NCBI RefSeq assembly: GCF_006065315.1 | Contig: NZ_CP040749.1 | Coordinates: 4,982,001 to 5,046,000 of the forward strand | Reading direction: 5' to 3' | DNA from: Aureibaculum algae | GTDB lineage: Bacteria; Bacteroidota; Bacteroidia; Flavobacteriales; Flavobacteriaceae | Length of the DNA stretch: 64,000 nucleotides | Part shown: piece by piece, positions 1 to 64,000 of the stretch | Position numbering within the stretch: position 1 is the first letter of the stretch | How the letters are laid out: each line of letters opens with the position of its first letter | Program-made: the position numbers and the translations under genes | The notes under the pieces: model-generated | What the model saw: only the letters and a program-made list of their open reading frames with translations | What the model was told of the DNA's origin: nothing | The model's database searches: none

Positions 1-1721
1 AAATTTTCATCTGCTAAGATGGCATCAGCATCACCATTAAAACCACTTGGACCAGCAATACCAATTCTAAAAGTATAGATGTTATATGTCCTTTGTTTAT
101 AAGAACCATATGCACCCACTTTTAATTTAGCGTCTTTTTGAAATAAACTATATTTTCTAGTTACATCTAACTTTCCAACATGATTTTCTTCTTCTAAGTT
201 TCTCCAAATTCTTCTTGGTTCACTATTTTGAGGAATACTAAAACTCCCATCTTCTTCAATTCTAAATGAAGTTGCACGTACATCTTTATCATAAATAGTA
301 GATAAAGTTGATGCTAACTTCCATTCGGTTTTCCATGAAGCATCACTATTTGTATGCGTACCTGACAGTAAACCATTGGTAATTGACCTTTCAGTATACA
401 CTAAACTATTCTTTATTGCTAAAGCAAAATCTCCCTCATTTAGTTCTTGATCAAATAAACCTGCACTTGACTCGCCATTTTGAATACGCATTACATTTAT
501 TTTATACTTAGAACGATCTGTTTTATAAGACAAACCAACCAAACCACTCAATACAACGTTTTGCTCACCCAAATTACCATTTTGACCTTTACTCAAAGGC
601 ATTTCAATACTAGACGTATTCGGATCTTTTCTATAAAAGTTGTTCTGAGCATTCTCATAAAAATTCGTTTCATTTTTATAAGATACAGAAGCTATATAAC
701 CCAGCCTATGATCCTTTTTTCCTATTGTATATTGATTACCTGCTGTTAACCCAATACTATAGTCCATCGTACTATTTGATTCAAGAGCTGCTAAATTTGG
801 GTTAAATCTTTTTGTTATTTCCGTTAACACTGCACTATTATCAAAAGTATTTGGTATTGGCTGATAAGGACTTATTGGTAAGGCTCTTGTGCCATCATCA
901 TAGCCTAGAAAATCAGTATTACCACCATTATAATTTAAAAAATTACTTTTAAAGTGCATATCAGGATTATAAGAACCACTTAATGATAGGCTAAACTCTT
1001 TTTTAGAAGGAAATTCTTTGGTAACAATATCAACAATACCACCCGTAAAATCTGCGGGTAAATCAGCCGTTGCTGATTTTACAACGATTATATTGTCAAT
1101 AATATTTGTTGGAAAAATATCCATTTGTATCGTATTTCTATCGGGATCTAATCCTGGTATATCTACTCCATTTAAAATAGTTTTAGTGTACCTATCACCC
1201 AAACCACGGACATAAACATATTTACCTCCCTGAATAGAAACTCCTGGAACACTTTTTACGGCATTTGCCAAGTCACTAGCACCTAACTTTTTAAAATTTT
1301 GAGATGAAATACCATCTAATAAATTAACTGATCTTCTTTGAATATTTAAAACTGAAGATTCTGTATTACGAGCTGTTTCTGCAGTAATAATTACCTCCTC
1401 AAGTGAACCTGAAGCTTCCTTCAAAGTAATATCTAAAACAGTAACATCATCTGGTTTTATAACCACTTCAGTAACTTCAGTAGTTTCAAATCCTAAAAAT
1501 TTAAAAACAACGGTATACGTTCCTGCTTCTAATTCAATTGAATACGTTCCTTCAAAATCTGATGTAGTACCTTTATCAGAACCTTTAATTAAAACCGTTG
1601 CAAATGGTAAAACATCGTTTATTTCACCATCCTTAATTGTCCCTGATAAAGTACCCTTCTGGGCATTTAACAAATTAAAAATTAAGGTAAAAGTTATGAA
1701 TAGTATAAATTTAATTTTCAT
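1..1721 (-). CDS. TonB-dependent receptor with carboxypeptidase-like regulatory domain (3' end outside window)
   Basis: Outer-membrane TonB-dependent transporter. The reading frame is open from an ATG at 1721 to the window edge, so about 573 N-terminal residues are visible and the end of the barrel is missing. It starts with a Sec signal peptide (hydrophobic stretch ending near LLNAQ). A CarboxypepD_reg-like beta-sandwich follows (about residues 22-105; GTISGTIKDGE-like start, FKFLGFET core). Next is a plug domain (about 120-235) with the motifs YVYVRGLGDRYTKTILNG and PADFTGGIVDIVTKE, then barrel strands. The gene lies 114 bases downstream of a beta-helix lipoprotein on the same strand, which suggests a receptor plus surface-partner pair. 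The substrate cannot be read from sequence. Established: the family imports ligands using TonB energy. Inferred: the pairing with the neighbour. Confidence 0.9.
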   Translation of the reverse strand, partial: MKIKFILFITFTLIFNLLNAQKGTLSGTIKDGEINDVLPFATVLIKGSDKGTTSDFEGTYSIELEAGTYTVVFKFLGFETTEVTEVVIKPDDVTVLDITLKEASGSLEEVIITAETARNTESSVLNIQRRSVNLLDGISSQNFKKLGASDLANAVKSVPGVSIQGGKYVYVRGLGDRYTKTILNGVDIPGLDPDRNTIQMDIFPTNIIDNIIVVKSATADLPADFTGGIVDIVTKEFPSKKEFSLSLSGSYNPDMHFKSNFLNYNGGNTDFLGYDDGTRALPISPYQPIPNTFDNSAVLTEITKRFNPNLAALESNSTMDYSIGLTAGNQYTIGKKDHRLGYIASVSYKNETNFYENAQNNFYRKDPNTSSIEMPLSKGQNGNLGEQNVVLSGLVGLSYKTDRSKYKINVMRIQNGESSAGLFDQELNEGDFALAIKNSLVYTERSITNGLLSGTHTNSDASWKTEWKLASTLSTIYDKDVRATSFRIEEDGSFSIPQNSEPRRIWRNLEEENHVGKLDVTRKYSLFQKDAKLKVGAYGSYKQRTYNIYTFRIGIAGPSGFNGDADAILADEN

Positions 1722-1780
1722 GTTATTTTATATTATAAAACATTTAAAAATGTTCTCTTTCTTCTATATACTTTAAATAT

Positions 1781-1810
1781 CAATTGCCCATACCATAGTA
1801 TGAGCAATTG
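1781..1810 (-). promoter_or_regulatory. Intergenic RNA hairpin between the beta-helix lipoprotein and the TonB receptor
   Basis: The minus-strand RNA can form a 13-bp stem (arms 1781-1793 and 1798-1810, one G-U pair) closed by a 4-base loop. It lies 25 bases after the lipoprotein stop and is not followed by a clear U-tract. It may be a processing or partial-termination element that sets different expression levels for the two genes. This is inferred from position only. Confidence 0.5.
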
Positions 1811-1835
1811 AATAATTCAAATAATTAATTTTAGT

Positions 1836-3062
1836 TTATTCTAAAGCATTTTTAATGTCTGCCATTGTCCAAGTAAATCCAGACATATCAGCACCAGTAG
1901 ATTTTGAACTTGATGTAACATCTGAAGAGAAATTAGCTGCATCTGCTCCAAAAGTTGATCCTACATCAGATTTATCAGCAAAAATTGATGCTGATGTACT
2001 TACACCTTCTGGTAAAACAATTTGCCAGTTAGTAAAAGATAATTTACCATCCGTATAATTTGCAGCAACACCATCATTATCTAATTCAACATCTGAATCA
2101 GCCTTAAATCCATAAGCCAAAACATTTTTTGTAGTTCCCATTGCACTACTTCTGTAATCAGCATATTCACCTCTTTCTGTAGTCTCATTACCAATTAAAG
2201 TAAGACCATCAATAGTAAATTGACCTTCTAAACTACCTTCAGGACCATCAATTTCTAATGCATGATCAGAAGCCGTTCCTAATATAACTACTGAATTCGT
2301 TATTGTTCCAGAATACGCTTGATCAATATCTAAACCATCATCACCAGCAGACCAAACTACCAAGTTAGATGCGTTAACTGAACCTCCAAAAAACTCAATA
2401 CCATCATCTACATTTGCTACAACTTCAATATTGTCAATAACAGTTCCACTACCAACTGCACCTAATGTTAAACCATTGATTTCGTTATCAGGACTCAATT
2501 CTGCACCACCATGACGGATAGAAATATATTTTAAAATTCCTGAATTATCAGTAGCATCATCGCCTCCAAAAAGACCATTTGTATCTGTTGCAGGTACACC
2601 TTCAATTTGCACTTCAGTAACATCTCCTTTAAAAGAACCTGGAGCATATCCTAATAGGATAAGACCTCCCCAAAGACCTCTATCATTTTCAGATAAATTT
2701 GTTCCCGCAGATTGTCCAATGGCGATATTATCTGCTGATGAAGTAAAAATAATTGGTGCAGAAGCAGTTCCTTGAGCATCAATTTTTGATCCTCTAGAAA
2801 TAATCAATGCAGAAGCTTGTGTGCCCGTACCCGCATAAGCTTTAATAATTGTACCTGGCTCAATAGTTAATGTTGCTCCATTAGCCACAATAACTCTACC
2901 ACTAATTTCCCATATTTTATCTTGAGTTAAAGTTCTGTCAGTTGCTATGGTACCTTCAAGAACTGTATCAACAGGTACTTCAATAATAATCTCTGGATCA
3001 TCATTTCCTGTACATGATGCTAATAAAACCACGATACTTAATGAGTAAAATAATTTCTTCAT
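1836..3062 (-). CDS. Putative beta-helix surface lipoprotein paired with TonB receptor
   Basis: Predicted lipoprotein of 408 residues. The N-terminus has a hydrophobic stretch followed by a lipobox (LLAS-Cys17) and acidic residues (TGNDDPE), as in surface-exposed Bacteroidota lipoproteins. The rest is rich in short beta-strands with G, N, D and T turns (for example ATLTIEPGTIIKAY, GIEFFGGSVNASN, GDDGLDIDQ), which reads as a right-handed parallel beta-helix. No catalytic motif is recognised. It is transcribed ahead of the TonB receptor, so it may capture or present the ligand for that receptor or accompany its expression. A near match to the -7 element (TTTATTTG) lies about 50 bases upstream. 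Homologues are often vaguely annotated. The exact function is unknown. Confidence 0.75.
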   Translation of the reverse strand: MKKLFYSLSIVVLLASCTGNDDPEIIIEVPVDTVLEGTIATDRTLTQDKIWEISGRVIVANGATLTIEPGTIIKAYAGTGTQASALIISRGSKIDAQGTASAPIIFTSSADNIAIGQSAGTNLSENDRGLWGGLILLGYAPGSFKGDVTEVQIEGVPATDTNGLFGGDDATDNSGILKYISIRHGGAELSPDNEINGLTLGAVGSGTVIDNIEVVANVDDGIEFFGGSVNASNLVVWSAGDDGLDIDQAYSGTITNSVVILGTASDHALEIDGPEGSLEGQFTIDGLTLIGNETTERGEYADYRSSAMGTTKNVLAYGFKADSDVELDNDGVAANYTDGKLSFTNWQIVLPEGVSTSASIFADKSDVGSTFGADAANFSSDVTSSSKSTGADMSGFTWTMADIKNALE

Positions 3063-3366
3063 TTTTTTCTTAATTTTTAGTTTACTTTTTTTGTTTAAAT
3101 TTTACGTTGCAAATAAATAACACCAATGTAAAGTTTAGGTTAACTTAAAATTAAAGATTTGTTATGTTTAGTTTATCTTAATGTTATGAAGTACTTGATT
3201 TTTAAAATAAATGAAGAGAAACAAAGACAACTTAAAAGAATTGAAAAAGAAAAAAGGCAGGTAATATTATGAGATAGATTATAAACAACATAGAAATAGC
3301 AACGTTTTTAAGATTATATATTCTTAAAAACGTTGCTATTGATTATCTAAATAACTAGTTGAAATT
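3063..3366. other. Intergenic region between the lipoprotein gene and pgi
   Basis: A 304-base AT-rich gap. It holds the upstream region of the lipoprotein gene (3063-3180) and the long inverted repeat behind pgi (3295-3340). No convincing gene is seen. A 28-codon frame at 3186-3272 on the plus strand is Lys/Glu-rich and probably chance. Confidence 0.6.
3295..3340 (-). terminator. Perfect 19-bp inverted repeat downstream of pgi
   Basis: Arms 3295-3313 and 3322-3340 are exact reverse complements, separated by an 8-base AT loop. The repeat lies 27 bases after the pgi stop codon. The stem is unusually long and perfect, but no strong U-tract follows on either strand, so a role in 3' end formation or RNA stability is likely but not certain. 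Confidence 0.6.
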
Positions 3367-4935
3367 TTATGCCAAAAACTTTTTAGCTAATTCTTTTCCT
3401 AGTTCAACACCAAATTGATCAAAACTAAAAATGTTCCAAATATAGCCTTGTACAAAAGTTTTGTGCTCATAGGTTGCTATAAGCTTACCTAAATTTTTTG
3501 GAGTGAGTTTATCCATTAAAAAGGAATTTGATGGTTTATTGCCCTCAAACACTTTAAATGGTAATAACTTCGAAATTTTATCTTGTTGTCCAGCAGTTTT
3601 TAGCTCTAAATGCACCTCTTCTTTAGCTTTACCTAAATACAAAGCTTCCGCTTGAGCATAAAAATTTGACATCAATTTATTATGATGATCTTCATTTCCG
3701 TATAACGATTCCCTAAAACCGATAAAATCGACTGGAATTAGTTTTGTACCCTGATGTACCAATTGCATAAAAGCATGTTGTACATTGGTACCTGTATTTC
3801 CCCAAATGATATTTCCTGTTTGATAATCAACTGGATTACCATCACGATCTACCGATTTACCATTACTTTCCATTGATCCTTGTTGTAAATAAGGTACAAA
3901 TTGCGTTAAATATTGAGAGTAAGGAATAACAACTTCAGATTCTGTTTCAAAAAAGTTATTATACCAAATACTTACTAAAGCTAACGTTACTGGAATATTC
4001 TGATCAAATGACGTTGTTTTAAAATGTTCGTCCATTTCATAAGCACCTGTTAATAGTTGATCAAAATTATCAAATCCTAATGCTAAACTAATAGATAAAC
4101 CAACGGCACTCCACAAAGAATAACGACCACCAACCCAGTCCCACATGGTAAATATATTATTCTCAGCAATTCCAAAAGCGGCAACTTTAGATAAGTTCGT
4201 TGAAACTGCTACAAAATTATGTTGAATATCATTTTGAGTTGCTCCTTTTGATAAAAACCATTTTTTAACTGTTTCTGCATTGGTCAAGGTTTCTTGCGTA
4301 GTAAATGTTTTAGAAACAATAACAAACAATGTAGTTTCAGGGTCTAACTCTTTTATGGTTTCCATAACATGGTCACCATCAATATTAGATATAAAGTGTG
4401 TTTTTAAATGATTTTTATAATATTGTAGTGCATCTACAACCATTCGAGGTCCCAAATCAGAACCTCCAATACCAATATTTACGATATCAGTTATCGCTTT
4501 GCCTGAATATCCTTTATGGTTTCCTGAAATCACTTTTTCAGAAAAAACTTTCATTTTTTGAAGAGTATCATTCACCTCATCCATTACATTTTCACCTTCA
4601 AACATTACAGCATTACCTGATTTATTACGAAGGGCAGTATGTAAAACAGCTCTGTTTTCAGTTTCATTTATTATGTCACCTGCAAACATTTTATCAATAC
4701 CATCTTGTAAATCAACTTCATTTGCTAATGCAACTAAAGATTTTAAAACGTCATCATTAATTCTGTTTTTGGAAAAATTCAAACTTAAATCATCATGTTT
4801 TAAGCTATATTTTTCTAATCTTTCTGAATCTTGCATAAAGAGTTTTTTCATATCAGTATTTTTAATTCCTTGATATAATTCTTGTAAACTCTTCCAAGCG
4901 ATAGTTTCTGTAGGGTTTTGATTTTTTAATGCCAT
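3367..4935 (-). CDS. pgi: Glucose-6-phosphate isomerase
   Basis: Interconverts glucose 6-phosphate and fructose 6-phosphate in glycolysis and gluconeogenesis; cytoplasmic. The 522-residue length is close to normal for the long bacterial form. Family signatures are visible: GGRYSLWSAVGLSI in the middle, QGSMESNGKS carrying the catalytic Glu, GNEDHHNK carrying the catalytic His, and FDQFGVELGKELAK near the C-terminus carrying the catalytic Lys. The ATG start gives the usual N-terminus (MALKNQNPTETIAWKSL). A -7 element lies at 4959-4966, about 25 bases before the start. It follows the M23 peptidase and DUF3108 genes on the same strand but has its own apparent promoter and a strong hairpin behind it. 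No anomalies seen. Confidence 0.98.
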   Translation of the reverse strand: MALKNQNPTETIAWKSLQELYQGIKNTDMKKLFMQDSERLEKYSLKHDDLSLNFSKNRINDDVLKSLVALANEVDLQDGIDKMFAGDIINETENRAVLHTALRNKSGNAVMFEGENVMDEVNDTLQKMKVFSEKVISGNHKGYSGKAITDIVNIGIGGSDLGPRMVVDALQYYKNHLKTHFISNIDGDHVMETIKELDPETTLFVIVSKTFTTQETLTNAETVKKWFLSKGATQNDIQHNFVAVSTNLSKVAAFGIAENNIFTMWDWVGGRYSLWSAVGLSISLALGFDNFDQLLTGAYEMDEHFKTTSFDQNIPVTLALVSIWYNNFFETESEVVIPYSQYLTQFVPYLQQGSMESNGKSVDRDGNPVDYQTGNIIWGNTGTNVQHAFMQLVHQGTKLIPVDFIGFRESLYGNEDHHNKLMSNFYAQAEALYLGKAKEEVHLELKTAGQQDKISKLLPFKVFEGNKPSNSFLMDKLTPKNLGKLIATYEHKTFVQGYIWNIFSFDQFGVELGKELAKKFLA

Positions 4936-4958
4936 TTTTAATCTAGATTTTAGTACTA

Positions 4959-4966
4959 CAAATTTA
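4959..4966 (-). promoter_or_regulatory. -7 promoter element of pgi
   Basis: TAAATTTG on the minus strand matches the Bacteroidota -7 consensus TAnnTTTG, 23 bases before the pgi ATG. No clear -33 TTG was seen. Confidence 0.55.
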
Positions 4967-5051
4967 ATGAAATATCAAATGTGTTTAGGCACAATTCCTA
5001 TTAATTATAGAATTGGACTAATCTAAGAGCAATAATGAAGTATCTTAAGCT

Positions 5052-6281
5052 TTAATCAATAGTTAAACCATCGAGTTGTTGTCTATATGATTTAATAAAA
5101 GTTAAATAACCTGCTTTAAGGCTATCTTTAATTGGCTCTGCAGAAGGTAATTTTTCCTTCAATGGATCTACCTGTACTCCATTTTTCCAAAAACGGTAAC
5201 ATACATGTGGACCAGAAGTATTACCAGTCATACCAACATAGCCTATCACATCGCCTTGTTTAACAAAGTCGCCTTTTTTTACAGCACGCTTACTCATATG
5301 TAAATATTGAGTAGTATATACTGAATTATGCTTTACCTTAACATAATTTCCGTTACCACCTCTTCTAGCAGATTCTATAACCGTACCATTTGCGGTACTC
5401 ATGATTGGTGTACCCACTCCAGCGGCAAAATCAGTACCTCTATGTGGCTTTATTTTACCATAATATCTAATAAACCGCTTTAGGTTATATCGAGATGATA
5501 TTCTGCTAAAACTTAAAGGAGCTTTAAGAAACTGTCTTCTTAATGAGTTGGCTGTATCATCATAATAATCAGATATATTTTTAGTAGAATCTGTTACAAA
5601 ATTAAACGCATAAAAAGGTTGATTTTTATGTTCAAAGTATGCTGCTTTTATTTCTCCTAAACCAGCATAGATAGTATCGTCAATAAATTTTTCTTCGTAT
5701 ATAACTTTAAAATTATCGCCTTTTTGAAGGTGGAAAAAATCGACCGTCCAAGCATAAACATCAGACAATTCATTAACCAAAGCATAATCTAACCCCTTGT
5801 CTTGCATTACCAACGAAAGAGCATATAAACTATCAGAAATAGCTCCAGAAGCTTCTTTTACTACTGTTTTAATATTCTTTTCATGAAATTCATAAAAAAT
5901 AGTATCCGTAAAATCAATAATCACATATTCCGTTATTCTGGGTTGGTACACAAATACCTGAGCTTTTTCGGTGGTATCTTTATTGGCTAATATAACATAA
6001 GGTTTACCTACAATTAATTTAGCTACATTAAATGTATCTTTAACCGACTCCACAATATTGTAAACTTCACTATAATCTACATGATGATTATTTAGTATTT
6101 CACCAAAGCTATCACCGTTTCTAATGGTGTCTTCAATTACTTTATAGTCATCTAATGTATAACCAAATTTTTGAATCAGTTCGGGAATTTCAATTTTAGT
6201 TGAGATAACTTCTTCTTCAATTTTATCACTTTTACATGAAAAAAAGAATACAATTAAGAGGAGAAAAATTAGGTTTTTCAC
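5052..6281 (-). CDS. M23-family peptidoglycan metallopeptidase, lipoprotein, with altered zinc motif
   Basis: Envelope lipoprotein (lipobox FFFS-Cys16) of 409 residues. It has an N-terminal LysM-like or opacity-associated region and a C-terminal LytM/M23 domain (about residues 275-375). The first zinc motif is intact: His280 and Asp284 in HRGTD. The middle His is present in TQYLHMS. The last motif, normally HxH (GPHLH), reads GPHVC with His359 and Cys361, so the usual zinc-ligand His is a Cys. In my recollection this HVC form recurs in flavobacterial relatives, so it may be a working Cys-ligand variant rather than damage. Established: M23 enzymes cut peptide cross-links in murein. A -7 element lies at 6314-6321. 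The gene sits between DUF3108 and pgi. Confidence 0.9.
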   Translation of the reverse strand: MKNLIFLLLIVFFFSCKSDKIEEEVISTKIEIPELIQKFGYTLDDYKVIEDTIRNGDSFGEILNNHHVDYSEVYNIVESVKDTFNVAKLIVGKPYVILANKDTTEKAQVFVYQPRITEYVIIDFTDTIFYEFHEKNIKTVVKEASGAISDSLYALSLVMQDKGLDYALVNELSDVYAWTVDFFHLQKGDNFKVIYEEKFIDDTIYAGLGEIKAAYFEHKNQPFYAFNFVTDSTKNISDYYDDTANSLRRQFLKAPLSFSRISSRYNLKRFIRYYGKIKPHRGTDFAAGVGTPIMSTANGTVIESARRGGNGNYVKVKHNSVYTTQYLHMSKRAVKKGDFVKQGDVIGYVGMTGNTSGPHVCYRFWKNGVQVDPLKEKLPSAEPIKDSLKAGYLTFIKSYRQQLDGLTID

Positions 6282-6313
6282 TGTATTTTATTGGCTTTTT
6301 TTTAAGAATGCCA

Positions 6314-6321
6314 CAAATCTA
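6314..6321 (-). promoter_or_regulatory. -7 promoter element of the M23 peptidase gene
   Basis: TAGATTTG on the minus strand, 32 bases before the ATG, fits TAnnTTTG. It implies that the peptidase can be transcribed separately from the upstream DUF3108 gene. Confidence 0.5.
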
Positions 6322-6390
6322 CTATTTTACCTACTATGAATAAAGTTAAAGTAACAAAAATTTGTATCTGGGATTTTGAAACCACAGGTT

Positions 6391-7167
6391 TTAATCAAAA
6401 ATCATTGGAAAGGAATTTGCCAAACCCTTATAAAGATCTAAGTCTGCTCTTAATGATCCGACAGCTAAATCTGCCTTAATTCGAAGTGGTATTTTATTTT
6501 TATCATTGCTAACCCAAACGGTTATACTTTCCTTAGCTTTAAAAACACGACCTGCCTGTACAAGTGGTCTAAACTTTGCACTGGCTACTTTACCAAATTT
6601 CGTTTTAATCGTTTCAGTACCTAAATAACGTAACCTAAAAGGATAATTCTTTTCATCAAAAAACATGGTTAATTTAACTTCATCACCAGGTTTCATTTTT
6701 GAAATGTCTTGATTTCTTAAATAATATAGAGTAGAAAGCATATCATGTACACCTTGATCTGTACTAAACATTTCTTCTGTCTTTTTTTCATGATCTTTTA
6801 CAGTAGCTTTATTACTATTTTGATGGAAATGTATTTCTTTATCTTTAGTATAACCCCCTTCATCTATCTTTCTAATAAATTTATATGGAAGTAAATTATT
6901 CTTATAAAAATAGGTTTGATAATCGTCATTTACTTTGAAAAACCACCCTGTAACTCCAGTAGTTTTTCCTTTTCCCTTGATATGAAAAGAAGACTTTCCA
7001 TTATTAGTACTTTCCTTAATTTCTAAGGTTGCACTACCAGCATTAAACCAATTACTATAACTGATTCTATATTTTAATAATTCTCCCTTTTTAAACGCAG
7101 GTTTCACATTCTGTGCTTGTAGAACAAAAGAAAAGATAAGTAAAAGAAATAGTGTCTTTTTATACAT
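6391..7167 (-). CDS. DUF3108 domain-containing periplasmic protein
   Basis: Exported protein of 258 residues. The N-terminal signal peptide ends near VLQAQ, and a single DUF3108 domain fills the rest. Visible family features are an early GELLKYRISYSNWFNAGSA stretch, a central QGVHDMLSTLYYLR helix, and late strands with KFRPLVQAGRVFKAKESITVWVS. The fold is an outer-membrane-associated beta-barrel-like or lipocalin-like sheet, and its biochemical role is not known. It precedes the M23 peptidase by 109 bases on the same strand. In flavobacteria I recall the order DUF3108, M23 peptidase, pgi as common, which hints at a cell-envelope role. No lipobox is present, so it is probably soluble in the periplasm. 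Confidence 0.85.
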   Translation of the reverse strand: MYKKTLFLLLIFSFVLQAQNVKPAFKKGELLKYRISYSNWFNAGSATLEIKESTNNGKSSFHIKGKGKTTGVTGWFFKVNDDYQTYFYKNNLLPYKFIRKIDEGGYTKDKEIHFHQNSNKATVKDHEKKTEEMFSTDQGVHDMLSTLYYLRNQDISKMKPGDEVKLTMFFDEKNYPFRLRYLGTETIKTKFGKVASAKFRPLVQAGRVFKAKESITVWVSNDKNKIPLRIKADLAVGSLRADLDLYKGLANSFPMIFD

Positions 7168-7355
7168 GTTTAATCTATTTGTATGATAAAATACAATTAT
7201 TGTTCCAAAAAAGAAAACCCTTAAAAATAATACATTTTAAGAGTTTAACTAATTTCATTGTCAATTTTATTATAGTAGCTTGTTAAGTACTTTCAAAATC
7301 TCATCATCACCTATAATTTCTAAGGGTCGCTTTGTTCTTTTTTATTAAATGTAAT

Positions 7356-7748
7356 CTATTGTCGCTCAAAAACACCGCTACTTTCAGTTTCTTCTCCGCT
7401 ATTTGAAACCATAATTAATATATCACCGTCAAATTTAGGAGTTACCACATCACCATCAATATTATAAAGGCTATTGCCAACGTTTACCCAAGTACCTTCA
7501 TCAATTTTACCCATTGAAATACACGCATTAGTATCATTAGAACCAAAATGTTCTACATCAAAGAGTCCATCAGTTTTAAAATCAAGTAAAACAGCATCTT
7601 TACAATCTATTGTATTCACAATTCCATGAGACCTAATCTCAATCAACTTCCATTTTCCAAGTAATTCATCTTGATTGGAAGCATCTTCATTATTGTCACA
7701 AGCCATAAAAGTTATGGCAACAGTAAGTAATAATACAAAGGTTTTCAT
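7356..7748 (-). CDS. Small lipocalin-like lipoprotein
   Basis: Lipoprotein of 130 residues (hydrophobic leader, lipobox TFMA-Cys17, then DNNED). The mature part starts with ELLGKWKLIEIRSHG, the typical GxW entry of lipocalin-like domains. Beta-strands follow with DFKTDGLFDVEHFG and EGTWVNVGNSLYNI. Two Cys residues (in TIDCKD and NACISMG) could form a disulfide in the periplasm. Members of this group are widespread in Bacteroidota and mostly uncharacterised; ligand binding is inferred from the fold only. The gene sits alone between the dioxygenase-like gene (39 bases upstream) and DUF3108, with a 188-base gap downstream that holds nothing recognisable. Confidence 0.75.
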   Translation of the reverse strand: MKTFVLLLTVAITFMACDNNEDASNQDELLGKWKLIEIRSHGIVNTIDCKDAVLLDFKTDGLFDVEHFGSNDTNACISMGKIDEGTWVNVGNSLYNIDGDVVTPKFDGDILIMVSNSGEETESSGVFERQ

Positions 7749-7787
7749 TAGTAGTTCATCATTAGGTTGACTACCTTAACGAGAAAA

Positions 7788-8729
7788 CTAAGTCAATATT
7801 TTATAAGCTTCTAAATTTGTTACTCCCCAATTCTCAAATTCTTCTTTACTCCATAAATCAGGAAAAAATATTCTTTTTTGATATTTTGGGTGCATGTATT
7901 TACGCCAATCACTACCTCCTGTAGCCTCATCTTGGGTAGCTATGTATTTACCTGCAGCCTCATAATGTGACATTACCCATTTAATATTAATACAATAATC
8001 TAAATGACGCATGGCATTAATTAAATCAATATTTTCTTTATCTTTTTCAGGTAACGATTTAAACTTCGACCATAAATTAATCGTATTATATTCCTTCATG
8101 ATACTCAGGAATTCCGTTTTATACTTTTTTTCAAATTGTTCTAATAAAAACGATTTTTTACCTGTTTTATAATCTTTACCAGCCGCTTGCCAATACAAAT
8201 GTTCAAATGCATTTTCAAAAGCTGTATTGCGATCAATTTTTGATCTAAATCGATAATCAATCAAATTGATTAATTCAGTACTGCAAAATTCAATCAATCG
8301 ATATTGGGCACTTTGAAACCCACTAGCTGGTGTTAATGTATCTCTAAATTTCGCATATTGCTCACGCTCCATACCATCTCCCATAATAGTAAAAGAGGCC
8401 GTAAGCATGTCAAAATAACGACTTATTCGCATTAACCTTTCTGTGAAAAATTTAGTAGTCAAATTTTCATGATGAGCTATCTGCTCAATTTCCCAACGTA
8501 TCATTTTAAAGATAAGTTCGTTAATTTGATGGTACATTATAAAGACCATTTCGTCTTTAAAACCGGTTCGCTGTACTTGTAAATTTAACAAGGCATCAGT
8601 TTGAATATAATCCCAATAAGTAATGGGTTTACTATACAACAATCCATCCAATTGTGTTTCTAAATCTTGATCGATGGTGTCGTATTTTTCTTTTAATAGT
8701 TTTATCCTCTGTTCAATGTTCTTGTCCAT
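7788..8729 (-). CDS. Tryptophan 2,3-dioxygenase family protein
   Basis: Heme-dependent dioxygenase family that opens the indole ring of tryptophan to N-formylkynurenine; cytoplasmic. The 313-residue product shows the family's N-terminal helix motif YHQINELIFK (His67), a likely heme ligand His255 in WVMSHYEAAGKY, and the substrate loop EATGGSDWRKYM. I chose the ATG at 8729. A TTG/ATG-type start 21 bases further upstream would lie on the promoter, because a -7 element (TATCTTTG, 8748-8755) covers it. The protein is longer than classic bacterial TDO (about 280), and no other kynurenine-pathway gene is visible here, so the substrate may not be tryptophan. It follows tilS closely. Confidence 0.85.
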   Translation of the reverse strand: MDKNIEQRIKLLKEKYDTIDQDLETQLDGLLYSKPITYWDYIQTDALLNLQVQRTGFKDEMVFIMYHQINELIFKMIRWEIEQIAHHENLTTKFFTERLMRISRYFDMLTASFTIMGDGMEREQYAKFRDTLTPASGFQSAQYRLIEFCSTELINLIDYRFRSKIDRNTAFENAFEHLYWQAAGKDYKTGKKSFLLEQFEKKYKTEFLSIMKEYNTINLWSKFKSLPEKDKENIDLINAMRHLDYCINIKWVMSHYEAAGKYIATQDEATGGSDWRKYMHPKYQKRIFFPDLWSKEEFENWGVTNLEAYKILT

Positions 8730-8747
8730 ACCGTATAATTTGATACA

Positions 8748-8755
8748 CAAAGATA
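8748..8755 (-). promoter_or_regulatory. -7 promoter element that fixes the start of the TDO-family gene
   Basis: TATCTTTG on the minus strand ends 18 bases before the ATG at 8729. Transcription would begin about 8741-8744, after the alternative start codon at 8750, which supports the shorter protein. It partly overlaps the gap after the tilS stop. Confidence 0.65.
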
Positions 8756-8757
8756 GT

Positions 8758-10074
8758 TTAAATCAATTCTAACTTTAGAATAGTTTTTGTGCTGTCAGTT
8801 ACTTTAAATCTTTCATCAAACCTGGAATTAACAACCCAAACAATTTTATCATCTGAAATTAATACCCAAGTATTTTCTTTGTCAAATAAAGAGTATTTCT
8901 GGTCTTTAAAAAATTTACTTAATTTCTTTTTACCCTGCATCCCAAAAGGATAAAAATAATCACCATGTTGCCATTTTCTTAGAGTTATTGGCCATTTCAA
9001 TTGATCAGCATCTACAAATATTATATGTGATTCCTTTACAGGATAAAAGTTATCAGATTTGGTGATTTTAAGTTGAAAAGATGCTGTTTGAATACTACTT
9101 GGAAAGCTATGTAAAGTATAAATTTCATTTCCAGGTTCAACTAATATTGGCGATATAATTAAAAAATCTCTATCCTTAAGAATACGATGTGAGTTACTCA
9201 CAACAAATTTACCTGCTTGTGCCTCCAACAAATTATAAATATCATCCCAAGCCGTAAAATTGTAATCCTTTAAAATCTCATATAGTAGGGCTTTACTATG
9301 TGCCAATTTTTTAAGCTCAGTAATATCTAGTTTTAGAATACCATTAGCATCAGAATGCACAACTTTGAGCTTTATGTTTTCTAAAGATGCTGCAACTATT
9401 TGTTGTGTATCTTGTAGGTGATGAATAGTGGTTGAAAAAGTATCTAAAAACCGTGGGTTGATTGATTTTAAAGCAGGAATCACATCATGTCTTAATTTAT
9501 TTCTTAGATATTTAGTTTCTGCATTTGAAGCGTCTTCTCTCCAACTTAAATTTTGTTTTCGAGCATATTGCTCAATTTGATTTCTACTAAAAGGCAACAA
9601 AGGCCTTACGATAGCTCCATTTTTTTCTGGAATACCTGTCAACCCATTTAAACCTGTACCTCTACTTAAATTGATTAAAAAAGTTTCCAAATTATCGTCG
9701 GCATGATGTCCCGTTACTATATAATCTAGATTGTTATCAACTAATAGATTTTTAAACCAGTTATATCGTAATTCTCTAGCTGCTAATTGAATGGATAACT
9801 TTTCCGCTTTTGCAATAGTTTTGGTATCAAACCTCTTTGTAAACAGAGGTATTTGAATTCTACTCGCCATTTCGGTTACAAAAACCTCATCTTGATTAGC
9901 ATCAGCCCCTCTTAATTGAAAATTACAATGGGCTAATGAAATGTCAAATTCCAATTCATTTAACAGTTCAGCAAGTACAACGCTATCTACACCTCCTGAA
10001 ATGGCAATAAGTAACTTTTTATCTTTTAGATAAGAAAAATTAGTGGCGATATGTTCAGAAAACTGATCTAACAA
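8758..10074 (-). CDS. tilS: tRNA(Ile)-lysidine synthetase
   Basis: Attaches lysine to C34 of the CAU-anticodon tRNA-Ile so that it reads AUA; essential and cytoplasmic. The PP-loop SGGVDS is at residues 26-31 when translation starts at the TTG at 10074. A TGHHADDNLETFLINLSRGTGLNGLTG-type region and the C-terminal TilS domain (WQHGDYFYPFGMQGKKKLSKFF) follow. The frame stays open to a TTG at 10122, but those extra 16 codons run through the hppA terminator hairpin (10103-10140). The family N-terminus (M-L-x-x-F-x-x-H-I) lines up with 10074, so I prefer that start with moderate confidence. It is about 438 residues long, normal for the family. Confidence 0.93.
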   Translation of the reverse strand: MLDQFSEHIATNFSYLKDKKLLIAISGGVDSVVLAELLNELEFDISLAHCNFQLRGADANQDEVFVTEMASRIQIPLFTKRFDTKTIAKAEKLSIQLAARELRYNWFKNLLVDNNLDYIVTGHHADDNLETFLINLSRGTGLNGLTGIPEKNGAIVRPLLPFSRNQIEQYARKQNLSWREDASNAETKYLRNKLRHDVIPALKSINPRFLDTFSTTIHHLQDTQQIVAASLENIKLKVVHSDANGILKLDITELKKLAHSKALLYEILKDYNFTAWDDIYNLLEAQAGKFVVSNSHRILKDRDFLIISPILVEPGNEIYTLHSFPSSIQTASFQLKITKSDNFYPVKESHIIFVDADQLKWPITLRKWQHGDYFYPFGMQGKKKLSKFFKDQKYSLFDKENTWVLISDDKIVWVVNSRFDERFKVTDSTKTILKLELI

Positions 10075-10102
10075 AACTTTGTAAAGATAATGGTTATAAA
10101 GC

Positions 10103-10140
10103 AAAAAAACCGTCTCTTCCAAAGTATTAGGATGAGACGG
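10103..10140 (-). terminator. Rho-independent terminator of hppA
   Basis: The stem has arms 10110-10120 and 10130-10140 (10 of 11 pairs) with a 9-base loop. On the minus strand it is followed by seven T (10109-10103). It lies 28 bases after the hppA stop codon and overlaps the upstream open end of the tilS frame. Confidence 0.88.
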
Positions 10141-10167
10141 CTTTTGAATATTTATTTAATCTATTAT

Positions 10168-12549
10168 TTAGTCTTCGTAATGATTGGCAACTAATAAATC
10201 AACATCGTCACCTTCTACAGTTTCAACAGTAACGTCTTTTACACCATCTACCTCTGTAGTCGTGATAACAGTCGCATTTTTTTCACCGTTTTCTTTTTTA
10301 ACCAAAACTTTCATTTCTTTATTTACGTCGTCAGCAACTGAAATTACAGTCTCTTGTTGAGCTGGCGTACCTTCGTTAATATACGCTGTTACAGTTTCAG
10401 CAGAAATTGCAATACTAGGAGCAATAACTAAAGCTACCACCGACATTAGTTTTAAAAGAATGTTTAAAGAAGGACCAGACGTATCTTTAAAAGGATCTCC
10501 AACAGTATCTCCTACAACAGCTGCCTTATGAGCGTCTGTTCCTTTACGACCTTCCTCTTCTATTGTTTTCTTTGCATTATCCCAAGCACCACCTGCGTTA
10601 GATTGAAAAATTGCCATCAACACACCACAAGTGGTTACACCTGCTAATACGCCTCCTAACATTTCAGCACCACCAATAAAACCAACTGCTACAGGTACAG
10701 CAATTGCTAATAACCCTGGTAATACCATTTCTCTTATTGAAGCTTTTGTAGAAATATCAATACATTTTCCATAATCTGCTACACCATCAGCAGCATCAAA
10801 AATAGCTCTATCTTCTTTAGAAGCTTTAGTCATATCAGAATCATACTTACGCATAATTCCTAATGCAGCTTTTAATTCTGGTATGTCTCTAAACTGACGT
10901 CTAACCTCTTCAATCATCGCCATTGCAGCACGACCAACAGCATTCATTGACAAGGCTGAGAATACAAATGGTAACATACCACCTACTAGAAGACCTGCCA
11001 TAATTTTAGGCTGAGATACATCAATTGCAATAACACCTGCAGTCTTCATAAAAGCCGCAAATAAAGCTAAGGCAGTTAATGCTGCTGAAGCGATAGCAAA
11101 ACCTTTACCAACCGCCGCAGTTGTATTACCCACTGCATCTAATTTATCTGTACGTTGACGAACTTCACTTGGTAATTCAGCCATTTCAGCAATACCACCT
11201 GCATTATCACAAATTGGACCATAAGCATCTACTGCCAATTGAATCCCTGTATTTGCTAACATACCAACTGCAGCAATCGCGATACCATATAATCCTGCAA
11301 AATGATGAGATACCATAATAGCAGCAGCAATCAAAAGAATAGGAATCATCGTAGACATCATACCCACACCTAGACCAGCAATAATATTTGTAGCTGCTCC
11401 TGTTTCAGATTGTTTAACAATTGACATTACAGGCTTTTTACCTGTAGCTGTGTAATACTCCGTTATTTTACCAACACCTAAACCAGCAACTAAACCAGCA
11501 ATTGTTGCCCAGAATACACCCATTGCTCCGAATGGCAATTCTGCATGAGATTCAGGAATTAATGCATTTATAATAAAATAAGATGCCACAACCATTAATC
11601 CTGCCGAACCAAATTCGCCAATATTTAATGCTGTTTGTGGGTTTCCACCATCTTTTACTCTTACAAAAAAAGTTCCTAGTATAGACATTATTATACCTAC
11701 GGCCCCAAGAACTAAAGGTAAATATACAGCACCTAAACCATCAAAATCAGGAGTTAAAATAAAAGCCCCTAACACCATTGTTCCTATAATAGAACCTACA
11801 TAAGATTCGAATAAATCAGCCCCCATACCAGCAACGTCTCCAACATTATCACCAACATTATCGGCAATAGTTGCAGGGTTTAACGGATGATCTTCTGGAA
11901 TACCAGCTTCCACTTTACCAACTAAATCTGCACCAACGTCGGCTGCTTTTGTATAAATACCTCCACCTACACGAGCAAACAATGCAATTGAAGATGCTCC
12001 TAATGAAAATCCTGAAAGTACATTTAATACCATCGATAGATTTTCAGCTTTTAAGTCGACTGATAAACCTGTTGACGGCCACATAAATTGATATGCCATA
12101 AATAAACCACTTAATCCCAAAATACCTAAACCTACAACGCCTAATCCCATTACAGCACCACCAGCAAAGGCTACTTCTAAGGCTCGCCCTAATGATGTCC
12201 TTGCAGCTTCAGTAGTTCTAACATTTGCTTTGGTTGCTACTTTCATTCCTATAAATCCTGCTAAGGCAGAACATATAGCTCCAATAATAAATGATACTGC
12301 TACCATGCCATTAGACCCTACTTCATTTGTTCCTTTAAAGAACAGTAAGACAGCAACTGCAGCAACAAAAATTGCTAAAACCTTGTATTCGGCTTTTAAA
12401 AATGCCATGGCACCATCAGCAATATTCTTAGCGATACGTGACATTTTTTCATTACCAACTTCTTGCTTTGAAACCCATCCGCTTTTTAGAAAAACGAAAA
12501 TTAAAGCTACAACACCAAATAGTGGTAAAAATTTTATTATTAATTCCAT
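10168..12549 (-). CDS. hppA: Membrane-bound ion-translocating pyrophosphatase
   Basis: Couples hydrolysis of pyrophosphate to export of H+ or Na+ across the inner membrane. The 793 residues contain about 16 membrane helices. Hallmark substrate motifs are visible: [24 protein letters not shown] in the first half and [18 protein letters not shown] near the end. The motif [11 protein letters not shown] has Ala where K+-independent enzymes have Lys, so this is probably the K+-dependent type; whether it pumps H+ or Na+ cannot be decided here. A hydrophilic acidic tail of about 70 residues follows the last helix (after [14 protein letters not shown]) and is unusual for the core family. The gene sits next to the soluble pyrophosphatase gene ppa. 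Its leader has a small hairpin and the gene ends in a clear terminator. Confidence 0.96.
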
Positions 12550-12579
12550 AGAGTATAAATTAGGTTAGTTTAAGTTTCA

Positions 12580-12602
12580 GACGTTTTTGAGTTTCAAACG
12601 TC
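12580..12602 (-). promoter_or_regulatory. Hairpin in the hppA leader
   Basis: Arms 12580-12586 and 12596-12602 form a 7-bp stem between the -7 element and the hppA start. The same segment contains an imperfect direct repeat (gtttcagacgt / gtttcaaacgt). A regulatory role is possible but unproven. Confidence 0.35.
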
Positions 12603-12610
12603 CATAAAAA

Positions 12611-12618
12611 CAAAAGTA
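12611..12618 (-). promoter_or_regulatory. -7 promoter element of hppA
   Basis: TACTTTTG on the minus strand matches TAnnTTTG, 61 bases before the hppA ATG. It leaves a leader of roughly 55 bases containing the hairpin at 12580-12602. Confidence 0.55.
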
Positions 12619-12634
12619 GTAAAACTGTATATAT

Positions 12635-12666
12635 AAAAAAAACTACGCTATAAAATAACGTAGTTT
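12635..12666 (-). terminator. Terminator of ppa
   Basis: An 8-bp stem (12640-12647 with 12659-12666) is followed on the minus strand by a T-run (12640-12635). It starts 29 bases after the ppa stop codon and separates ppa from the hppA promoter. Confidence 0.75.
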
Positions 12667-12694
12667 AAACAATTTATAAATAACTATTTAGAAA

Positions 12695-13225
12695 TTAAAT
12701 CGTAAAAGTTCTATTCTTTTTATGCTCACTGTCATTATATCGTTGAACACATTCATTATATATTTTCAAGGCCTCTTCAGCATTTCCCCAGCCCCCTGTA
12801 TCAACTTTCTTCTTTTCTAAATCTTTATATACCTGAAAGAAATGTTCAATTTCTTTTAATCTATGTGGATTTAAATCGCTAACATCACTATTATTACTCC
12901 AAATAGGATCTGAAACCGGTACGCAAATGATCTTTTCATCAGGTCCTTTTTCATCTGTCATATGAAAAACTCCAATTGGTCTTACTTCCATTACAACCAT
13001 TGGATAAGTTGGCTCATGTCCTAAAACTAGTACATCTAAAGGATCACTATCTAAAGCTAACGTTTCTGGTATAAACCCATAATCTCCTGGATACATCATC
13101 GATGAGAAGAGCATACGATCAAATCTTATCTTATTTAAGGCAAAATCATATTCATATTTATTTCTACTACCTTTTGGTATTTCAATCAATACATCAAATG
13201 TAACATCTTTCTTTTTTGAACTCAT
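12695..13225 (-). CDS. ppa: Soluble inorganic pyrophosphatase (family I)
   Basis: Hydrolyses pyrophosphate to two phosphates and so drives biosynthetic reactions; cytoplasmic, Mg2+-dependent. The 176 residues match the bacterial family I length. Active-site features are visible: EYDFALNKIRFDRML near the start, the YPGDYGFIPETL strand, and the metal-binding DSDPLDVLVLG motif (Asp-x-Asp-Pro-x-Asp). A second acidic cluster is in DEKGPDEKIICVP. It has its own -7 element (13247-13254) and its own terminator, so it is transcribed apart from the adjacent membrane pyrophosphatase. Having both enzymes side by side is notable: one dissipates the energy of PPi, the other conserves it. Confidence 0.97.
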   Translation of the reverse strand: MSSKKKDVTFDVLIEIPKGSRNKYEYDFALNKIRFDRMLFSSMMYPGDYGFIPETLALDSDPLDVLVLGHEPTYPMVVMEVRPIGVFHMTDEKGPDEKIICVPVSDPIWSNNSDVSDLNPHRLKEIEHFFQVYKDLEKKKVDTGGWGNAEEALKIYNECVQRYNDSEHKKNRTFTI

Positions 13226-13246
13226 TTCTCTTTATTTAATTTTTAG

Positions 13247-13254
13247 CAAAAGTA
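13247..13254 (-). promoter_or_regulatory. -7 promoter element of ppa
   Basis: TACTTTTG on the minus strand, 21 bases before the ppa ATG. Confidence 0.6.
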
Positions 13255-13395
13255 ATAAAAAAGAATAGAATTTTTTGCATCAGGTCCATATAGATATGAC
13301 CTAAAATAAAGAGCTTCTTTAATGTATGAAATACAGTACTTTGCACTTTAAAAATAAATATAACAATTAAATGTCAAGGGAATCAAAATATTTTT

Positions 13396-13403
13396 TACTT
13401 TTG
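13396..13403 (+). promoter_or_regulatory. -7 promoter element of tRNA-Leu
   Basis: TACTTTTG followed by CACC lies 42 bases before the first base of the tRNA and fits TAnnTTTG. This gives a short 5' leader to be trimmed by RNase P. Confidence 0.6.
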
Positions 13404-13445
13404 CACCCTCATATCCAACATGATATGTTAATGTATGTTTACAAT

Positions 13446-13527
13446 GCCTTGGTGGTGGAACTGGTAGACACGCTGGATTCAAAATCCAGTTCTTTCGGGA
13501 GTGTGGGTTCGATTCCCACCCAAGGTA
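13446..13527 (+). tRNA. tRNA-Leu (anticodon CAA)
   Basis: A full cloverleaf can be drawn. The acceptor stem is GCCTTGG with CCAAGGT (final G-U pair), followed by discriminator A. The D-arm is GGTAGACAC-type. The anticodon stem is CTGGA/TCCAG around the loop TTCAAAA with CAA at 13480-13482. A long variable arm (class II) and the T-arm GTGGGTTCGATTCCCAC follow. The 3' CCA is not encoded. The tRNA reads UUG codons. It precedes prs by 76 bases, so the two could share a transcript. Confidence 0.97.
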
Positions 13528-13603
13528 CTAAAAGAGTTATGAATTGTGAGTTCTGAATACGAGTGTCTAAATCTCATATATAAAGTCTAACATAGCGTTC
13601 CCT

Positions 13604-14545
13604 ATGAAACAAAAAATACCTAAACCTAAACTTTTCGCTTGTTCGCAGTCTGTTGAATTAGCTACAGAAATTGCTGCAGCCTACGGTTGTAAATTAGGTA
13701 AATCTAAAAAAAGCATCTTTAGTGATGGTGAATTTCAAGTTTCTTTTGAGGAGTCTATAAGAGGGCGTCGTATATTTATCATTGGTTCTACATTTCCTAA
13801 TTCTGATAATTTAATGGAAATGTTATTAATGATTGATGCAGCGAAACGGGCATCAGCTAGACATATAACTGCAGTTATACCATATTTTGGATGGGCTAGA
13901 CAAGATCGTAAGGACAAACCGAGAGTACCAATTGCAGCTAAATTAGTTGCTAAATTATTAGAATCTGCAGGTGCAACTCGAATTATTACAATGGACTTGC
14001 ATGCAGATCAAATTCAAGGTTTCTTTGAAAAACCTGTTGATCATCTTTTTGCTTCAACCATCTTTTTACCTGCAATTAAAGATCTTAATTTAGATAATAT
14101 TACCGTTGCTTCTCCAGACATGGGAGGTTCAAAAAGAGCGTATGCTTATTCTAAATTTTTGAAAAGCGAAGTAGTAATTTGTTACAAAGAACGTAAAAAA
14201 GCCAATGTAATTTCTCATATGGAGCTCATTGGTAATGTAGAAGGTAAAAATGTAATTCTAGTTGATGATATGATTGATACCGCCGGAACTTTAACTAAAG
14301 CTGCGGATTTAATGATGGAAAAGGGAGCTAAAAGTGTACGTGCAATTTGTACCCACCCTGTATTATCCGGTCAAGCATATGAACGAATTGAAAATTCAAA
14401 ATTAGAGGAACTTATAATTACAAACACAATACCATTAAAAAAACAAATTGATAAGATTAAAGTAGTATCTTGCGCCCCTTTATTTGCTGATATTATGCAT
14501 AAAGTACAGAATAACAATTCTATCAGTGGACAATTTTTAATGTAA
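13604..14545 (+). CDS. prs: Ribose-phosphate pyrophosphokinase
   Basis: Makes PRPP from ribose 5-phosphate and ATP, the precursor for purines, pyrimidines, NAD, histidine and tryptophan; cytoplasmic. The 313 residues match the family. Visible motifs are GKSKKSIFSDGEFQVSF near the N-terminus (ribose 5-phosphate region), PYFGWARQDRKDKPR (ATP and Mg2+ region), ITMDLHADQIQGFF, and the PRPP-binding VDDMIDTAGTLTKAA loop. The ATG start is clear. It is followed 32 bases later by rplY, a pairing I recall as common in flavobacteria. No obvious -7 element lies in the 76-base gap after the tRNA, so read-through from the tRNA promoter is possible. Confidence 0.98.
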   Translation: MKQKIPKPKLFACSQSVELATEIAAAYGCKLGKSKKSIFSDGEFQVSFEESIRGRRIFIIGSTFPNSDNLMEMLLMIDAAKRASARHITAVIPYFGWARQDRKDKPRVPIAAKLVAKLLESAGATRIITMDLHADQIQGFFEKPVDHLFASTIFLPAIKDLNLDNITVASPDMGGSKRAYAYSKFLKSEVVICYKERKKANVISHMELIGNVEGKNVILVDDMIDTAGTLTKAADLMMEKGAKSVRAICTHPVLSGQAYERIENSKLEELIITNTIPLKKQIDKIKVVSCAPLFADIMHKVQNNNSISGQFLM

Positions 14546-14577
14546 TATAAATCAGAAACAATTAAATAAATAAATAA

Positions 14578-15228
14578 ATGAAATCGATTACAATCAAAGG
14601 ATCCAAAAGAGAAATCGTAGGCAAGGTAGCAACCAAAGCTTTACGTAATGCTGGAAAGGTACCTTGCGTATTATACGGAGGAGAAAAACCTGTTCACTTT
14701 TCAGCAGAAGAATTAGAGTTCAGACATTTAATTTATACTCCAAATGTATATACTGCAACGATTGAACTAGAAGGCGGAGACAAATTTAACGCCATTGTTC
14801 AAGATATTCAATTTCATCCAGTTACGGATAAAATAATTCATATTGACTTTTATCAATTATTTGATGACAAAGCAGTATCGTTAAATATTCCTGTAAAATT
14901 AGAAGGTAGTGCCCCTGGTGTTATCAATGGTGGTGTATTGCGTTTTCCAAATCGTAGATTAAGAGTAAAAGCAATACCTGGTAATTTACCTGATTTTATA
15001 AATATTGACATTTCTAAACTTAAAATTGGAGATAAAGTATTTGTAGAATCTCTTATGACTGATGAATATGAAATTTTACATCCAGAAGACATGGTTGTTG
15101 TGCAAGTAAGAACTGCACGTGCAGCTATTGTAGTTGATGAAGAAGAAGAAGGTGAAGAAGGTGAAGAAGGTGAAGAAGGTGCAACTGCTGAAGGTGAAGA
15201 TGCCCCAGCTACAGAAGGAGAAGCTTAA
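14578..15228 (+). CDS. rplY: 50S ribosomal protein L25 / general stress protein Ctc
   Basis: Binds the 5S rRNA region of the large ribosomal subunit. The 216 residues include the L25 N-terminal domain (about 1-95, [21 protein letters not shown] start, [16 protein letters not shown]) and the TL5/Ctc beta-domain (about 96-180, [15 protein letters not shown]). This is the long Ctc form rather than short E. coli-type L25. A flexible acidic tail rich in Gly-Glu-Glu ends the protein. It is encoded partly by a perfect 9-base tandem repeat (15151-15180) and could vary in length by slippage. The gene follows prs by 32 bases and is closed by a strong terminator at 15259-15283. Confidence 0.96.
15151..15180 (+). 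repeat. 9-base tandem repeat in the acidic tail of L25
   Basis: GGTGAAGAA occurs three times in tandem, plus a final GGT, encoding Gly-Glu-Glu units. A GAAGAAGAAGAA run precedes it. Length changes would stay in frame. Confidence 0.9.
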
Positions 15229-15258
15229 AAATCAACTTTTCATAAATAGTTAAAAAAA

Positions 15259-15283
15259 GCCTCGCTATCGCGAGGCTTTTTTT
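15259..15283 (+). terminator. Rho-independent terminator after rplY
   Basis: A 7-bp GC-rich stem (15259-15265 with 15270-15276), a TATC loop, and seven T (15277-15283). An A-run on the other side makes it potentially bidirectional. Its T-run touches the -7 element of pth. Confidence 0.93.
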
Positions 15284-15290
15284 ATTTTTG
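15283..15290 (+). promoter_or_regulatory. -7 promoter element of pth
   Basis: TATTTTTG matches TAnnTTTG and begins on the last T of the rplY terminator, so termination and the next promoter share bases. The ATG at 15310 is 20 bases downstream. Confidence 0.6.
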
Positions 15291-15309
15291 TCATCTAAAC
15301 ACAACCAAA

Positions 15310-15936
15310 ATGGGATTGTTATCCTTTATAAAATCATTTTTAAGCATAAAAAATAATACCTCACCCGATATGAAAAAATTCTTAATTGTAGGACTAGGTA
15401 ATATTGGTTCAGAATACGACAATACTCGTCACAATATTGGATTTAAAATTTTAGATAACTTAGCTTCTAAAGAAAATATTACGTTTGAAAATAAAAAACT
15501 AGGAGCCATTAGTCAATTCAGATTTAAAGGAAGAACCTTCATTCTATTAAAACCTTCTACTTATATGAATTTGAGTGGTAAAGCTGTAAAATACTGGATG
15601 ACGAAAGAAAACATTGCTCTTGAAAATGTACTAATCATATGTGATGATTTAAACATTTCTTTCGGAACAATTAGAGTAAAGGGTAAAGGTAGTGCTGGCG
15701 GACATAATGGTCTAAAAGATATTAATGTACAATTAAACACGCAAAACTACCCTCGGTTTCGATTTGGTGTTGGTGATGAATTTAGCAAAGGCCGACAAAT
15801 TGATTATGTATTAGGTAAATGGACTCCAGAAGAAGAAACCAAGCTGGTAGAAAGATTAGATAAATCTTGTGAACTTATCAAATCTTATGGTACTGCCGGT
15901 TTAAACAATACGATGAGTGATTTTAATGGTAAATAA
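15310..15936 (+). CDS. pth: Peptidyl-tRNA hydrolase
   Basis: Releases tRNA from stalled peptidyl-tRNA; essential and cytoplasmic. The product has 208 residues. Family motifs are VGLGNIGSEYDNTRHNIGF (catalytic His), KPSTYMNLSGKAV, CDDLNISFGTIRVK and GKGSAGGHNGLKDI. The canonical start is the inner ATG at 15370 (MKKFLIVGLGN). The upstream ATG adds 20 residues (MGLLSFIKSFLSIKNN...), and I recall similar short N-terminal extensions in other flavobacterial Pth proteins. The -7 element at 15283-15290 would place the upstream ATG in the transcript, so I keep the longer form with moderate confidence. A bidirectional terminator follows. Confidence 0.95.
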   Translation: MGLLSFIKSFLSIKNNTSPDMKKFLIVGLGNIGSEYDNTRHNIGFKILDNLASKENITFENKKLGAISQFRFKGRTFILLKPSTYMNLSGKAVKYWMTKENIALENVLIICDDLNISFGTIRVKGKGSAGGHNGLKDINVQLNTQNYPRFRFGVGDEFSKGRQIDYVLGKWTPEEETKLVERLDKSCELIKSYGTAGLNNTMSDFNGK

Positions 15937-15937
15937 A

Positions 15938-15975
15938 AAAAACTCCAAAAGGACATATCTTCTTTTGGAGTTTTT
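15938..15975. terminator. Bidirectional terminator between convergent pth and glmS
   Basis: A 14-bp stem (15938-15951 with 15962-15975) is flanked by A on the left and T on the right, so it ends transcripts from both directions. It sits exactly between the two convergent stop codons. Confidence 0.92.
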
Positions 15976-16000
15976 ATTTCTTTCTAATTATCTTTTCTAT

Positions 16001-17845
16001 TTACTCAACAGTTACCGATTTTGCAAGGTTTCTAGGTTGATCAACGTTACAGTTACGCATTACCGCAATATGATACGATAAAAGTTGTAATGGAATAGTA
16101 GTCAACAATGGCGAAAATGCTTCTTCAGTATCAGGAATTTCAATAATATGATCTGCAATTCCTTTAACTGTGGTATCTCCTTCAGTTACCACCGCAATAA
16201 TTTTACCACTACGAGATTTTATTTCTTGAATATTACTTACAGTCTTTTCGTAATGCCCTCTGTTTATTGCGATTACAATTACAGGCATTCTATCATCTAT
16301 TAAGGCAATAGGTCCGTGTTTCATTTCAGCAGCAGGATAGCCTTCTGCGTGTATATAAGAGATTTCTTTTAATTTTAACGCACCTTCTAAGGCAACTGGA
16401 AAGTTATAACCTCTACCAAGGTATAAACAGTTAGTAGACAGTAAATATTCTTTAGCAATTTCTTTTACATGATCATTTACCTTTAATGCTTGTTCTACTT
16501 TTCCTGGAATTAATTCTAACTCTTGTAAATGCAATCTATAGTCAGAACTAGACATTGTTCCTTTTGCTCTCGCTAAACGTAAGGCAATTAAAGATAGAAC
16601 CGTTATTTGAGTAGTAAAAGCTTTGGTTGATGCTACACCAATTTCTGGTCCTGCATGCGTATACGCCCCTGCATGAGATTCTCTTGCAATAGATGATCCT
16701 ACCACATTACAAACTCCAAAAACAAACGCTCCTTTTTCTTTTGCTAACTTGATAGCCGCCAAGGTATCTGCAGTCTCACCAGATTGCGAAATTGCAATGA
16801 CAACATCTTTTTCAGTTATTATTGGATTTCTATATCTGAATTCAGAGGCATATTCAACCTCAACAGGTATTCTAGAAAACTCCTCAAAAATGTATTCAGC
16901 AACCAAACCTGCGTGCCAAGAAGTACCACACGCTACAATAATAATACGATCTGCGTTTAAGAACTTTTTCATATTATCTTCAACACCGGCCATTTTGATA
17001 ATTCCTTCGTCTCTTAATAATCGTCCTCTATAGGTATCTTTTATAGCTCTAGGTTGTTCATAAATTTCCTTAAGCATGAAATGCTCATAGCCACCTTTCT
17101 CTATTTGTTCAAGATTCATTTGTAATTCTTGAATATCAGCATCGACTAATGAATCATCTTTTATTTTTCTGATTTTGACATCTTTACCAACTCTAATGAT
17201 TGCCATTTCCTCATCATCCAAATAAATAGCATCTTTAGTATATTCTATAAAAGGTGAGGCATCTGAAGCTATAAAGAACTCCCTTTTATCTTTACCAACA
17301 CCAATAGCAATAGGACTCCCTAAACGTGCAACTACAATTTCATCTGGATTTCTTCTATCAAACACAGCAATAGCATATGCACCAACCACTTCATTTAAGG
17401 CTATTTGAACCGCTTTACCAAGTTTTACATTATTGTTCTTCTGAACCTCTTCTATCAGATTTATCAACACCTCAGTATCAGTATCACTATGAAAAGTATA
17501 GCCTCTATTTATTAATTCCTTTTTAATAGTATCATAATTTTCAATGATACCATTATGAACAATTACTAAATTACCTGATTGTGAAGTATGCGGATGTGAA
17601 TTTATATCATTTGGTACACCGTGAGTAGCCCATCGTGTATGACCAATTCCTAAATGACCTTCTTTATTAGTAACTTTTTCAATTAGGTCACTTACCTTAC
17701 CCTTTGTTTTTGCTAAATTTATTTGTTTGCCGTCATATAGTACAAGACCTGCACTATCATAACCTCTATATTCTAATCGTTGTAAACCATTAATAATAAT
17801 AGGATAAGCATCTCTATACCCTATATAACCTGTAATTCCACACAT
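16001..17845 (-). CDS. glmS: Glutamine--fructose-6-phosphate aminotransferase (isomerizing)
   Basis: Makes glucosamine 6-phosphate for peptidoglycan and lipid A; cytoplasmic. The 614 residues comprise a glutaminase domain with nucleophile Cys2 (MCGITGYIG; TRWATHG), two SIS domains (ISQSGETADTLAA; ASTKAFTTQ), and the conserved C-terminal LAKSVTVE tail. Length and all motifs are normal. It is last in a tight operon: the starch-synthase-like gene, the DUF4270 lipoprotein, then glmS, with gaps of about 20-30 bases. No ribozyme-like leader is visible upstream. The operon links sugar-nucleotide supply with an envelope lipoprotein of unknown role. Confidence 0.98.
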   Translation of the reverse strand: MCGITGYIGYRDAYPIIINGLQRLEYRGYDSAGLVLYDGKQINLAKTKGKVSDLIEKVTNKEGHLGIGHTRWATHGVPNDINSHPHTSQSGNLVIVHNGIIENYDTIKKELINRGYTFHSDTDTEVLINLIEEVQKNNNVKLGKAVQIALNEVVGAYAIAVFDRRNPDEIVVARLGSPIAIGVGKDKREFFIASDASPFIEYTKDAIYLDDEEMAIIRVGKDVKIRKIKDDSLVDADIQELQMNLEQIEKGGYEHFMLKEIYEQPRAIKDTYRGRLLRDEGIIKMAGVEDNMKKFLNADRIIIVACGTSWHAGLVAEYIFEEFSRIPVEVEYASEFRYRNPIITEKDVVIAISQSGETADTLAAIKLAKEKGAFVFGVCNVVGSSIARESHAGAYTHAGPEIGVASTKAFTTQITVLSLIALRLARAKGTMSSSDYRLHLQELELIPGKVEQALKVNDHVKEIAKEYLLSTNCLYLGRGYNFPVALEGALKLKEISYIHAEGYPAAEMKHGPIALIDDRMPVIVIAINRGHYEKTVSNIQEIKSRSGKIIAVVTEGDTTVKGIADHIIEIPDTEEAFSPLLTTIPLQLLSYHIAVMRNCNVDQPRNLAKSVTVE

Positions 17846-17866
17846 CGTAATTATTCTTTTTAATTA

Positions 17867-19438
17867 TTATTCATTAATAATTGTGTAAAATATTTCAAGT
17901 TTTAATCTTTGTTCGTCCGTATCAACAAGGTTATTGCCTTTTAGAACTACTCCTTTCGGGTTCCAACTATAATCTTTAATAATAGTATCAATAGCACTTG
18001 TTGGAAAATCGCTTGAGTGAGCCACTTTTATTGCTAGCTTATTTAGTTCTAAAGGCTCATCTGATTTTAAAACTTCTGAAATATAATCCGTTATAGTAAA
18101 CTCATATTTTAACGGTTTATTGTCATCATCTCTTTGCAAAACGCCATCAAATTGTCTTATGGAAGCTTCTGACATGGCATCAAGAATTTGGCTTTTGTAA
18201 TCATAATTGTACAAATACAATTGTTGTGGTATTATAGTATCGCCTTGATTTTTAATATATAATGAAAGGGTTGCTCCATTAATTAACCAGTTTTTATTCC
18301 TAATTTCTTCTAATTCGGTATTATCAAGTCCTTTAAACAATTCAACAACTGCCTCAGAACCCGCAGCACCCTGAATATATAAGCTTTCTTCACCATTACT
18401 AGTATCAGGGCTCATCAATTTAGTATCGATGTCAGATATAGCTTGTGAATAATCTCGATTATAAATTTCAGTTATAATACCACTTAGTGCGAAAATTGCT
18501 GTTTGCTTCGTTTTTACTGGAACATCTTCATCATCTGTATCTCCGTCACCATTTAAATCGCCTGTTGTTGTAGTTTCATCTGTTAACACAATATTACTAT
18601 AATAAAAAGTCATCGAGGCATTTGACATAGCTAGCGTCATTAAAGCCCCATCTGTACCATCCGCTTCAATAATTAATCCTCTAAAATAATTTAAAAAATT
18701 ATCACTTGAATCAAATGCTCCTGAATTTTGCTGATCAATAAATCTTGTTCTAAAAAAAGTAGTATCTAAAGGTATTTTTATTGAAGGTGATATAGTTGCC
18801 GATTTTATGGTATCTGTATCATCAACAGTATTTGCATCTCCATCTAAGAAATTTCTTTTAACATATAAAACCGTATCATTTGCATTCGGCTTAAAAAGAC
18901 CTGAATAAAGTAGGTCTTTTTTTGTGTAGGAGGCATTAGAATAGTATTTTTTATTTTCCGTTGGGTCTAAAGGATCTAAATTGTTCAGATAAGTTCCATT
19001 TTCATAAACCGAAAGCATAAATTCTTCATCCTCTTTCCCAAAAATTGAATCTAATTCAAAAACAGGTCTACCATTATCACCATCCTCTAATTGAGTAGAA
19101 TAATAAGGAATATTTAAAATTACTGCATCGATTGACATATTATCAGTAAATGAAATAGCACCAAGACCAACTTGACTAATAACAGATGCTTTTAAAAGTC
19201 CAAAATTATCATCTTTAATTACACCTAAGAGGTGAGGGTTACTAGTACTAATTTGAGATCTAGTAACATTTTCGTTATAAGCCACCACTTCAAAAGTTTC
19301 ACTTTCAGTAGTAAACAAATCATTATCTACTAAACCGACACCAACATTTTGAAAGTCTTTTTCACAAGAAATTACACCCAATAATACAATAGAAAATATA
19401 GCAATATATTTAATGCTGTTCACAATTTTTTTAGTCAT
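17867..19438 (-). CDS. DUF4270 domain-containing lipoprotein
   Basis: Lipoprotein of about 523 residues (lipobox LGVIS-Cys25, counting from the ATG at 19438) with a long beta-rich DUF4270 region. Characteristic stretches are EKDFQNVGVGLVDND just after the lipobox, a repeated pattern of predicted strands, Asp/Thr-rich loops (TTTGDLNGDGDTDDEDV, resembling a calcium-binding dockerin-like loop), and WNPKGVVLKGNNL near the C-terminus. The function is unknown; such proteins are confined to Bacteroidota and presumably face the periplasm or cell surface. I use the ATG rather than the TTG two codons upstream. It lies between the starch-synthase-like gene and glmS and is probably co-transcribed with both. 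Confidence 0.85.
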   Translation of the reverse strand: MTKKIVNSIKYIAIFSIVLLGVISCEKDFQNVGVGLVDNDLFTTESETFEVVAYNENVTRSQISTSNPHLLGVIKDDNFGLLKASVISQVGLGAISFTDNMSIDAVILNIPYYSTQLEDGDNGRPVFELDSIFGKEDEEFMLSVYENGTYLNNLDPLDPTENKKYYSNASYTKKDLLYSGLFKPNANDTVLYVKRNFLDGDANTVDDTDTIKSATISPSIKIPLDTTFFRTRFIDQQNSGAFDSSDNFLNYFRGLIIEADGTDGALMTLAMSNASMTFYYSNIVLTDETTTTGDLNGDGDTDDEDVPVKTKQTAIFALSGIITEIYNRDYSQAISDIDTKLMSPDTSNGEESLYIQGAAGSEAVVELFKGLDNTELEEIRNKNWLINGATLSLYIKNQGDTIIPQQLYLYNYDYKSQILDAMSEASIRQFDGVLQRDDDNKPLKYEFTITDYISEVLKSDEPLELNKLAIKVAHSSDFPTSAIDTIIKDYSWNPKGVVLKGNNLVDTDEQRLKLEIFYTIINE

Positions 19439-19465
19439 AAACAATAAATTATTTTTAAAATTATT

Positions 19466-20272
19466 TTATAAAACTTCGGTAAGGTAAAAGTTGGAGTATA
19501 TATCAGAAGGTTCTTCTCCATCTTGGTGCCCTAGTAGAGGAATTTCTTTTTGATTAATAAACTCTACTATTTCTTCAGGAATAGTTTCACTTCCCTTAAT
19601 AACAGCATCTGAATTTTCAATTGCTATTTTCATCAGATTATTATAACTAGTGGTAGAAATGGACTGTAGTTTTTCGTCATTAATACCATCAAATCTAACT
19701 TTGTCTTTTAGTTTATCACCTATAGTCCCTTCAAAACCAGTATCGTAAACAGAAGTAACTATTTTACTATTGATATATAAAGGGTCATTTTTATAGTATT
19801 CTCTCAAATACAAAGGTAATAATGAAGCCATCCACCCATGTACATGAATAATATCAGGAGTCCAATTTAATTTTTTAACCGTCTCTATTACACCTTTTGC
19901 AAAAAATATGGCACGTTCATCATTATCTTCAAATAATTTTCCATCCTCATCTGAATAAACAGCCTTACGCTTAAAATATTCATCATTATCAATAAAATAA
20001 ACTTGCATTCTTTCTTTTGGTATTGAAGCAACTTTAATTATCAACGGCATATCCATATCATTGATAATCAAATTCATACCCGACAATCGAATTACTTCAT
20101 GCAATTGGTGTCTTCGCTCATTGATAACACCAAATCTTGGCATAAAAATTCTAATTTGAGCACCTTTACTGTGCATTAGTCTTGCCAACTCAAAGGAAGT
20201 GCTTGCTGTATCTGTTTCTGGTAAATAAGGAATTACCTCCGATGATACATACAATATTCTCTTATCTTTCAT
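19466..20272 (-). CDS. Half-length glycogen/starch synthase-like protein (GT5 N-terminal domain only)
   Basis: Resembles the N-terminal Rossmann half of glycogen synthase GlgA: ILYVSSEVIPYLPETDTASTS at the start, RIFMPRFGVINER, and PDIIHVHGWMASLLPLYLR. It is only 268 residues against about 470-480 for GlgA. The C-terminal GT-B half is absent and no frameshift is needed to explain this. The ADP-glucose-binding K-x-G-G motif near the N-terminus is replaced by ETDTASTS. It is therefore unlikely to be a normal glycogen synthase and may act as a regulator or binding protein. It is the first gene of the operon with DUF4270 and glmS and divergent from panC. A -7 element lies at 20299-20306. Confidence 0.85.
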   Translation of the reverse strand: MKDKRILYVSSEVIPYLPETDTASTSFELARLMHSKGAQIRIFMPRFGVINERRHQLHEVIRLSGMNLIINDMDMPLIIKVASIPKERMQVYFIDNDEYFKRKAVYSDEDGKLFEDNDERAIFFAKGVIETVKKLNWTPDIIHVHGWMASLLPLYLREYYKNDPLYINSKIVTSVYDTGFEGTIGDKLKDKVRFDGINDEKLQSISTTSYNNLMKIAIENSDAVIKGSETIPEEIVEFINQKEIPLLGHQDGEEPSDIYSNFYLTEVL

Positions 20273-20298
20273 AAAATCCGTCTGTATTTAAGAATAAG

Positions 20299-20306
20299 CA
20301 AAATTA
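20299..20306 (-). promoter_or_regulatory. -7 promoter element of the GT5-like/DUF4270/glmS operon
   Basis: TAATTTTG on the minus strand, 26 bases before the first ATG of the operon, in the intergenic region shared with divergent panC. Confidence 0.6.
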
Positions 20307-20378
20307 CGAATTTTTGCTTAGATTTAGGCTTAAAATGTTAAGTTTACGCCCTTTTAACACTAATTAACATTAAAATTG

Positions 20379-21218
20379 ATGGATGTTTTTTATAAAAATA
20401 AAACTATCGAAGCGTATTTAGACTCGCTTGACAGTACTGTTTCTGTAGGATTTGTACCTACAATGGGAGCTTTGCATAAAGGCCATATTTCACTTATTGA
20501 ACAAGCAAAATCTGAGAATAACATAGTGGTAGTTAGCATTTTCGTTAACCCAACACAATTTGACAAAGAAGAAGATTTGTTAAAATATCCTAAAGATTTA
20601 AAAAAAGATCTGGAGCTTTTAAAAAGTATTGATTGCGATGTAGTTTATGCTCCCGATGCCTTAGAAATTTATAACAATCAAATTATGTCTAACTCTTTTA
20701 ATTTTGATGGATTAGAACATCAAATGGAAGGTAAACACAGAAAAGGACACTTTGATGGCGTTGGAACTATAGTAAAAAAGTTGTTCGAAATAGTAAAACC
20801 AAATAGAGCTTATTTTGGAGAAAAAGATTTTCAACAATTACAAATAATAAAAAAACTGGTTGAAAAGCATCATTTACCTGTTCAAATTATTCCGTGTGCT
20901 ATCTATAGAGAAGATGATGGATTAGCCATGAGCTCTAGAAATAGTAGACTTACGGGCGTTCAAAGAGAAGAAGCTCCATTTATATTTCAAACATTAAAAA
21001 CGGCCAAAGAAAAGTTTAAATCAGAATCTATTTCTACAATTATAGAGTGGGTAGAAAAACAGTTCAATGCAAATAGTATTTTAAAGTTAGAATATTTTGA
21101 AATTGCCAATGAAACAACTTTAATATCCGCAAACCGCAAACGAAAGGGTAATAATTACAGAGCATATATTGCTGTATTTGCAGGTGAGATTAGATTAATT
21201 GACAATTTAGCGTTATAA
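20379..21218 (+). CDS. panC: Pantothenate synthetase
   Basis: Condenses pantoate and beta-alanine with ATP to give pantothenate for coenzyme A; cytoplasmic. The 279-residue product has the nucleotidyltransferase motif PTMGALHKGHISLI (HxGH), VVSIFVNPTQF, the GKHRKGHFDGVGTIVKKL loop, GEKDFQQLQII, and the AMSSRNSRL loop (KMSKS-like). I use the ATG at 20379, one codon after a TTG. It is divergent from the GT5-like gene and directly upstream of panD, which supplies the beta-alanine, so the two form a pathway pair even though panD has its own -7 element. Confidence 0.97.
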   Translation: MDVFYKNKTIEAYLDSLDSTVSVGFVPTMGALHKGHISLIEQAKSENNIVVVSIFVNPTQFDKEEDLLKYPKDLKKDLELLKSIDCDVVYAPDALEIYNNQIMSNSFNFDGLEHQMEGKHRKGHFDGVGTIVKKLFEIVKPNRAYFGEKDFQQLQIIKKLVEKHHLPVQIIPCAIYREDDGLAMSSRNSRLTGVQREEAPFIFQTLKTAKEKFKSESISTIIEWVEKQFNANSILKLEYFEIANETTLISANRKRKGNNYRAYIAVFAGEIRLIDNLAL

Positions 21219-21235
21219 AAGAACCTAAAATTAAT

Positions 21236-21243
21236 TATCTTTG
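21236..21243 (+). promoter_or_regulatory. -7 promoter element that fixes the panD start
   Basis: TATCTTTG fits TAnnTTTG. The TTG of this element (21241-21243) is also the first possible start codon of the open frame, which therefore cannot be translated from this promoter. The GTG at 21265 is about 21 bases downstream. Confidence 0.72.
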
Positions 21244-21264
21244 CACAAAATTAAAAAAACGCTT

Positions 21265-21618
21265 GTGGATATTGTCGCATTAAAATCAAAAATACATAGG
21301 GTTACCGTAACTGGTGCCGATTTAAATTATATTGGAAGCATAACCATTGATGAAAACTTAATGGATGCCGCAAATATGATTCAAGGAGAAAAAGTACAAA
21401 TTGTTAACGTTAATAATGGTGAAAGAATTGAAACTTACATTATTAAAGGCGAAAGAGGGAAAGGTGAAATTGTATTGAACGGACCTGCAGCCAGAAGAGT
21501 TGCTAAAGGAGATATTGTTATTATTATTGGATATGGTATAATGGATTTTGAAGAAGCAAAAACCTTTGAACCAACTGTAATATTTCCTGATGAAAAAACA
21601 AATACGTTGTTAAGTTAA
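21265..21618 (+). CDS. panD: Aspartate 1-decarboxylase (pyruvoyl-dependent)
   Basis: Decarboxylates aspartate to beta-alanine for pantothenate synthesis; cytoplasmic. The proenzyme self-cleaves between Gly24 and Ser25 to form the pyruvoyl group. With the GTG start at 21265 the cleavage motif NYIGSITID falls exactly at Gly24-Ser25 and the N-terminus ([20 protein letters not shown]) aligns with the family. An upstream TTG at 21241 lies inside the -7 promoter element and is rejected. The protein has 117 residues, a normal length. Further motifs are [16 protein letters not shown] and [12 protein letters not shown]. It follows panC by 46 bases. Confidence 0.96.
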
Positions 21619-21628
21619 ACTGACCTTA

Positions 21629-22597
21629 TTGAACAAAAAACTTAGAAAATCATTATTTTTAATACTCCCAATTGCCTTGGGAGTTTTTTTAGTTTGGTAT
21701 TTTTTATCAAAACTAACACCAGATGATAAAACCGCTATAATTAACTCATTTAAAGAAGCTAATTATTGGTGGGTATTACTGTCTTTAGTTTTAGGAGCTT
21801 TAAGTCATTTATCAAGAGCATACCGTTGGCAATTTATGTTAAAACCCATGGGTTATAAACCGAAATTTGCTAATAGTGTTATGACCGTATTTGTTGCATA
21901 TCTAGTGAATCTTGGTATACCTCGTGCTGGTGAAATTGCTCGTGCAACGGGGATTTCAAAGTACGAAAACATCCCATTTGAAAAAGCTTTTGGAACTATC
22001 GTTGCTGAACGTATTGCAGACGCTATTATGCTAATGGGAATTATAGGTTTAGCCTTTTTTCTACAAGCTGAATTACTATCAGAATATTTATTTAAAGATG
22101 AAGATAGTGGCATGCAAAAATATATTGTGTTTGCCGCAATAGTCGCATTGGCAATTAGCTTTTACTTTATCATCAAAAAATCAAAAAACCCATTTTTTAT
22201 TAAAATAAAGCAATTTATTAACGGGTTAGTAGAGGGTGCTATCAGTATTTTTAAAATGGACAACAAATGGTCATTCATTTTCCATACCTTTTTTATTTGG
22301 TTAATGTATGTTTTAATGTTTTATGCAGTTAGTTTTGCCTTACCAGAAACCTCGAATTTACCTTTTGAAGCTATTATCGTTGGTTTTGTGGTTGGCGGAA
22401 TAAGCATGGCAGTAACCAATGGAGGTTTAGGAACCTACCCTATTGCCGTTGCTAGTGTGCTAATTTTGTATGATATACCTGACAATCCAGCAAGAGCTTT
22501 TGCATGGATAATGTGGACAGCCCAAACATTAATGGTGTTGTTATTTGGTGCTTTATCTTTCTTAATTTTACCTATTTACAATAGAAATAGAACGTAA
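21629..22597 (+). CDS. Lysylphosphatidylglycerol-synthase-like flippase-type membrane protein (UPF0104)
   Basis: Integral membrane protein of 322 residues with about 7-8 hydrophobic helices, belonging to the LPG_synthase_TM/UPF0104 group. Family marks are ALSHLSRAYRWQFMLKP early, YLVNLGIPRAGEIARATG in the middle, and GGISMAVTNGGLGTYPIAVA late. Established: the family includes the flippase half of MprF and AglD-type proteins; a lipid or polyprenyl substrate is inferred. The start is a TTG 10 bases after the panD stop, and its last base overlaps the next ATG, so it is translationally linked in an apparent operon panD, flippase-like, GHMP kinase, flavoprotein. No soluble synthase domain is attached. 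Confidence 0.85.
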   Translation: MNKKLRKSLFLILPIALGVFLVWYFLSKLTPDDKTAIINSFKEANYWWVLLSLVLGALSHLSRAYRWQFMLKPMGYKPKFANSVMTVFVAYLVNLGIPRAGEIARATGISKYENIPFEKAFGTIVAERIADAIMLMGIIGLAFFLQAELLSEYLFKDEDSGMQKYIVFAAIVALAISFYFIIKKSKNPFFIKIKQFINGLVEGAISIFKMDNKWSFIFHTFFIWLMYVLMFYAVSFALPETSNLPFEAIIVGFVVGGISMAVTNGGLGTYPIAVASVLILYDIPDNPARAFAWIMWTAQTLMVLLFGALSFLILPIYNRNRT

Positions 22598-23553
22598 TGA
22601 AAACTTATTACAGTAACGGGAAACTACTGCTTACTGGTGAATACCTTGTCCTTGACGGAGCAAAAGCTCTGGCTTTACCTACAAAATTTGGGCAGAGTAT
22701 AACTATCAAAAAAATTAATGAAGACAAACTTGTTTGGGAAAGTTATACAGACCGAAACGAGTTATGGCTCCAAGTTGAATTTGATTTACCTAGATTGCGA
22801 ATTATATCGGCAACTTTTGAATCTAGTAAAGAGGGTGGTGGCGATTTATTAGCTGAAAAACTTCGAGAAATATTACTGAGTGCTAAATCGCAATCCCAAA
22901 TGCTCGGGACAAACTTCCTCACAGAAAAACAGGGATATTATTTAAAATCAACACTTGATTTTCCGAGAAATTGGGGACTAGGTTCATCCTCTACCTTAAT
23001 CAATAACATTGCTCAATGGGCAAATGTCGATGCTTTTAAATTACAATTTTCTAATTTTGGAGGTAGCGGATATGATATTGCTTGTGCCCAAAACGACGAA
23101 TCAATTTTGTATCAGAAATTAAATAAAAAACCAATAGTTGAAACTATAGCTTTTAACCCAAAATTTAGAAATCAACTCTATTTTGTGCACCTCAACAAAA
23201 AACAAAATAGTAGAGAAGGTATTGCTTCGTACAGAAATTTTAAGGGTAATATAAATGAATTGACCCTCGAAATATCTAATCTAACAGGAGAAATTAGTAG
23301 TGTTGCATCACTATCCGTTTTTGAAAAGTTAATCAATGAACATGAAAGAATTATTTCATCAATAATTCAGCAAAAACCTGTTCAAGAAAAATTTTTTTCT
23401 GATTATTTTGGTCAAACAAAAAGCCTTGGTGCTTGGGGAGGCGATTTTATTTTAGCTACAGGAAATGATGATACGCCTGAATACTTTAAGCAAAAAGGTT
23501 TTGGAACCGTAATTTCATATACAGAAATGATATTATGCGACAAAAAACAGTAA
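22597..23553 (+). CDS. GYDIA-family GHMP kinase (putative mevalonate-pathway kinase)
   Basis: Sugar or isoprenoid small-molecule kinase of the GHMP fold with 318 residues. Motifs in order are GKLLLTGEYLVLDGAKALALP (N-terminal motif 1), FPRNWGLGSSSTLINNIAQW (ATP loop), GGSGYDIACAQ (the signature that names the group), and LGAWGGDFILATG (motif 3). With mvaD and mevalonate kinase elsewhere in the window, it is a good candidate for phosphomevalonate kinase, but the substrate is not proven. The segment SQSQMLG (around 22890-22912) looks inserted relative to what I recall of relatives and is encoded by a short palindromic sequence. It overlaps the next gene by 19 bases. Confidence 0.85.
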   Translation: MKTYYSNGKLLLTGEYLVLDGAKALALPTKFGQSITIKKINEDKLVWESYTDRNELWLQVEFDLPRLRIISATFESSKEGGGDLLAEKLREILLSAKSQSQMLGTNFLTEKQGYYLKSTLDFPRNWGLGSSSTLINNIAQWANVDAFKLQFSNFGGSGYDIACAQNDESILYQKLNKKPIVETIAFNPKFRNQLYFVHLNKKQNSREGIASYRNFKGNINELTLEISNLTGEISSVASLSVFEKLINEHERIISSIIQQKPVQEKFFSDYFGQTKSLGAWGGDFILATGNDDTPEYFKQKGFGTVISYTEMILCDKKQ

Positions 23554-24752
23554 TTATTGGTGGTGGAGCTGCGGGATTTTTTGCCGCAATAACCTGTGCA
23601 GAAAACAATCCAGATACTGAAATTATAATTTTAGAACGTGGTAAAGAAGTACTTCAAAAAGTAAAAATATCTGGCGGAGGAAGATGTAATGTAACACATG
23701 CTTGTTTCGACCCAAAAGAACTTTGTGAATTTTACCCAAGGGGAAACAAAGAATTACTCGGACCATTCCATCAGTTTATGACTGGCGACACCATGCAATG
23801 GTTTGAAGATCGTGGGGTTGAATTAAAAATTGAAGCTGACAATCGTGTTTTTCCTGTATCCAATTCTTCACAAAGCATTATGGATGTATTGCTTAAATCA
23901 ACTACAAAACTGGGAATAGTCACTAAATTAAATCATAAAGTCGAATCTTTTAAAAAGGCCGGAGATCAATGGAGTATAATAACGAATAAAGGTGATTTTA
24001 TCGCTGATAAATTATTGATAGCTTCAGGCAGTAACACCAAAATATGGGAAATGTTGGAAAAACTTGGACATACCATTGTTCAGCCCGTACCGTCACTATT
24101 TACCTTTAAAATAAACGACAAGAGAATTAAAGAAATTCCAGGTGTTTCTGTAGCAAATGCAACAGTATCAATAGTAAATTCAGAATTCCAAACGAATGGC
24201 CCTTTATTGATTACACATTGGGGAATGAGTGGACCAGCCATTTTAAAACTTTCTGCCTTTGGAGCTCGTTTTTTAGCTGAGAAAGACTACCAATATAATG
24301 TAGAAGTAAATTGGTTATCAAAACCAACCGAACATGTTCTGGAAAACTTAAAGGGTATTAGAAAAGACAATCAAAAGAAACAGATAATTCTTAAATCTGT
24401 TTTTCCAGCAATACCAAAACGCCTTTGGGAAAACTTAATCTTGGCTTCAGAGATAACAAGAGAATCTAAATGGGCAGATGTATCTAACAAACAACTCGAA
24501 AACCTCAGTAATCAACTTACTAAAGGACTGTTTAATGCTAATGGGAAAAGTACATTTAAAGAAGAATTTGTAACCGCAGGCGGTATAGATTTAAAAGAAG
24601 TTAATTTTAAACGATTTGAAAGTAAACTCCACAGTAATTTATTTTTTGCTGGTGAAGTGCTAAATATCGATGCCGTTACAGGCGGATTTAATTTCCAAAA
24701 TGCTTGGACGGGTGGTTATATTGTTGGGAATACAATGGCTAATAATAATTAA
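23535..24752 (+). CDS. NAD(P)/FAD-dependent oxidoreductase (BaiN/YhiN/HI0933 type)
   Basis: Flavoprotein of 405 residues. The N-terminal FAD-binding Rossmann motif is VIIGGGAAGFFAAITCAE. The family-specific KISGGGRCNVTHAC follows. The C-terminal block FAGEVLNIDAVTGGFNFQNAWTGGY closes the FAD site. The family includes BaiN, a bile-acid dehydroxylation reductase, but most members are housekeeping enzymes of unknown substrate, so I do not transfer that role. Its start lies inside the end of the GHMP kinase gene (19-base overlap), showing tight operon packing. The gene ends just before the -7 element of the AlkB-like gene. Confidence 0.92.
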   Translation: MRQKTVIIGGGAAGFFAAITCAENNPDTEIIILERGKEVLQKVKISGGGRCNVTHACFDPKELCEFYPRGNKELLGPFHQFMTGDTMQWFEDRGVELKIEADNRVFPVSNSSQSIMDVLLKSTTKLGIVTKLNHKVESFKKAGDQWSIITNKGDFIADKLLIASGSNTKIWEMLEKLGHTIVQPVPSLFTFKINDKRIKEIPGVSVANATVSIVNSEFQTNGPLLITHWGMSGPAILKLSAFGARFLAEKDYQYNVEVNWLSKPTEHVLENLKGIRKDNQKKQIILKSVFPAIPKRLWENLILASEITRESKWADVSNKQLENLSNQLTKGLFNANGKSTFKEEFVTAGGIDLKEVNFKRFESKLHSNLFFAGEVLNIDAVTGGFNFQNAWTGGYIVGNTMANNN

Positions 24753-24760
24753 TACTTTTG
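24753..24760 (+). promoter_or_regulatory. -7 promoter element of the AlkB-like gene
   Basis: TACTTTTG directly follows the flavoprotein stop codon region and lies 18 bases before the ATG at 24778. It argues against the longer frame that opens at 24670 inside the previous gene. Confidence 0.65.
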
Positions 24761-24777
24761 ATAAAATAGATTACCAA

Positions 24778-25386
24778 ATGTACCTTTTTGATGACTTTAT
24801 TGACGCAAATAAAAACCTCTTACCAGAAGACGGCACAGTAAATTATTATGGAAAATTATTGACTAAGGAAAAAGCAACTGTATATTACGAAAGTCTACTA
24901 AAAACCATTCAGTGGAAAAATGATATTGCTATTATCTTTGGAAAGCGTATCGAAACAAAGCGAAAAGTAGCATGGTACGCTGAAAAACCCTTTGAATACA
25001 CCTATTCTAACAATACGAAATTGGCTTTACCATGGACCAAAGAGTTACAAAAATTAAAAACATTAATTGAACAAAAGACAGGAGAAACCTTTAATTCCTG
25101 CTTGCTAAATTTATACCATAACGGATCAGAAGGTATGGCTTGGCATAGCGATGGAGAAAAAGATTTAAAGAAAAATGGTGCCATTGCTTCCTTCAGTTTT
25201 GGTGCTGAACGCAAATTTGCTTTTAAGCATAAAGTGACCAAAGAAGTTGTCTCATTAGTTTTGGAACATGGAAGCTTATTGGTAATGAAAGATGAAACAC
25301 AAACACATTGGCTACACAGATTACCACCAACCAAGAAATTTTTTAATCCAAGAGTAAATTTGACGTTTAGAACAATTGAGAAATAA
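24778..25386 (+). CDS. AlkB-like 2-oxoglutarate/Fe(II) dioxygenase
   Basis: Oxidative demethylase of the AlkB family, which typically repairs N-alkylated bases in DNA or RNA; cytoplasmic. The product has 202 residues. The Fe(II) ligands are His123 and Asp125 in AWHSDGEK and His180 in WLHRLPP. The 2-oxoglutarate-binding Arg residues are in RVNLTFR at the C-terminus. The pattern LYHNGSEGMAWHSD resembles the ALKBH2/3-like bacterial group. The start at 24778 is set by the -7 element at 24753-24760; the longer frame from 24670 is an overlap with the flavoprotein gene. It ends 5 bases before the convergent small gene. Confidence 0.93.
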   Translation: MYLFDDFIDANKNLLPEDGTVNYYGKLLTKEKATVYYESLLKTIQWKNDIAIIFGKRIETKRKVAWYAEKPFEYTYSNNTKLALPWTKELQKLKTLIEQKTGETFNSCLLNLYHNGSEGMAWHSDGEKDLKKNGAIASFSFGAERKFAFKHKVTKEVVSLVLEHGSLLVMKDETQTHWLHRLPPTKKFFNPRVNLTFRTIEK

Positions 25387-25390
25387 ACGT

Positions 25391-25627
25391 TTAACTAGCC
25401 ACTTCTCCTCTATGTGGCTTTAACGCATCACGATAGATAAGCATATCTTTTTCATCCACAACAATATAGGCAATGGCAAAGTATTCTGAATGTTCAGTAA
25501 CATCAACTTCATAATATGACAGCTTTTCCTTGACTGCAAATTCCTTTAAATGAATGGCATGGTGCTTTGCTGTTGGTAAAGCTTCTGGGCCTCTAAAGTC
25601 CCATATTAATTTTATTTTTCTGCTCAA
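25391..25627 (-). CDS. Conserved small protein of unknown function (78 residues)
   Basis: Short soluble protein: MSRKIKLIWDFRGPEALPTA at the start, then HHAIHLKEFAVKEKL, YYEVDVTEHSEYFAIAYIVV and a C-terminal DALKPHRGEVAS. The composition (paired His, mixed alpha/beta pattern) looks like a real compact domain, and I recall similar proteins in many flavobacteria with no known role. I chose the TTG at 25627. The alternative TTG at 25648 lies inside a -7 element (25646-25653). It is convergent with the AlkB-like gene, 5 bases apart, and downstream of the serine hydrolase. Confidence 0.7.
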   Translation of the reverse strand: MSRKIKLIWDFRGPEALPTAKHHAIHLKEFAVKEKLSYYEVDVTEHSEYFAIAYIVVDEKDMLIYRDALKPHRGEVAS

Positions 25628-25645
25628 CGTATAATTTTTAAAACA

Positions 25646-25653
25646 CAAAAATA
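25646..25653 (-). promoter_or_regulatory. -7 promoter element of the 78-residue protein gene
   Basis: TATTTTTG on the minus strand. Its TTG is the first possible start of the open frame, so translation must begin at the TTG at 25627 instead. Confidence 0.65.
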
Positions 25654-25657
25654 ACCA

Positions 25658-26980
25658 TTATTCCTTCTGCAGGTCATGTATCTTTCCTCCAAAATTAAGA
25701 ATCATAGAATTATTAGCTAGATTAAACGTAAACTTAATGCCCATAGAGTCATAGCTAAAGCTATCTTTTTCGGTTGCAATCAATTTAAAAATCGGTTGTC
25801 CCGTGGCCTGAGCAAATAATGTATTTCCTTCTTTAGTAAAAGTTACCTTTGCTGGAAATGTCGAACCACTGTAAACGCCTAAGTACACATCTAAATCATT
25901 ACTTGTCAAATCAATTTTAGATTCACTTTCTAGGCTTGGGTCATTGCTAAAATAAGTTTCTAACAGCGATACCAAAATAGTTGTTGCCTCAGTGTTTAAG
26001 GCATTAAATGAAAAGGCAATCGAAACATTTCTACTAGGAACATATGCAGCCATAGATCTAAAACCATCAATTCCTCCATCATGACCATATACCTCTAAAC
26101 CTTTAAAAACAAGTTTAGACAATCCCATACCCATATTTTCTTTTACAGATTTCATTTGTTCTAGAGCGTCTTTTGAAACTAAATTTCCTGAAAATAAGTT
26201 ATCATAAAAAACATTTAGTTCTCTTGGTGTTGACACAATTGCACCAGCCCCCATCGGTCCAGTTAAATCAGTTTCTAATGTGATTGGCTTCCATTCTGAA
26301 TCTTCTTCATAATAGGAAACCGCTTCATTCTCACTCGGAATAATATCTTTTCCATAAATTGTTCTATCCAATTTAATTGGATCAGAAATTCTATTGTTTA
26401 AAATTTCTGAGAAGGTTTTTTTATCAATATCTTCAGCTATATAAGAAAGTAAAATATAGTTTGTATTTGAATATGCTGTTTTTTCATTGGGTTCAAAATC
26501 CACACCATTTTTAATGAACTTTTCAAGCATTTCTTTTCGTTTTCTTGGTTTACTTATCCAAAGTTGAAAATCTTTTTCATTTGTTACATTATGTAAACCA
26601 CTTCTATGATACAAAAGGTTTTCTATTGTTATTATCTCGGCATTTTCAATTTCAGGAAAATGAGAACTTAAATTCGAACTAAGACTTAGTTTCTTTTCAT
26701 CAATCAATTGCATTATAATTGTAGCTGTAAATGTTTTCGTTATAGAGCCAATTCTATATTTAGTTAACGCATTAGCTTTTGACTTTGAATTGATATTAGA
26801 AAAACCTATGGATTTTTGATAGACCTCTTGTCCATCCTTAAAAATGGAAACCGTTCCCATTCCTATTTTATTTTCTTCAATGTTGCTAAATAAACTATCA
26901 AGTTTAGTTTTGTCAATAGTTTGAGACTGTAAGCAAAGACTTGTTAAAAAAGCTATTATAATTATAATGTACTTGACCAT
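25658..26980 (-). CDS. Secreted serine hydrolase (beta-lactamase class C / PBP4*-like)
   Basis: Exported serine hydrolase of 440 residues: signal peptide ending near LCLQSQ, then a beta-lactamase-fold domain. Active-site motifs are SITK (S-x-x-K, in RIGSITKTFTATI), the Tyr-x-Asn motif YSNTNY, and HDGG (the third motif, equivalent to K-T-G). A C-terminal beta-domain of about 100 residues follows (YLGVYSGSTFPAKVTF). Members include D-aminopeptidases, esterases and penicillin-binding-like enzymes; the substrate is not readable. It lies 3 bases after the small ExbB/TolQ-like gene on the same strand, so the two are probably co-transcribed. Confidence 0.9.
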   Translation of the reverse strand: MVKYIIIIIAFLTSLCLQSQTIDKTKLDSLFSNIEENKIGMGTVSIFKDGQEVYQKSIGFSNINSKSKANALTKYRIGSITKTFTATIIMQLIDEKKLSLSSNLSSHFPEIENAEIITIENLLYHRSGLHNVTNEKDFQLWISKPRKRKEMLEKFIKNGVDFEPNEKTAYSNTNYILLSYIAEDIDKKTFSEILNNRISDPIKLDRTIYGKDIIPSENEAVSYYEEDSEWKPITLETDLTGPMGAGAIVSTPRELNVFYDNLFSGNLVSKDALEQMKSVKENMGMGLSKLVFKGLEVYGHDGGIDGFRSMAAYVPSRNVSIAFSFNALNTEATTILVSLLETYFSNDPSLESESKIDLTSNDLDVYLGVYSGSTFPAKVTFTKEGNTLFAQATGQPIFKLIATEKDSFSYDSMGIKFTFNLANNSMILNFGGKIHDLQKE

Positions 26981-26983
26981 ATA

Positions 26984-27337
26984 TTATTTTTTTGTCCAAG
27001 TTAGAACAATAATCCCTAATCTACCAATTAGAAAAATAACGGAACCAAATACGGGAGTCAAGAGACCGTACTGAAGCCCCCCTGCTATAACTCCAGCCGA
27101 AATTTCATTTGCCATTTGAATGGCTTCAAATGCTCCAATCAAACTAATCATAAGAGTAAAGAAGCCCCATACTAATGCAAATAAGGAAACTGAACTTATA
27201 AGATTTATTATTTTTTCTGAGTTCTCCTTTTCTAGAAAACCTTTAATAAGAAGTAATATCACTAAAATTAATAATAACAAAAGTGGATATGTTAAAAGTG
27301 GCTCTAACTGAAAAAATTTTTGGAAAAATGATGACAT
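26984..27337 (-). CDS. Small ExbB/TolQ-like membrane protein
   Basis: Membrane protein of 117 residues with three hydrophobic segments (about 14-33, 50-70, 88-112). The last two have the look of the MotA/TolQ/ExbB channel domain: a first helix SLFALVWGFFTLMISLIGAF, a short amphipathic loop with QMANEISAGVIAGGLQYGLLTPVFG, then a final helix. It is much shorter than ExbB (about 230) and no ExbD partner is adjacent, so ion-channel activity is uncertain. It is the first gene before the serine hydrolase (3-base gap), suggesting a two-gene operon in which the hydrolase and this protein act on the envelope together. Confidence 0.65.
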   Translation of the reverse strand: MSSFFQKFFQLEPLLTYPLLLLLILVILLLIKGFLEKENSEKIINLISSVSLFALVWGFFTLMISLIGAFEAIQMANEISAGVIAGGLQYGLLTPVFGSVIFLIGRLGIIVLTWTKK

Positions 27338-27556
27338 AATAATTAGATTTAAAAATTAATAATACTCAAATGTAATCTGAAAGTAGCATTGCTATATAAA
27401 TTAGCGATAGAATAAAGAATTAGAGTGTTAATTAACAGAATAAGCCTAATTTGAACCTTCTATTTGCAAAAAACAGTGTTAAATTGGTAATTCACCTATG
27501 AAATTATACATATTAAAATAAAATAAGCAACTTGCGTCATTAAAGTTAAACAAAGA

Positions 27557-28618
27557 ATGAATACAAACCTTTTGCATAAAAGCAAATTTATACCTATACA
27601 TTTTTTAGTATGGGTTGTTGTATGGTTTTTCTTCGTTTACTTTTTTAGTTACAATTCTGATAATACTAGTTATGTCACTTGGTTTTCAAGTTTTCTATTG
27701 CCAATAGCAATCGTAACTACCTACTTTATGGTGTATTATTTAATTCCTAAATACCTCCTAACAAAAAAGTACTTTCTTTTCATACTTTACAGTCTTTATA
27801 TGTCTGTTTTCTCAACGGTTTTAATACTTATCGCCATTTACGTTAGTTTTATTTTCTTGTCTAACATGGAAATAAAAAAAATGCCACCAATGAGCCGAAA
27901 CTTTGTGTTTGTTTTAATTCTTGTGTATTTAGTGGTTGCTATTTTTAGTTTTATCAGTTTATTAAATCACAACTTTAAAACCATTTCAAAAAATAAAGCA
28001 TTAGAAAATAAAATTTTGGAAACTCAATTGCAGATTAAAAATCAAGAATTGCAATATTTAAAAAAGCAAATTCACCCACATTTTCTATTTAATACCCTAA
28101 ATACTATTTACGGATTTGCCTTAAAACAGTCTAAAGATACCCCTGAAATAATATTAAAATTATCAAATTTATTAGACTATATTTTATACCAAGTAAATAA
28201 ACCTAAAGTTAGTTTAAAAGAAGAAATTGCTCATATTAAAGAATATATCGAACTCGAAAAAATACGATTTCAAGATACATTAAAAGTGTCTTTTATTGCT
28301 GATGAAATTCCTGAAACTATTCAAATTGCTCCGATGCTTTTAATACCATTCGTAGAAAATGCCTTTAAACATGGTCATTTAATAGATGGGTTTTTAAACA
28401 TAGAGATTGTAATATGGTTTTCAGATGGCAACCTTAATTTTACTATAAAAAATACCACTATTCAAAATGAAGCCACAAAAGAAAATGATGGTATTGGACT
28501 TAAAAACATAAAGAAAAGATTGGATATTTTGTATATTGATAATTATACATTAAATATTTCTGAATTTGAGGGTTGGTATAATGTTAACCTCAACGTTTTA
28601 AACTTAAAAGCAAACTAA
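27557..28618 (+). CDS. LytS-type sensor histidine kinase
   Basis: Membrane sensor kinase of 353 residues. Four hydrophobic helices (about 10-150) are followed by a short coiled coil (KALENKILETQLQIKNQEL) and the His_kinase domain. The phospho-acceptor box is HPHFLFNTLNTIYG with His175. The ATP-binding N-box and G-box are in PMLLIPFVENAFKHG and NDGIGLKNIKKRLD. This is the minimal LytS/YehU architecture, which in Bacteroidota often controls envelope or transport genes. The response regulator gene follows immediately, and an EamA transporter gene is next and may be a target. The signal is unknown. No -7 element was found upstream. Confidence 0.93.
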   Translation: MNTNLLHKSKFIPIHFLVWVVVWFFFVYFFSYNSDNTSYVTWFSSFLLPIAIVTTYFMVYYLIPKYLLTKKYFLFILYSLYMSVFSTVLILIAIYVSFIFLSNMEIKKMPPMSRNFVFVLILVYLVVAIFSFISLLNHNFKTISKNKALENKILETQLQIKNQELQYLKKQIHPHFLFNTLNTIYGFALKQSKDTPEIILKLSNLLDYILYQVNKPKVSLKEEIAHIKEYIELEKIRFQDTLKVSFIADEIPETIQIAPMLLIPFVENAFKHGHLIDGFLNIEIVIWFSDGNLNFTIKNTTIQNEATKENDGIGLKNIKKRLDILYIDNYTLNISEFEGWYNVNLNVLNLKAN

Positions 28619-28622
28619 ATTG

Positions 28623-29333
28623 GTGAAACAGATTAACTGCATAATTGTTGATGACGAACCTATAGCCCGTGAAATTTTAGCTACGCATTTGCAAAAAATT
28701 GATATCATAAAGGTTTCCAAATTATGTAAAAATGCTGTGGAAGCTTTTAATACCATAAGTTCAGATAAAATTGATTTGATCTTTTTAGATATCAATATGC
28801 CCGAAATATCGGGATTAGCCTTTGCGAAATCAATCAATAAAAATATAAAGGTAATTTTCACAACCGCCTATCGCGAATATGCTATTGACGGGTTTGACTT
28901 GCAAGCCGTTGATTATTTATTAAAACCCATTTCTTTTGAACGTTTATTGAAAGCCATCAATAAATTCAGCAATGAAAATATTGAAATTATAGAGAAGCCA
29001 GTTGTTGAAACACATGAAAAAAATGATTTTATCTTTGTACGTGCTGATAGAAAAATGGTAAAAATTAATTTTTCTGAAATACTATATATTGAAAGTTTGA
29101 GCGATTATATTCAAATTCATTTAATTGATAAAACCATTACTACCCGAGAAACGATTAGCAATATAGAAGCGAAACTTCCACAACATCAATTTTTAAGAAC
29201 ACATCGTTCATTTATAATCTCAATTAATAAAATAGAATTGTTTACCAATGAATTTGTAGAACTTGGCAACAAAGCCATTCCTATAAGTAGAACCTACAAA
29301 AATGATGTTCTCAAAAAATTAGAAAGTCTGTAA
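28623..29333 (+). CDS. LytTR-family response regulator
   Basis: DNA-binding response regulator of 236 residues. The receiver domain is about 1-120 (IIVDDEP acidic pair, phospho-acceptor Asp in FLDINMPE at about residue 56, Lys in LLKPISF). The C-terminal LytTR domain (about 140-236) includes FIFVRADRKMVKINFSEILYIESLSDY and HRSFIISINKIE. It pairs with the LytS-type kinase that ends 4 bases upstream. The start may be the GTG at 28623 or the TTG one codon earlier. Cytoplasmic transcription factor; the target operator is not identifiable from one site. No terminator is seen before the EamA gene. Confidence 0.94.
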   Translation: MKQINCIIVDDEPIAREILATHLQKIDIIKVSKLCKNAVEAFNTISSDKIDLIFLDINMPEISGLAFAKSINKNIKVIFTTAYREYAIDGFDLQAVDYLLKPISFERLLKAINKFSNENIEIIEKPVVETHEKNDFIFVRADRKMVKINFSEILYIESLSDYIQIHLIDKTITTRETISNIEAKLPQHQFLRTHRSFIISINKIELFTNEFVELGNKAIPISRTYKNDVLKKLESL

Positions 29334-29392
29334 TACAGTATTGAGCATCGTAATTACAAGTAATTAATAACATTCAGAAAATTGCATTACAA

Positions 29393-29400
29393 TACATTTG
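29393..29400 (+). promoter_or_regulatory. -7 promoter element of the EamA transporter gene
   Basis: TACATTTG ends 3 bases before the ATG at 29404 and contains the TTG at 29398 that would otherwise be the first start codon. If used, the mRNA would be nearly leaderless. Confidence 0.5.
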
Positions 29401-29403
29401 CTC

Positions 29404-30321
29404 ATGCTATTTTCAAAAATCAAAAACTCGGCTGTACTTATTGCAGTAGTTGGCATTGTTTTATTTTCCGCAAAAGCCATTATGGTTAAATTGGCTTATC
29501 AATACAATGTAAGTTCATTACATTTACTATTATTTAGAATGCTTTTTTCACTTCCTTTCTATTTGATAATTCTATACTTTCATAAACCAAAATCAACAAC
29601 AAATATTAAGAAACAAGATTATCTGTGGTTGCTCTTTTTTGGATTCATCGGTTATTATTTGGCCAGCTATTTCGATTTTTTAGGCCTACAATACATAAAG
29701 GCTGGTTTAGAAAGAATTATCCTGTTTATTTACCCAACTTTAGTGCTTTTAATCTCAAGAATTTTCCTTAAAGAAAGAATTTCACCAAAGCAGATTATCG
29801 CGATATTAATCACCTATTTTGGTGTAATAATAACATTTAGTGGAGAATTGCAATACAACGGTGATCATATTTTCCTTGGCGGATTTTTAATCTTTTTAAG
29901 TGCCCTAACCTATGCTTCATATCTCGTTGGTAGCGGATGGTTAATACCAAAATTTGGAGTATTACGTTTTACGTCATATGCCATGATAATATCGTCAATT
30001 TGTGTCATTATCCATTATTTAATACTCGACAGAACAAGTGTTTTTCAATACTCCTATCAAGTATATCTACTTGGTTTTATGATGGCTATTTTATCAACAT
30101 TAATTCCTTCGTTTTTAGTGTCATTGGCCATAAAAAAAATAGGAGCATCTAATTTTTCTATCATTGGCAGTATTGGACCTATATCTACCATTATTTTAGC
30201 CTATATTTTTCTTGATGAAAGGTTAACCATAATGCAATTATTAGGAGCAGTAATTGTAATCATTGGTATTACTTTTGTTTCTCTGAATAAATCTAAAAAA
30301 AATAGAAAACTTGTTCCCTAA
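29404..30321 (+). CDS. EamA (DMT) family transporter
   Basis: Inner-membrane drug/metabolite transporter of about 305 residues with ten hydrophobic helices arranged as two EamA repeats. The first repeat is about 1-140 and the second about 150-298 (GAVIVIIGITFVSLNKSKK at the end). The first repeat has LHLLLFRMLFSLPFYLI and IKAGLERIILFIYPTLVLL; the second has LSTLIPSFLVSLAIKKIGASNFSIIGSIGPI. The substrate is unknown; the family exports amino acids, purines or similar metabolites. The first possible start, TTG at 29398, is part of a -7 element, so I use the ATG at 29404. It follows the LytS/LytTR pair by 70 bases. Confidence 0.92.
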   Translation: MLFSKIKNSAVLIAVVGIVLFSAKAIMVKLAYQYNVSSLHLLLFRMLFSLPFYLIILYFHKPKSTTNIKKQDYLWLLFFGFIGYYLASYFDFLGLQYIKAGLERIILFIYPTLVLLISRIFLKERISPKQIIAILITYFGVIITFSGELQYNGDHIFLGGFLIFLSALTYASYLVGSGWLIPKFGVLRFTSYAMIISSICVIIHYLILDRTSVFQYSYQVYLLGFMMAILSTLIPSFLVSLAIKKIGASNFSIIGSIGPISTIILAYIFLDERLTIMQLLGAVIVIIGITFVSLNKSKKNRKLVP

Positions 30322-30325
30322 CATT

Positions 30326-30333
30326 TATCTTTG
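30326..30333 (+). promoter_or_regulatory. -7 promoter element of mvaD
   Basis: TATCTTTG followed by TG lies 16 bases before the TTG start of mvaD at 30349, giving a leader of about 10 bases. Confidence 0.65.
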
Positions 30334-30348
30334 TGAAAAATCTCAACT

Positions 30349-31434
30349 TTGGAACGCGACAATTTTATTTACAAACCAACACAGAAAAGAATATTAGATG
30401 ATGGCTCTTTCACTTGGAAAGCTCCAAGTAATATTGCCCTAGTAAAATATTGGGGGAAAAAAGAACCGCAACTTCCTGAAAATGCTTCTATCAGTTTTAC
30501 TTTAGATGCTTGTTCAACAATAACTACTATTGATTTTAGTAAAAGTAAACCTAACGAGAATGTCAATTTCGATATCTATTTTGAAGACGAAAAGAAGGAT
30601 GACTTTAAACCGAAAATAGAAAAGTTCTTTGAGCGTATAAAACAATATGTTCCATTTATTTCAGATTATAATTTTGTAATTAAAACACGTAATACATTTC
30701 CACATAGTAGTGGAATTGCATCTTCAGCAAGTGGAATGTCCGCCCTAGCTTTATGTATTATGAGCATGGAAAAAGCCTTAAATCCCGCTATTTCAGACGA
30801 ACTATTTAATAAAAAAGCTTCTTTTTTAGCTCGTTTAGGTTCAGGTAGTGCTGCAAGAAGTGTTGAAGGACCACTGGTAGTTTGGGGTAAACACGATAAA
30901 ATTGACAATAGTTCTGACCTGTTTGGAGTAAAATTTTCTGGAACTGTTCATGAAAATTTTAAAAATTACCATGATACAATTTTACTAGTTGACAAGGGTG
31001 AAAAACAAGTATCGAGTACCGTGGGGCATAACTTAATGAATAATCATCCTTTTGCTCAACAACGATTTGTGCAAGCAAATGAAAACATGATTAAAATCTC
31101 AGAAGCTTTAAAATTGGGCGACTTAAAATCGTTTATAAGCATTGTAGAAAGCGAAGCACTTACGCTGCATTCTATGATGATGACGAGTCATCCTTATTTT
31201 ATTTTAATGAAGCCAAACACGTTAGAAATAATAAATAAAATTTGGGCATTCAGAGAAAAGACAAACTCAAACATCTGCTTTACATTAGATGCCGGTGCCA
31301 ATGTTCACATCTTATTTCCTGAAAAAGAAAAGGAAAAAGTTAACGATTTTATTATCAGCGAATTAATTCAATTTTGTCAAAATAATCATTATATTTGTGA
31401 CAGGGTCGGATTTGGAGCGAGGCAAATTCAATAG
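30349..31434 (+). CDS. mvaD: Diphosphomevalonate decarboxylase
   Basis: ATP-dependent last step of the mevalonate route, giving isopentenyl diphosphate; cytoplasmic. The 361 residues have the GHMP fold. Diagnostic stretches are WKAPSNIALVKYWGK (substrate Lys and Tyr-Trp), SISFTLDA, HSSGIASSASGMSALAL (ATP loop), GSGSAARSVEGP, and LDAGANVHILFP near the C-terminus. The start is a TTG 16 bases after a -7 element. The protein is about 30 residues longer than typical bacterial MvaD, mostly as an N-terminal extension. It belongs with the mevalonate kinase gene about 850 bases downstream and the GYDIA kinase about 7 kb upstream. Confidence 0.96.
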   Translation: MERDNFIYKPTQKRILDDGSFTWKAPSNIALVKYWGKKEPQLPENASISFTLDACSTITTIDFSKSKPNENVNFDIYFEDEKKDDFKPKIEKFFERIKQYVPFISDYNFVIKTRNTFPHSSGIASSASGMSALALCIMSMEKALNPAISDELFNKKASFLARLGSGSAARSVEGPLVVWGKHDKIDNSSDLFGVKFSGTVHENFKNYHDTILLVDKGEKQVSSTVGHNLMNNHPFAQQRFVQANENMIKISEALKLGDLKSFISIVESEALTLHSMMMTSHPYFILMKPNTLEIINKIWAFREKTNSNICFTLDAGANVHILFPEKEKEKVNDFIISELIQFCQNNHYICDRVGFGARQIQ

Positions 31435-31590
31435 ATTTCCTATCCTTTTATAATTTGTTCTTTTGATTTTTTGGCCGATACAACGTTATAATAAATTGAG
31501 ACTGAATTAGCAAAACTATATATAAATAGAGCTTAATCATGCAAAAGCTAGGTATATCGTTTTGGATTTTATTAACTTAAAATTTCGGTC

Positions 31591-32163
31591 ATGAAAAACT
31601 TAACTACATTATTTTGCCTGCTTACATTCCTTTTTTCTACATTATTATTTGCTCAAAAAGACACCCTTTGGTACGATTCCAATTGGGGAGAAACGGCACG
31701 AGCCCAAGCCTCATATTTCAGACCCGCACCTGATAAAAAAGATAATGGTTATTGGTGGCAGGACTATTATATTGATGGTACTAAACAAATGGAGGCCTTA
31801 TCATTAAAAGAAAATGAAGAAGTTTTACACGGAAAAGTAATTTGGTATCACCCTAACGGAAAAGTAATGCAAACCGTTCATTATAAAAATAATGTACCTC
31901 ATGGTTTACGTAAAAATTATTATAAAAGTGGCCCGTTAAAAAGTGAATATTCTTATGTTAACGGTAAAATTGATGGTGCTTATGTAGCATATCATGAAAA
32001 CGCCCAACTTTCAGAATCTGGCAACTATAAACTTGGAGAAAGAATTGGTGATTGGAAAGAACATTATAAAAGTGGAAAGTTAAAAGCCGAAGGTAAATAT
32101 ACCAATGGTAAAAAGTCAGAAACATGGCAAGTATATTATTATGATGGTTCAATAGAAGATTAA
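31591..32163 (+). CDS. Secreted MORN-repeat protein (YwqK-like)
   Basis: Exported protein of 190 residues: signal peptide ending near LLFAQ, then a region with paired Tyr/Trp (NGYWWQDYYIDG) and at least five MORN-type repeats of about 22 residues (HGKVIWYHPNGKVMQ, HGLRKNYYKSGPLKS, DGAYVAYHENAQLSE, GDWKEHYKSGKLKAE, ETWQVYYYDGS). Such proteins are often labelled YwqK-family antitoxin, but no toxin gene is adjacent and this copy is secreted, so a toxin-antitoxin role is doubtful. A structural or binding role at the envelope is more plausible. It lies alone between mvaD and the mevalonate kinase gene. Confidence 0.85.
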   Translation: MKNLTTLFCLLTFLFSTLLFAQKDTLWYDSNWGETARAQASYFRPAPDKKDNGYWWQDYYIDGTKQMEALSLKENEEVLHGKVIWYHPNGKVMQTVHYKNNVPHGLRKNYYKSGPLKSEYSYVNGKIDGAYVAYHENAQLSESGNYKLGERIGDWKEHYKSGKLKAEGKYTNGKKSETWQVYYYDGSIED

Positions 32164-32244
32164 ACAATGACGTTTGTTTTGATAATAAACGTTATATAAC
32201 AGCGTTTAAGAACCATAGAAGCAATATTATTAGTGAGATTATAT

Positions 32245-32252
32245 TATATTTG
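32245..32252 (+). promoter_or_regulatory. -7 promoter element of the mevalonate kinase operon
   Basis: TATATTTG followed by CAAC lies 32 bases before the ATG at 32285 and serves the kinase and the UbiA-type gene that follows it. Confidence 0.62.
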
Positions 32253-32284
32253 CAACATATTATTATGTTAATATTCATAAATTG

Positions 32285-33211
32285 ATGAAAGGACCTTTAT
32301 TTTATGCTAAAATTTTACTCTTTGGTGAGTACGGAATTATAAAAGATTCTAAGGGTTTGGCGATACCATATAATTTTTTTAAAGGTGCCTTAAAAACATC
32401 AAATAATTTATCGGATACTGCTAAAAAATCCAATGAAAATTTACTGAAATATTACACCTATTTGTCGGATACTGATAACAGTATTGTACATTTTAGATTG
32501 GATGAATTAAAGCGAGACGTACAAAATGGTATGTATTTCGATTCTAGTATACCTCAAGGTTATGGTGTTGGAAGTTCAGGTGCCTTAGTAGCTGCGATAT
32601 ACGATAAATATGCCGATGACAAAATTACCGTATTAGAAAATTTAACTAGAGATAAATTATTAAAATTAAAAGGAATTTTTGGAATGATGGAATCTTTCTT
32701 TCATGGTAAAAGTTCTGGATTAGATCCGTTAAACAGCTATTTAAGTTTACCTATTCTTATCAACTCTAAAGATAATTTAGAACCAACAGGAATACCATCT
32801 CAAAAAGAAGGTAAAGGAGCTGTGTTTTTATTAGATTCTGAACAAATTGGTGAAACTGAACCTATGGTTAGCCTTTTCATGAATAAAATGAAAAATGAAG
32901 GTTTTAGAAAAATGATCAATGAAGATTTTGCAAAATATACAGATGCTTGTATTGATGATTTTTTACATGGAAATGCGAAATCGCTTTTTGGAAATGTAAA
33001 ACAACTCTCTAAAGTTGTGTTGGCTAATTTTAAACCGATGATTCCTAAAGCATTTCATAAACTTTGGCAACATGGTATTGATAGCAATGCCTATTATTTA
33101 AAATTATGTGGTTCTGGTGGAGGTGGCTATATTTTAGGTTTTACACCTGACTATGCAAAAGCTCAAGAGATTCTAAAAAATTATAAGTTAGAATTAGTTT
33201 ACAGATTTTAA
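32285..33211 (+). CDS. Mevalonate kinase
   Basis: GHMP kinase of 308 residues that phosphorylates mevalonate. Motifs are ILLFGEYGIIKDSKGLAIP (motif 1), IPQGYGVGSSGALVAAIYDKY (ATP loop), the GKSSGLDPLNSYLS segment carrying the catalytic Asp, and LKLCGSGGGGYILGF (motif 3). The protein is slightly shorter than classical mevalonate kinases. I use the ATG at 32285 rather than the TTG one codon upstream. The UbiA prenyltransferase gene follows 9 bases later, so isoprenoid precursor synthesis and its use in prenyl transfer are in one transcript. The assignment to mevalonate rather than phosphomevalonate rests on motif style and context and is not certain. Confidence 0.9.
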   Translation: MKGPLFYAKILLFGEYGIIKDSKGLAIPYNFFKGALKTSNNLSDTAKKSNENLLKYYTYLSDTDNSIVHFRLDELKRDVQNGMYFDSSIPQGYGVGSSGALVAAIYDKYADDKITVLENLTRDKLLKLKGIFGMMESFFHGKSSGLDPLNSYLSLPILINSKDNLEPTGIPSQKEGKGAVFLLDSEQIGETEPMVSLFMNKMKNEGFRKMINEDFAKYTDACIDDFLHGNAKSLFGNVKQLSKVVLANFKPMIPKAFHKLWQHGIDSNAYYLKLCGSGGGGYILGFTPDYAKAQEILKNYKLELVYRF

Positions 33212-33220
33212 TTATGGGTT

Positions 33221-34159
33221 ATGGACTTACTTAAAGCCGCGGAAGAGAACACACCCAAAAAACCAAAAAAATATCCTTTTTATTATAAATTTTTCAGTTT
33301 ACTATCTGTAGTAAGAGGTTATAATATAGTAATTATCGTAATTGCTCAATACTTAGCGTCTATATTTATTTTTGCTCCTGAAAAATCGTTACGCGGTGTC
33401 TTACTTAGTTTAGATTTATATCTAATCGTTTTAGCGACGATTTGTGTAATTGCCTCGGGTTATATTATCAATAATTTTTACGATGTAGATAAAGATAAAA
33501 TAAACAAACCTCAAAAAACAAAGCTAGATAGTATTGTTACTCAGCAAACTAAATTATATATTTACTTTACACTTAACTTTTTAGGTTTTGCATTTGCATT
33601 TTTTGTGTCATGGAAAGCAGCAGTGTTTTTTGCAGTTTATATTTTTTCAATCTGGTTTTATTCTCACAAACTACGTCATTATCCATTAGTAAAATTATTC
33701 TCCGCCGCTATTTTAGCCCTACTACCCTTTTTTGTAATTTTTGTATATTATAGGAACTTTTCTACTATTATTTTTACCCATGCTTGTTTCCTGTTTTTTA
33801 TATTATTAATAAGAGAACTTATCAAAGATTTAGAAACCATGCAGGGTGATATTGTTTCAAACTATATGACATTACCTATAAAATATGGCGAACGGTTTAC
33901 TAAAACACTTATAACACTCATTGTATTTTTAACCATACCTCCTATTTCATTCTTATTAAAATATCCTGAAATCGGTTTAATGAAATATTATTTTTATTTC
34001 TCGGCAATAGTTTTATTAGTCTTTCTAATCTTATTATGGCAATCAAATACTAAAAAAAATTACATGCTCTTGCATACCATTCTTAAATTATTAATTATTG
34101 CGGGCGTGTTTAGTTTAGCCTTTATTGACACTTCTGTAATAATTAAAAGAATACTATGA
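33221..34159 (+). CDS. UbiA-family prenyltransferase (geranylgeranylglycerol-phosphate geranylgeranyltransferase-like)
   Basis: Inner-membrane prenyltransferase of 312 residues with about eight hydrophobic helices. The first Asp-rich Mg2+/diphosphate motif is NNFYDVDKDKINKPQK. The second motif is in RELIKDLETMQGD. The closest functional class I recognise is digeranylgeranylglyceryl phosphate synthase-like enzymes known from archaea and found in Bacteroidota, which add a second prenyl chain to a glycerol lipid; menaquinone-type UbiA enzymes are an alternative. Sharing an operon with mevalonate kinase (9-base gap) fits an isoprenoid-lipid role. The N-terminal 20 residues are Lys-rich and probably cytoplasmic. 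Confidence 0.85.
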   Translation: MDLLKAAEENTPKKPKKYPFYYKFFSLLSVVRGYNIVIIVIAQYLASIFIFAPEKSLRGVLLSLDLYLIVLATICVIASGYIINNFYDVDKDKINKPQKTKLDSIVTQQTKLYIYFTLNFLGFAFAFFVSWKAAVFFAVYIFSIWFYSHKLRHYPLVKLFSAAILALLPFFVIFVYYRNFSTIIFTHACFLFFILLIRELIKDLETMQGDIVSNYMTLPIKYGERFTKTLITLIVFLTIPPISFLLKYPEIGLMKYYFYFSAIVLLVFLILLWQSNTKKNYMLLHTILKLLIIAGVFSLAFIDTSVIIKRIL

Positions 34160-34235
34160 AATGCCTAACTAAAATTTGGATAACACCAATATCATAGTCT
34201 TGGCATTCCATCTGACCACTAAAAAATAATAACAG

Positions 34236-35189
34236 ATGAACTCACATATACTAAAAGTTGCTTTAGCTCAAATTTCACCTGTTTGGTTAGATAAAGACAA
34301 AACTCTTGAAAAAATTGCTTCAAATATTAAAAGTGCTGCGAATCAAAATTGTGAATTAGTTGTTTTTGGAGAGGCTCTATTGCCTGGTTATCCTTTTTGG
34401 TTATCACTAACTGGCGGTGCCGAATGGAACACCAAAACAAATAAAGAACTCCATGCACACTATGCAAATAATTCAATTCAAATTGAAGCTGGAGAGCTAG
34501 ATAGTATTTGTAAATTGGCACAAGAAAATACTATTGCCATATATTTAGGCATAATTGAAAGAGCAAAAAATAGAGGAGGTCATAGCCTATATTGTTCACT
34601 TGTATATATCAATCAGAAAGGAGAAATACAGTCGATACATAGAAAACTTCAACCAACCTATGACGAACGTTTAACTTGGGCCCCTGGCGATGGAAACGGA
34701 TTACGAGTGCATCCACTTAAAAATTTTACGGTAGGTGGTTTAAATTGTTGGGAGAATTGGATGCCATTACCAAGAACTGCTTTGTATGGTATGGGAGAAG
34801 ATTTACATATTGCAGTTTGGCCTGGCAGTGACCATAACACCAAAGACATAACTCGATTTATAGCAAGAGAATCACGTTCATTCGTAATCTCTGTATCTAG
34901 CTTAATGGCTAAAAGTGATTTTCCTAAAAACACACCACATTTAGAAAAAATACTTAAAAATGCTCCAGAAGTTTTAGCCAATGGAGGTTCGTGTATTGCT
35001 GGTCCGGATGGCGAATGGTTATTAGAACCTGTTTTACATAAAGAAGGGCTACTTATTGAAACTTTAGATTTTAATAGGGTATTAGAAGAACGTCAGAATT
35101 TCGATCCTGTTGGGCATTATTCACGACCAGATGTTACTAAACTTATGGTAAACAGAGAGCGACAACAAATAATTGAGATTAAAGAGTAG
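34236..35189 (+). CDS. Nitrilase-family carbon-nitrogen hydrolase
   Basis: Hydrolase of 317 residues with the Glu-Lys-Cys triad: Glu46 in FGEALLPGYPFW, Lys137 in IHRKLQPTYDERL, and Cys171 in GGLNCWENWMP. The CWEN context and GYPFW follow true nitrilases (nitrile or cyanide-type substrates) rather than amidases. Family length and the C-terminal VGHYSRPDVTKL block are normal. No nitrile-pathway neighbour is present: the gene lies between the UbiA gene and the pseudouridine synthase gene, so the natural substrate is unknown. Established: the family hydrolyses C-N triple bonds to acids and ammonia. Inferred: nitrilase activity here. Confidence 0.92.
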   Translation: MNSHILKVALAQISPVWLDKDKTLEKIASNIKSAANQNCELVVFGEALLPGYPFWLSLTGGAEWNTKTNKELHAHYANNSIQIEAGELDSICKLAQENTIAIYLGIIERAKNRGGHSLYCSLVYINQKGEIQSIHRKLQPTYDERLTWAPGDGNGLRVHPLKNFTVGGLNCWENWMPLPRTALYGMGEDLHIAVWPGSDHNTKDITRFIARESRSFVISVSSLMAKSDFPKNTPHLEKILKNAPEVLANGGSCIAGPDGEWLLEPVLHKEGLLIETLDFNRVLEERQNFDPVGHYSRPDVTKLMVNRERQQIIEIKE

Positions 35190-35209
35190 TTTAAATTCCC
35201 TAAATGTAT

Positions 35210-35217
35210 TAATTTTG
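35210..35217 (+). promoter_or_regulatory. -7 promoter element of the pseudouridine synthase gene
   Basis: TAATTTTG followed by CCG lies 44 bases before the ATG at 35262, giving a leader of about 38 bases. Confidence 0.6.
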
Positions 35218-35261
35218 CCGTTCAAACTTCTAACTATAAGAAGTTCATAAAAATATATAAA

Positions 35262-36155
35262 ATGGCAAAACAAAACTCGTCGAGAGGACGACAAGCCAAA
35301 ACGTCTTCTCCAAATTCAGATTCAAAAAAGAAATCAACTACGGTAAGAAAGTCTTTTAATAAAGGTAAAACTTTTACAAAAGGTAAAGCAAACCCATATA
35401 GAAAGGACATCAGAAAAGACACTCCAAAACAACGTCTTGAAGAGCCTACCGAAATCAGATTGAATAAATACATTTCCAATTCTGGAATATGTTCTCGTAG
35501 AGAAGCTGATACCTACATTAAAGCTGGAAGTGCTACTGTTAACGGTAAGGTAATTACCGAAATGGGCTATAAAGTAAAACCGACAGATGATGTTCGTTTT
35601 GATGACGTATCAATTAATCCAGAACCAAAACGCTATGTTTTACTTAATAAACCAAAGAATTACATTACCACTATGGATGATGAACGTGGTAGACATACTG
35701 TAATGGAATTGGTTGGCAAAGCTACAAAAGAACGCATTTATCCAGTAGGAAGGTTGGATAGAAATACTACTGGCTTATTACTTTTTACTAACGATGGTGA
35801 AATGGCTAAAAAACTAACACACCCTAAGCATAATATTAAAAAATTATACCATGCTTCTCTTGATAAAAAATTAGCATTAACCGATTTACAAAAAATTTCT
35901 GAAAACTTTGTACTAGAAGGTAAAATGGTCTTTGTAGATGCAATTTCTTATATAGAAAATGAATCAAAAACGGAAATCGGTATTGAAATACACTCTGGAA
36001 GAAACCGAATTGTTAGAAAAATATTTGAACATTTTGGATATAAAGTGACTAAATTAGACCGTGTTATTTTTGCTGGTATGACCAAGAAAAACTTACCAAG
36101 AGGACATTGGAAGCACTTAACACAGCAAGAAGTTAATAATTTGAAGATGATTTAA
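35262..36155 (+). CDS. RluB/RsuA-type ribosomal RNA pseudouridine synthase
   Basis: Converts a uridine in ribosomal RNA to pseudouridine; cytoplasmic. The 297 residues begin with about 60 highly basic, low-complexity residues (Lys, Ser, Thr, Gly, Arg). An S4 RNA-binding domain follows (IRLNKYISNSGICSRREADTYI, about 67-115). The catalytic domain has PVGRLDRNTTGLLLFTNDG with the catalytic Asp and HSGRNRIVRKIFEHFGY at the end. The family (RsuA/RluB/RluE/RluF) cannot be resolved further, but RluB is likely from the layout. The basic extension is unusual in E. coli but frequent in Bacteroidota. It is separated from lpxB by 166 bases holding palindromes. Confidence 0.94.
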   Translation: MAKQNSSRGRQAKTSSPNSDSKKKSTTVRKSFNKGKTFTKGKANPYRKDIRKDTPKQRLEEPTEIRLNKYISNSGICSRREADTYIKAGSATVNGKVITEMGYKVKPTDDVRFDDVSINPEPKRYVLLNKPKNYITTMDDERGRHTVMELVGKATKERIYPVGRLDRNTTGLLLFTNDGEMAKKLTHPKHNIKKLYHASLDKKLALTDLQKISENFVLEGKMVFVDAISYIENESKTEIGIEIHSGRNRIVRKIFEHFGYKVTKLDRVIFAGMTKKNLPRGHWKHLTQQEVNNLKMI

Positions 36156-36194
36156 CATAAGTCATCAAGTTCTAATTTTATAATAAAAATTGTC

Positions 36195-36269
36195 TCCCGA
36201 CGATTCGGGATGAGTGAATTTAATTTCAAGGATTCTAAACCGAAATTCTTGATACCCCATACATTTCGG
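36195..36269. repeat. Palindromic intergenic segment between rluB-like gene and lpxB
   Basis: Two short GC-richer palindromes stand out in this AT-rich gap: TCCCGA-cgat-TCGGGA at 36195-36210 and CCCC-atacatttc-GGGG near 36254-36270. The sequence between them also carries an imperfect repeat (ttcaagg / ccgaaattcttg). It resembles the small palindromic elements found scattered in Bacteroidota genomes; no transposase is present. Confidence 0.45.
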
Positions 36270-36321
36270 GGCTATTGAAAATCACTTGAACAGACGGTAA
36301 TATTAGAATAAAATATATAAA

Positions 36322-37428
36322 GTGAAATATTACATCATAGTAGGAGAAGCCTCAGGAGATTTACATGCTTCAAACCTAATGAAAGCATTGCAGAAAAAAG
36401 ATGCAAATGCTGAGTTTAGGTTCTGGGGTGGAGACTTGATGGAATCCGTTGGCGGCACCTTAGTTAAGCATTATAAAGACCGAGCTTTTATGGGTTTTTC
36501 GGAAGTTATCTTCAATCTTCGAAAAATTTTAGGGCTAATTTCTTTCTGCAAAAAAGATATTGCTCAATACCAACCAGATCATATTATTTTTGTTGATAAT
36601 TCTGGTTTCAATTTGCGTATCGCAAAATGGGCAAAAAAAGAAGGTTTTAAAACCAACTATTATATATCACCTCAAGTTTGGGCGTCAAGAGCAAGCCGTG
36701 TAAAGGACATAAAGCGTGATATAGATAACTTATTGGTCATCTTACCTTTTGAAGAGGCTTTTTACGAAAAATATAACTATACAGTAAATTTTGTTGGCCA
36801 TCCTTTGATTGATGCCATTTCAGACAGAACTCAAGTAAGTGAAAAAGCATTTCGCAAAGAATACAACCTAAACGAAAAACCTATCATAGCAATTTTACCT
36901 GGAAGTCGTAAGCAAGAAATAACCAAAATGCTTTCCGTAATGCTTAAAATGGTTGATAAATTTAAGGACTACCAATTTGTAATTGCAGGTGCACCAAGTC
37001 AAGATTTTGAATTTTACAAAACTTTTATAAAGGATTCTAATGTTAAGTTTATATCAAACAAAACATATGATTTGTTATCCGTTTCATACGCTGCTTTAGT
37101 GACGTCTGGTACTGCCACATTAGAAACTGCTTTGTTTAAAGTACCACAAGTAGTATGCTATAAAGCGAGTAATATATCCTATCAAATAGCCAAACGAATT
37201 ATCACGTTAAAATTTATATCATTGGTGAATTTAATTATGGATCGTGAAGTGGTCACTGAACTTATTCAGCATGACTTTAATCCGAAAAGATTAGAGAAAG
37301 AGCTCACTAATATATTGGACAACAAATACAGGGAAAAGCTCTTTTTAGACTATTTTGAATTAGAGAAAAAATTAGGAGGTAAAGGTGCCAGTGATAAAGC
37401 TGCAGGGTTAATCTATAACTCTAAATAG
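36322..37428 (+). CDS. lpxB: Lipid-A-disaccharide synthase
   Basis: GT19 glycosyltransferase that joins UDP-2,3-diacylglucosamine and lipid X into the lipid A disaccharide; peripheral inner-membrane enzyme. It has 368 residues from a GTG start. Family stretches are VGEASGDLHASNLMKAL, RFWGGDLMESVGG, FVDNSGFNLRIAKWA, YYISPQVWASRASRVKDI, and ILPGSRKQEI in the donor site, with LVTSGTATLETAL near the C-terminus. The gene is normal in length. It overlaps the convergent MATE gene by 8 bases with no terminator between. lpxH, the preceding step of the pathway, is about 19 kb away at 56419. Confidence 0.97.
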   Translation: MKYYIIVGEASGDLHASNLMKALQKKDANAEFRFWGGDLMESVGGTLVKHYKDRAFMGFSEVIFNLRKILGLISFCKKDIAQYQPDHIIFVDNSGFNLRIAKWAKKEGFKTNYYISPQVWASRASRVKDIKRDIDNLLVILPFEEAFYEKYNYTVNFVGHPLIDAISDRTQVSEKAFRKEYNLNEKPIIAILPGSRKQEITKMLSVMLKMVDKFKDYQFVIAGAPSQDFEFYKTFIKDSNVKFISNKTYDLLSVSYAALVTSGTATLETALFKVPQVVCYKASNISYQIAKRIITLKFISLVNLIMDREVVTELIQHDFNPKRLEKELTNILDNKYREKLFLDYFELEKKLGGKGASDKAAGLIYNSK

Positions 37429-38758
37429 TAGTATTGACCAAATACTTCCTCCTAAAAACAATCACCAATATAATTGTTCTTAAAAACATCCAAACGGTAA
37501 AAGCTATCCATATCGCATATAGCTTTAAATCAAAATAATCACCAATTAATAACACCGGTATAAACCCTAAAAAAGTGGCAATCAATAATGTATTTCTAAG
37601 CGTAACAGCTTCAGCCAAACCTTTAAACAATCCGTCAAAAACAAAGGCAATGGCATTTAAGGGTTGCATTAATAAAACAATCCAAAAAATAGCATAAAAG
37701 GAATCTAAAACTTCTGTTTCTTGTGTAAAAGCTTTACCGATAGGTATATAAAATATAAAACAAATAATCGCCAAAATAAACGCTATGACAATTGCATATT
37801 TACTGAGGTCAATGCTCAATTTCCATAAACTTTTATAATCTTTTTCTCCTAATAACCTACCCGAAACAATGTTACCGACACTTGCATACCCATCAATAAA
37901 AAAAGCAAAAAACAACCATATTTGAAATGCGATTGTTTGAGCCGCTATATAATTGTTTCCATAAGCAGTAGCATAAGAATTGGCAAAATAAATAGCAATA
38001 TTTAAAGACAATGCTCTTATAAATAAGTTTAAACTCAACAGTAGTAATCGTTTTATTTCGGTATTAAATGGCCATTGGAACTTCAATTCGAACGGTGTTT
38101 TTTTAATGAACAAATACAAAGCCATTACTGCCATTACAACTTGAGAAGTAAGACTGGCATATGCGGCACCTTCAATATGCATTGCTGGAATAAAACCCTC
38201 AATACCAAATACCAAAACAAAGTCTAAACCAACATTCAAAAGTAAGCCCGTAATACTAATTATCATAGGCCAAAACGTATTTTGCAAACCTCTGAAAACA
38301 CCAAAAATTGAAAACACCAATAACGTTAATGGTAGCCCAACAGCTCTAATCTTATAATAAGCAACTGTATAATTCAAAATAAGTCCCTCTGCATTATAGA
38401 GTTTAAAAATAAATTCAACAAAAGCTATGGATATGAAATACAGAATAGCACTTAATGCTAAATTAATTACAATAATTTGGGTTGGTAAAGATTGTATTTC
38501 ATCTAATCTATTAGCTCCAAAATAACGCGAAATTATGGCAGATATAGCCGAACGTGTTTGAGCTAAAATCCAGATTAAAGCAGACAAAAAAGAACCTGCA
38601 ATACCTACCGCAGCCAATGCCTCTGTAGCATTTACATCAATATTACCTACTATTGCAGTATCTGTTAGAGAAAGCAATGGTTCTGCAATACCTGCTATTA
38701 GTGCTGGGAGTGCTAATTTATTAATATATGTAAAGGTAACTTTTGGTTTGGATTGCAT
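37421..38758 (-). CDS. MATE-family efflux transporter
   Basis: Multidrug and toxic-compound extrusion type antiporter of 445 residues with twelve hydrophobic helices in two MatE halves. Recognisable segments are ALPALIAGIAEPLLSLTDTAIVG at the start, FLSALIWILAQTRSAISAIISRYFGA, and SVGNIVSGRLLGEKDYKSLW in the second half. The protein exchanges H+ or Na+ for cations or drugs; the substrate is unknown. It is the DinF-like subgroup by the short N-terminus and EPLLSLTDTAIVG motif. It is transcribed towards lpxB and overlaps its last 8 bases. A near -7 element (GAACTTTG) lies about 30 bases upstream. Confidence 0.93.
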   Translation of the reverse strand: MQSKPKVTFTYINKLALPALIAGIAEPLLSLTDTAIVGNIDVNATEALAAVGIAGSFLSALIWILAQTRSAISAIISRYFGANRLDEIQSLPTQIIVINLALSAILYFISIAFVEFIFKLYNAEGLILNYTVAYYKIRAVGLPLTLLVFSIFGVFRGLQNTFWPMIISITGLLLNVGLDFVLVFGIEGFIPAMHIEGAAYASLTSQVVMAVMALYLFIKKTPFELKFQWPFNTEIKRLLLLSLNLFIRALSLNIAIYFANSYATAYGNNYIAAQTIAFQIWLFFAFFIDGYASVGNIVSGRLLGEKDYKSLWKLSIDLSKYAIVIAFILAIICFIFYIPIGKAFTQETEVLDSFYAIFWIVLLMQPLNAIAFVFDGLFKGLAEAVTLRNTLLIATFLGFIPVLLIGDYFDLKLYAIWIAFTVWMFLRTIILVIVFRRKYLVNTTI

Positions 38759-39099
38759 GCTACTAAATCAGCCGGTTTTAAAATGCAAAGTTCGGCAATT
38801 AATTATCAACAAAGAAAGAATAAAAAAAGAGAAAAATAGATGACTATAAAAATGGGAAAAGCCCCAAATGACATGAGATGCAGATGAGGCTTTTAATTAA
38901 ATAACTCTAAATTTAATTTCTTTAAATAGTACTTTGACTATTCACAATATTTTTAAGTATTTGGGATGTTACTTACTTCAAAGATAGGTCAGAAAAGGAT
39001 TAATTTAAAGTAAATTAAACGTAAGTATTGTTTTTCTTAACAAATGGTATAGATTTAACAATAAATGGTAAATTGATACTTATTTAATACTATACATAT
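38759..39099. other. Divergent intergenic region MATE/comEC
   Basis: 341 AT-rich bases without a supported gene. It contains a possible hairpin (38857-38894) and a near -7 element for the MATE gene. Towards comEC a CATATTTG precedes and touches its TTG start. No tRNA or rRNA is visible. Confidence 0.5.
38857..38894 (-). other. Possible RNA hairpin upstream of the MATE gene
   Basis: In minus-strand sense, AAAAGCCTC can pair with GGGGCTTTT (9 bp, one G-U) around a 20-base loop. It lies about 100 bases upstream of the MATE start, beyond the near -7 element. It could be a short terminator, a leader element or chance. Confidence 0.3.
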
Positions 39100-41130
39100 T
39101 TGAAAATACTAAAATACATACCTGCACAACTTGTCTTTTTTTTAATTATTGGTATCGTGTTAGGATTCTATATTCAATTAAGTCTTTTTCTAATAAGTGC
39201 ATTCTTAGTTTTTTCCATCCTATTGCTATTAATAACCTACTTACTTTCGAAGAAAAAGGAAAATCAGTATCATTATTTTACTTTCTGTACTTACGCTGTT
39301 TTTATCCTCATAGGTTTTGCTTCAGTTACCTTTAAAAATCCTAATGTAAATGAAAAAAATTATCTCAACCATTTGTCAGATAATTCAAATGAAACGGAGT
39401 TAATAATTGTGGACATATTAAAACCAAACGCTTATTACGACAGCTATATTGCTAAAGTTGTCAGCATTAACGGTGCTCAATCGGTAGGGAAAATAAAACT
39501 TAATATCCTTATAGATTCTATAAAGAACGATTTTTCCATAGATGATAAAATCATGGTTTTTGAAAATTTCAAGGAAATTGATAAACCTTTAAATCCATTT
39601 CAATTTAATTACAAAAATTATTTGATCAAACAACAGGTTCATCATCAAATGACAATTTATGATGGTGCCATAATACCCTTAAATAATAATAAAACATCTT
39701 TAAAAGGACTAGCACATTCCTTTAGAAAAAAAATAAATAGTTCATTACTTGATAATGGGTTTGAAGGAGATGAGTTAGCCATAATTAATGCATTACTGTT
39801 AGGGCAACGTCAAGAAATATCAAAAGAAATCATAGAAAATTACCAAAATGCTGGAGCCATTCACATTTTAGCTGTTTCAGGATTGCATGTTGGAATAATC
39901 TTATTATTGCTCAACTTTTTATTTACACCTTTAGAAAGACTAAAACAGGGCAAGATTATAAAATTAAGCATTGTTGTGCTCATTTTATGGGCATTTGCAT
40001 TTATTGCGGGTTTATCAGCGTCAGTTATTAGAGCAGTCACAATGTTTACTGCAGTTGCCATAGCATTAGCAACAAAAAAAGAGATTAATACTTACAAAAC
40101 CTTATTAATTTCTGTTTTCTTTCTGTTATTATTTAATCCTTTTTATCTTTTTGAAGTTGGTTTTCAACTCAGTTATTTAGCAGTGTTTTTTATAGTTTGG
40201 GTACAACCAAAATTATATAATCTATGGAAACCTAAGTATAAAGTAATTGATTACACTTGGCAACTGTTTACGGTTTCTATAGCCGCTCAATTAGGTGTTT
40301 TGCCTCTGAGTTTGTATTATTTTCACCAATTTCCAGGCCTGTTTTTTGTCGCTAACCTTATAATTATTCCCTTTTTAGGGCTAATTTTAGGATTTGGCAT
40401 ATTTGTAATTCTCCTCGCTCTGTTGGATATATTACCGAATTTCATTGCCAATGTATATGAAGAAGTAATCTCTATTCTTAATGCAACTGTGGGTTGGATA
40501 GGAAAACAAGAGTCTTTCTTATTTCAGAATATTTCTTTTACCATTATATCAACTATTTTAAGTTATGCAGTCATTATTACTTTTTTTAAATGGTTTGAAA
40601 CTAAGAATAAATCACTTTTAAAATATGCTTTGATTGCCGTTGTACTATTTCAATCGAATTTAATTCTAGAAAAATACAATACCCAGCACGGATCTGAATT
40701 TGTAATTTTTAATAAACCGAGGTATTCCATTCTTTTAAATAGAAATGGTAATAAAACCAGTATTGAACATAATTTTGACAGCATAGCCCATAAAGGGCTT
40801 ATTAAGGACTATTTAATCGGCACAAATTCAAAGCTTGAATCCGATGAAAATTTAATAAAAAACACCTATCAATTTGGGGCTAAAAGATTAATTGTAATTG
40901 ACAGTTTTAGTATTTACAAAAATTTAAATATCAATCCAGAAATAATTTGGTTGCGAAACTCACCAAAGTTAAATTTAGACCGATTAATAGATCAAATGAA
41001 TCCAAAAACAATAATTGCTGATGCCTCAAACTACAAAAACCTTGTAGAACAATGGCAAAAAACGAGTAAAACCAACAATATTCACTTCCATTACACCGTT
41101 AAAGATGGAGCATTTATGGAAAAATACTAA
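39100..41130 (+). CDS. comEC: ComEC/Rec2-family DNA-uptake channel protein
   Basis: Inner-membrane protein of 676 residues. The N-terminus has three hydrophobic segments and a DUF4131 domain (about 25-190), followed by the Competence domain with about ten helices (about 230-500). The hallmark AIHILAVSGLHVGIILLLL is clear. A soluble C-terminal part (about 510-676) occupies the place of the metallo-beta-lactamase domain of longer ComEC proteins but shows no HxHxDH motif. Established: ComEC translocates single-stranded DNA in competent bacteria. The start is a TTG that aligns with the family N-terminus (KILKYIPAQL). dprA at 47 kb is a functional partner. Confidence 0.9.
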   Translation: MKILKYIPAQLVFFLIIGIVLGFYIQLSLFLISAFLVFSILLLLITYLLSKKKENQYHYFTFCTYAVFILIGFASVTFKNPNVNEKNYLNHLSDNSNETELIIVDILKPNAYYDSYIAKVVSINGAQSVGKIKLNILIDSIKNDFSIDDKIMVFENFKEIDKPLNPFQFNYKNYLIKQQVHHQMTIYDGAIIPLNNNKTSLKGLAHSFRKKINSSLLDNGFEGDELAIINALLLGQRQEISKEIIENYQNAGAIHILAVSGLHVGIILLLLNFLFTPLERLKQGKIIKLSIVVLILWAFAFIAGLSASVIRAVTMFTAVAIALATKKEINTYKTLLISVFFLLLFNPFYLFEVGFQLSYLAVFFIVWVQPKLYNLWKPKYKVIDYTWQLFTVSIAAQLGVLPLSLYYFHQFPGLFFVANLIIIPFLGLILGFGIFVILLALLDILPNFIANVYEEVISILNATVGWIGKQESFLFQNISFTIISTILSYAVIITFFKWFETKNKSLLKYALIAVVLFQSNLILEKYNTQHGSEFVIFNKPRYSILLNRNGNKTSIEHNFDSIAHKGLIKDYLIGTNSKLESDENLIKNTYQFGAKRLIVIDSFSIYKNLNINPEIIWLRNSPKLNLDRLIDQMNPKTIIADASNYKNLVEQWQKTSKTNNIHFHYTVKDGAFMEKY

Positions 41131-41145
41131 ACCAGTTCAAATACC

Positions 41146-41153
41146 TATATTTG
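41146..41153 (+). promoter_or_regulatory. -7 promoter element fixing the nucleotidyltransferase start
   Basis: TATATTTG followed by CTT. Its TTG (41151-41153) is the first possible start of the open frame but is promoter sequence, so the ATG at 41178 is used. Confidence 0.7.
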
Positions 41154-41177
41154 CTTTCTTTAAAAACAAAGTTACTT

Positions 41178-42185
41178 ATGAAAATTATTGTCCCTATGGC
41201 AGGTATAGGTTCTCGCCTAAGACCTCACACTTTAACAATACCTAAACCTTTAACATTAATAGCCGGAAAACCCATTGTACAACGATTGGTTGAAGACATC
41301 GCTGCTGTTTTGAAACAAGATGTTGAAGAAATTGCTTTTATAATAGGTCCTACTTTTCCAAAGGATACTGAAAGTAAATTATTAGCTATTGCAAAAGACT
41401 TAGGAGCAAAAGGTGTGGTAACAGTTCAAGAAACAGCCTTAGGTACAGCTCATGCTATACAATGTGCAAAGGAATCTTTAAATGGTCCTTGTGTCGTTGC
41501 TTTTGCAGATACGCTTTTTAAAGCTGATTTTACACTTGATGAAAATGCAGATGGTGCTATTTGGGTAAAACAAGTTGAAAACCCTAGTGCTTATGGTGTT
41601 ATAAAAATGCAGGATGGTGTTATTACTGATTTCGTTGAGAAACCAGAAACATTTATTTCAGATTTAGCCATTATAGGTATCTATTACTTTAAAAAGGGTG
41701 AAATTTTACGAAACGAAATTCAATATTTGTTAGATAATGACATCAAAGATAAAGGCGAATATCAGTTAACTGATGCATTAGAAAACATGAAGAAAAAAGG
41801 TATGAAGTTTGTACCTGGTCAAGTTGACGAATGGATGGATTGTGGTAATAAAGCAATCACCGTTGAAACAAATGGTAGAGTTTTGCAATTTGCTAAGCAA
41901 GCCGGACAAAACTTGGTATCAACATCTGTAATTTTAGAAAATTCAGAAATTATAGAACCATGCTATATCGGTGATAATGTAAAGTTAATTAATGCTAAAA
42001 TTGGCCCGAATGTATCACTTGGCACAAATAGTGTAGTAGAAAATTCAACAATTAGTAATTCATTAATTCAAACAAATACTACGATTAAGAATGCAACTTT
42101 AGATAATGCAATGATTGGTAATAATGTTGAATACAATGGTGATTTCACCTCAATAAGCATAGGCGATTATTCAAATTTGGTTTAA
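41178..42185 (+). CDS. Sugar-phosphate nucleotidyltransferase
   Basis: Makes an NDP-sugar from NTP and a sugar 1-phosphate; cytoplasmic. The 335 residues include a Rossmann-like nucleotidyltransferase domain (about 1-235) with the signature KIIVPMAGIGSRLRPHTLTIPKPL and a C-terminal left-handed beta-helix segment (hexapeptide-like repeats: IEPCYIGDNVKLINAKIG, LGTNSVVENSTIS). The DTLFKAD and VEKPE stretches fit glucose 1-phosphate thymidylyl- or uridylyltransferase-like enzymes, but the sugar is not clear. The first ATG is at 41178; an upstream TTG is within a -7 element. It is first in a run with a TPR protein and a DUF4292 lipoprotein (5-base and 1-base gaps). Confidence 0.93.
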   Translation: MKIIVPMAGIGSRLRPHTLTIPKPLTLIAGKPIVQRLVEDIAAVLKQDVEEIAFIIGPTFPKDTESKLLAIAKDLGAKGVVTVQETALGTAHAIQCAKESLNGPCVVAFADTLFKADFTLDENADGAIWVKQVENPSAYGVIKMQDGVITDFVEKPETFISDLAIIGIYYFKKGEILRNEIQYLLDNDIKDKGEYQLTDALENMKKKGMKFVPGQVDEWMDCGNKAITVETNGRVLQFAKQAGQNLVSTSVILENSEIIEPCYIGDNVKLINAKIGPNVSLGTNSVVENSTISNSLIQTNTTIKNATLDNAMIGNNVEYNGDFTSISIGDYSNLV

Positions 42186-42190
42186 GTTTA

Positions 42191-43189
42191 ATGACAAAGT
42201 GGATTAGGCATATCATGGTTTTAATTATGATGAGTTTTTCTTTTATAGGATTTACTCAAAATGATTCATTGGCTCAAGTATTTTTAGAAACAAAAAATGT
42301 AGAAGAGCTTAAAAAAGAACAAAGCGATCTAGACTTTGAAAAGTATTTCTTTGAAGCCTTGCAACAAAAAGCTATCGGTAATTTTGATCAAGCTATTATA
42401 GCTCTAGAAAAATGTCAAGATATAAGAAGTGATGACAAGGCTTTAAATTTTGAGTTTGGTAAAAATTACTTTGAACTCGCAAAATACACCGAAGCTGAAG
42501 CCTTTGTAAAAAGTGCTTTAAAAAAAGATGTAAATAATTTATTTATGCAAATTTTGCTTAGAGATATTTATAACCGTCAAAATAACTTTAAAGCAGCTTT
42601 AGAAGTTCAGAAAAAAATTGCTGAAAGAAATGCCAATTCCGAATTAGATTTAGTTATTCTGTATATTAAAAATAATCAAATTGAAGACGCTAAAAAGATT
42701 CTGTTAGATTTAGAAAAGAAGGGAACATTAGACGAAAATCTCCTACCCTTTAAAGAATCCATTTTAAGCGGCAGTGTTTCAACACCAATCAATGAATCTA
42801 ATGACAAAAATATAGAAAACCAATCTTTAACTGAATTAAAAGCTACCTATCAATCTGAAAAATCATTTAGAGTGTTAAAGCAGTTATTGATTAAGTTAAA
42901 TGATAAAGAGAAATATTTAGAGCTAGAAAAAGAAAGTGCAACAGGAACAGAACTTTTTCCTGCACAACCTTTCGTTTATTTAATGAATGCTAAAGCTCTT
43001 AATTATACCAAAAAATATGATCAAGCACTTCTTAAATTAGAAGAAGGATTAGATTATATAGTTGATGATGCTGTCCTTGAAGCTGATTTTTATGATCAAA
43101 TGGGGCTGAGCTATAAAGGACTAAAAAATAATGTTGAAGCTTCTAAGAATTATAATAAAGCAACAGCAATAAGACAAAAAAAATCATAA
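42191..43189 (+). CDS. Secreted tetratricopeptide-repeat protein
   Basis: Protein of 332 residues with a signal peptide (hydrophobic stretch ending near FIGFTQ) followed by alpha-helical TPR repeats. Repeats are visible around FDQAIIALEKCQDIRSDDKALNFEFGKNYF, TEAEAFVKSALKKDVN, KAALEVQKKIAERN, and near the end in YDQALLKLEEGLDYI and SKNYNKATAIRQ. It is a periplasmic scaffold-type protein; the partner is unknown. It lies 5 bases after the nucleotidyltransferase gene and 1 base before the DUF4292 gene, so the three are clearly co-transcribed. Confidence 0.87.
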   Translation: MTKWIRHIMVLIMMSFSFIGFTQNDSLAQVFLETKNVEELKKEQSDLDFEKYFFEALQQKAIGNFDQAIIALEKCQDIRSDDKALNFEFGKNYFELAKYTEAEAFVKSALKKDVNNLFMQILLRDIYNRQNNFKAALEVQKKIAERNANSELDLVILYIKNNQIEDAKKILLDLEKKGTLDENLLPFKESILSGSVSTPINESNDKNIENQSLTELKATYQSEKSFRVLKQLLIKLNDKEKYLELEKESATGTELFPAQPFVYLMNAKALNYTKKYDQALLKLEEGLDYIVDDAVLEADFYDQMGLSYKGLKNNVEASKNYNKATAIRQKKS

Positions 43190-43190
43190 A

Positions 43191-43964
43191 ATGTTAAAAA
43201 ATATTGCTTTTATAGCTATTGTTATGTTGTCATTTTCGGCGTGTAAATCAAAAAAAATAACGAATACATCGGAGAATACAGCCTTGTCATCTAAAAGAGT
43301 AATCAAGAATCATTACATCAATTCCTTTGATAAAAAGACCATCAATGCCAAGTTAAAAATTAAATATAAAGGAAAAAGTAATTTACCAAGTGTAACAGGT
43401 TCATTAAGACTTCAAAAAGATGAAACCATCTGGATTAGCTTATCAAAATTAGGTTTTTCTGTAGGTAAAGTATTAATAACTCCAAATAGAGTTAGCTTTT
43501 ATGAAAAAATAAACAGAACCTATTTTGATGGTGATTTTAAGTTGTTAAGTAATTTCTTAGGTACCGAATTAGATTTTCAAAAAGTACAAGATCTTTTATT
43601 GGGGCAGAGTTTACTTGACCTAAAAAAAGAATCTTTTGACATCTCTTTTTCTGAAAAAAATTATCAGTTAAAACCAAAAATTAGCAACCCTTTATTTGAT
43701 ATTCTCTTTTTGATAAACCCTATTAACTTTAAAATTAATAGTCAGCAACTGAATCAAAAAGAAGAAAACAATACCTTGGTTATTAATTATGCCAATTATG
43801 AAACTATAGAAAACGAATTTTTCCCTAGAGAAATTTACATTATTGCGTCAGACAAAAAAAATACTTCTACCATAGATGTTGATTATAAAACCGTTGAATT
43901 CAATAAATCACTTAGTTTCCCTTTTGAAATACCAAAAAATTATGAAAAGATAGAACTGAAATAA
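43191..43964 (+). CDS. DUF4292 domain-containing lipoprotein (LolB-like)
   Basis: Lipoprotein of 257 residues (lipobox SFSA-Cys18) with a DUF4292 domain: KTINAKLKIKYKGKSNLP, SGSLRLQKDETIWISLSKLG-type strand pattern and RVSFYEKINRTYFDGD. The fold class is similar to LolA/LolB, which suggests a role in lipoprotein handling at the outer membrane, although direct evidence is lacking. Its context strengthens an envelope role: TPR protein upstream (1-base gap) and EnvC-like protein downstream. The length is typical. It ends about 95 bases before the EnvC gene, which has its own -7 elements. Confidence 0.88.
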   Translation: MLKNIAFIAIVMLSFSACKSKKITNTSENTALSSKRVIKNHYINSFDKKTINAKLKIKYKGKSNLPSVTGSLRLQKDETIWISLSKLGFSVGKVLITPNRVSFYEKINRTYFDGDFKLLSNFLGTELDFQKVQDLLLGQSLLDLKKESFDISFSEKNYQLKPKISNPLFDILFLINPINFKINSQQLNQKEENNTLVINYANYETIENEFFPREIYIIASDKKNTSTIDVDYKTVEFNKSLSFPFEIPKNYEKIELK

Positions 43965-43993
43965 TAGAATATTTTAGTCCAAATAAATTGGTA

Positions 43994-44001
43994 TAACTTT
44001 G
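43994..44001 (+). promoter_or_regulatory. -7 promoter element upstream of envC-like gene
   Basis: TAACTTTG matches TAnnTTTG, 57 bases before the ATG at 44059. It would give a leader of about 52 bases. Confidence 0.5.
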
Positions 44002-44046
44002 TTGAAATATTTTTAGAATCTAAAATGCTATTTATCTAAAAAAGGA

Positions 44047-44054
44047 TAGTTTTG
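44047..44054 (+). promoter_or_regulatory. Second -7 element touching the envC-like start
   Basis: TAGTTTTG ends only 4 bases before the ATG. If active, the transcript would be leaderless; the upstream element at 43994 is the safer choice. Confidence 0.35.
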
Positions 44055-44058
44055 TAAT

Positions 44059-45270
44059 ATGAACTTAAGAGTTGTCTTATTTATTATAATCTCCATATTC
44101 TTCACGATTTCTTCGTTGGGGCAATCGAAATCTCAATTAGAAAAAAAGAGAAAACAACTACAAGAAGAAATTAAAGAAACGCAAAATCTTTTATTTAAAT
44201 CGAAAAAAGAAGCCGAGACCTTATTGTCTGAACTTGATGATTTAACTAAAATAATAAGCGTTCGTTCTCGCTTAATTAGAACCATTGACGAGGAGGCAGA
44301 AGTGCTGTCAGAAGCCATTGCAAAAAATGAAAAGGAAATCAATTCTTTAGAAAAAAATCTATCTGTTTTAAAAAAGGATTACGCCAACATGGTGGTGAGT
44401 TCTTATAAAAGTAAAAATAAACAAAGTCGCTTACTGTTTTTACTATCCTCAGAAAGTTTTACGCAAGCCTATAAACGTTTACAGTATATAAAACAATATG
44501 CTACTTATAGAAAACAACAAGGAGAACAAATAAAGATTTCTGCAAATAAATTAAGTGTCTTAACTGATTCTTTACGAAATAAAGAAGACGAAAAACGACT
44601 GCTTATTGCTATGCACACGCAACAAAAAGACAGCATTGGCCGTGAAAAAAACTCACAAGTAAGATTGGTTGGTAAAGTAAAGGCAAAAGAAAGAAAATAT
44701 ATTGCTCAAATAAAAAGCAAACAAGCTGAAGAGCGTAAAATAGACCGACAAGTAGACAAGATAATTGCTGCTGCCATTGCCAAGTCAAATAAAGGAGCTG
44801 GAAAAAAAGCATCTTCAGGCTTTCATTTAACACCCGAAAATAAAAAATTGGCTAGTAATTTAGTTGCTAATAAAGGTAAGTTGCCATGGCCAGTAAAAAA
44901 AGGTCTTATTATCAGAAAATTCGGAACTCAAAAACATCCTACCATGCCAGGTATCACCATTAACTCAAGTGGTATTCATATTGCAACAGAAAAAGGAGCC
45001 AAAGCTAGAGCTATTTTTAAGGGAAAAGTTTTGTCTATTCAATTACAATCTGGCAGAAAAAAAATGGTACTGATACAACATGGTAATTACATTACTGCAT
45101 ATAAAAACCTTGATGATGTATTGGTTAAATTAGGTGATAACGTTGATACTGGCGTTGAAATAGGCACAATTCATACGGATGCAATAAATGGCAAAACCGT
45201 TCTCATATTCAGCTTTATGAAAGAGATACACCCTCAAAATCCTGAATCTTGGATTGGTAAAATCCTTTAA
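44059..45270 (+). CDS. EnvC-like murein hydrolase activator (degenerate M23 domain)
   Basis: Exported protein of 403 residues: signal peptide ending near SLGQS, then long coiled-coil helices (about 23-270, Lys/Glu-rich) and a C-terminal LytM domain. In that domain the zinc motif H-x-x-x-D reads GIHIATEKG and the final H-x-H position reads LIFSFM. The metal ligands are therefore missing and it should be catalytically inactive. This is the EnvC/NlpD pattern, in which the protein activates amidases during cell separation. It follows the DUF4292 gene, has two possible -7 elements, and ends 4 bases before the convergent thioesterase gene. Confidence 0.93.
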   Translation: MNLRVVLFIIISIFFTISSLGQSKSQLEKKRKQLQEEIKETQNLLFKSKKEAETLLSELDDLTKIISVRSRLIRTIDEEAEVLSEAIAKNEKEINSLEKNLSVLKKDYANMVVSSYKSKNKQSRLLFLLSSESFTQAYKRLQYIKQYATYRKQQGEQIKISANKLSVLTDSLRNKEDEKRLLIAMHTQQKDSIGREKNSQVRLVGKVKAKERKYIAQIKSKQAEERKIDRQVDKIIAAAIAKSNKGAGKKASSGFHLTPENKKLASNLVANKGKLPWPVKKGLIIRKFGTQKHPTMPGITINSSGIHIATEKGAKARAIFKGKVLSIQLQSGRKKMVLIQHGNYITAYKNLDDVLVKLGDNVDTGVEIGTIHTDAINGKTVLIFSFMKEIHPQNPESWIGKIL

Positions 45271-45274
45271 AGAC

Positions 45275-45784
45275 TTAACCAAAAAGAGCCTTTAACTCAT
45301 CAGCTTCTTCAGGTTTCATTTTACCAGACAAAATTAAACTTAATTGCTTTCTGCGTAGAGCTCCTTCAAAACGTTCTTTTTCTAATTCTGTTTCAGGTTT
45401 AATAACAGGTACTTTTACAGGAGAGCCAGTTAAATCAACCGCTACAAAAGTGTAAATACCTTCGTTCACCTTTGATTTCTCACCACTCTCACGATCTTCT
45501 GTCCATACATCAGCATAAACTTCCATAGACGAGTTAAAAGCTCTAGAAACCTTCGATTCTATAATTAACACACTACCTACTGGTACGGCTTTATTAAAAG
45601 CTACGTGATTTACAGATGCCGTTACTACAATTCTATTTGAGTGCCTTTGTGCGGCAATACTACAAGCTCTATCCATTCTTGCTAAAAGCTCACCACCAAA
45701 AAGGTTATGTAAAGAATTCGTTTCTCCAGGCAGTACCATATCAGTTAATACCGTTAAAGATTCTTTTGGAGTTTTTATTTTCAT
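45275..45784 (-). CDS. Acyl-CoA thioesterase (hotdog fold)
   Basis: Hydrolyses acyl-CoA to free acid and CoA; cytoplasmic. The 169 residues form one hotdog domain of the YciA/BFIT type, with TNSLHNLFGGELLARMDRACSIAAQRHS near the start (catalytic Asn/Asp and His region) and AVPVGSVLIIESKVSRAFNSSMEVYADVW later. A -7 element (45815-45822) sits about 30 bases upstream. The gene is convergent with the EnvC-like gene (4-base gap). It is probably a housekeeping thioesterase for medium- or long-chain acyl-CoA; specificity cannot be read. Confidence 0.94.
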   Translation of the reverse strand: MKIKTPKESLTVLTDMVLPGETNSLHNLFGGELLARMDRACSIAAQRHSNRIVVTASVNHVAFNKAVPVGSVLIIESKVSRAFNSSMEVYADVWTEDRESGEKSKVNEGIYTFVAVDLTGSPVKVPVIKPETELEKERFEGALRRKQLSLILSGKMKPEEADELKALFG

Positions 45785-45814
45785 TTTAAAAAAGTTAATC
45801 GTTATTTAAGTAGG

Positions 45815-45822
45815 CAAAGATA
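45815..45822 (-). promoter_or_regulatory. -7 promoter element of the thioesterase gene
   Basis: TATCTTTG on the minus strand, 30 bases before the ATG at 45784. Confidence 0.62.
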
Positions 45823-45908
45823 GAACGGTAACTCTAAATAAATAGTATAATGAAAAAAATATTAATTGTAGTAAGTACGTCGCTTTATGGAAGGGTGTAG
45901 AATGGTCT

Positions 45909-46844
45909 TTACAAATCTTGAGTCAATAACCAGGCAGCAGCATTGGCTTCCGTTTCTCTAATTCTGTATAAGCTATTGATAGCGTCATTTATTTCGGTAT
46001 AACTTTCATAAGAAACTTGTGTCAGGCCCCATTTGTTAACACCTAAAATTTTAGCTTTGTAACCGCTTGTTATCAATTGATTAACCAAACGCTGTGCGTT
46101 TTCTGGATAACGAAAAGCACCCGCTATAATATGATAAGGTTTTTTATCTAACGTTACCTCTACACTTAATGAAGGTAAAGCTTCAGAAACAATAAAAGTT
46201 GCTTTTTCAATTTTAGTTTGCGTTTCACGCTCCTGTTCTTGATTAGCAATAATTTGCTGCTCTGAAAGGTTTTTTTGATAAATAGAATTTACACCTAATC
46301 CTAATAAAGAAAGCCCTATTACGAATATAGCTGCATATTTTAAAAACGCATTAGATTCTTTTTTCCTTTTTGCGTCTAACTGAACTGGTCTTGCAACAAT
46401 CGGTGGAGTTTCCTTAAGTAACGTTTCTCTTTTTACTTCAGGTAGAACAAAAGAAGACATTCCGAATGATTCCGTTAAATAATTAATCTCTGTTTGAGTT
46501 TCAAAGATTATAGTATCATTATTATCTAAAGAAAATTTACCTATAGATTCTAATGTTAAATCTGATTGCTTAATAATATCATACCATTGACCAACTTCAA
46601 ATTTTATAAAATTTAAAGCATGCTCATAAGGTACTTGATCTAACGCTGCAATATAATTTGCTAGTAAACCATCATTATTTTTTAAATGACTATTAAAAGT
46701 AATGAGCTTATGAGGAGGATAAAACGTTTTGGAATACGGACTGATAATTGCCGATTTTGTATTCGTTACAAAACCACCAAACCCCGGAACAATTACACAT
46801 TCGTAACGATATAATAAATCACTTATGTAATTACAAAGTCTCAG
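45909..46844 (-). CDS. HU (CCDC81-like) and SPOR domain protein with apparent CTG start
   Basis: Envelope-associated protein of about 311 residues. The N-terminal part (about 1-125) has the CCDC81-like bacterial HU pattern: NYISDLLYRYECVIVPGFGGFVTN, YPPHKLITFNSHLKNNDGLLANYIA, and YEHALNFIKFEVGQWYD. A Lys/Arg-rich linker, one membrane helix (about 168-187) and a C-terminal SPOR domain (about 236-311, PYHIIAGAFRYPENAQRL) follow. The frame has no ATG, GTG or TTG between the upstream stop at 46857 and codon 129. The homologous start falls on CTG at 46844, about 36 bases after a -7 element (46880-46887). A caller restricted to standard starts would report only 183 residues from 46460. SPOR domains bind denuded peptidoglycan at division sites. 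Confidence 0.85.
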   Translation of the reverse strand: MRLCNYISDLLYRYECVIVPGFGGFVTNTKSAIISPYSKTFYPPHKLITFNSHLKNNDGLLANYIAALDQVPYEHALNFIKFEVGQWYDIIKQSDLTLESIGKFSLDNNDTIIFETQTEINYLTESFGMSSFVLPEVKRETLLKETPPIVARPVQLDAKRKKESNAFLKYAAIFVIGLSLLGLGVNSIYQKNLSEQQIIANQEQERETQTKIEKATFIVSEALPSLSVEVTLDKKPYHIIAGAFRYPENAQRLVNQLITSGYKAKILGVNKWGLTQVSYESYTEINDAINSLYRIRETEANAAAWLLTQDL

Positions 46845-46879
46845 TTGAGTAAAATTTTAGGGGTTAAAGTCTAGTGCAA

Positions 46880-46887
46880 CAAATGTA
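46880..46887 (-). promoter_or_regulatory. -7 promoter element of the HU/SPOR gene
   Basis: TACATTTG followed by TTGCAC on the minus strand. It places transcription start near 46874 and supports translation of the N-terminal HU region rather than a start at 46460. Confidence 0.7.
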
Positions 46888-46968
46888 AAAAAAACTTTAG
46901 TTTAATTTAGCAATGGTTCACTTTTTTATTAACAAAGTTTGTATCTTAAAATTTTTAAAACCAAAAAA

Positions 46969-48072
46969 TTGAAAAACGAAGAACTACTTCATTTGTTAGC
47001 TCTAATTAATGCCAATGGCGTTGGTGATGTTATGGCTAAAAAATTAATAGCACATTGTGGTAGTGCAACAGCTATATTTTCAGAAAACAAACAAAGTCTA
47101 GCAAAAATTCAGGGCGTTGGAACTTCAATTACATATGCATTAAAGGACAAAACTATATTTGAACGAGCTGCAGAAGAAATTGAGTTTATAGAAAATAACA
47201 ATATTCAATACTCCTATTTTCAGGATGATGATTATCCTAATTACCTTAAACATTGTTTTGACGCCCCAATGTTCTTTTTTAAAAAAGGAAACATTGACAT
47301 TAACAATTATAAAACCATTAGTATAGTAGGTACGAGACAGATGACTAGTTATGGTAAATCTGTATTAGAGGAACTCATAATAAATTTAAAAGAATACAAT
47401 CCTGTTATTATTAGTGGCTTGGCCTATGGTGTAGATATTCATGCACATAAACTAGCCTTAAAACACAAGTTGCAAACCGTTGGAGTTTTAGCCCATGGTT
47501 TAGATAGAATTTATCCTACCCTACATAAAAAACAAGCTGATCAAATGCTTAAAAATGGAGGTTTAATTACTGATTTTTGGTCAAAAACAAATCCTGATAG
47601 AGAGAATTTTGTCAAAAGAAATAGAATTGTAGCAGGGCTATCGCAGGCCACAATTGTCATCGAATCTGCTGAAAAAGGAGGTTCACTAATTACGGCTGAT
47701 ATTGCTAATTCTTACAACAGAGATGTATTTGCCATACCCGGAAGAATTACAGATGCTTATAGTAGAGGTTGCAACCAGTTGATAAAAACCAACAAAGCGG
47801 CTTCCTTAACTTCTGCTAAAGATATAGCCTACATCTTGGGGTGGGAAAAGGATGATGAAAAGAAAAAAGCTATTCAGCAACAATTGTTCATTGAACTGAA
47901 TGACACTGAAAAACAAGTTTATAATTATCTTTTAAAAGAGGGTAAACAACAACTAGACATTATTGCATTACACTGTAACTTGCCAATTTTTAAAATTGCT
48001 ACTTTACTATTAACATTAGAGTTGAAAGGGGTTATTAAACCGCTCCCAGGTAAAATTTTTGAGGCTATTTAG
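46969..48072 (+). CDS. dprA: DNA-processing protein DprA
   Basis: Loads RecA on incoming single-stranded DNA during transformation; cytoplasmic. About 367 residues from a TTG at 46969. It has an N-terminal helix-hairpin-helix-like region (LALINANGVGDVMAKKLI), a Rossmann-like DprA domain with TISIVGTRQMTSYGKSV, ISGLAYGVDIHAHKLAL and PGRITDAYSRGCNQLI, and a C-terminal winged-helix part (about 295-367). The frame opens 10 codons earlier at another TTG, but the family start fits the later one. It is convergent with the next gene and overlaps it by 8 bases. Together with comEC at 39100 it suggests natural competence machinery. Confidence 0.95.
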   Translation: MKNEELLHLLALINANGVGDVMAKKLIAHCGSATAIFSENKQSLAKIQGVGTSITYALKDKTIFERAAEEIEFIENNNIQYSYFQDDDYPNYLKHCFDAPMFFFKKGNIDINNYKTISIVGTRQMTSYGKSVLEELIINLKEYNPVIISGLAYGVDIHAHKLALKHKLQTVGVLAHGLDRIYPTLHKKQADQMLKNGGLITDFWSKTNPDRENFVKRNRIVAGLSQATIVIESAEKGGSLITADIANSYNRDVFAIPGRITDAYSRGCNQLIKTNKAASLTSAKDIAYILGWEKDDEKKKAIQQQLFIELNDTEKQVYNYLLKEGKQQLDIIALHCNLPIFKIATLLLTLELKGVIKPLPGKIFEAI

Positions 48073-50428
48073 CTAAATTAATCGTTTCACGTTTTGACCA
48101 TAAACTACCATCATAAGACATGCCTTCAATATAAAGATTTATAGTTTCAGAAGAATAATTTGGTATTTTAAAAATGAGTTCTCCTGTTTCATTAGGGGTT
48201 AGATTAGGTATCCAATGTATGGCCCCTAGTTTTAAAAACTCTTCTGAATTTGTATTTCTATAATTTGGTGTATAATATTTTTTAGGCATTGAAAATCCAA
48301 ACAAATTGTCAATGGTTTGATATTTATTTATAACAGAAAAAATACCTTGATCATTTCTAGTAAAAATTTTTATACTTCCCGCTGGAGACTCCCCTGGGTT
48401 GGGCGTTCTACTTATATAAATGTCAGAAAGTGCCGAAATTTTAAGGTTTAATAATTGTTTAAAATTTCCATATAATGGTATGTTATCTATAAAAATTGTA
48501 GGAATGTTCGTACGTCCGGGTATATTACGTTTACTAATAATCCATACATTATCAGCCGATGTGGCAACATCAAATCCATTCTCTCTAATAACGGATGTTA
48601 TATGCCGTTGTTGAAAATCAGATTTCATTAAATCAATATACTTTGCAGAGTACATTGTTATCAATGGCTTTTTTCTTGCTTCCTTAATTTTAGGACTGGC
48701 CTTAAGTTCCACAGTATCCAACAGCGTTCTGCCACTAGAAATAAAACTATATACTTTTTCCTCAGTGTGATGATCATTATTAAATATATTTTTAGTATTA
48801 CTGCTTAAATTTTGAAAATCATCTTTGATACCATTAGGATAAATATTAAAATAGACAACCGGTTTTATTAGCTTTCCGTTTTTATTTTTTAAACTAAAAT
48901 TAATACTGGTACTATCTGCTAAAAATAGATTATCAAAGCTAAAAGCCGAATTTTTAATTATGGCAGATTCATGAATTTGATTTTCTGAGGAAGATAAAAT
49001 GATTGTATTACCTGCTTTGTGTTTATAGCTATTCAGACTACCATTTAATTGAAATCCAGTTTCAAATTTATAGTTAACACTTGGTGGATCATTGAAAATA
49101 TTGTCCCAACTATACTTACTCCATCCTTGATTTAATAATAATAAATCTAAATCATATAATTTTTTACTATTAATGTCGCTAAAATAATAATAGGGGTTCT
49201 CTATATGGCCCTTTAGATAAGGAGCTAATAAAAATATTGCAATTATGGTAGATTGATACTGGTATGCTTCGTTTGATGCAGGTAAAACTGAAATGCTAAA
49301 ATTCCCTTTAATTTCTGATGTTGTATTAGATTTAAGCGTAATAACACTAGAATCGCCTTTCGAAACTATTTTTGCAGCTTCAATTTCTTTAATGGGTGTT
49401 TTTAAAGTATTAAACACCAATCTTTCAGCAATAGGCTCATTATTTTCATTAACTAATGTAAGAATATTAATACCAGATAATAATTCCGATTTTTTTAAAC
49501 TTATTAAATATTTCAACTTATCAGCCGTAAAGTCGACTTTTACTTTTATTAACTGACCATCTCGGTGAATTAATAGATCATATTGTTTACCTATTAAATC
49601 TGGTAAGGTAAGGCTATTCGTTTCTAGAGCAATCAAAACATTGTCACCGTTTGTTGCGTTAACTTTAAGAGATATTCCTTTTCCTTTAGCAGGTTCAATT
49701 GGTTTTGTTATTTGTTTTTCATTTGCCAGAACTACATGTATACTATATTTAGTATCCTTTTTAGCATGAAGTGTAAACCTTCCTAATCCAAATTGATTAC
49801 TTTTAAAAGTGGTTATTTCATTCTCTTTTTCATCTAATACAGTGCCTTTTTTTATAATAACACCGTTTCCTTGCTCATTTATCAATTTAAAACCTATTGT
49901 GTTACTTACATTTTCTACAATATGTCCGCCTTCTGGTAATAGCTGTAAGTCATATTTATTTTCATCTGACAGCTTTTTAGTTACTTCTTGCTCATTACCA
50001 ACAATTTCAAACATTTGAACATGGGACAAATCTTCCGTAAAATTTTTCATCCAGTTGGTTGTCGTCTTTATGTAATAAATTCCTGGAGTAAATTTATGGT
50101 CAACTAAAAAGTTTCCATGAGTAAACCCCATAGTTGCATATAGAAGTTTTGATTCCATCAAGTTACCAGATTCATTGAAAATACTAACATAAATATTTGT
50201 GCTACTCACGTAAGGTGTTTGATACCTGCCATTATAGATATAGCTCTTAAACCAAATCTCTTCACCGATAAAGTAGCTCGTTTTATTTAAATGTGTATAA
50301 ATTGTTTCTCGCTCAAGTTCAAAATAAGCGTTATACTTTTTAACTAATTCTTTAGAAGATTTAATTTGTGAAAAAACTGTAAATGACAAATTCAGTACTA
50401 CGAGAAGTAATAGAAATGATTTTTTCAT
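48065..50428 (-). CDS. Large secreted MG2/plug-domain-like protein
   Basis: Exported protein of 787 residues (signal peptide ending near FTVFSQ). The N-terminal region (about 40-140) resembles an alpha-2-macroglobulin MG2 domain: ERETIYTHLNKTSYFIGEEIWFKSYI and STNIYVSIFNESGNLM. Several Ig-like beta-domains follow (about 150-480). The part around 600-680 (VIRENGFDVATSADNVWIISKRN, PTIFIDNIPLYGNFKQLLNL) looks like a TonB-receptor plug. No barrel follows. This composite family is known only from Bacteroidota and its role is unclear; binding or polymer assembly in the periplasm is possible. A -7 element lies at 50455-50462. The gene overlaps dprA by 8 bases. Confidence 0.8.
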   Translation of the reverse strand: MKKSFLLLLVVLNLSFTVFSQIKSSKELVKKYNAYFELERETIYTHLNKTSYFIGEEIWFKSYIYNGRYQTPYVSSTNIYVSIFNESGNLMESKLLYATMGFTHGNFLVDHKFTPGIYYIKTTTNWMKNFTEDLSHVQMFEIVGNEQEVTKKLSDENKYDLQLLPEGGHIVENVSNTIGFKLINEQGNGVIIKKGTVLDEKENEITTFKSNQFGLGRFTLHAKKDTKYSIHVVLANEKQITKPIEPAKGKGISLKVNATNGDNVLIALETNSLTLPDLIGKQYDLLIHRDGQLIKVKVDFTADKLKYLISLKKSELLSGINILTLVNENNEPIAERLVFNTLKTPIKEIEAAKIVSKGDSSVITLKSNTTSEIKGNFSISVLPASNEAYQYQSTIIAIFLLAPYLKGHIENPYYYFSDINSKKLYDLDLLLLNQGWSKYSWDNIFNDPPSVNYKFETGFQLNGSLNSYKHKAGNTIILSSSENQIHESAIIKNSAFSFDNLFLADSTSINFSLKNKNGKLIKPVVYFNIYPNGIKDDFQNLSSNTKNIFNNDHHTEEKVYSFISSGRTLLDTVELKASPKIKEARKKPLITMYSAKYIDLMKSDFQQRHITSVIRENGFDVATSADNVWIISKRNIPGRTNIPTIFIDNIPLYGNFKQLLNLKISALSDIYISRTPNPGESPAGSIKIFTRNDQGIFSVINKYQTIDNLFGFSMPKKYYTPNYRNTNSEEFLKLGAIHWIPNLTPNETGELIFKIPNYSSETINLYIEGMSYDGSLWSKRETINLAK

Positions 50429-50454
50429 AATGTTTTGTTGCGACAGGAAGAAAT

Positions 50455-50462
50455 CAAATATA
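50455..50462 (-). promoter_or_regulatory. -7 promoter element of the MG2/plug-like gene
   Basis: TATATTTG on the minus strand, 26 bases before the ATG at 50428. Confidence 0.6.
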
Positions 50463-50510
50463 TGACAAAATATAAATTATAAAGGTATTGTTTATAAAAT
50501 ATTTTTTTAT

Positions 50511-50864
50511 TTATATTACTCCTTTCTCAACAAAATACTGTACCACGGCCTCTTTCATTAAAACAGATTGTTCGCCTGCTTTTAAAAAAGGTAATTCCTC
50601 TTTAATTTTGAAATGTGGCCAGCCATCATCGTCGAAAAAATCAAATTCGTAATAACCAAGCGGTTCTAATAATCTGCAAATAGCAATATGCATTAAGTCT
50701 ACTTTATCGTCTTTCTTAAACTTACGATACCCTTGACCTAATTCTTGAACACCAATTAGATATATAATAGCATCCAAATCAACTGCTTCTCCATCGGCAA
50801 ATTGCATTGAAATTCTAGTCTTCAACACTTCCCATTTTTCCTTTAATTCTATATCTCTAGACAT
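50511..50864 (-). CDS. Conserved small soluble protein of unknown function (117 residues)
   Basis: Acidic, mostly helical protein: SRDIELKEKWEVLKTRIS, DLDAIIYLIGVQELGQGYRKF, and a well-formed motif with DLMHIAICRLLEPLGYYEF, DDDGWPHFK and AVVQYFVEKGVI. The dense conserved-looking aromatic/acidic pattern suggests a real domain; I recall homologues throughout the flavobacteria but no assigned function. It has its own -7 element (50888-50895) inside the end of the carbonic anhydrase gene, with a 28-base gap to that gene, so it may be the last member of the carbonic anhydrase/SulP transcript as well as independently transcribed. Confidence 0.75.
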   Translation of the reverse strand: MSRDIELKEKWEVLKTRISMQFADGEAVDLDAIIYLIGVQELGQGYRKFKKDDKVDLMHIAICRLLEPLGYYEFDFFDDDGWPHFKIKEELPFLKAGEQSVLMKEAVVQYFVEKGVI

Positions 50865-50887
50865 TCTTCTTTCTTATAAAAACCTTG

Positions 50888-50895
50888 CAAATTTA
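50888..50895 (-). promoter_or_regulatory. -7 promoter element of the 117-residue protein gene
   Basis: TAAATTTG on the minus strand overlaps the carbonic anhydrase stop codon (50893), 24 bases before the ATG at 50864. Confidence 0.5.
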
Positions 50896-51519
50896 ATCTA
50901 AATGATAGATCTCCATTATATGTTCTAAGATATTTTCAAAATCAATTTTCAAATCAATCAATTTCCCCGTATGTATATCAAAAACCCAACCATGAACTTT
51001 TAAATCTCTCTCTCTATATGCTTTTTGTACTGCTGCTGTTTTAATTAAATTAACACATTGTTCTTGCACGTTCAATTCAACTAACCTATCATACTTTTTT
51101 TCTTCATCTTTTATTCCATCTAACTCTGCCTTATGAATACGATATACATCTCTAATATTTCTCAACCAAGGGTTTAAAATACCTAAATCTGCCGATTGCA
51201 TAGCAGCTTTTACACCACCACAAGCATAATGCCCACAAACAACAACATGATTTACTTTTAAATGATCAACGGCATAATTAACAACTGACATTACATTTAA
51301 ATCAATGCTAATAACCATATTGGCGATGTTTCTGTGTACAAAAACATCGCCAGGTTCTAAGCCCATTAAATCTTCAGCTGCTACCCTACTATCTGAGCAT
51401 CCTATATACAATAACTCCGGGTTTTGACCACTTCCTAATTTAGTAAAGTAGTCATTATCTACAGCTAACTTATTATGAATCCACTTTTTATTATTATCAA
51501 AAATACTATCTAAATTCAT
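50893..51519 (-). CDS. Beta-carbonic anhydrase (Can-type)
   Basis: Zinc enzyme of 208 residues interconverting CO2 and bicarbonate; cytoplasmic. The zinc and active-site motif CSDSR has Cys41, Asp43 and Arg45, and CGHYACGGV has His97 and Cys100. Additional family features are GDVFVHRNIANMV and LKVHGWVFDIHTGKL. It resembles E. coli Can. Its ATG overlaps the end of the SulP gene by 4 bases (ATGA-type coupling), so both are translated from the same mRNA. A second, different carbonic anhydrase lies on the other side of the transporter gene. Confidence 0.97.
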   Translation of the reverse strand: MNLDSIFDNNKKWIHNKLAVDNDYFTKLGSGQNPELLYIGCSDSRVAAEDLMGLEPGDVFVHRNIANMVISIDLNVMSVVNYAVDHLKVNHVVVCGHYACGGVKAAMQSADLGILNPWLRNIRDVYRIHKAELDGIKDEEKKYDRLVELNVQEQCVNLIKTAAVQKAYRERDLKVHGWVFDIHTGKLIDLKIDFENILEHIMEIYHLD

Positions 51520-53396
51520 TTATTATTTTTAGTACTATTATCACTAACGTTGGCTTTTATCCAAACTAAGCATTCTTTAAAAGTAGTAAAAATATTCTCT
51601 TTTGGGATTAAATCAGGAATTATATCAATACGTTCCATTAAATAATAAGGTTGCTCTAAAACATCAACCAGTAAAACATCTTTTCCTTGTTGTTTTAAAT
51701 CCACAAAAACATCTTCCAAAGCATACAATCCTGATTGATCTAAATATTGCATTCTATCCATTCTGAAAACAACGGCAGTTGCAGTTTCAGGTATTTGTTT
51801 TGCTAAACTCTGAAATTCGCTAGTAGAACCAAAAAATAATGGACCTTTAACATGTTTTATAAACACCTCTTCTTTTAATATCTCTGGCATTTCCATTTCA
51901 TCATCCCAATATTTCTCTTTTGACAAAGACTTAACGTCTGAACGTTTCGCCGTTAAATCGCCAATTTTTTTCATAAACATTAACGAAGCAATTACAAGCC
52001 CAATCCCTACAGCGTAAACCAAATTCCAAAAAGTAGAAAGCAACAAAACGACAATCATTATTATTACTTCAGAACTCACTTTAATTCCGGCTATCTTTGC
52101 ATCTCTTGGTAAACTAGGAATTGCTCTTAGGCCTTTATAATCCATTACTCCAATACCTACAGTTATTAAAATCCCTGCCAATACTGCGGCTGGAATTTGT
52201 GATGCTACAGGACTCAAAACTAACAGAATTATAAGTAACATAACACCAGCAATCATTCCTGAAAGTCTTGTTTTACCTCCTGCATTAATATTTACAACTG
52301 TTCTAATAGTTGCTCCCGCTCCTGGTAAACCTCCAAAAAGTGCCCCAATGGTATTTCCTATACCTTGACCTACTAGTTCTTTATTCGGTTTATGCTTCGT
52401 TTTGGTCATATTGTCAGCAACAACACTCGTTAATAAAGAATCTATTGCACCAAGTAAAGCTAGGGTAAGAGCTGTAAAAATATAGGGTGTAAGTGCACTC
52501 AAGCTAAATTCTGTAAAAATTTCAAACTTTGGTATTGGTAACCCTGTTGGTATTTGTTCAATAGGTCTATAATCTAAACCAAAGCCAACCGCAACCCCAG
52601 ATACAACCACAAGGGCCACTAATGCACTTGGAATTTTCGTAGTAATTCTTTTAAATCCATAGATAATAATTATTGTCGCTAATGCTAACATTAATTCTAA
52701 AAAATTAATATTTTGCAAGGCTCTACCAATTACTTTAAAAGTACCTAGAACACCTGAAGCTTCTTTACCTGCTAGGGTTTTAGATTCCTTATCAATATCT
52801 GCTGGAGTGATTAATTCAGCTCTTACAATAGTCTCTTTAAAATTTTCCAAGACCAATATTCCTTCTCCTGCTTCTTCTTTTAAAATATTATCTAATATAA
52901 TCTCCTCTGCTTGAGGTTTAAATTGATTTACATATTCTGCATCTTCCTTCGGGTAATAACCAACCGCGGGTAATATTTGAGTCACTAAAATAATAACGCC
53001 AATGGCTGTCATAAACCCAGAAACTACTGGGTAAGGTATGTATTTTATATATTTACCAAACCCAAGAACACCAAGCCCTATCTGCATTAAGCCCGCCAAT
53101 AAGAAAACCGCTAAAATTACAGGTAATGCTTTGTTAACATCTCCATCATAGGCAGCTACTAAACCTGCAATTATAACCATACTCACAGCAGTCATTGGTG
53201 CTGTTGGACCCGATATTTGAGTACTCGTACCCCCAAAAAGTGCCGCAAAAAAACTGATAAAAATTGCTCCATATAGACCCGCACTTGGACCTAAGCCTGA
53301 AGATACCCCAAAAGCTAAAGCTAATGGCAAGGCTACAATTCCGGCAGTAATCCCACCAAATGCATCTCCTCTAAAATTTGAAAATAATTTTTTCAT
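51516..53396 (-). CDS. SulP-family anion transporter (probable bicarbonate transporter)
   Basis: Inner-membrane transporter of 626 residues with about 10-14 helices in the SulP domain and a C-terminal STAS domain (about 505-615; VVFRMDRMQYLDQSGLYALEDVF). Family marks are FGGITAGIVALPLALAFGVSSGLGP at the start, QISGPTAPMTAVSMVI, and GGLPGAGATIRTVVNINAGGKTRLSGM. A soluble insertion of about 60 residues (around 160-225) sits between helices. SulP proteins carry sulfate, bicarbonate or other anions. Here the translationally coupled carbonic anhydrase and the second one 22 bases upstream argue strongly for bicarbonate, probably with Na+. Confidence 0.93.
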   Translation of the reverse strand: MKKLFSNFRGDAFGGITAGIVALPLALAFGVSSGLGPSAGLYGAIFISFFAALFGGTSTQISGPTAPMTAVSMVIIAGLVAAYDGDVNKALPVILAVFLLAGLMQIGLGVLGFGKYIKYIPYPVVSGFMTAIGVIILVTQILPAVGYYPKEDAEYVNQFKPQAEEIILDNILKEEAGEGILVLENFKETIVRAELITPADIDKESKTLAGKEASGVLGTFKVIGRALQNINFLELMLALATIIIIYGFKRITTKIPSALVALVVVSGVAVGFGLDYRPIEQIPTGLPIPKFEIFTEFSLSALTPYIFTALTLALLGAIDSLLTSVVADNMTKTKHKPNKELVGQGIGNTIGALFGGLPGAGATIRTVVNINAGGKTRLSGMIAGVMLLIILLVLSPVASQIPAAVLAGILITVGIGVMDYKGLRAIPSLPRDAKIAGIKVSSEVIIMIVVLLLSTFWNLVYAVGIGLVIASLMFMKKIGDLTAKRSDVKSLSKEKYWDDEMEMPEILKEEVFIKHVKGPLFFGSTSEFQSLAKQIPETATAVVFRMDRMQYLDQSGLYALEDVFVDLKQQGKDVLLVDVLEQPYYLMERIDIIPDLIPKENIFTTFKECLVWIKANVSDNSTKNNK

Positions 53397-53418
53397 AATT
53401 TGTTTTTTAGTTTATTAA

Positions 53419-54048
53419 TTATTCATCAAATTTTACTTCGCCTGTATTTACATCATACATGGCTCCAATAATTTTAATTTCACCATTTTTTTCCATTTCA
53501 GTAAGTATTGGGCTTTCTGCATGAATTCTATCAATCATTAATTGTACATTCACATGAGATACTTCGTCTACAAATTCTAAATTTTTAGAACTTCTTAAGC
53601 TTTCATCTTTTGGCTCTGTAACAGCATTAACAGCTGGTGTTATTTTTTGAACTAATTTAGTTAAATTGCCCATTTCTGCATGGTCGCATGCACCTTTTAC
53701 CGCACCACAACTTGTATGTCCTAAAACTACAATTAGCTCTGTTCCTGCTAACTTACAAGCAAATTCCATACTACCCAAAATGTCTTCGTTTACAATATTA
53801 CCTGCTATACGCACACTAAAAATATCGCCTAACCCTTGGTCAAAAACCAATTCGGCTGAAACTCTAGAATCTATACAACTTAATATCGTAGCAAATGGAA
53901 ATTGTCCATCGCTTGTATCATTTACTTGTTCTAAAAGGTTTCGGTTAGCCTTCAGGTTGTTTTGAAATCTTTGGTTTCCTTCTTTTAAATATTGCAATGA
54001 CTTATCTGGAGTCATTGTTGCCTGTGTTTCTTTTGTATGTGCTTTCAT
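53419..54048 (-). CDS. Beta-carbonic anhydrase (second type)
   Basis: Carbonic anhydrase of 209 residues. Active-site residues are Cys58, Asp60 and Arg62 in SCIDSR, and His111 and Cys114 in LGHTSCGAV. Other family stretches are FDQGLGDIFSVRIAGNIVNED and GAMYDVNTGEVKF. It differs from the other carbonic anhydrase in this operon in its N-terminus and in motif details (IAGN versus IANM), so it is a different subgroup rather than a recent copy. No clear signal peptide is visible. It is the first gene ahead of the SulP transporter (22-base gap). No good -7 element was found upstream. Confidence 0.96.
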   Translation of the reverse strand: MKAHTKETQATMTPDKSLQYLKEGNQRFQNNLKANRNLLEQVNDTSDGQFPFATILSCIDSRVSAELVFDQGLGDIFSVRIAGNIVNEDILGSMEFACKLAGTELIVVLGHTSCGAVKGACDHAEMGNLTKLVQKITPAVNAVTEPKDESLRSSKNLEFVDEVSHVNVQLMIDRIHAESPILTEMEKNGEIKIIGAMYDVNTGEVKFDE

Positions 54049-54165
54049 TCTTAATTTTTTTATGTTTAATATTTATTACAATAGATTTAACTTAAACCGA
54101 TTATAGAACGGTTTATAAGTTACATGATAAAAAATAAATCTTCAATAAGATTTATACCTATAAAA

Positions 54166-54459
54166 TTAAGAAAATTCAGGCGGTGGTAGGTGAAGTTTTG
54201 GAAAGAAATTTGAAGATAATTCCCCGTAACGTTGATTAAGTAATAAGGCAAATTCTATTATAGAATCTTCATTATCTTCATTTTGGAATATTTTAATTTT
54301 TACGTCTTTCTCTACTTCGCTTCCCTTTTTTTCCTCTTCATTTAAACTAAACACCGAAGAAATATCATTAGAACTATCTAATAAAGAAATAATAGTAGGT
54401 GTTAAAATAAAATTAACAAATACGATTAATAAAATAATAGAAAGACTTTTTTTCAACAT
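54166..54459 (-). CDS. Small membrane-anchored protein of unknown function (97 residues)
   Basis: Short protein with an N-terminal hydrophobic segment (MLKKSLSIILLIVFVNFILTP-like), then a highly charged region (EEEKKGSEVEKDVKIKIF, NEDNEDSIIEF) and a C-terminus ending LHLPPPEFS. It reads as a single-pass membrane protein with a periplasmic tail. Similar small proteins with the Pro-rich end occur in Bacteroidota, but no function is known. It lies 117 bases upstream of the carbonic anhydrase on the same strand and has its own -7 element (54483-54490), so it may be the first gene of the bicarbonate operon or an independent gene. Confidence 0.65.
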   Translation of the reverse strand: MLKKSLSIILLIVFVNFILTPTIISLLDSSNDISSVFSLNEEEKKGSEVEKDVKIKIFQNEDNEDSIIEFALLLNQRYGELSSNFFPKLHLPPPEFS

Positions 54460-54482
54460 TAATATTCCAGATTTATGGAAGG

Positions 54483-54490
54483 CAAATATA
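54483..54490 (-). promoter_or_regulatory. -7 promoter element upstream of the small membrane protein/carbonic anhydrase group
   Basis: TATATTTG followed by CC on the minus strand, 23 bases before the ATG at 54459. Confidence 0.6.
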
Positions 54491-54555
54491 ATATTTTTAA
54501 ATTAACGAATCACCTGTTTTTATACCTTTTTCCAAAAGGATACTAAGAAATCTAT

Positions 54556-54563
54556 TACATTTG
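54556..54563 (+). promoter_or_regulatory. -7 promoter element of kbl
   Basis: TACATTTG lies 23 bases before the kbl ATG and is back-to-back with the divergent minus-strand promoter. Confidence 0.62.
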
Positions 54564-54586
54564 TATTTTTACAAAAACACTCAATT

Positions 54587-55783
54587 ATGTATAGCAATAT
54601 CAAACAATATTTACAAAACGAATTACAAGATATTAAAGAAGCAGGTTTATATAAATCTGAACGAATTATTACTTCCGCACAAGATGCCGTTATTAAAATA
54701 TCTACTGGTCAAGAGGTGATTAATTTTTGTGCAAATAATTATTTAGGACTTTCTAACCATCCAGAAGTTATTCAAGCAGCAAAAGACACCATGGACACAC
54801 ATGGTTACGGTATGTCTTCCGTTCGTTTTATTTGTGGTACACAAGACATTCATAAAGAATTAGAAAAACGTATCGCTAGTTTTTATGGCTTTGAAGACAC
54901 TATTTTATATGCTGCTGCTTTTGATGCCAATGGCGGAATTTTTGAACCCCTTTTAGGAAAAGAAGATGCTATTATTTCTGATTCTTTAAATCATGCTTCA
55001 ATTATTGATGGTGTTCGTTTGTGTAAAGCAGCACGTTATCGTTATGAAAATAACAATATGGAGGAATTGGAAGCTCGATTAAAAGAAGCCAATGAAGCGG
55101 GAGCCCGATTTAAACTAATTGTTACAGACGGCGTATTTTCAATGGATGGAATTGTTGCTAGCTTAGATAAAATATGTGATTTAGCTGAAAAATATGATGC
55201 CATGGTCATGGTAGATGAATGTCACGCGACAGGATTTATTGGTAAAACAGGAAAAGGTACATTAGAATTAAAAAATGTACTAAACCGTGTTGATATTGTT
55301 ACAGGTACATTAGGAAAAGCATTGGGTGGAGCCATGGGTGGATACACAACCGCTAAAAAGGAAATTATTGAACTATTAAGACAACGTTCTAGACCTTATT
55401 TATTTTCAAATTCATTAGCACCAGCTATTGTTGGAGCCTCTTTAAAAGTATTTGACTTGCTAGAAAATGACACTTCCTTACGAGATAAATTAGAGTGGAA
55501 CACTAATTATTTCCGTAACGGGATGGAAAAAGCAGGGTTTGATCTTGTCGGTGCAGATGCGGCAATTGTGCCGGTTATGTTATACGATGCAAAATTATCT
55601 CAAGATATGGCAAATGCACTGTTAGATGAAGGTATATATGTTATTGGATTCTTCTTTCCTGTGGTACCAAAAGAAAAAGCACGAATTAGAGTACAGTTAT
55701 CGGCAGCACACAGTCAAGAACATTTAGATAAGGCAATCGCTGCTTTTACTAAAGTAGGAAAACAACTTAATGTCATTCAATAA
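54587..55783 (+). CDS. kbl: Glycine C-acetyltransferase (2-amino-3-ketobutyrate CoA ligase)
   Basis: PLP-dependent enzyme of 398 residues that splits 2-amino-3-ketobutyrate with CoA into glycine and acetyl-CoA (threonine degradation); cytoplasmic. Fold-type I aminotransferase features are [49 protein letters not shown], and the PLP lysine in [16 protein letters not shown]. Length and motifs are normal. No threonine dehydrogenase is adjacent. The queD gene follows 9 bases later, so the two are probably co-transcribed by chance of packing rather than function. Confidence 0.97.
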
Positions 55784-55792
55784 ATTTAACCT

Positions 55793-56242
55793 ATGAGCAT
55801 CATACGAATTACTAAACATTTCGATTTTGAAACGGCACATGCACTATATGGTTACGATGGTAAGTGTAAAAATATTCACGGACATAGTTATCAATTGTAT
55901 GTTACCATAGTTGGTACCCCAATTAATGATGCCAATCATGTAAAAAACGGAATGGTACTCGATTTTGGAGATTTAAAAAAAATTGTAAAATCAGAAGTTG
56001 TAGATATTTTTGACCATGCCACTGTTTTAAATGCGAATTCACCACATAAAGAATTGGCTGCTAAAATTGAAAGTCATTCGTCAAGAGTAATTTTGGTAGA
56101 TTATCAGCCAACAAGTGAAAACATGCTGGTAGATTTTGCAGACAAAATCAGTAAGAAATTACCAAAATCGGTGAACCTACATTCTTTAAAATTATGCGAA
56201 ACCAATAATTCGCATGCAGAATGGTTTGCTGAAGATCAGTAA
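55793..56242 (+). CDS. queD: 6-carboxytetrahydropterin synthase / PTPS-like protein
   Basis: Zinc enzyme of 149 residues making 6-carboxy-5,6,7,8-tetrahydropterin for queuosine; cytoplasmic. Zinc His residues are His16, His29 and His31 (FETAHALYG, NIHGHSY), with catalytic Cys25 in GKCKN. A second catalytic pair is in DHATVLNAN and the C-terminal Glu in CETNNSHAEW. It follows kbl by 9 bases. No queC or queE is visible in the window, so the gene symbol rests on motif and length only; a related pterin synthase is possible. Confidence 0.93.
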   Translation: MSIIRITKHFDFETAHALYGYDGKCKNIHGHSYQLYVTIVGTPINDANHVKNGMVLDFGDLKKIVKSEVVDIFDHATVLNANSPHKELAAKIESHSSRVILVDYQPTSENMLVDFADKISKKLPKSVNLHSLKLCETNNSHAEWFAEDQ

Positions 56243-56394
56243 GTGATTTTCAATAAACAGTTATTGTAAAAAACCGAAATTCAAATCATAACTAAAAATT
56301 TCTAGAGATCTTAAAAGGCTCCATTCTAGAGAGAGGTCAAAGGCGTGTTATGGTTTTGTAAGAATAATTACTTCTAAATGTTGCGAGTTTTCGC

Positions 56395-56402
56395 TATTTT
56401 TG
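56395..56402 (+). promoter_or_regulatory. -7 promoter element of lpxH
   Basis: TATTTTTG fits TAnnTTTG, 16 bases before the ATG at 56419. It also drives radA, which overlaps lpxH by one base. Confidence 0.6.
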
Positions 56403-56418
56403 AAGTCAAATTAGATTA

Positions 56419-57186
56419 ATGAACATCACCATTCCTAGCAACAAAAAAATATATTTCGCATCTGATCAACACTTGGGGTTACCCAATCATAAAGATAGCT
56501 TAGTACGCGAAAAGATTTTTATAAAATGGTTAGATACTGTCAAGCAAGATGCAGAAGCCATTTTTTTATTAGGCGATCTCTTCGATTTTTGGTTCGAGTA
56601 TAAAAAGGTTGTACCAAAAGGATTTATTCGTGTGTTGGGCAAACTAGCCGAAATTAGAGACAGTGGCATCCCTATTTACTTCTTTGTCGGTAATCACGAT
56701 TTATGGATGGATGATTATTTTGAAAAAGAATTGGTCATTCCAGTATATCACAAACCTAAAGAATATATCATCAATAATAAAACATTCTTAATTGGTCATG
56801 GAGATGGTTTAGGCCCAGGAGACAAAGGCTATAAAAGAATGAAAAAAGTATTTACCAATCCTGTTTCAAAATGGTTATACCGTTGGTTGCATCCTGATAT
56901 TGGTATGCGATTAGGAGTGTATTTATCAACCAAAAACAAAATGATTTCTGGAGATGAAGATGCCAAATTTTTAGGCGAAGAAAATGAATGGTTGGCACAA
57001 TATTGCAAACGAAAATTAGAAACAAAACATTACGATTATTTTATCTTTGGACACCGCCATTTACCTATGGAAATTGAAGTTGGAGATAACAGTAAATACA
57101 TCAATTTGGGCGATTGGATTAACCATTTAACCTATGGTGTTTTTGATGGAGATACTATAGAGTTAAAAAAACATATTACTGAATAA
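56419..57186 (+). CDS. lpxH: UDP-2,3-diacylglucosamine diphosphatase
   Basis: Metallophosphoesterase of 255 residues that cleaves UDP-2,3-diacylglucosamine to lipid X, the step before LpxB; inner-membrane associated. Metal motifs in order are SDQHLG (Asp16, His18), GDLFDFWFEY, VGNHDLW, IGHGDGLGPGD, and FGHRHLPME. The pattern fits LpxH rather than LpxI or LpxG. It overlaps radA by one base (TAATG), so the two genes are translationally coupled. lpxB is elsewhere in the window (36322). Confidence 0.95.
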   Translation: MNITIPSNKKIYFASDQHLGLPNHKDSLVREKIFIKWLDTVKQDAEAIFLLGDLFDFWFEYKKVVPKGFIRVLGKLAEIRDSGIPIYFFVGNHDLWMDDYFEKELVIPVYHKPKEYIINNKTFLIGHGDGLGPGDKGYKRMKKVFTNPVSKWLYRWLHPDIGMRLGVYLSTKNKMISGDEDAKFLGEENEWLAQYCKRKLETKHYDYFIFGHRHLPMEIEVGDNSKYINLGDWINHLTYGVFDGDTIELKKHITE

Positions 57187-58541
57187 TGGCCAAAACGAAA
57201 ACAACCTTTTTCTGTCAAAATTGCGGTACACAACACGCTCAATGGGCAGGTAAATGTAATGTATGTAACGAATGGAATACCATTGTTGAAGAAGTAATTC
57301 AAAAAGAAGAAAAACGTGCTTGGAAACAATCTTCACCTTCCAAAAAGGTAGCAAAACCCCTAAAGATAAATGATATTGCCATTAATGAAGAAGATAGAAT
57401 TGACACTCAAAACAATGAGCTCAATAGAGTATTAGGTGGGGGCTTAGTAAAAGGTTCTATGACGCTATTAGGTGGCGAACCTGGTATTGGTAAGTCAACC
57501 TTGATTTTGCAAGTAGCCTTAACCATAAATAAAAAAGTACTATATGTTTCGGGCGAGGAAAGTCAATCGCAAATTAAAATGCGAGCAGAAAGGCTTAAAA
57601 ACACTAATACAGAATGTTTGATTCTTACTGAAACTAAAACCCAAAACATCTTTAAAAGTATAGAAGAAACTCAACCAGATGTCGTTGTAATTGACTCTAT
57701 TCAAACTTTACAAACTGATGCTATTGAAGCGTCACCTGGTAGTATTTCTCAAATACGAGAAACCACTGCTGAACTCATAAAATTTGCTAAAGAAACGGCA
57801 ACACCTGTTATTTTAATTGGTCATATTACCAAAGAAGGAACTATTGCAGGACCAAAAATTTTAGAACACATGGTAGATGTGGTTTTACAGTTTGAAGGCG
57901 ACAGAAACCATACCTATCGTATTTTACGAGCACAGAAAAACCGTTTCGGTTCCACTGCAGAACTTGGTATTTACGAAATGCAAGGTTCAGGATTACGAGA
58001 AGTTGAAAACCCATCTGAAATACTGATTTCAGAAAAGGACGAATCTTTAAGCGGTACTGCTATTGGAGCAACATTAGAAGGCATGCGACCCTTAATGATA
58101 GAAGTTCAAGCTTTAGTGAGCACAGCTGTTTACGGTACACCTCAACGATCAACAACAGGTTATAATACAAAAAGGCTCAATATGATTTTAGCCGTATTAG
58201 AAAAACGAGCAGGATTCCGTTTGGGTGCAAAAGATGTCTTTTTAAATATTGCAGGGGGAATTTCAGTAGACGACCCAGCAATTGATTTAGCAGTTGTAGC
58301 TTCTATACTTTCTTCGAATGAAGATGAAGCCATTCCTCAAGATTATTGCTTTGCTGCTGAAGTTGGTTTGGCGGGTGAAATTAGACCCGTTAATCGTGTT
58401 GAACAACGCATTTTAGAAGCTGAAAAACTTGGGTTTCAAAAAATTATGGTATCTAAATACAACAAAATTCCATCTAAAAAGTATAACATTAAAATAGTAC
58501 TCGTTTCTAAAATTGAAGATGTATATCAGCAGTTATTTTAG
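57186..58541 (+). CDS. radA: DNA repair protein RadA
   Basis: RecA-like branch-migration ATPase for recombinational repair; cytoplasmic. The 451 residues have a C4 zinc finger (Cys10, Cys13, Cys24, Cys27), Walker A in GGEPGIGKSTL, Walker B in VVVIDSIQTL, the RadA-specific KNRFGST motif, and a C-terminal Lon-like domain (GVRLGAKDV-type region, AGGISVDDPAIDLAV, GLAGEIRPV). Length and all motifs are normal. Its ATG overlaps the lpxH stop. No terminator follows except the weak stem-loops described after it. Confidence 0.98.
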   Translation: MAKTKTTFFCQNCGTQHAQWAGKCNVCNEWNTIVEEVIQKEEKRAWKQSSPSKKVAKPLKINDIAINEEDRIDTQNNELNRVLGGGLVKGSMTLLGGEPGIGKSTLILQVALTINKKVLYVSGEESQSQIKMRAERLKNTNTECLILTETKTQNIFKSIEETQPDVVVIDSIQTLQTDAIEASPGSISQIRETTAELIKFAKETATPVILIGHITKEGTIAGPKILEHMVDVVLQFEGDRNHTYRILRAQKNRFGSTAELGIYEMQGSGLREVENPSEILISEKDESLSGTAIGATLEGMRPLMIEVQALVSTAVYGTPQRSTTGYNTKRLNMILAVLEKRAGFRLGAKDVFLNIAGGISVDDPAIDLAVVASILSSNEDEAIPQDYCFAAEVGLAGEIRPVNRVEQRILEAEKLGFQKIMVSKYNKIPSKKYNIKIVLVSKIEDVYQQLF

Positions 58542-58607
58542 ACTTAATTTTAACGAATTATCAATAATTTTTAGAAATTTTACGCCAAGAAAAAAATACT
58601 ATTTAGT

Positions 58608-58636
58608 ATTTAACACAACTCTAAGAAGTGTTAAAT
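58608..58636 (+). other. Possible stem-loop after radA
   Basis: ATTTAACAC (58608-58616) and GTGTTAAAT (58628-58636) form a 9-bp stem with an 11-base loop, about 65 bases after the radA stop. No T-run follows; it may be a weak 3' end structure. Confidence 0.4.
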
Positions 58637-58686
58637 TACTGACTATCAATAACTATACAGTTTTATCTACCTTTATAAGTAATTCT

Positions 58687-58716
58687 AAAAACAAACCAAT
58701 TGGTGTAAATTGGTTT
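58687..58716 (-). terminator. Likely terminator of the methyltransferase gene
   Basis: A 9-bp stem (58693-58701 with 58708-58716) is followed on the minus strand by GTTTTT. It lies 21 bases after the methyltransferase stop. Confidence 0.6.
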
Positions 58717-58736
58717 TATCTCAAATAAATGTATAA

Positions 58737-59477
58737 CTACTTAACTTTCTTTAGCTGCACAACAAGATTTGGTGAATTTGTAGCTACAAAATTATCCTTT
58801 TTTAAATTTCCATAGAAGTTACAAGTGAATCCAATTTCAGTTGCTATTTTTTCAAAACCACTTTTTGAATGAGGGTATAACGTTGTTATTATCTGGCTAA
58901 CTTGTTTCTTTTTCTTGTCATTTTTTTCTATGATAAAGTCAATATCGTTTGTATTGATATTGTACTTTCTAAGTATAGAAACCTCATCATTTTCATATAC
59001 ATTCAGTATATGAATGCCACTTTCGGGCAGCTTCGCATAATTTACAATTTGGAAAAGTACCTCACCACCAAAATTTAAAATACCATAGAGTTTCGACATT
59101 AGACCACTAACCTCTTGCATATTGATATTGGCAATGGTGTTGCCTAGAGAAACAATAAAATCATATCTCTTATCTTTTATCGAAAATGTAGTTAACCCAG
59201 ATTCTATAAAATTAATATTAGCATCAAATTTTTTTGCATTTTTTTTGGCTTGCTGCAACATTCCTTTAGAGTGATCAATGGCATCAACCTGTAGTCCTAA
59301 TTTAGACAATGCAATGGAATCTGCTGCTGTACCGCAACCTAAATCGAGAACCGTCTTATAATTTGTTAACAGAAAGTTTTTAAAAAAAGAGGTTTTATTC
59401 TTAAGTGCATTTTCAAAATTGATCATTACATCATAATCATCGGAAAGCTCATCAAAAAATTGGCTATTTGAAGTCAT
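58737..59477 (-). CDS. Class I SAM-dependent methyltransferase
   Basis: Cytoplasmic methyltransferase of 246 residues. Motif I is VLDLGCGTAADSIALSKLG; the acidic end of motif II is DAIDHSKGML; the later motif has DFIVSLGNTIANI, where the position after the second motif is occupied by LGNT. The substrate is unknown; small molecules are likely, judging from the UbiE/COQ5-like layout. It is the last gene of a minus-strand group and about 37 bases downstream of the secreted RraB-like gene. No promoter element was found. Confidence 0.88.
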   Translation of the reverse strand: MTSNSQFFDELSDDYDVMINFENALKNKTSFFKNFLLTNYKTVLDLGCGTAADSIALSKLGLQVDAIDHSKGMLQQAKKNAKKFDANINFIESGLTTFSIKDKRYDFIVSLGNTIANINMQEVSGLMSKLYGILNFGGEVLFQIVNYAKLPESGIHILNVYENDEVSILRKYNINTNDIDFIIEKNDKKKKQVSQIITTLYPHSKSGFEKIATEIGFTCNFYGNLKKDNFVATNSPNLVVQLKKVK

Positions 59478-59514
59478 TTATTTTGTTTTTAAGCATCCAT
59501 TAACTATTGTACGT

Positions 59515-60312
59515 TTAATCAATTCCCCATCCGTCATAATAACCAACATTAGAAAGCGCCAATGATTTTAATACTTTTGTCAATTCTGCCATAAATGTGG
59601 GATACAATTCATCTTCTCGGTGTATTTGCAACTCATAAGGAAAGTCATTATTTTCATCAAACTTTAAAGAATCAACTTTGAAATCAATCGTTTTAATTTT
59701 TTCTAAAAACTGCTCTCTATTCTTGTCCTTTTTAAAATAAAAATAATGATTTATTTTGCGTTTCTGAGTAAGATCTACACCTTCTAAAAACAATTGACTT
59801 AATAGGTCTTGGCTCATAAAAAAGCTATCAGATACATCTTTAGGGTAAAGTACATCTTTATAATAATGCCATTTTTTATCTCGGTTAATAACCAAATAAT
59901 TTTTAGAATCAGTGAATTTATTTTTATATAACGAATCAATTTTATTTCTAAGGTTGATCGTATCTTTTACATAATACACATCAAAACCTGTGCATTGGTA
60001 AGTCAATATACCTACCAACCTATTTTTTTTAGATGATTTAACAATGATATCAGCTACAGCATCTGAATAGTCATAAATTTCTTCTAGACCTTCAGCATTT
60101 GGCATACCGTTTTTAAAACATTTACTTGTTCTCTTACCAACCAATACTATATTTTTATAATTGGGTTTACCCAGCATGTATTTGTAATTGACGGTTACAG
60201 ACATTATACCCTTTTCCTTTTCAATAACATAGTTGCCCCAATCATCTTGAGCATAACTTGATAAAAAAACGCATAGCAACAGAAAAACACTTGTAGATAT
60301 CTTTTTTCTCAT
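59515..60312 (-). CDS. Secreted DUF695/RraB-like protein
   Basis: Protein of about 265 residues with a signal peptide (MRKKISTSVFLLLCVFLSSYAQ). I use the ATG at 60312; the frame is open 10 codons further. The middle region resembles DUF695 (VTVNYKYMLGKPNYKNIVLVG, TYQCTGFDVYYVKDT). The C-terminal part matches the RNase E inhibitor RraB pattern, with FELQIHREDE-like start and SNVGYYDGWGID at the end. In gamma-proteobacteria RraB is cytoplasmic and inhibits RNase E. Export of this copy means that role cannot simply be transferred. It lies between the DUF3829 lipoprotein and the methyltransferase on the same strand. Confidence 0.7.
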   Translation of the reverse strand: MRKKISTSVFLLLCVFLSSYAQDDWGNYVIEKEKGIMSVTVNYKYMLGKPNYKNIVLVGKRTSKCFKNGMPNAEGLEEIYDYSDAVADIIVKSSKKNRLVGILTYQCTGFDVYYVKDTINLRNKIDSLYKNKFTDSKNYLVINRDKKWHYYKDVLYPKDVSDSFFMSQDLLSQLFLEGVDLTQKRKINHYFYFKKDKNREQFLEKIKTIDFKVDSLKFDENNDFPYELQIHREDELYPTFMAELTKVLKSLALSNVGYYDGWGID

Positions 60313-60364
60313 ATAAATGGTTTGATTTTCTCCCTTAACCAATCATCAAAAATGATGCCTTTTT

Positions 60365-60405
60365 AAAATAAAAATCCTGCAAAGTATTAAAATACTTTGC
60401 AGGAT
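60365..60405 (-). terminator. Terminator after the DUF3829 lipoprotein gene
   Basis: A 15-bp perfect stem (60374-60388 with 60391-60405) is followed on the minus strand by TTTTATTTT. It starts 23 bases after the stop codon of the DUF3829 gene and isolates it from the downstream secreted protein gene. Confidence 0.85.
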
Positions 60406-60427
60406 AAATATAAACATTGTTTTTTAT

Positions 60428-61351
60428 TTAAACGAACCTATTGTAATAAGTAATAAGGCTTTTATAATCACGACCTATACTTTCAGCTTCACGATCAGTG
60501 ATTTTACCATCCCTCTTACACTTTCTAACCTCTCCTAAATATTCTTCAATTTCTTCATAGAAATTTTTATAATTACTCGCTTTACTATGCTCTTCTAATA
60601 ATTCAGGAGTTAAATCTTTATGCTTTGTAAAATTAGCTTCTAATTCGTCATATTTAGCGTTTAATGCCTCAACATCAATTTCTTCCGCGTACACTATATC
60701 TACAATTTCTTCAGCAATACCAATATCTGTTTTTGAAGCAATAATACTTTCTTTTAATGGATGGTCTTTTAATAGTTCAATTTCTGCTTGATTAGAAATT
60801 GGTCTTAAGATTTTATAGGCTTCTGTACGTTTATTATAAAAAGCTTCAATATTAGTCTTAATAAGATCTACGTATTCTTTTCCTTTAGCCCAATCATCAT
60901 CTTTAAAATCTTCGTTACTATAATAGTCCTTAAACTTTTTATAAGCTTCATGTGTGTTTTCAAATGCCTCTGCTGTAGCTTTTACACTATTTGTCAATTC
61001 TTCTTTAACTTCAGAAGGTAGGTTGTTGCCAGGCTTTAATAAAAAAATACCGTCTCTTTCTCTATTAATATCAGGAACCGAACCAATAAAAGCATGTGCT
61101 AAAAATAATGTTGGCTTTTTCTTTTGAGTTACCATGTTACTCATTTTTTCATAATCATCACCCGCTTTAGTAATTTTGTCACCAGCATCATTCATATAGT
61201 CTACCATCGCATTATTATAAGCAATAACACTATTGGCACCACCAGACCCCATATCACTTACGGCATCTAATGCACTACTGGCTTTATCTCCTAATTTTCC
61301 ACAACTTACTACTATTAGTGCTGCTAATACAAATACAATTTTGAATTTCAT
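60428..61351 (-). CDS. DUF3829 domain-containing lipoprotein
   Basis: Lipoprotein of 307 residues (lipobox IVVS-Cys17) followed by helical, Lys/Glu-rich sequence of the DUF3829 (YiiG-like) family: VIAYNNAMVDYMNDAGDKI at the start, ENTHEAYKKFKDYYSNEDF in the middle, and a final LITYYNRF. The family is widespread in bacteria and has no known biochemical role; the helical core may bind other envelope proteins. A -7 element lies at 61417-61424 and a clear terminator follows, so it is a single-gene unit, divergent from the second TonB-receptor-like gene. Confidence 0.85.
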   Translation of the reverse strand: MKFKIVFVLAALIVVSCGKLGDKASSALDAVSDMGSGGANSVIAYNNAMVDYMNDAGDKITKAGDDYEKMSNMVTQKKKPTLFLAHAFIGSVPDINRERDGIFLLKPGNNLPSEVKEELTNSVKATAEAFENTHEAYKKFKDYYSNEDFKDDDWAKGKEYVDLIKTNIEAFYNKRTEAYKILRPISNQAEIELLKDHPLKESIIASKTDIGIAEEIVDIVYAEEIDVEALNAKYDELEANFTKHKDLTPELLEEHSKASNYKNFYEEIEEYLGEVRKCKRDGKITDREAESIGRDYKSLITYYNRFV

Positions 61352-61416
61352 GAATTACTGTTTTTAAAGATTAATTAATAATGTCCTATATATATTTTCT
61401 TAATAGACCATTTATG

Positions 61417-61424
61417 CAAAAATA
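61417..61424 (-). promoter_or_regulatory. -7 promoter element of the DUF3829 gene
   Basis: TATTTTTG followed by CAT on the minus strand, 65 bases before the ATG at 61351. Confidence 0.55.
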
Positions 61425-61440
61425 TGTAAAAATATGTAAA
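61421..61440 (+). repeat. 10-base tandem duplication in the divergent intergenic region
   Basis: AATATGTAAA occurs twice in tandem. It overlaps the -7 element of the minus-strand gene and could affect either divergent promoter, or be neutral slippage. Confidence 0.5.
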
Positions 61441-61525
61441 AAATTAACGCATTTACTAAAGATAAATTGTCTTTTTAGGAGAACTTATTAAAATTTCGTA
61501 ACTTTTAAATCTCTTATAATAGGAT

Positions 61526-64000
61526 ATGAGTAGATTTTCGCTAACACTTACTCTTTATTTATTTACCTCTATTGGTGTCGTTTCTCAAGAAACAGGTTCA
61601 GTAAAAGGGGTATTAATAGACTATGAAAATCAAAATCCTGTTGAAAACGTTTCAGTCATTATTACAGGTATTAAAATCTCTAATGTTTCTGATCAAAATG
61701 GAAATTTTATACTACCAAACATACCTGTTGGTGATTATCTTATTGAGATAGTTAGTGAGCATTATGAAAACCAAAACTACCCTATTACCATTACTAAAGG
61801 TGAAATACTTGATTTACGTTTAATTTATTTATATCCAACAGATTTTATTTTTGACAATGCTGATCAAATCGTTTGGAATGATGAAAACCCCTATGAAAAT
61901 AACCTAACCTATTATTCAAACTCAAAAGATGTTTTTCTAAAACGAGTTGGTTTTGATTTTAGTCCTACGTTTTTCAGCTTTCGTGGATATGATGCCAGTC
62001 AATCTATCATTATATTGAATGGTGTAGATATAACCAATTTATACAATAACAGGCCACTATGGAACACTTTTAGTGGTTTAAATGATATTTCAAGAAATAG
62101 AGTATCCGTTTTAGGCCTTTCTTATTCCAATCAAAATTTTGGTGGAATTTCTGGAGTAACATCAATTGAGACAGATGCATTTAAAATGCGACCAGGGCTC
62201 CGTATTTCGAGTTCATTTTCAAATAAAAATTTCATTGGAAGTACCATGGCAACCTATAATTCTGGAGTGCAAAAAAACGGATTGGCATTTAGTGTTTCTG
62301 CATCAAGGCGATGGGGAAACGAAGGGTATGTTAATGCCACTTTATATGATGCTTTTAGTCTTTTTGGCACATTATCATATAAGATAAATGAAGTACACAG
62401 TATTAATGCTACCGCTATCTATGCACCTAGTAGAAAAGGACAAACTACCGCAATAACCCAACGGACTTTTAATGAATTTGGTAATAACTATAATTCTTAT
62501 TGGGGATGGCAGGAAGGAGAAAAACGGAATTCAAGTATTTCAAAATTTGATGCACCCATCTTTATGTTTGGTTACCGTTTTAAAAATGATAAGTGGTTAT
62601 TTTCTACAACGCTTTCTTATCAATCAATAGACCAAAAAAATAGCCGATTAGATTATACAAATGCCCCAAATCCCTATCCCAATTATTGGAAATATTTACC
62701 TGAAATTAAAGACAATCCACAAATTGATTGGTTAAACCTATATGAAACCAATTTAAACACAACCAATATTTCAGACGGTGGTTCTGCCCGATATTTAATC
62801 TATGATAACATAAAAAAGGATAATGTTTTTAGTGTAAACTCAAGAATAAATAAGAAATTAAATGACCATCTAAATTTGGATATCGGACTCTCATTTAAAA
62901 ATAGTAATTCAACTAATTATGCCTCGCCAAAAGATTTATTAGGTGCTCAATTTTATGTTGATGTAAATCCGTTTACTATTGTTAATGGTAATCCTACAAA
63001 AAATGACCTTTTAGGTGAAGAAAACAAAGGTTTAAATGAGAAAATTAAGTATGATTTTTATTTACGAGCATCTCAAGTTGCTGCATTTACCCAATTACAA
63101 TATAAAACTGAGCAAACTGAATTTTTTATAGCCGCCAACTATACTAGAAAAGACTTTCAACGTGAGGGTAAATTTTTAAACCAGGCTTACGAAGATAATT
63201 CTTTAGGTAAAAGTGAAAAATTAAACTTTGATGATTATGCTTTCAAAGCGGGCATTACATATCAATTTACTTCAAATCATTATTTTCAACTTAATGCCGC
63301 TTATATAACTAAATCTCCTACAATTCAAAATACATTTATAAATAGTAGAGAAAATAATGCCATTGTACCTAATCTAATTTCAGAGAAAATTACATCAGCA
63401 GATGCGTCTTATCTTATCAATACTCCAAAGTTACAATCTCGATTAACTGGCTATTTTACTGATTTTAGAGATGGGACTACAGTCAACTCCTTTTTTGCTG
63501 AAATAGGAACAGGAGCTGATTTTTTTCAAGAGGTAATTACTGGAATTGACAAACGACATCTCGGTTTAGAATTAGGATTTGAGTATCAAATCAACTCTAA
63601 TTTTAGTAGTTCTTTGGTGGTAGCATTAGGTCAACATACCTATACAAATAATGCTAATGTTGCTGTTAACTTTGATACCGCCGGACTCAGCGAAGATATA
63701 ATTAACAATACGGGGTTTATAAACCTAGGAGAAACCTATCTTAAAAATTACAAAGTAGCCAATGGTCCACAACAAGCCTTTTCTGTAGGTTTATTTTATA
63801 AAAATTCTAAAAATTGGTGGCTCAATGGGTCAGCAAATTATTTTTCGAATGGATATTTAGATATTTCAGCAATAACAAGAACGGATGCCTTTTTTAATAA
63901 CCCTAATGATTACGGTCAGCCTTATCAGGATATTGATTTTGATTTAGCAAGAACTTTATTACAACAAGAAAAATTTAGTAGTTACTCCATCATCAATCTG
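61526..64000 (+). CDS. TonB-receptor-like outer-membrane protein (3' end outside window)
   Basis: Starts with ATG at 61526 and is open to the window edge (825 residues seen). It has a signal peptide (MSRFSLTLTLYLFTSIGVVSQ), a CarboxypepD_reg-like domain (about 24-110; NVSVIITGIKISNVSDQNGNF, VGDYLIEI), a plug domain (about 115-220) with FFSFRGYDASQSIIILNGVD and NFGGISGVTSIETDAF, and then barrel strands rich in aromatic residues. It lacks the typical TonB-box pattern I would expect between the two N-terminal domains. The substrate is unknown. A TAACTTTT near-match to the -7 element lies about 25 bases upstream. It is divergent from the DUF3829 lipoprotein. Confidence 0.88.
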   Translation, partial: MSRFSLTLTLYLFTSIGVVSQETGSVKGVLIDYENQNPVENVSVIITGIKISNVSDQNGNFILPNIPVGDYLIEIVSEHYENQNYPITITKGEILDLRLIYLYPTDFIFDNADQIVWNDENPYENNLTYYSNSKDVFLKRVGFDFSPTFFSFRGYDASQSIIILNGVDITNLYNNRPLWNTFSGLNDISRNRVSVLGLSYSNQNFGGISGVTSIETDAFKMRPGLRISSSFSNKNFIGSTMATYNSGVQKNGLAFSVSASRRWGNEGYVNATLYDAFSLFGTLSYKINEVHSINATAIYAPSRKGQTTAITQRTFNEFGNNYNSYWGWQEGEKRNSSISKFDAPIFMFGYRFKNDKWLFSTTLSYQSIDQKNSRLDYTNAPNPYPNYWKYLPEIKDNPQIDWLNLYETNLNTTNISDGGSARYLIYDNIKKDNVFSVNSRINKKLNDHLNLDIGLSFKNSNSTNYASPKDLLGAQFYVDVNPFTIVNGNPTKNDLLGEENKGLNEKIKYDFYLRASQVAAFTQLQYKTEQTEFFIAANYTRKDFQREGKFLNQAYEDNSLGKSEKLNFDDYAFKAGITYQFTSNHYFQLNAAYITKSPTIQNTFINSRENNAIVPNLISEKITSADASYLINTPKLQSRLTGYFTDFRDGTTVNSFFAEIGTGADFFQEVITGIDKRHLGLELGFEYQINSNFSSSLVVALGQHTYTNNANVAVNFDTAGLSEDIINNTGFINLGETYLKNYKVANGPQQAFSVGLFYKNSKNWWLNGSANYFSNGYLDISAITRTDAFFNNPNDYGQPYQDIDFDLARTLLQQEKFSSYSIINL

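Follow-up and report, generated by a model that had tools for sequence, protein, structure and literature searches.

The locus considered here raises the question of where translation begins in a gene whose reading frame extends far upstream of its first standard start codon. The gene lies on the minus strand of the window, a stretch of 64,000 nucleotides from the marine flavobacterium Aureibaculum algae, and encodes a protein with HU domains in its N-terminal part and a SPOR domain in its C-terminal part (HU-SPOR hereafter). In the standard list of open reading frames, HU-SPOR has 183 aa; the first ATG, GTG or TTG of its frame is the ATG at 46460 (46458–46460), and the 128 residues before it are missed. 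On the minus strand, the frame reads TAA (46859–46857) AAT TTT ACT CAA CTG AGA CTT TGT AAT TAC ATA AGT GAT, where the TAA is the upstream in-frame stop, and it remains open down to the stop codon at 45911–45909. An earlier note had claimed that the frame is open upstream of the ATG at 46460 without an ATG, GTG or TTG, and that the protein comprises 311 residues, not 183. Both points agree with the present analysis, in which the first standard start is codon 129 and the frame read from the CTG at 46844 (46842–46844) gives 311 codons and a stop codon (45909–46844). As judged from the sequence comparisons below, the gene almost certainly begins with this CTG.

The part of the frame upstream of the ATG encodes two HU domains, at residues 2–58 (46671–46841, minus strand; PF18174, 78.2 bits against a cut-off of 26) and residues 59–127 (46464–46670, minus strand; PF18175, 56.9 bits against a cut-off of 35), and the HU half is thus a real domain region, as had been proposed. 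A predicted membrane span follows at residues 167–185 (46290–46346, minus strand), where the 19-residue Kyte-Doolittle mean reaches its top value of 2.02, and the SPOR domain lies behind it at residues 234–292 (45969–46145, minus strand; PF05036, 29.8 bits against a cut-off of 21). The HU and SPOR parts belong to one frame, and the HU region is not a separate gene with a start of its own. Both the domains and their order are those of the Bacteroidota proteins that combine tandem HU (CCDC81-like) domains with SPOR (PF18174, PF18175, PF05036), and close relatives align with the window protein over its whole length. The protein has one match in its own genome, which is a single contig of 5.17 Mb; a search by sequence for a solved structure of a relative gave 0 matches. 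From its domain families, we presume that HU-SPOR binds DNA and septal peptidoglycan. The HU domain is expected in the cytoplasm and the SPOR domain in the periplasm, and the domain order suggests a tether linking the chromosome and the septal wall. Searches of the open-licence literature found nothing on HU-CCDC81, nor on the SPOR domain together with Flavobacterium, and nothing on topic, judged by title, on CCDC81 together with bacterial; no CTG-started HU-SPOR case was reported among the matches listed.

To read the start position in relatives, 60 genomes including that of A. algae were searched with the protein at E ≤ 0.001, and 57 gave a match, some of them weak or partial (e.g., G040, G053 and G057), with none in G014, G048 and G051. 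The 61 loci obtained were reduced to 51 unique ones by omitting two without a readable start (L016 at a contig end and L056, where the match begins at residue 28) and by removing 8 duplicates, these being the 8 of 31 named loci that are identical in coding sequence to unnamed loci. The aligned start codon is ATG in 39, CTG in 8, GTG in 3 and TTG in 1 of the 51. The position of the CTG at 46844 is therefore the start position of the family, as the earlier note had held and as the alignment with relatives that it recommended bears out, with one of the three standard starts there in 43 of the 51 loci. Within the genus, 16 of the 17 genomes contain a match, and the start is CTG in 8, ATG in 4 and GTG in 3, with one locus cut by a contig end and one genome giving no match. 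A further 20 loci, taken from weaker matches in other genera of the family or outside the family but within the order, all have ATG when the start is read as the ATG, GTG or TTG nearest the family position; three of them (L165, L166 and L180) also contain a TTG or GTG at a distance of one to three codons upstream.

In the tree, the CTG loci group together in a single clade (100/98) next to the ATG members of the genus, the GTG loci form a second clade (100/100), and the TTG is a single row, L038. All 8 clade members thus have the same near-cognate codon at the family start position, each of them coming from a different one-per-species genome; CTG was fixed in one Aureibaculum clade with a single origin. 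It is also found in L031 (A. luteum), L032 (A. flavum) and L033 (A. marinum), whose coding sequences are identical to those of the same-genus loci L002, L003 and L005, and in L058 (bin UBA2765), identical to one of the eight. A sequencing or assembly error, in which the codon would really be ATG, one base away from CTG, is already refuted by the same CTG in eight unique loci from eight separate assemblies, in addition to the four records just named, and we assign it practically no probability.

The conservation of the frame shows whether the region before the ATG is used. For the HU codons 2–128, comparison of L001 with L004–L008 gives dN of 0.018–0.20 and dS of 0.81–1.12; the HU codons are under purifying selection and, on the evidence of these substitution patterns, the HU part is translated, which would place the start at or near its beginning. 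It could be supposed instead that only the short protein with the membrane span and the SPOR domain is made from the ATG at 46460, which in A. algae is the sole standard start before residue 253, or that in this lineage the HU part has decayed to a remnant. The selection on the HU half speaks against a remnant, and the ATG is not a conserved start but an internal methionine in the clade alignment, where the column of residue 129 contains ATG in 3, TTG in 2 and TTA in 3 of the 8 members, and L004, L007 and L008 contain no in-frame ATG at all. We therefore consider this alternative very improbable. Standard starts in the eight CTG loci occur nowhere before residues 19–129, at positions that vary between species, and none of them could yield the conserved protein. 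Between −37 and the CTG, no ATG or GTG is present in any frame in the eight loci; in seven of them, a single TTG opens this region and is followed by a stop within 27 nt.

Among codons −6 to 40, a near-cognate codon is present in all eight CTG loci at codons 1 (CTG), 7 (ATA), 18 (ATT) and 34 (mixed Ile); of these, codon 1 is where the start was read in the 43 remaining loci. The eight loci have 21 columns in which all residues are Leu, and in five of these the codon itself is unchanged; four are TTA and the fifth is codon 1, which is thus the sole invariant CTG. Among the orthologues of the A. algae genome, CTG accounts for 409 of 13,315 Leu codons and TTA is the commonest. A point against a CUG start is that initiation at CUG is inefficient in E. 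coli, as stated in the available part of PMC11497404.

The most likely competing codon is the ATA at codon 7, with the CTG as an ordinary triplet. All 8 CTG loci have this ATA without variation, and the genus offers a possible precedent in infC, the gene for IF3. In 15 of 15 genus loci (L150–L164, with L156 at G000:C1:1494516-1494719), infC has a conserved ATA at the expected start and no ATG, GTG or TTG near the N terminus; it appears to use an ATA start and was taken as a positive control. However, ATA at codon 7 is common in ATG-started relatives as well and is not special to the clade, Leu at codon 3 is retained through CTT, CTC and CTA in the CTG clade, a hint that translation begins before codon 7, and it is the CTG that occupies the start position of the relatives. 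Initiation at another near-cognate codon is accordingly held to be unlikely, with little weight given to it. The infC gene starts with AUU in E. coli and is autoregulated by its own product. HU-SPOR resembles infC in that a near-cognate codon is retained over many species, whereas HU-SPOR is not an initiation factor and its CTG is limited to one clade of the genus.

The CTG start is not a general habit of the genome. Regions of 800 kb each from A. algae and G016 were compared through 403 non-overlapping reciprocal-best orthologue pairs, a comparison that covered about 15% of the A. algae genome, with infC lying elsewhere. HU-SPOR is the one gene among these pairs in which a long conserved stretch contains no standard start. 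In 34 of the 403 pairs, the first standard start is preceded on both sides by at least 8 aligned codons; the numbers are 132/64 for HU-SPOR and 21/21 for the next pair on the A. algae side. Fifteen of the 33 other pairs were inspected, and in them the upstream codons resemble conserved leaders that precede an ATG or TTG, shared or close by. One of the fifteen, with 10/28 codons and a shared ATG, is what we take to be triosephosphate isomerase-like. An unusual initiator tRNA was also rejected as a cause; the A. algae genome contains one exact match to the usual initiator anticodon-stem pattern, in a tRNA-Met with a CAT anticodon, and such a match occurs in 16 of 17 genus genomes (two in G012), being missing in G003, a CTG genome that is 68% complete. 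Avoidance of internal AUG as a compensation for a weak start was dropped. The mean number of internal Met residues is 0.75 in the CTG clade, 2.33 in the GTG members and 2.75 in the ATG members of the genus, and it is also low (1.31, with 10 zeros) in the 35 ATG loci of other genera and does not distinguish the clade.

The distance between promoter and start distinguishes the CTG clade from its relatives. A Bacteroidota −7 promoter element, TACATTTG, lies at 46880–46887 on the minus strand with a gap of 35 nt to the CTG, in line with the distance of about 36 bases given in the earlier note. In the part of PMC6847099 available, the start site in F. johnsoniae follows many of the −7 elements by 4 or 5 nt, and where a transcript has a probable promoter its leader exceeds 10 nt in 87% of cases. 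Assuming 4–5 nt after the box, the transcript would begin at about 46875 or 46874, which gives a predicted 5′ leader at 46845–46875 (minus strand). The TAnnTTTG box precedes the start by 4–7 nt in 38 of 39 ATG loci and 3 of 3 GTG loci (41/42), with 6 nt in each GTG locus; L030 has a one-base variant of the box with a gap of 5 nt. The gap is 31–36 nt in 8 of 8 CTG loci, and it is 26 nt in the TTG locus L038 from a Flavobacteriaceae bin, where the distant box is perhaps a separate gain of a leader. The mRNAs of the ATG and GTG relatives are therefore predicted to be nearly leaderless, and those of the CTG clade to have leaders of 26–32 nt. For 70 orthologues of the A. algae genome in which both the ATG and a box no more than 62 nt away are shared, the gap is 4–7 nt in only 5, which indicates that the usual HU-SPOR arrangement is uncommon in this genome and that the spacing in the CTG clade is ordinary. 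The ATG loci L009 and L010 also have the T-rich stretch leading to the box (AAGTTTTTTTTACATTTG), L012 nearly so, and L011 does not; the extra nucleotides therefore sit between promoter and start.

The accessible text of the review PMC4611024 states that leaderless mRNAs need AUG, for which GUG, UUG and CUG are no substitute, and the gain of a leader may therefore have permitted CUG. An mRNA with a 5′-terminal AUG is the arrangement predicted from promoter spacing for the ATG and GTG relatives, from which the CTG clade has departed; the window gene, with its 35 nt, lies outside the 4–7 nt spacing. The three GTG loci with a 6-nt gap are difficult to reconcile with a strict AUG requirement. The presence of a leader does not force a CUG start, because 4 of the 20 further loci combine ATG with a box at 19–33 nt; an exact box is found at 4–7 nt in 8 of the others and is missing in the remaining 8. 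The association between leader and codon is one event, or perhaps two if L038 is counted.

Several candidate signals in the leader were considered. The predicted fold of the leader and start region has a z of −0.31, and 66 of 200 shuffles were as good. A 3-pair hairpin containing the CUG was rejected, as by eye it is not retained in L004 or L006–L008, and so was a pairing of AACCCC in the leader with GGGG in codons 20–22, which by eye is absent in L005 and L008. No Rfam family was found at the gathering score in 45700–47200, and no sigma-70-type promoter or terminator in 46780–47050.

These results are best explained, with high though not complete confidence, by a 311-residue HU-SPOR protein made from the CUG at 46844 on a transcript with a leader of about 30 nt from the TACATTTG promoter, after a switch in one clade from a near-leaderless AUG. 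In the family as a whole, the mRNA would usually begin almost directly with its AUG. In one clade of Aureibaculum, some 26–31 extra nucleotides would have arisen between promoter and start, and the start would have changed once to CUG and been retained; leader first and CUG second is the likeliest order, where the leader would have relaxed the need for AUG. Transcripts would begin 4–5 nt after the box, and most likely an AU-rich leader with little predicted structure allows fMet-tRNA to be placed on the CUG with low efficiency, the CUG being read as fMet. It is plausible, as the earlier note had suggested, although more speculative, that the CUG keeps the protein level low, and a low dosage of a putative tether between chromosome and septal wall would make sense.

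This tuning step, and not the CUG start itself, competes with the view that the CUG, though in use, arose by neutral accident, in which the leader made a weaker start tolerable and drift fixed it with no regulatory part. The single origin of the CTG, the existence of leadered relatives with ATG and the lack of a conserved leader structure or Rfam family among those sought are consistent with drift. Against it, the CTG has remained unchanged over synonymous distances near 1, though one mutation would give ATG, GTG or TTG, and the published reconstructions, as far as the available part of PMC5622118 reports them, favour changes towards AUG. We would put a neutral accident a little short of an even chance.

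A more specific suggestion is that HU-SPOR is under initiation-factor control, by a leaderless AUG in the relatives and a leadered CUG in the clade, with IF3 antagonising both. IF3 discriminates against CUG. It also antagonises leaderless mRNA according to the text available of PMC4611024, in which only AUG, GUG and UUG are named as exempt and CUG is not listed among start codons. We regard such control as a rather unlikely possibility. If it holds, the CUG would preserve, beyond the loss of the leaderless arrangement, an old regulation in which a protein connecting DNA and envelope is tied to the level of initiation factor.

What is new here is the clade-wide fixation of CTG with a single origin, together with the accompanying shift in promoter distance. 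In the HU-SPOR relatives read here, the start is ATG or GTG, in most cases a short distance from the promoter, and in one case TTG, whereas the window clade has CTG behind a leader. Changes of a start from AUG to CUG are very rare, with 2 among 61,358 ancestral AUG starts in the available part of PMC5622118, and here such a change can be compared directly with close ATG and GTG relatives. For bacteria that lack Shine-Dalgarno sites, the clade offers a natural test of the trade-off between start codon and leader. A gene caller that accepts only ATG, GTG and TTG would drop the whole HU half of this conserved envelope protein in A. algae, and part or all of it across the clade.

The gene is neighboured by genes for an M23 peptidase (44059–45270) and a thioesterase (45275–45784) and by a divergent dprA (46969–48072). 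The start of dprA is most likely the TTG at 46969 rather than the upstream TTG at 46939; in 13 of 15 genus loci, a TTG is found at the former position or no more than one codon away, with ATG in L005 and GTG in L012. The intergenic region between dprA and the HU-SPOR gene contains an element, TTTGTTAATAA, at 46926–46936, which occurs as TGTTAATAA or TTGTTAA in many related loci and which resembles a DnaA box.
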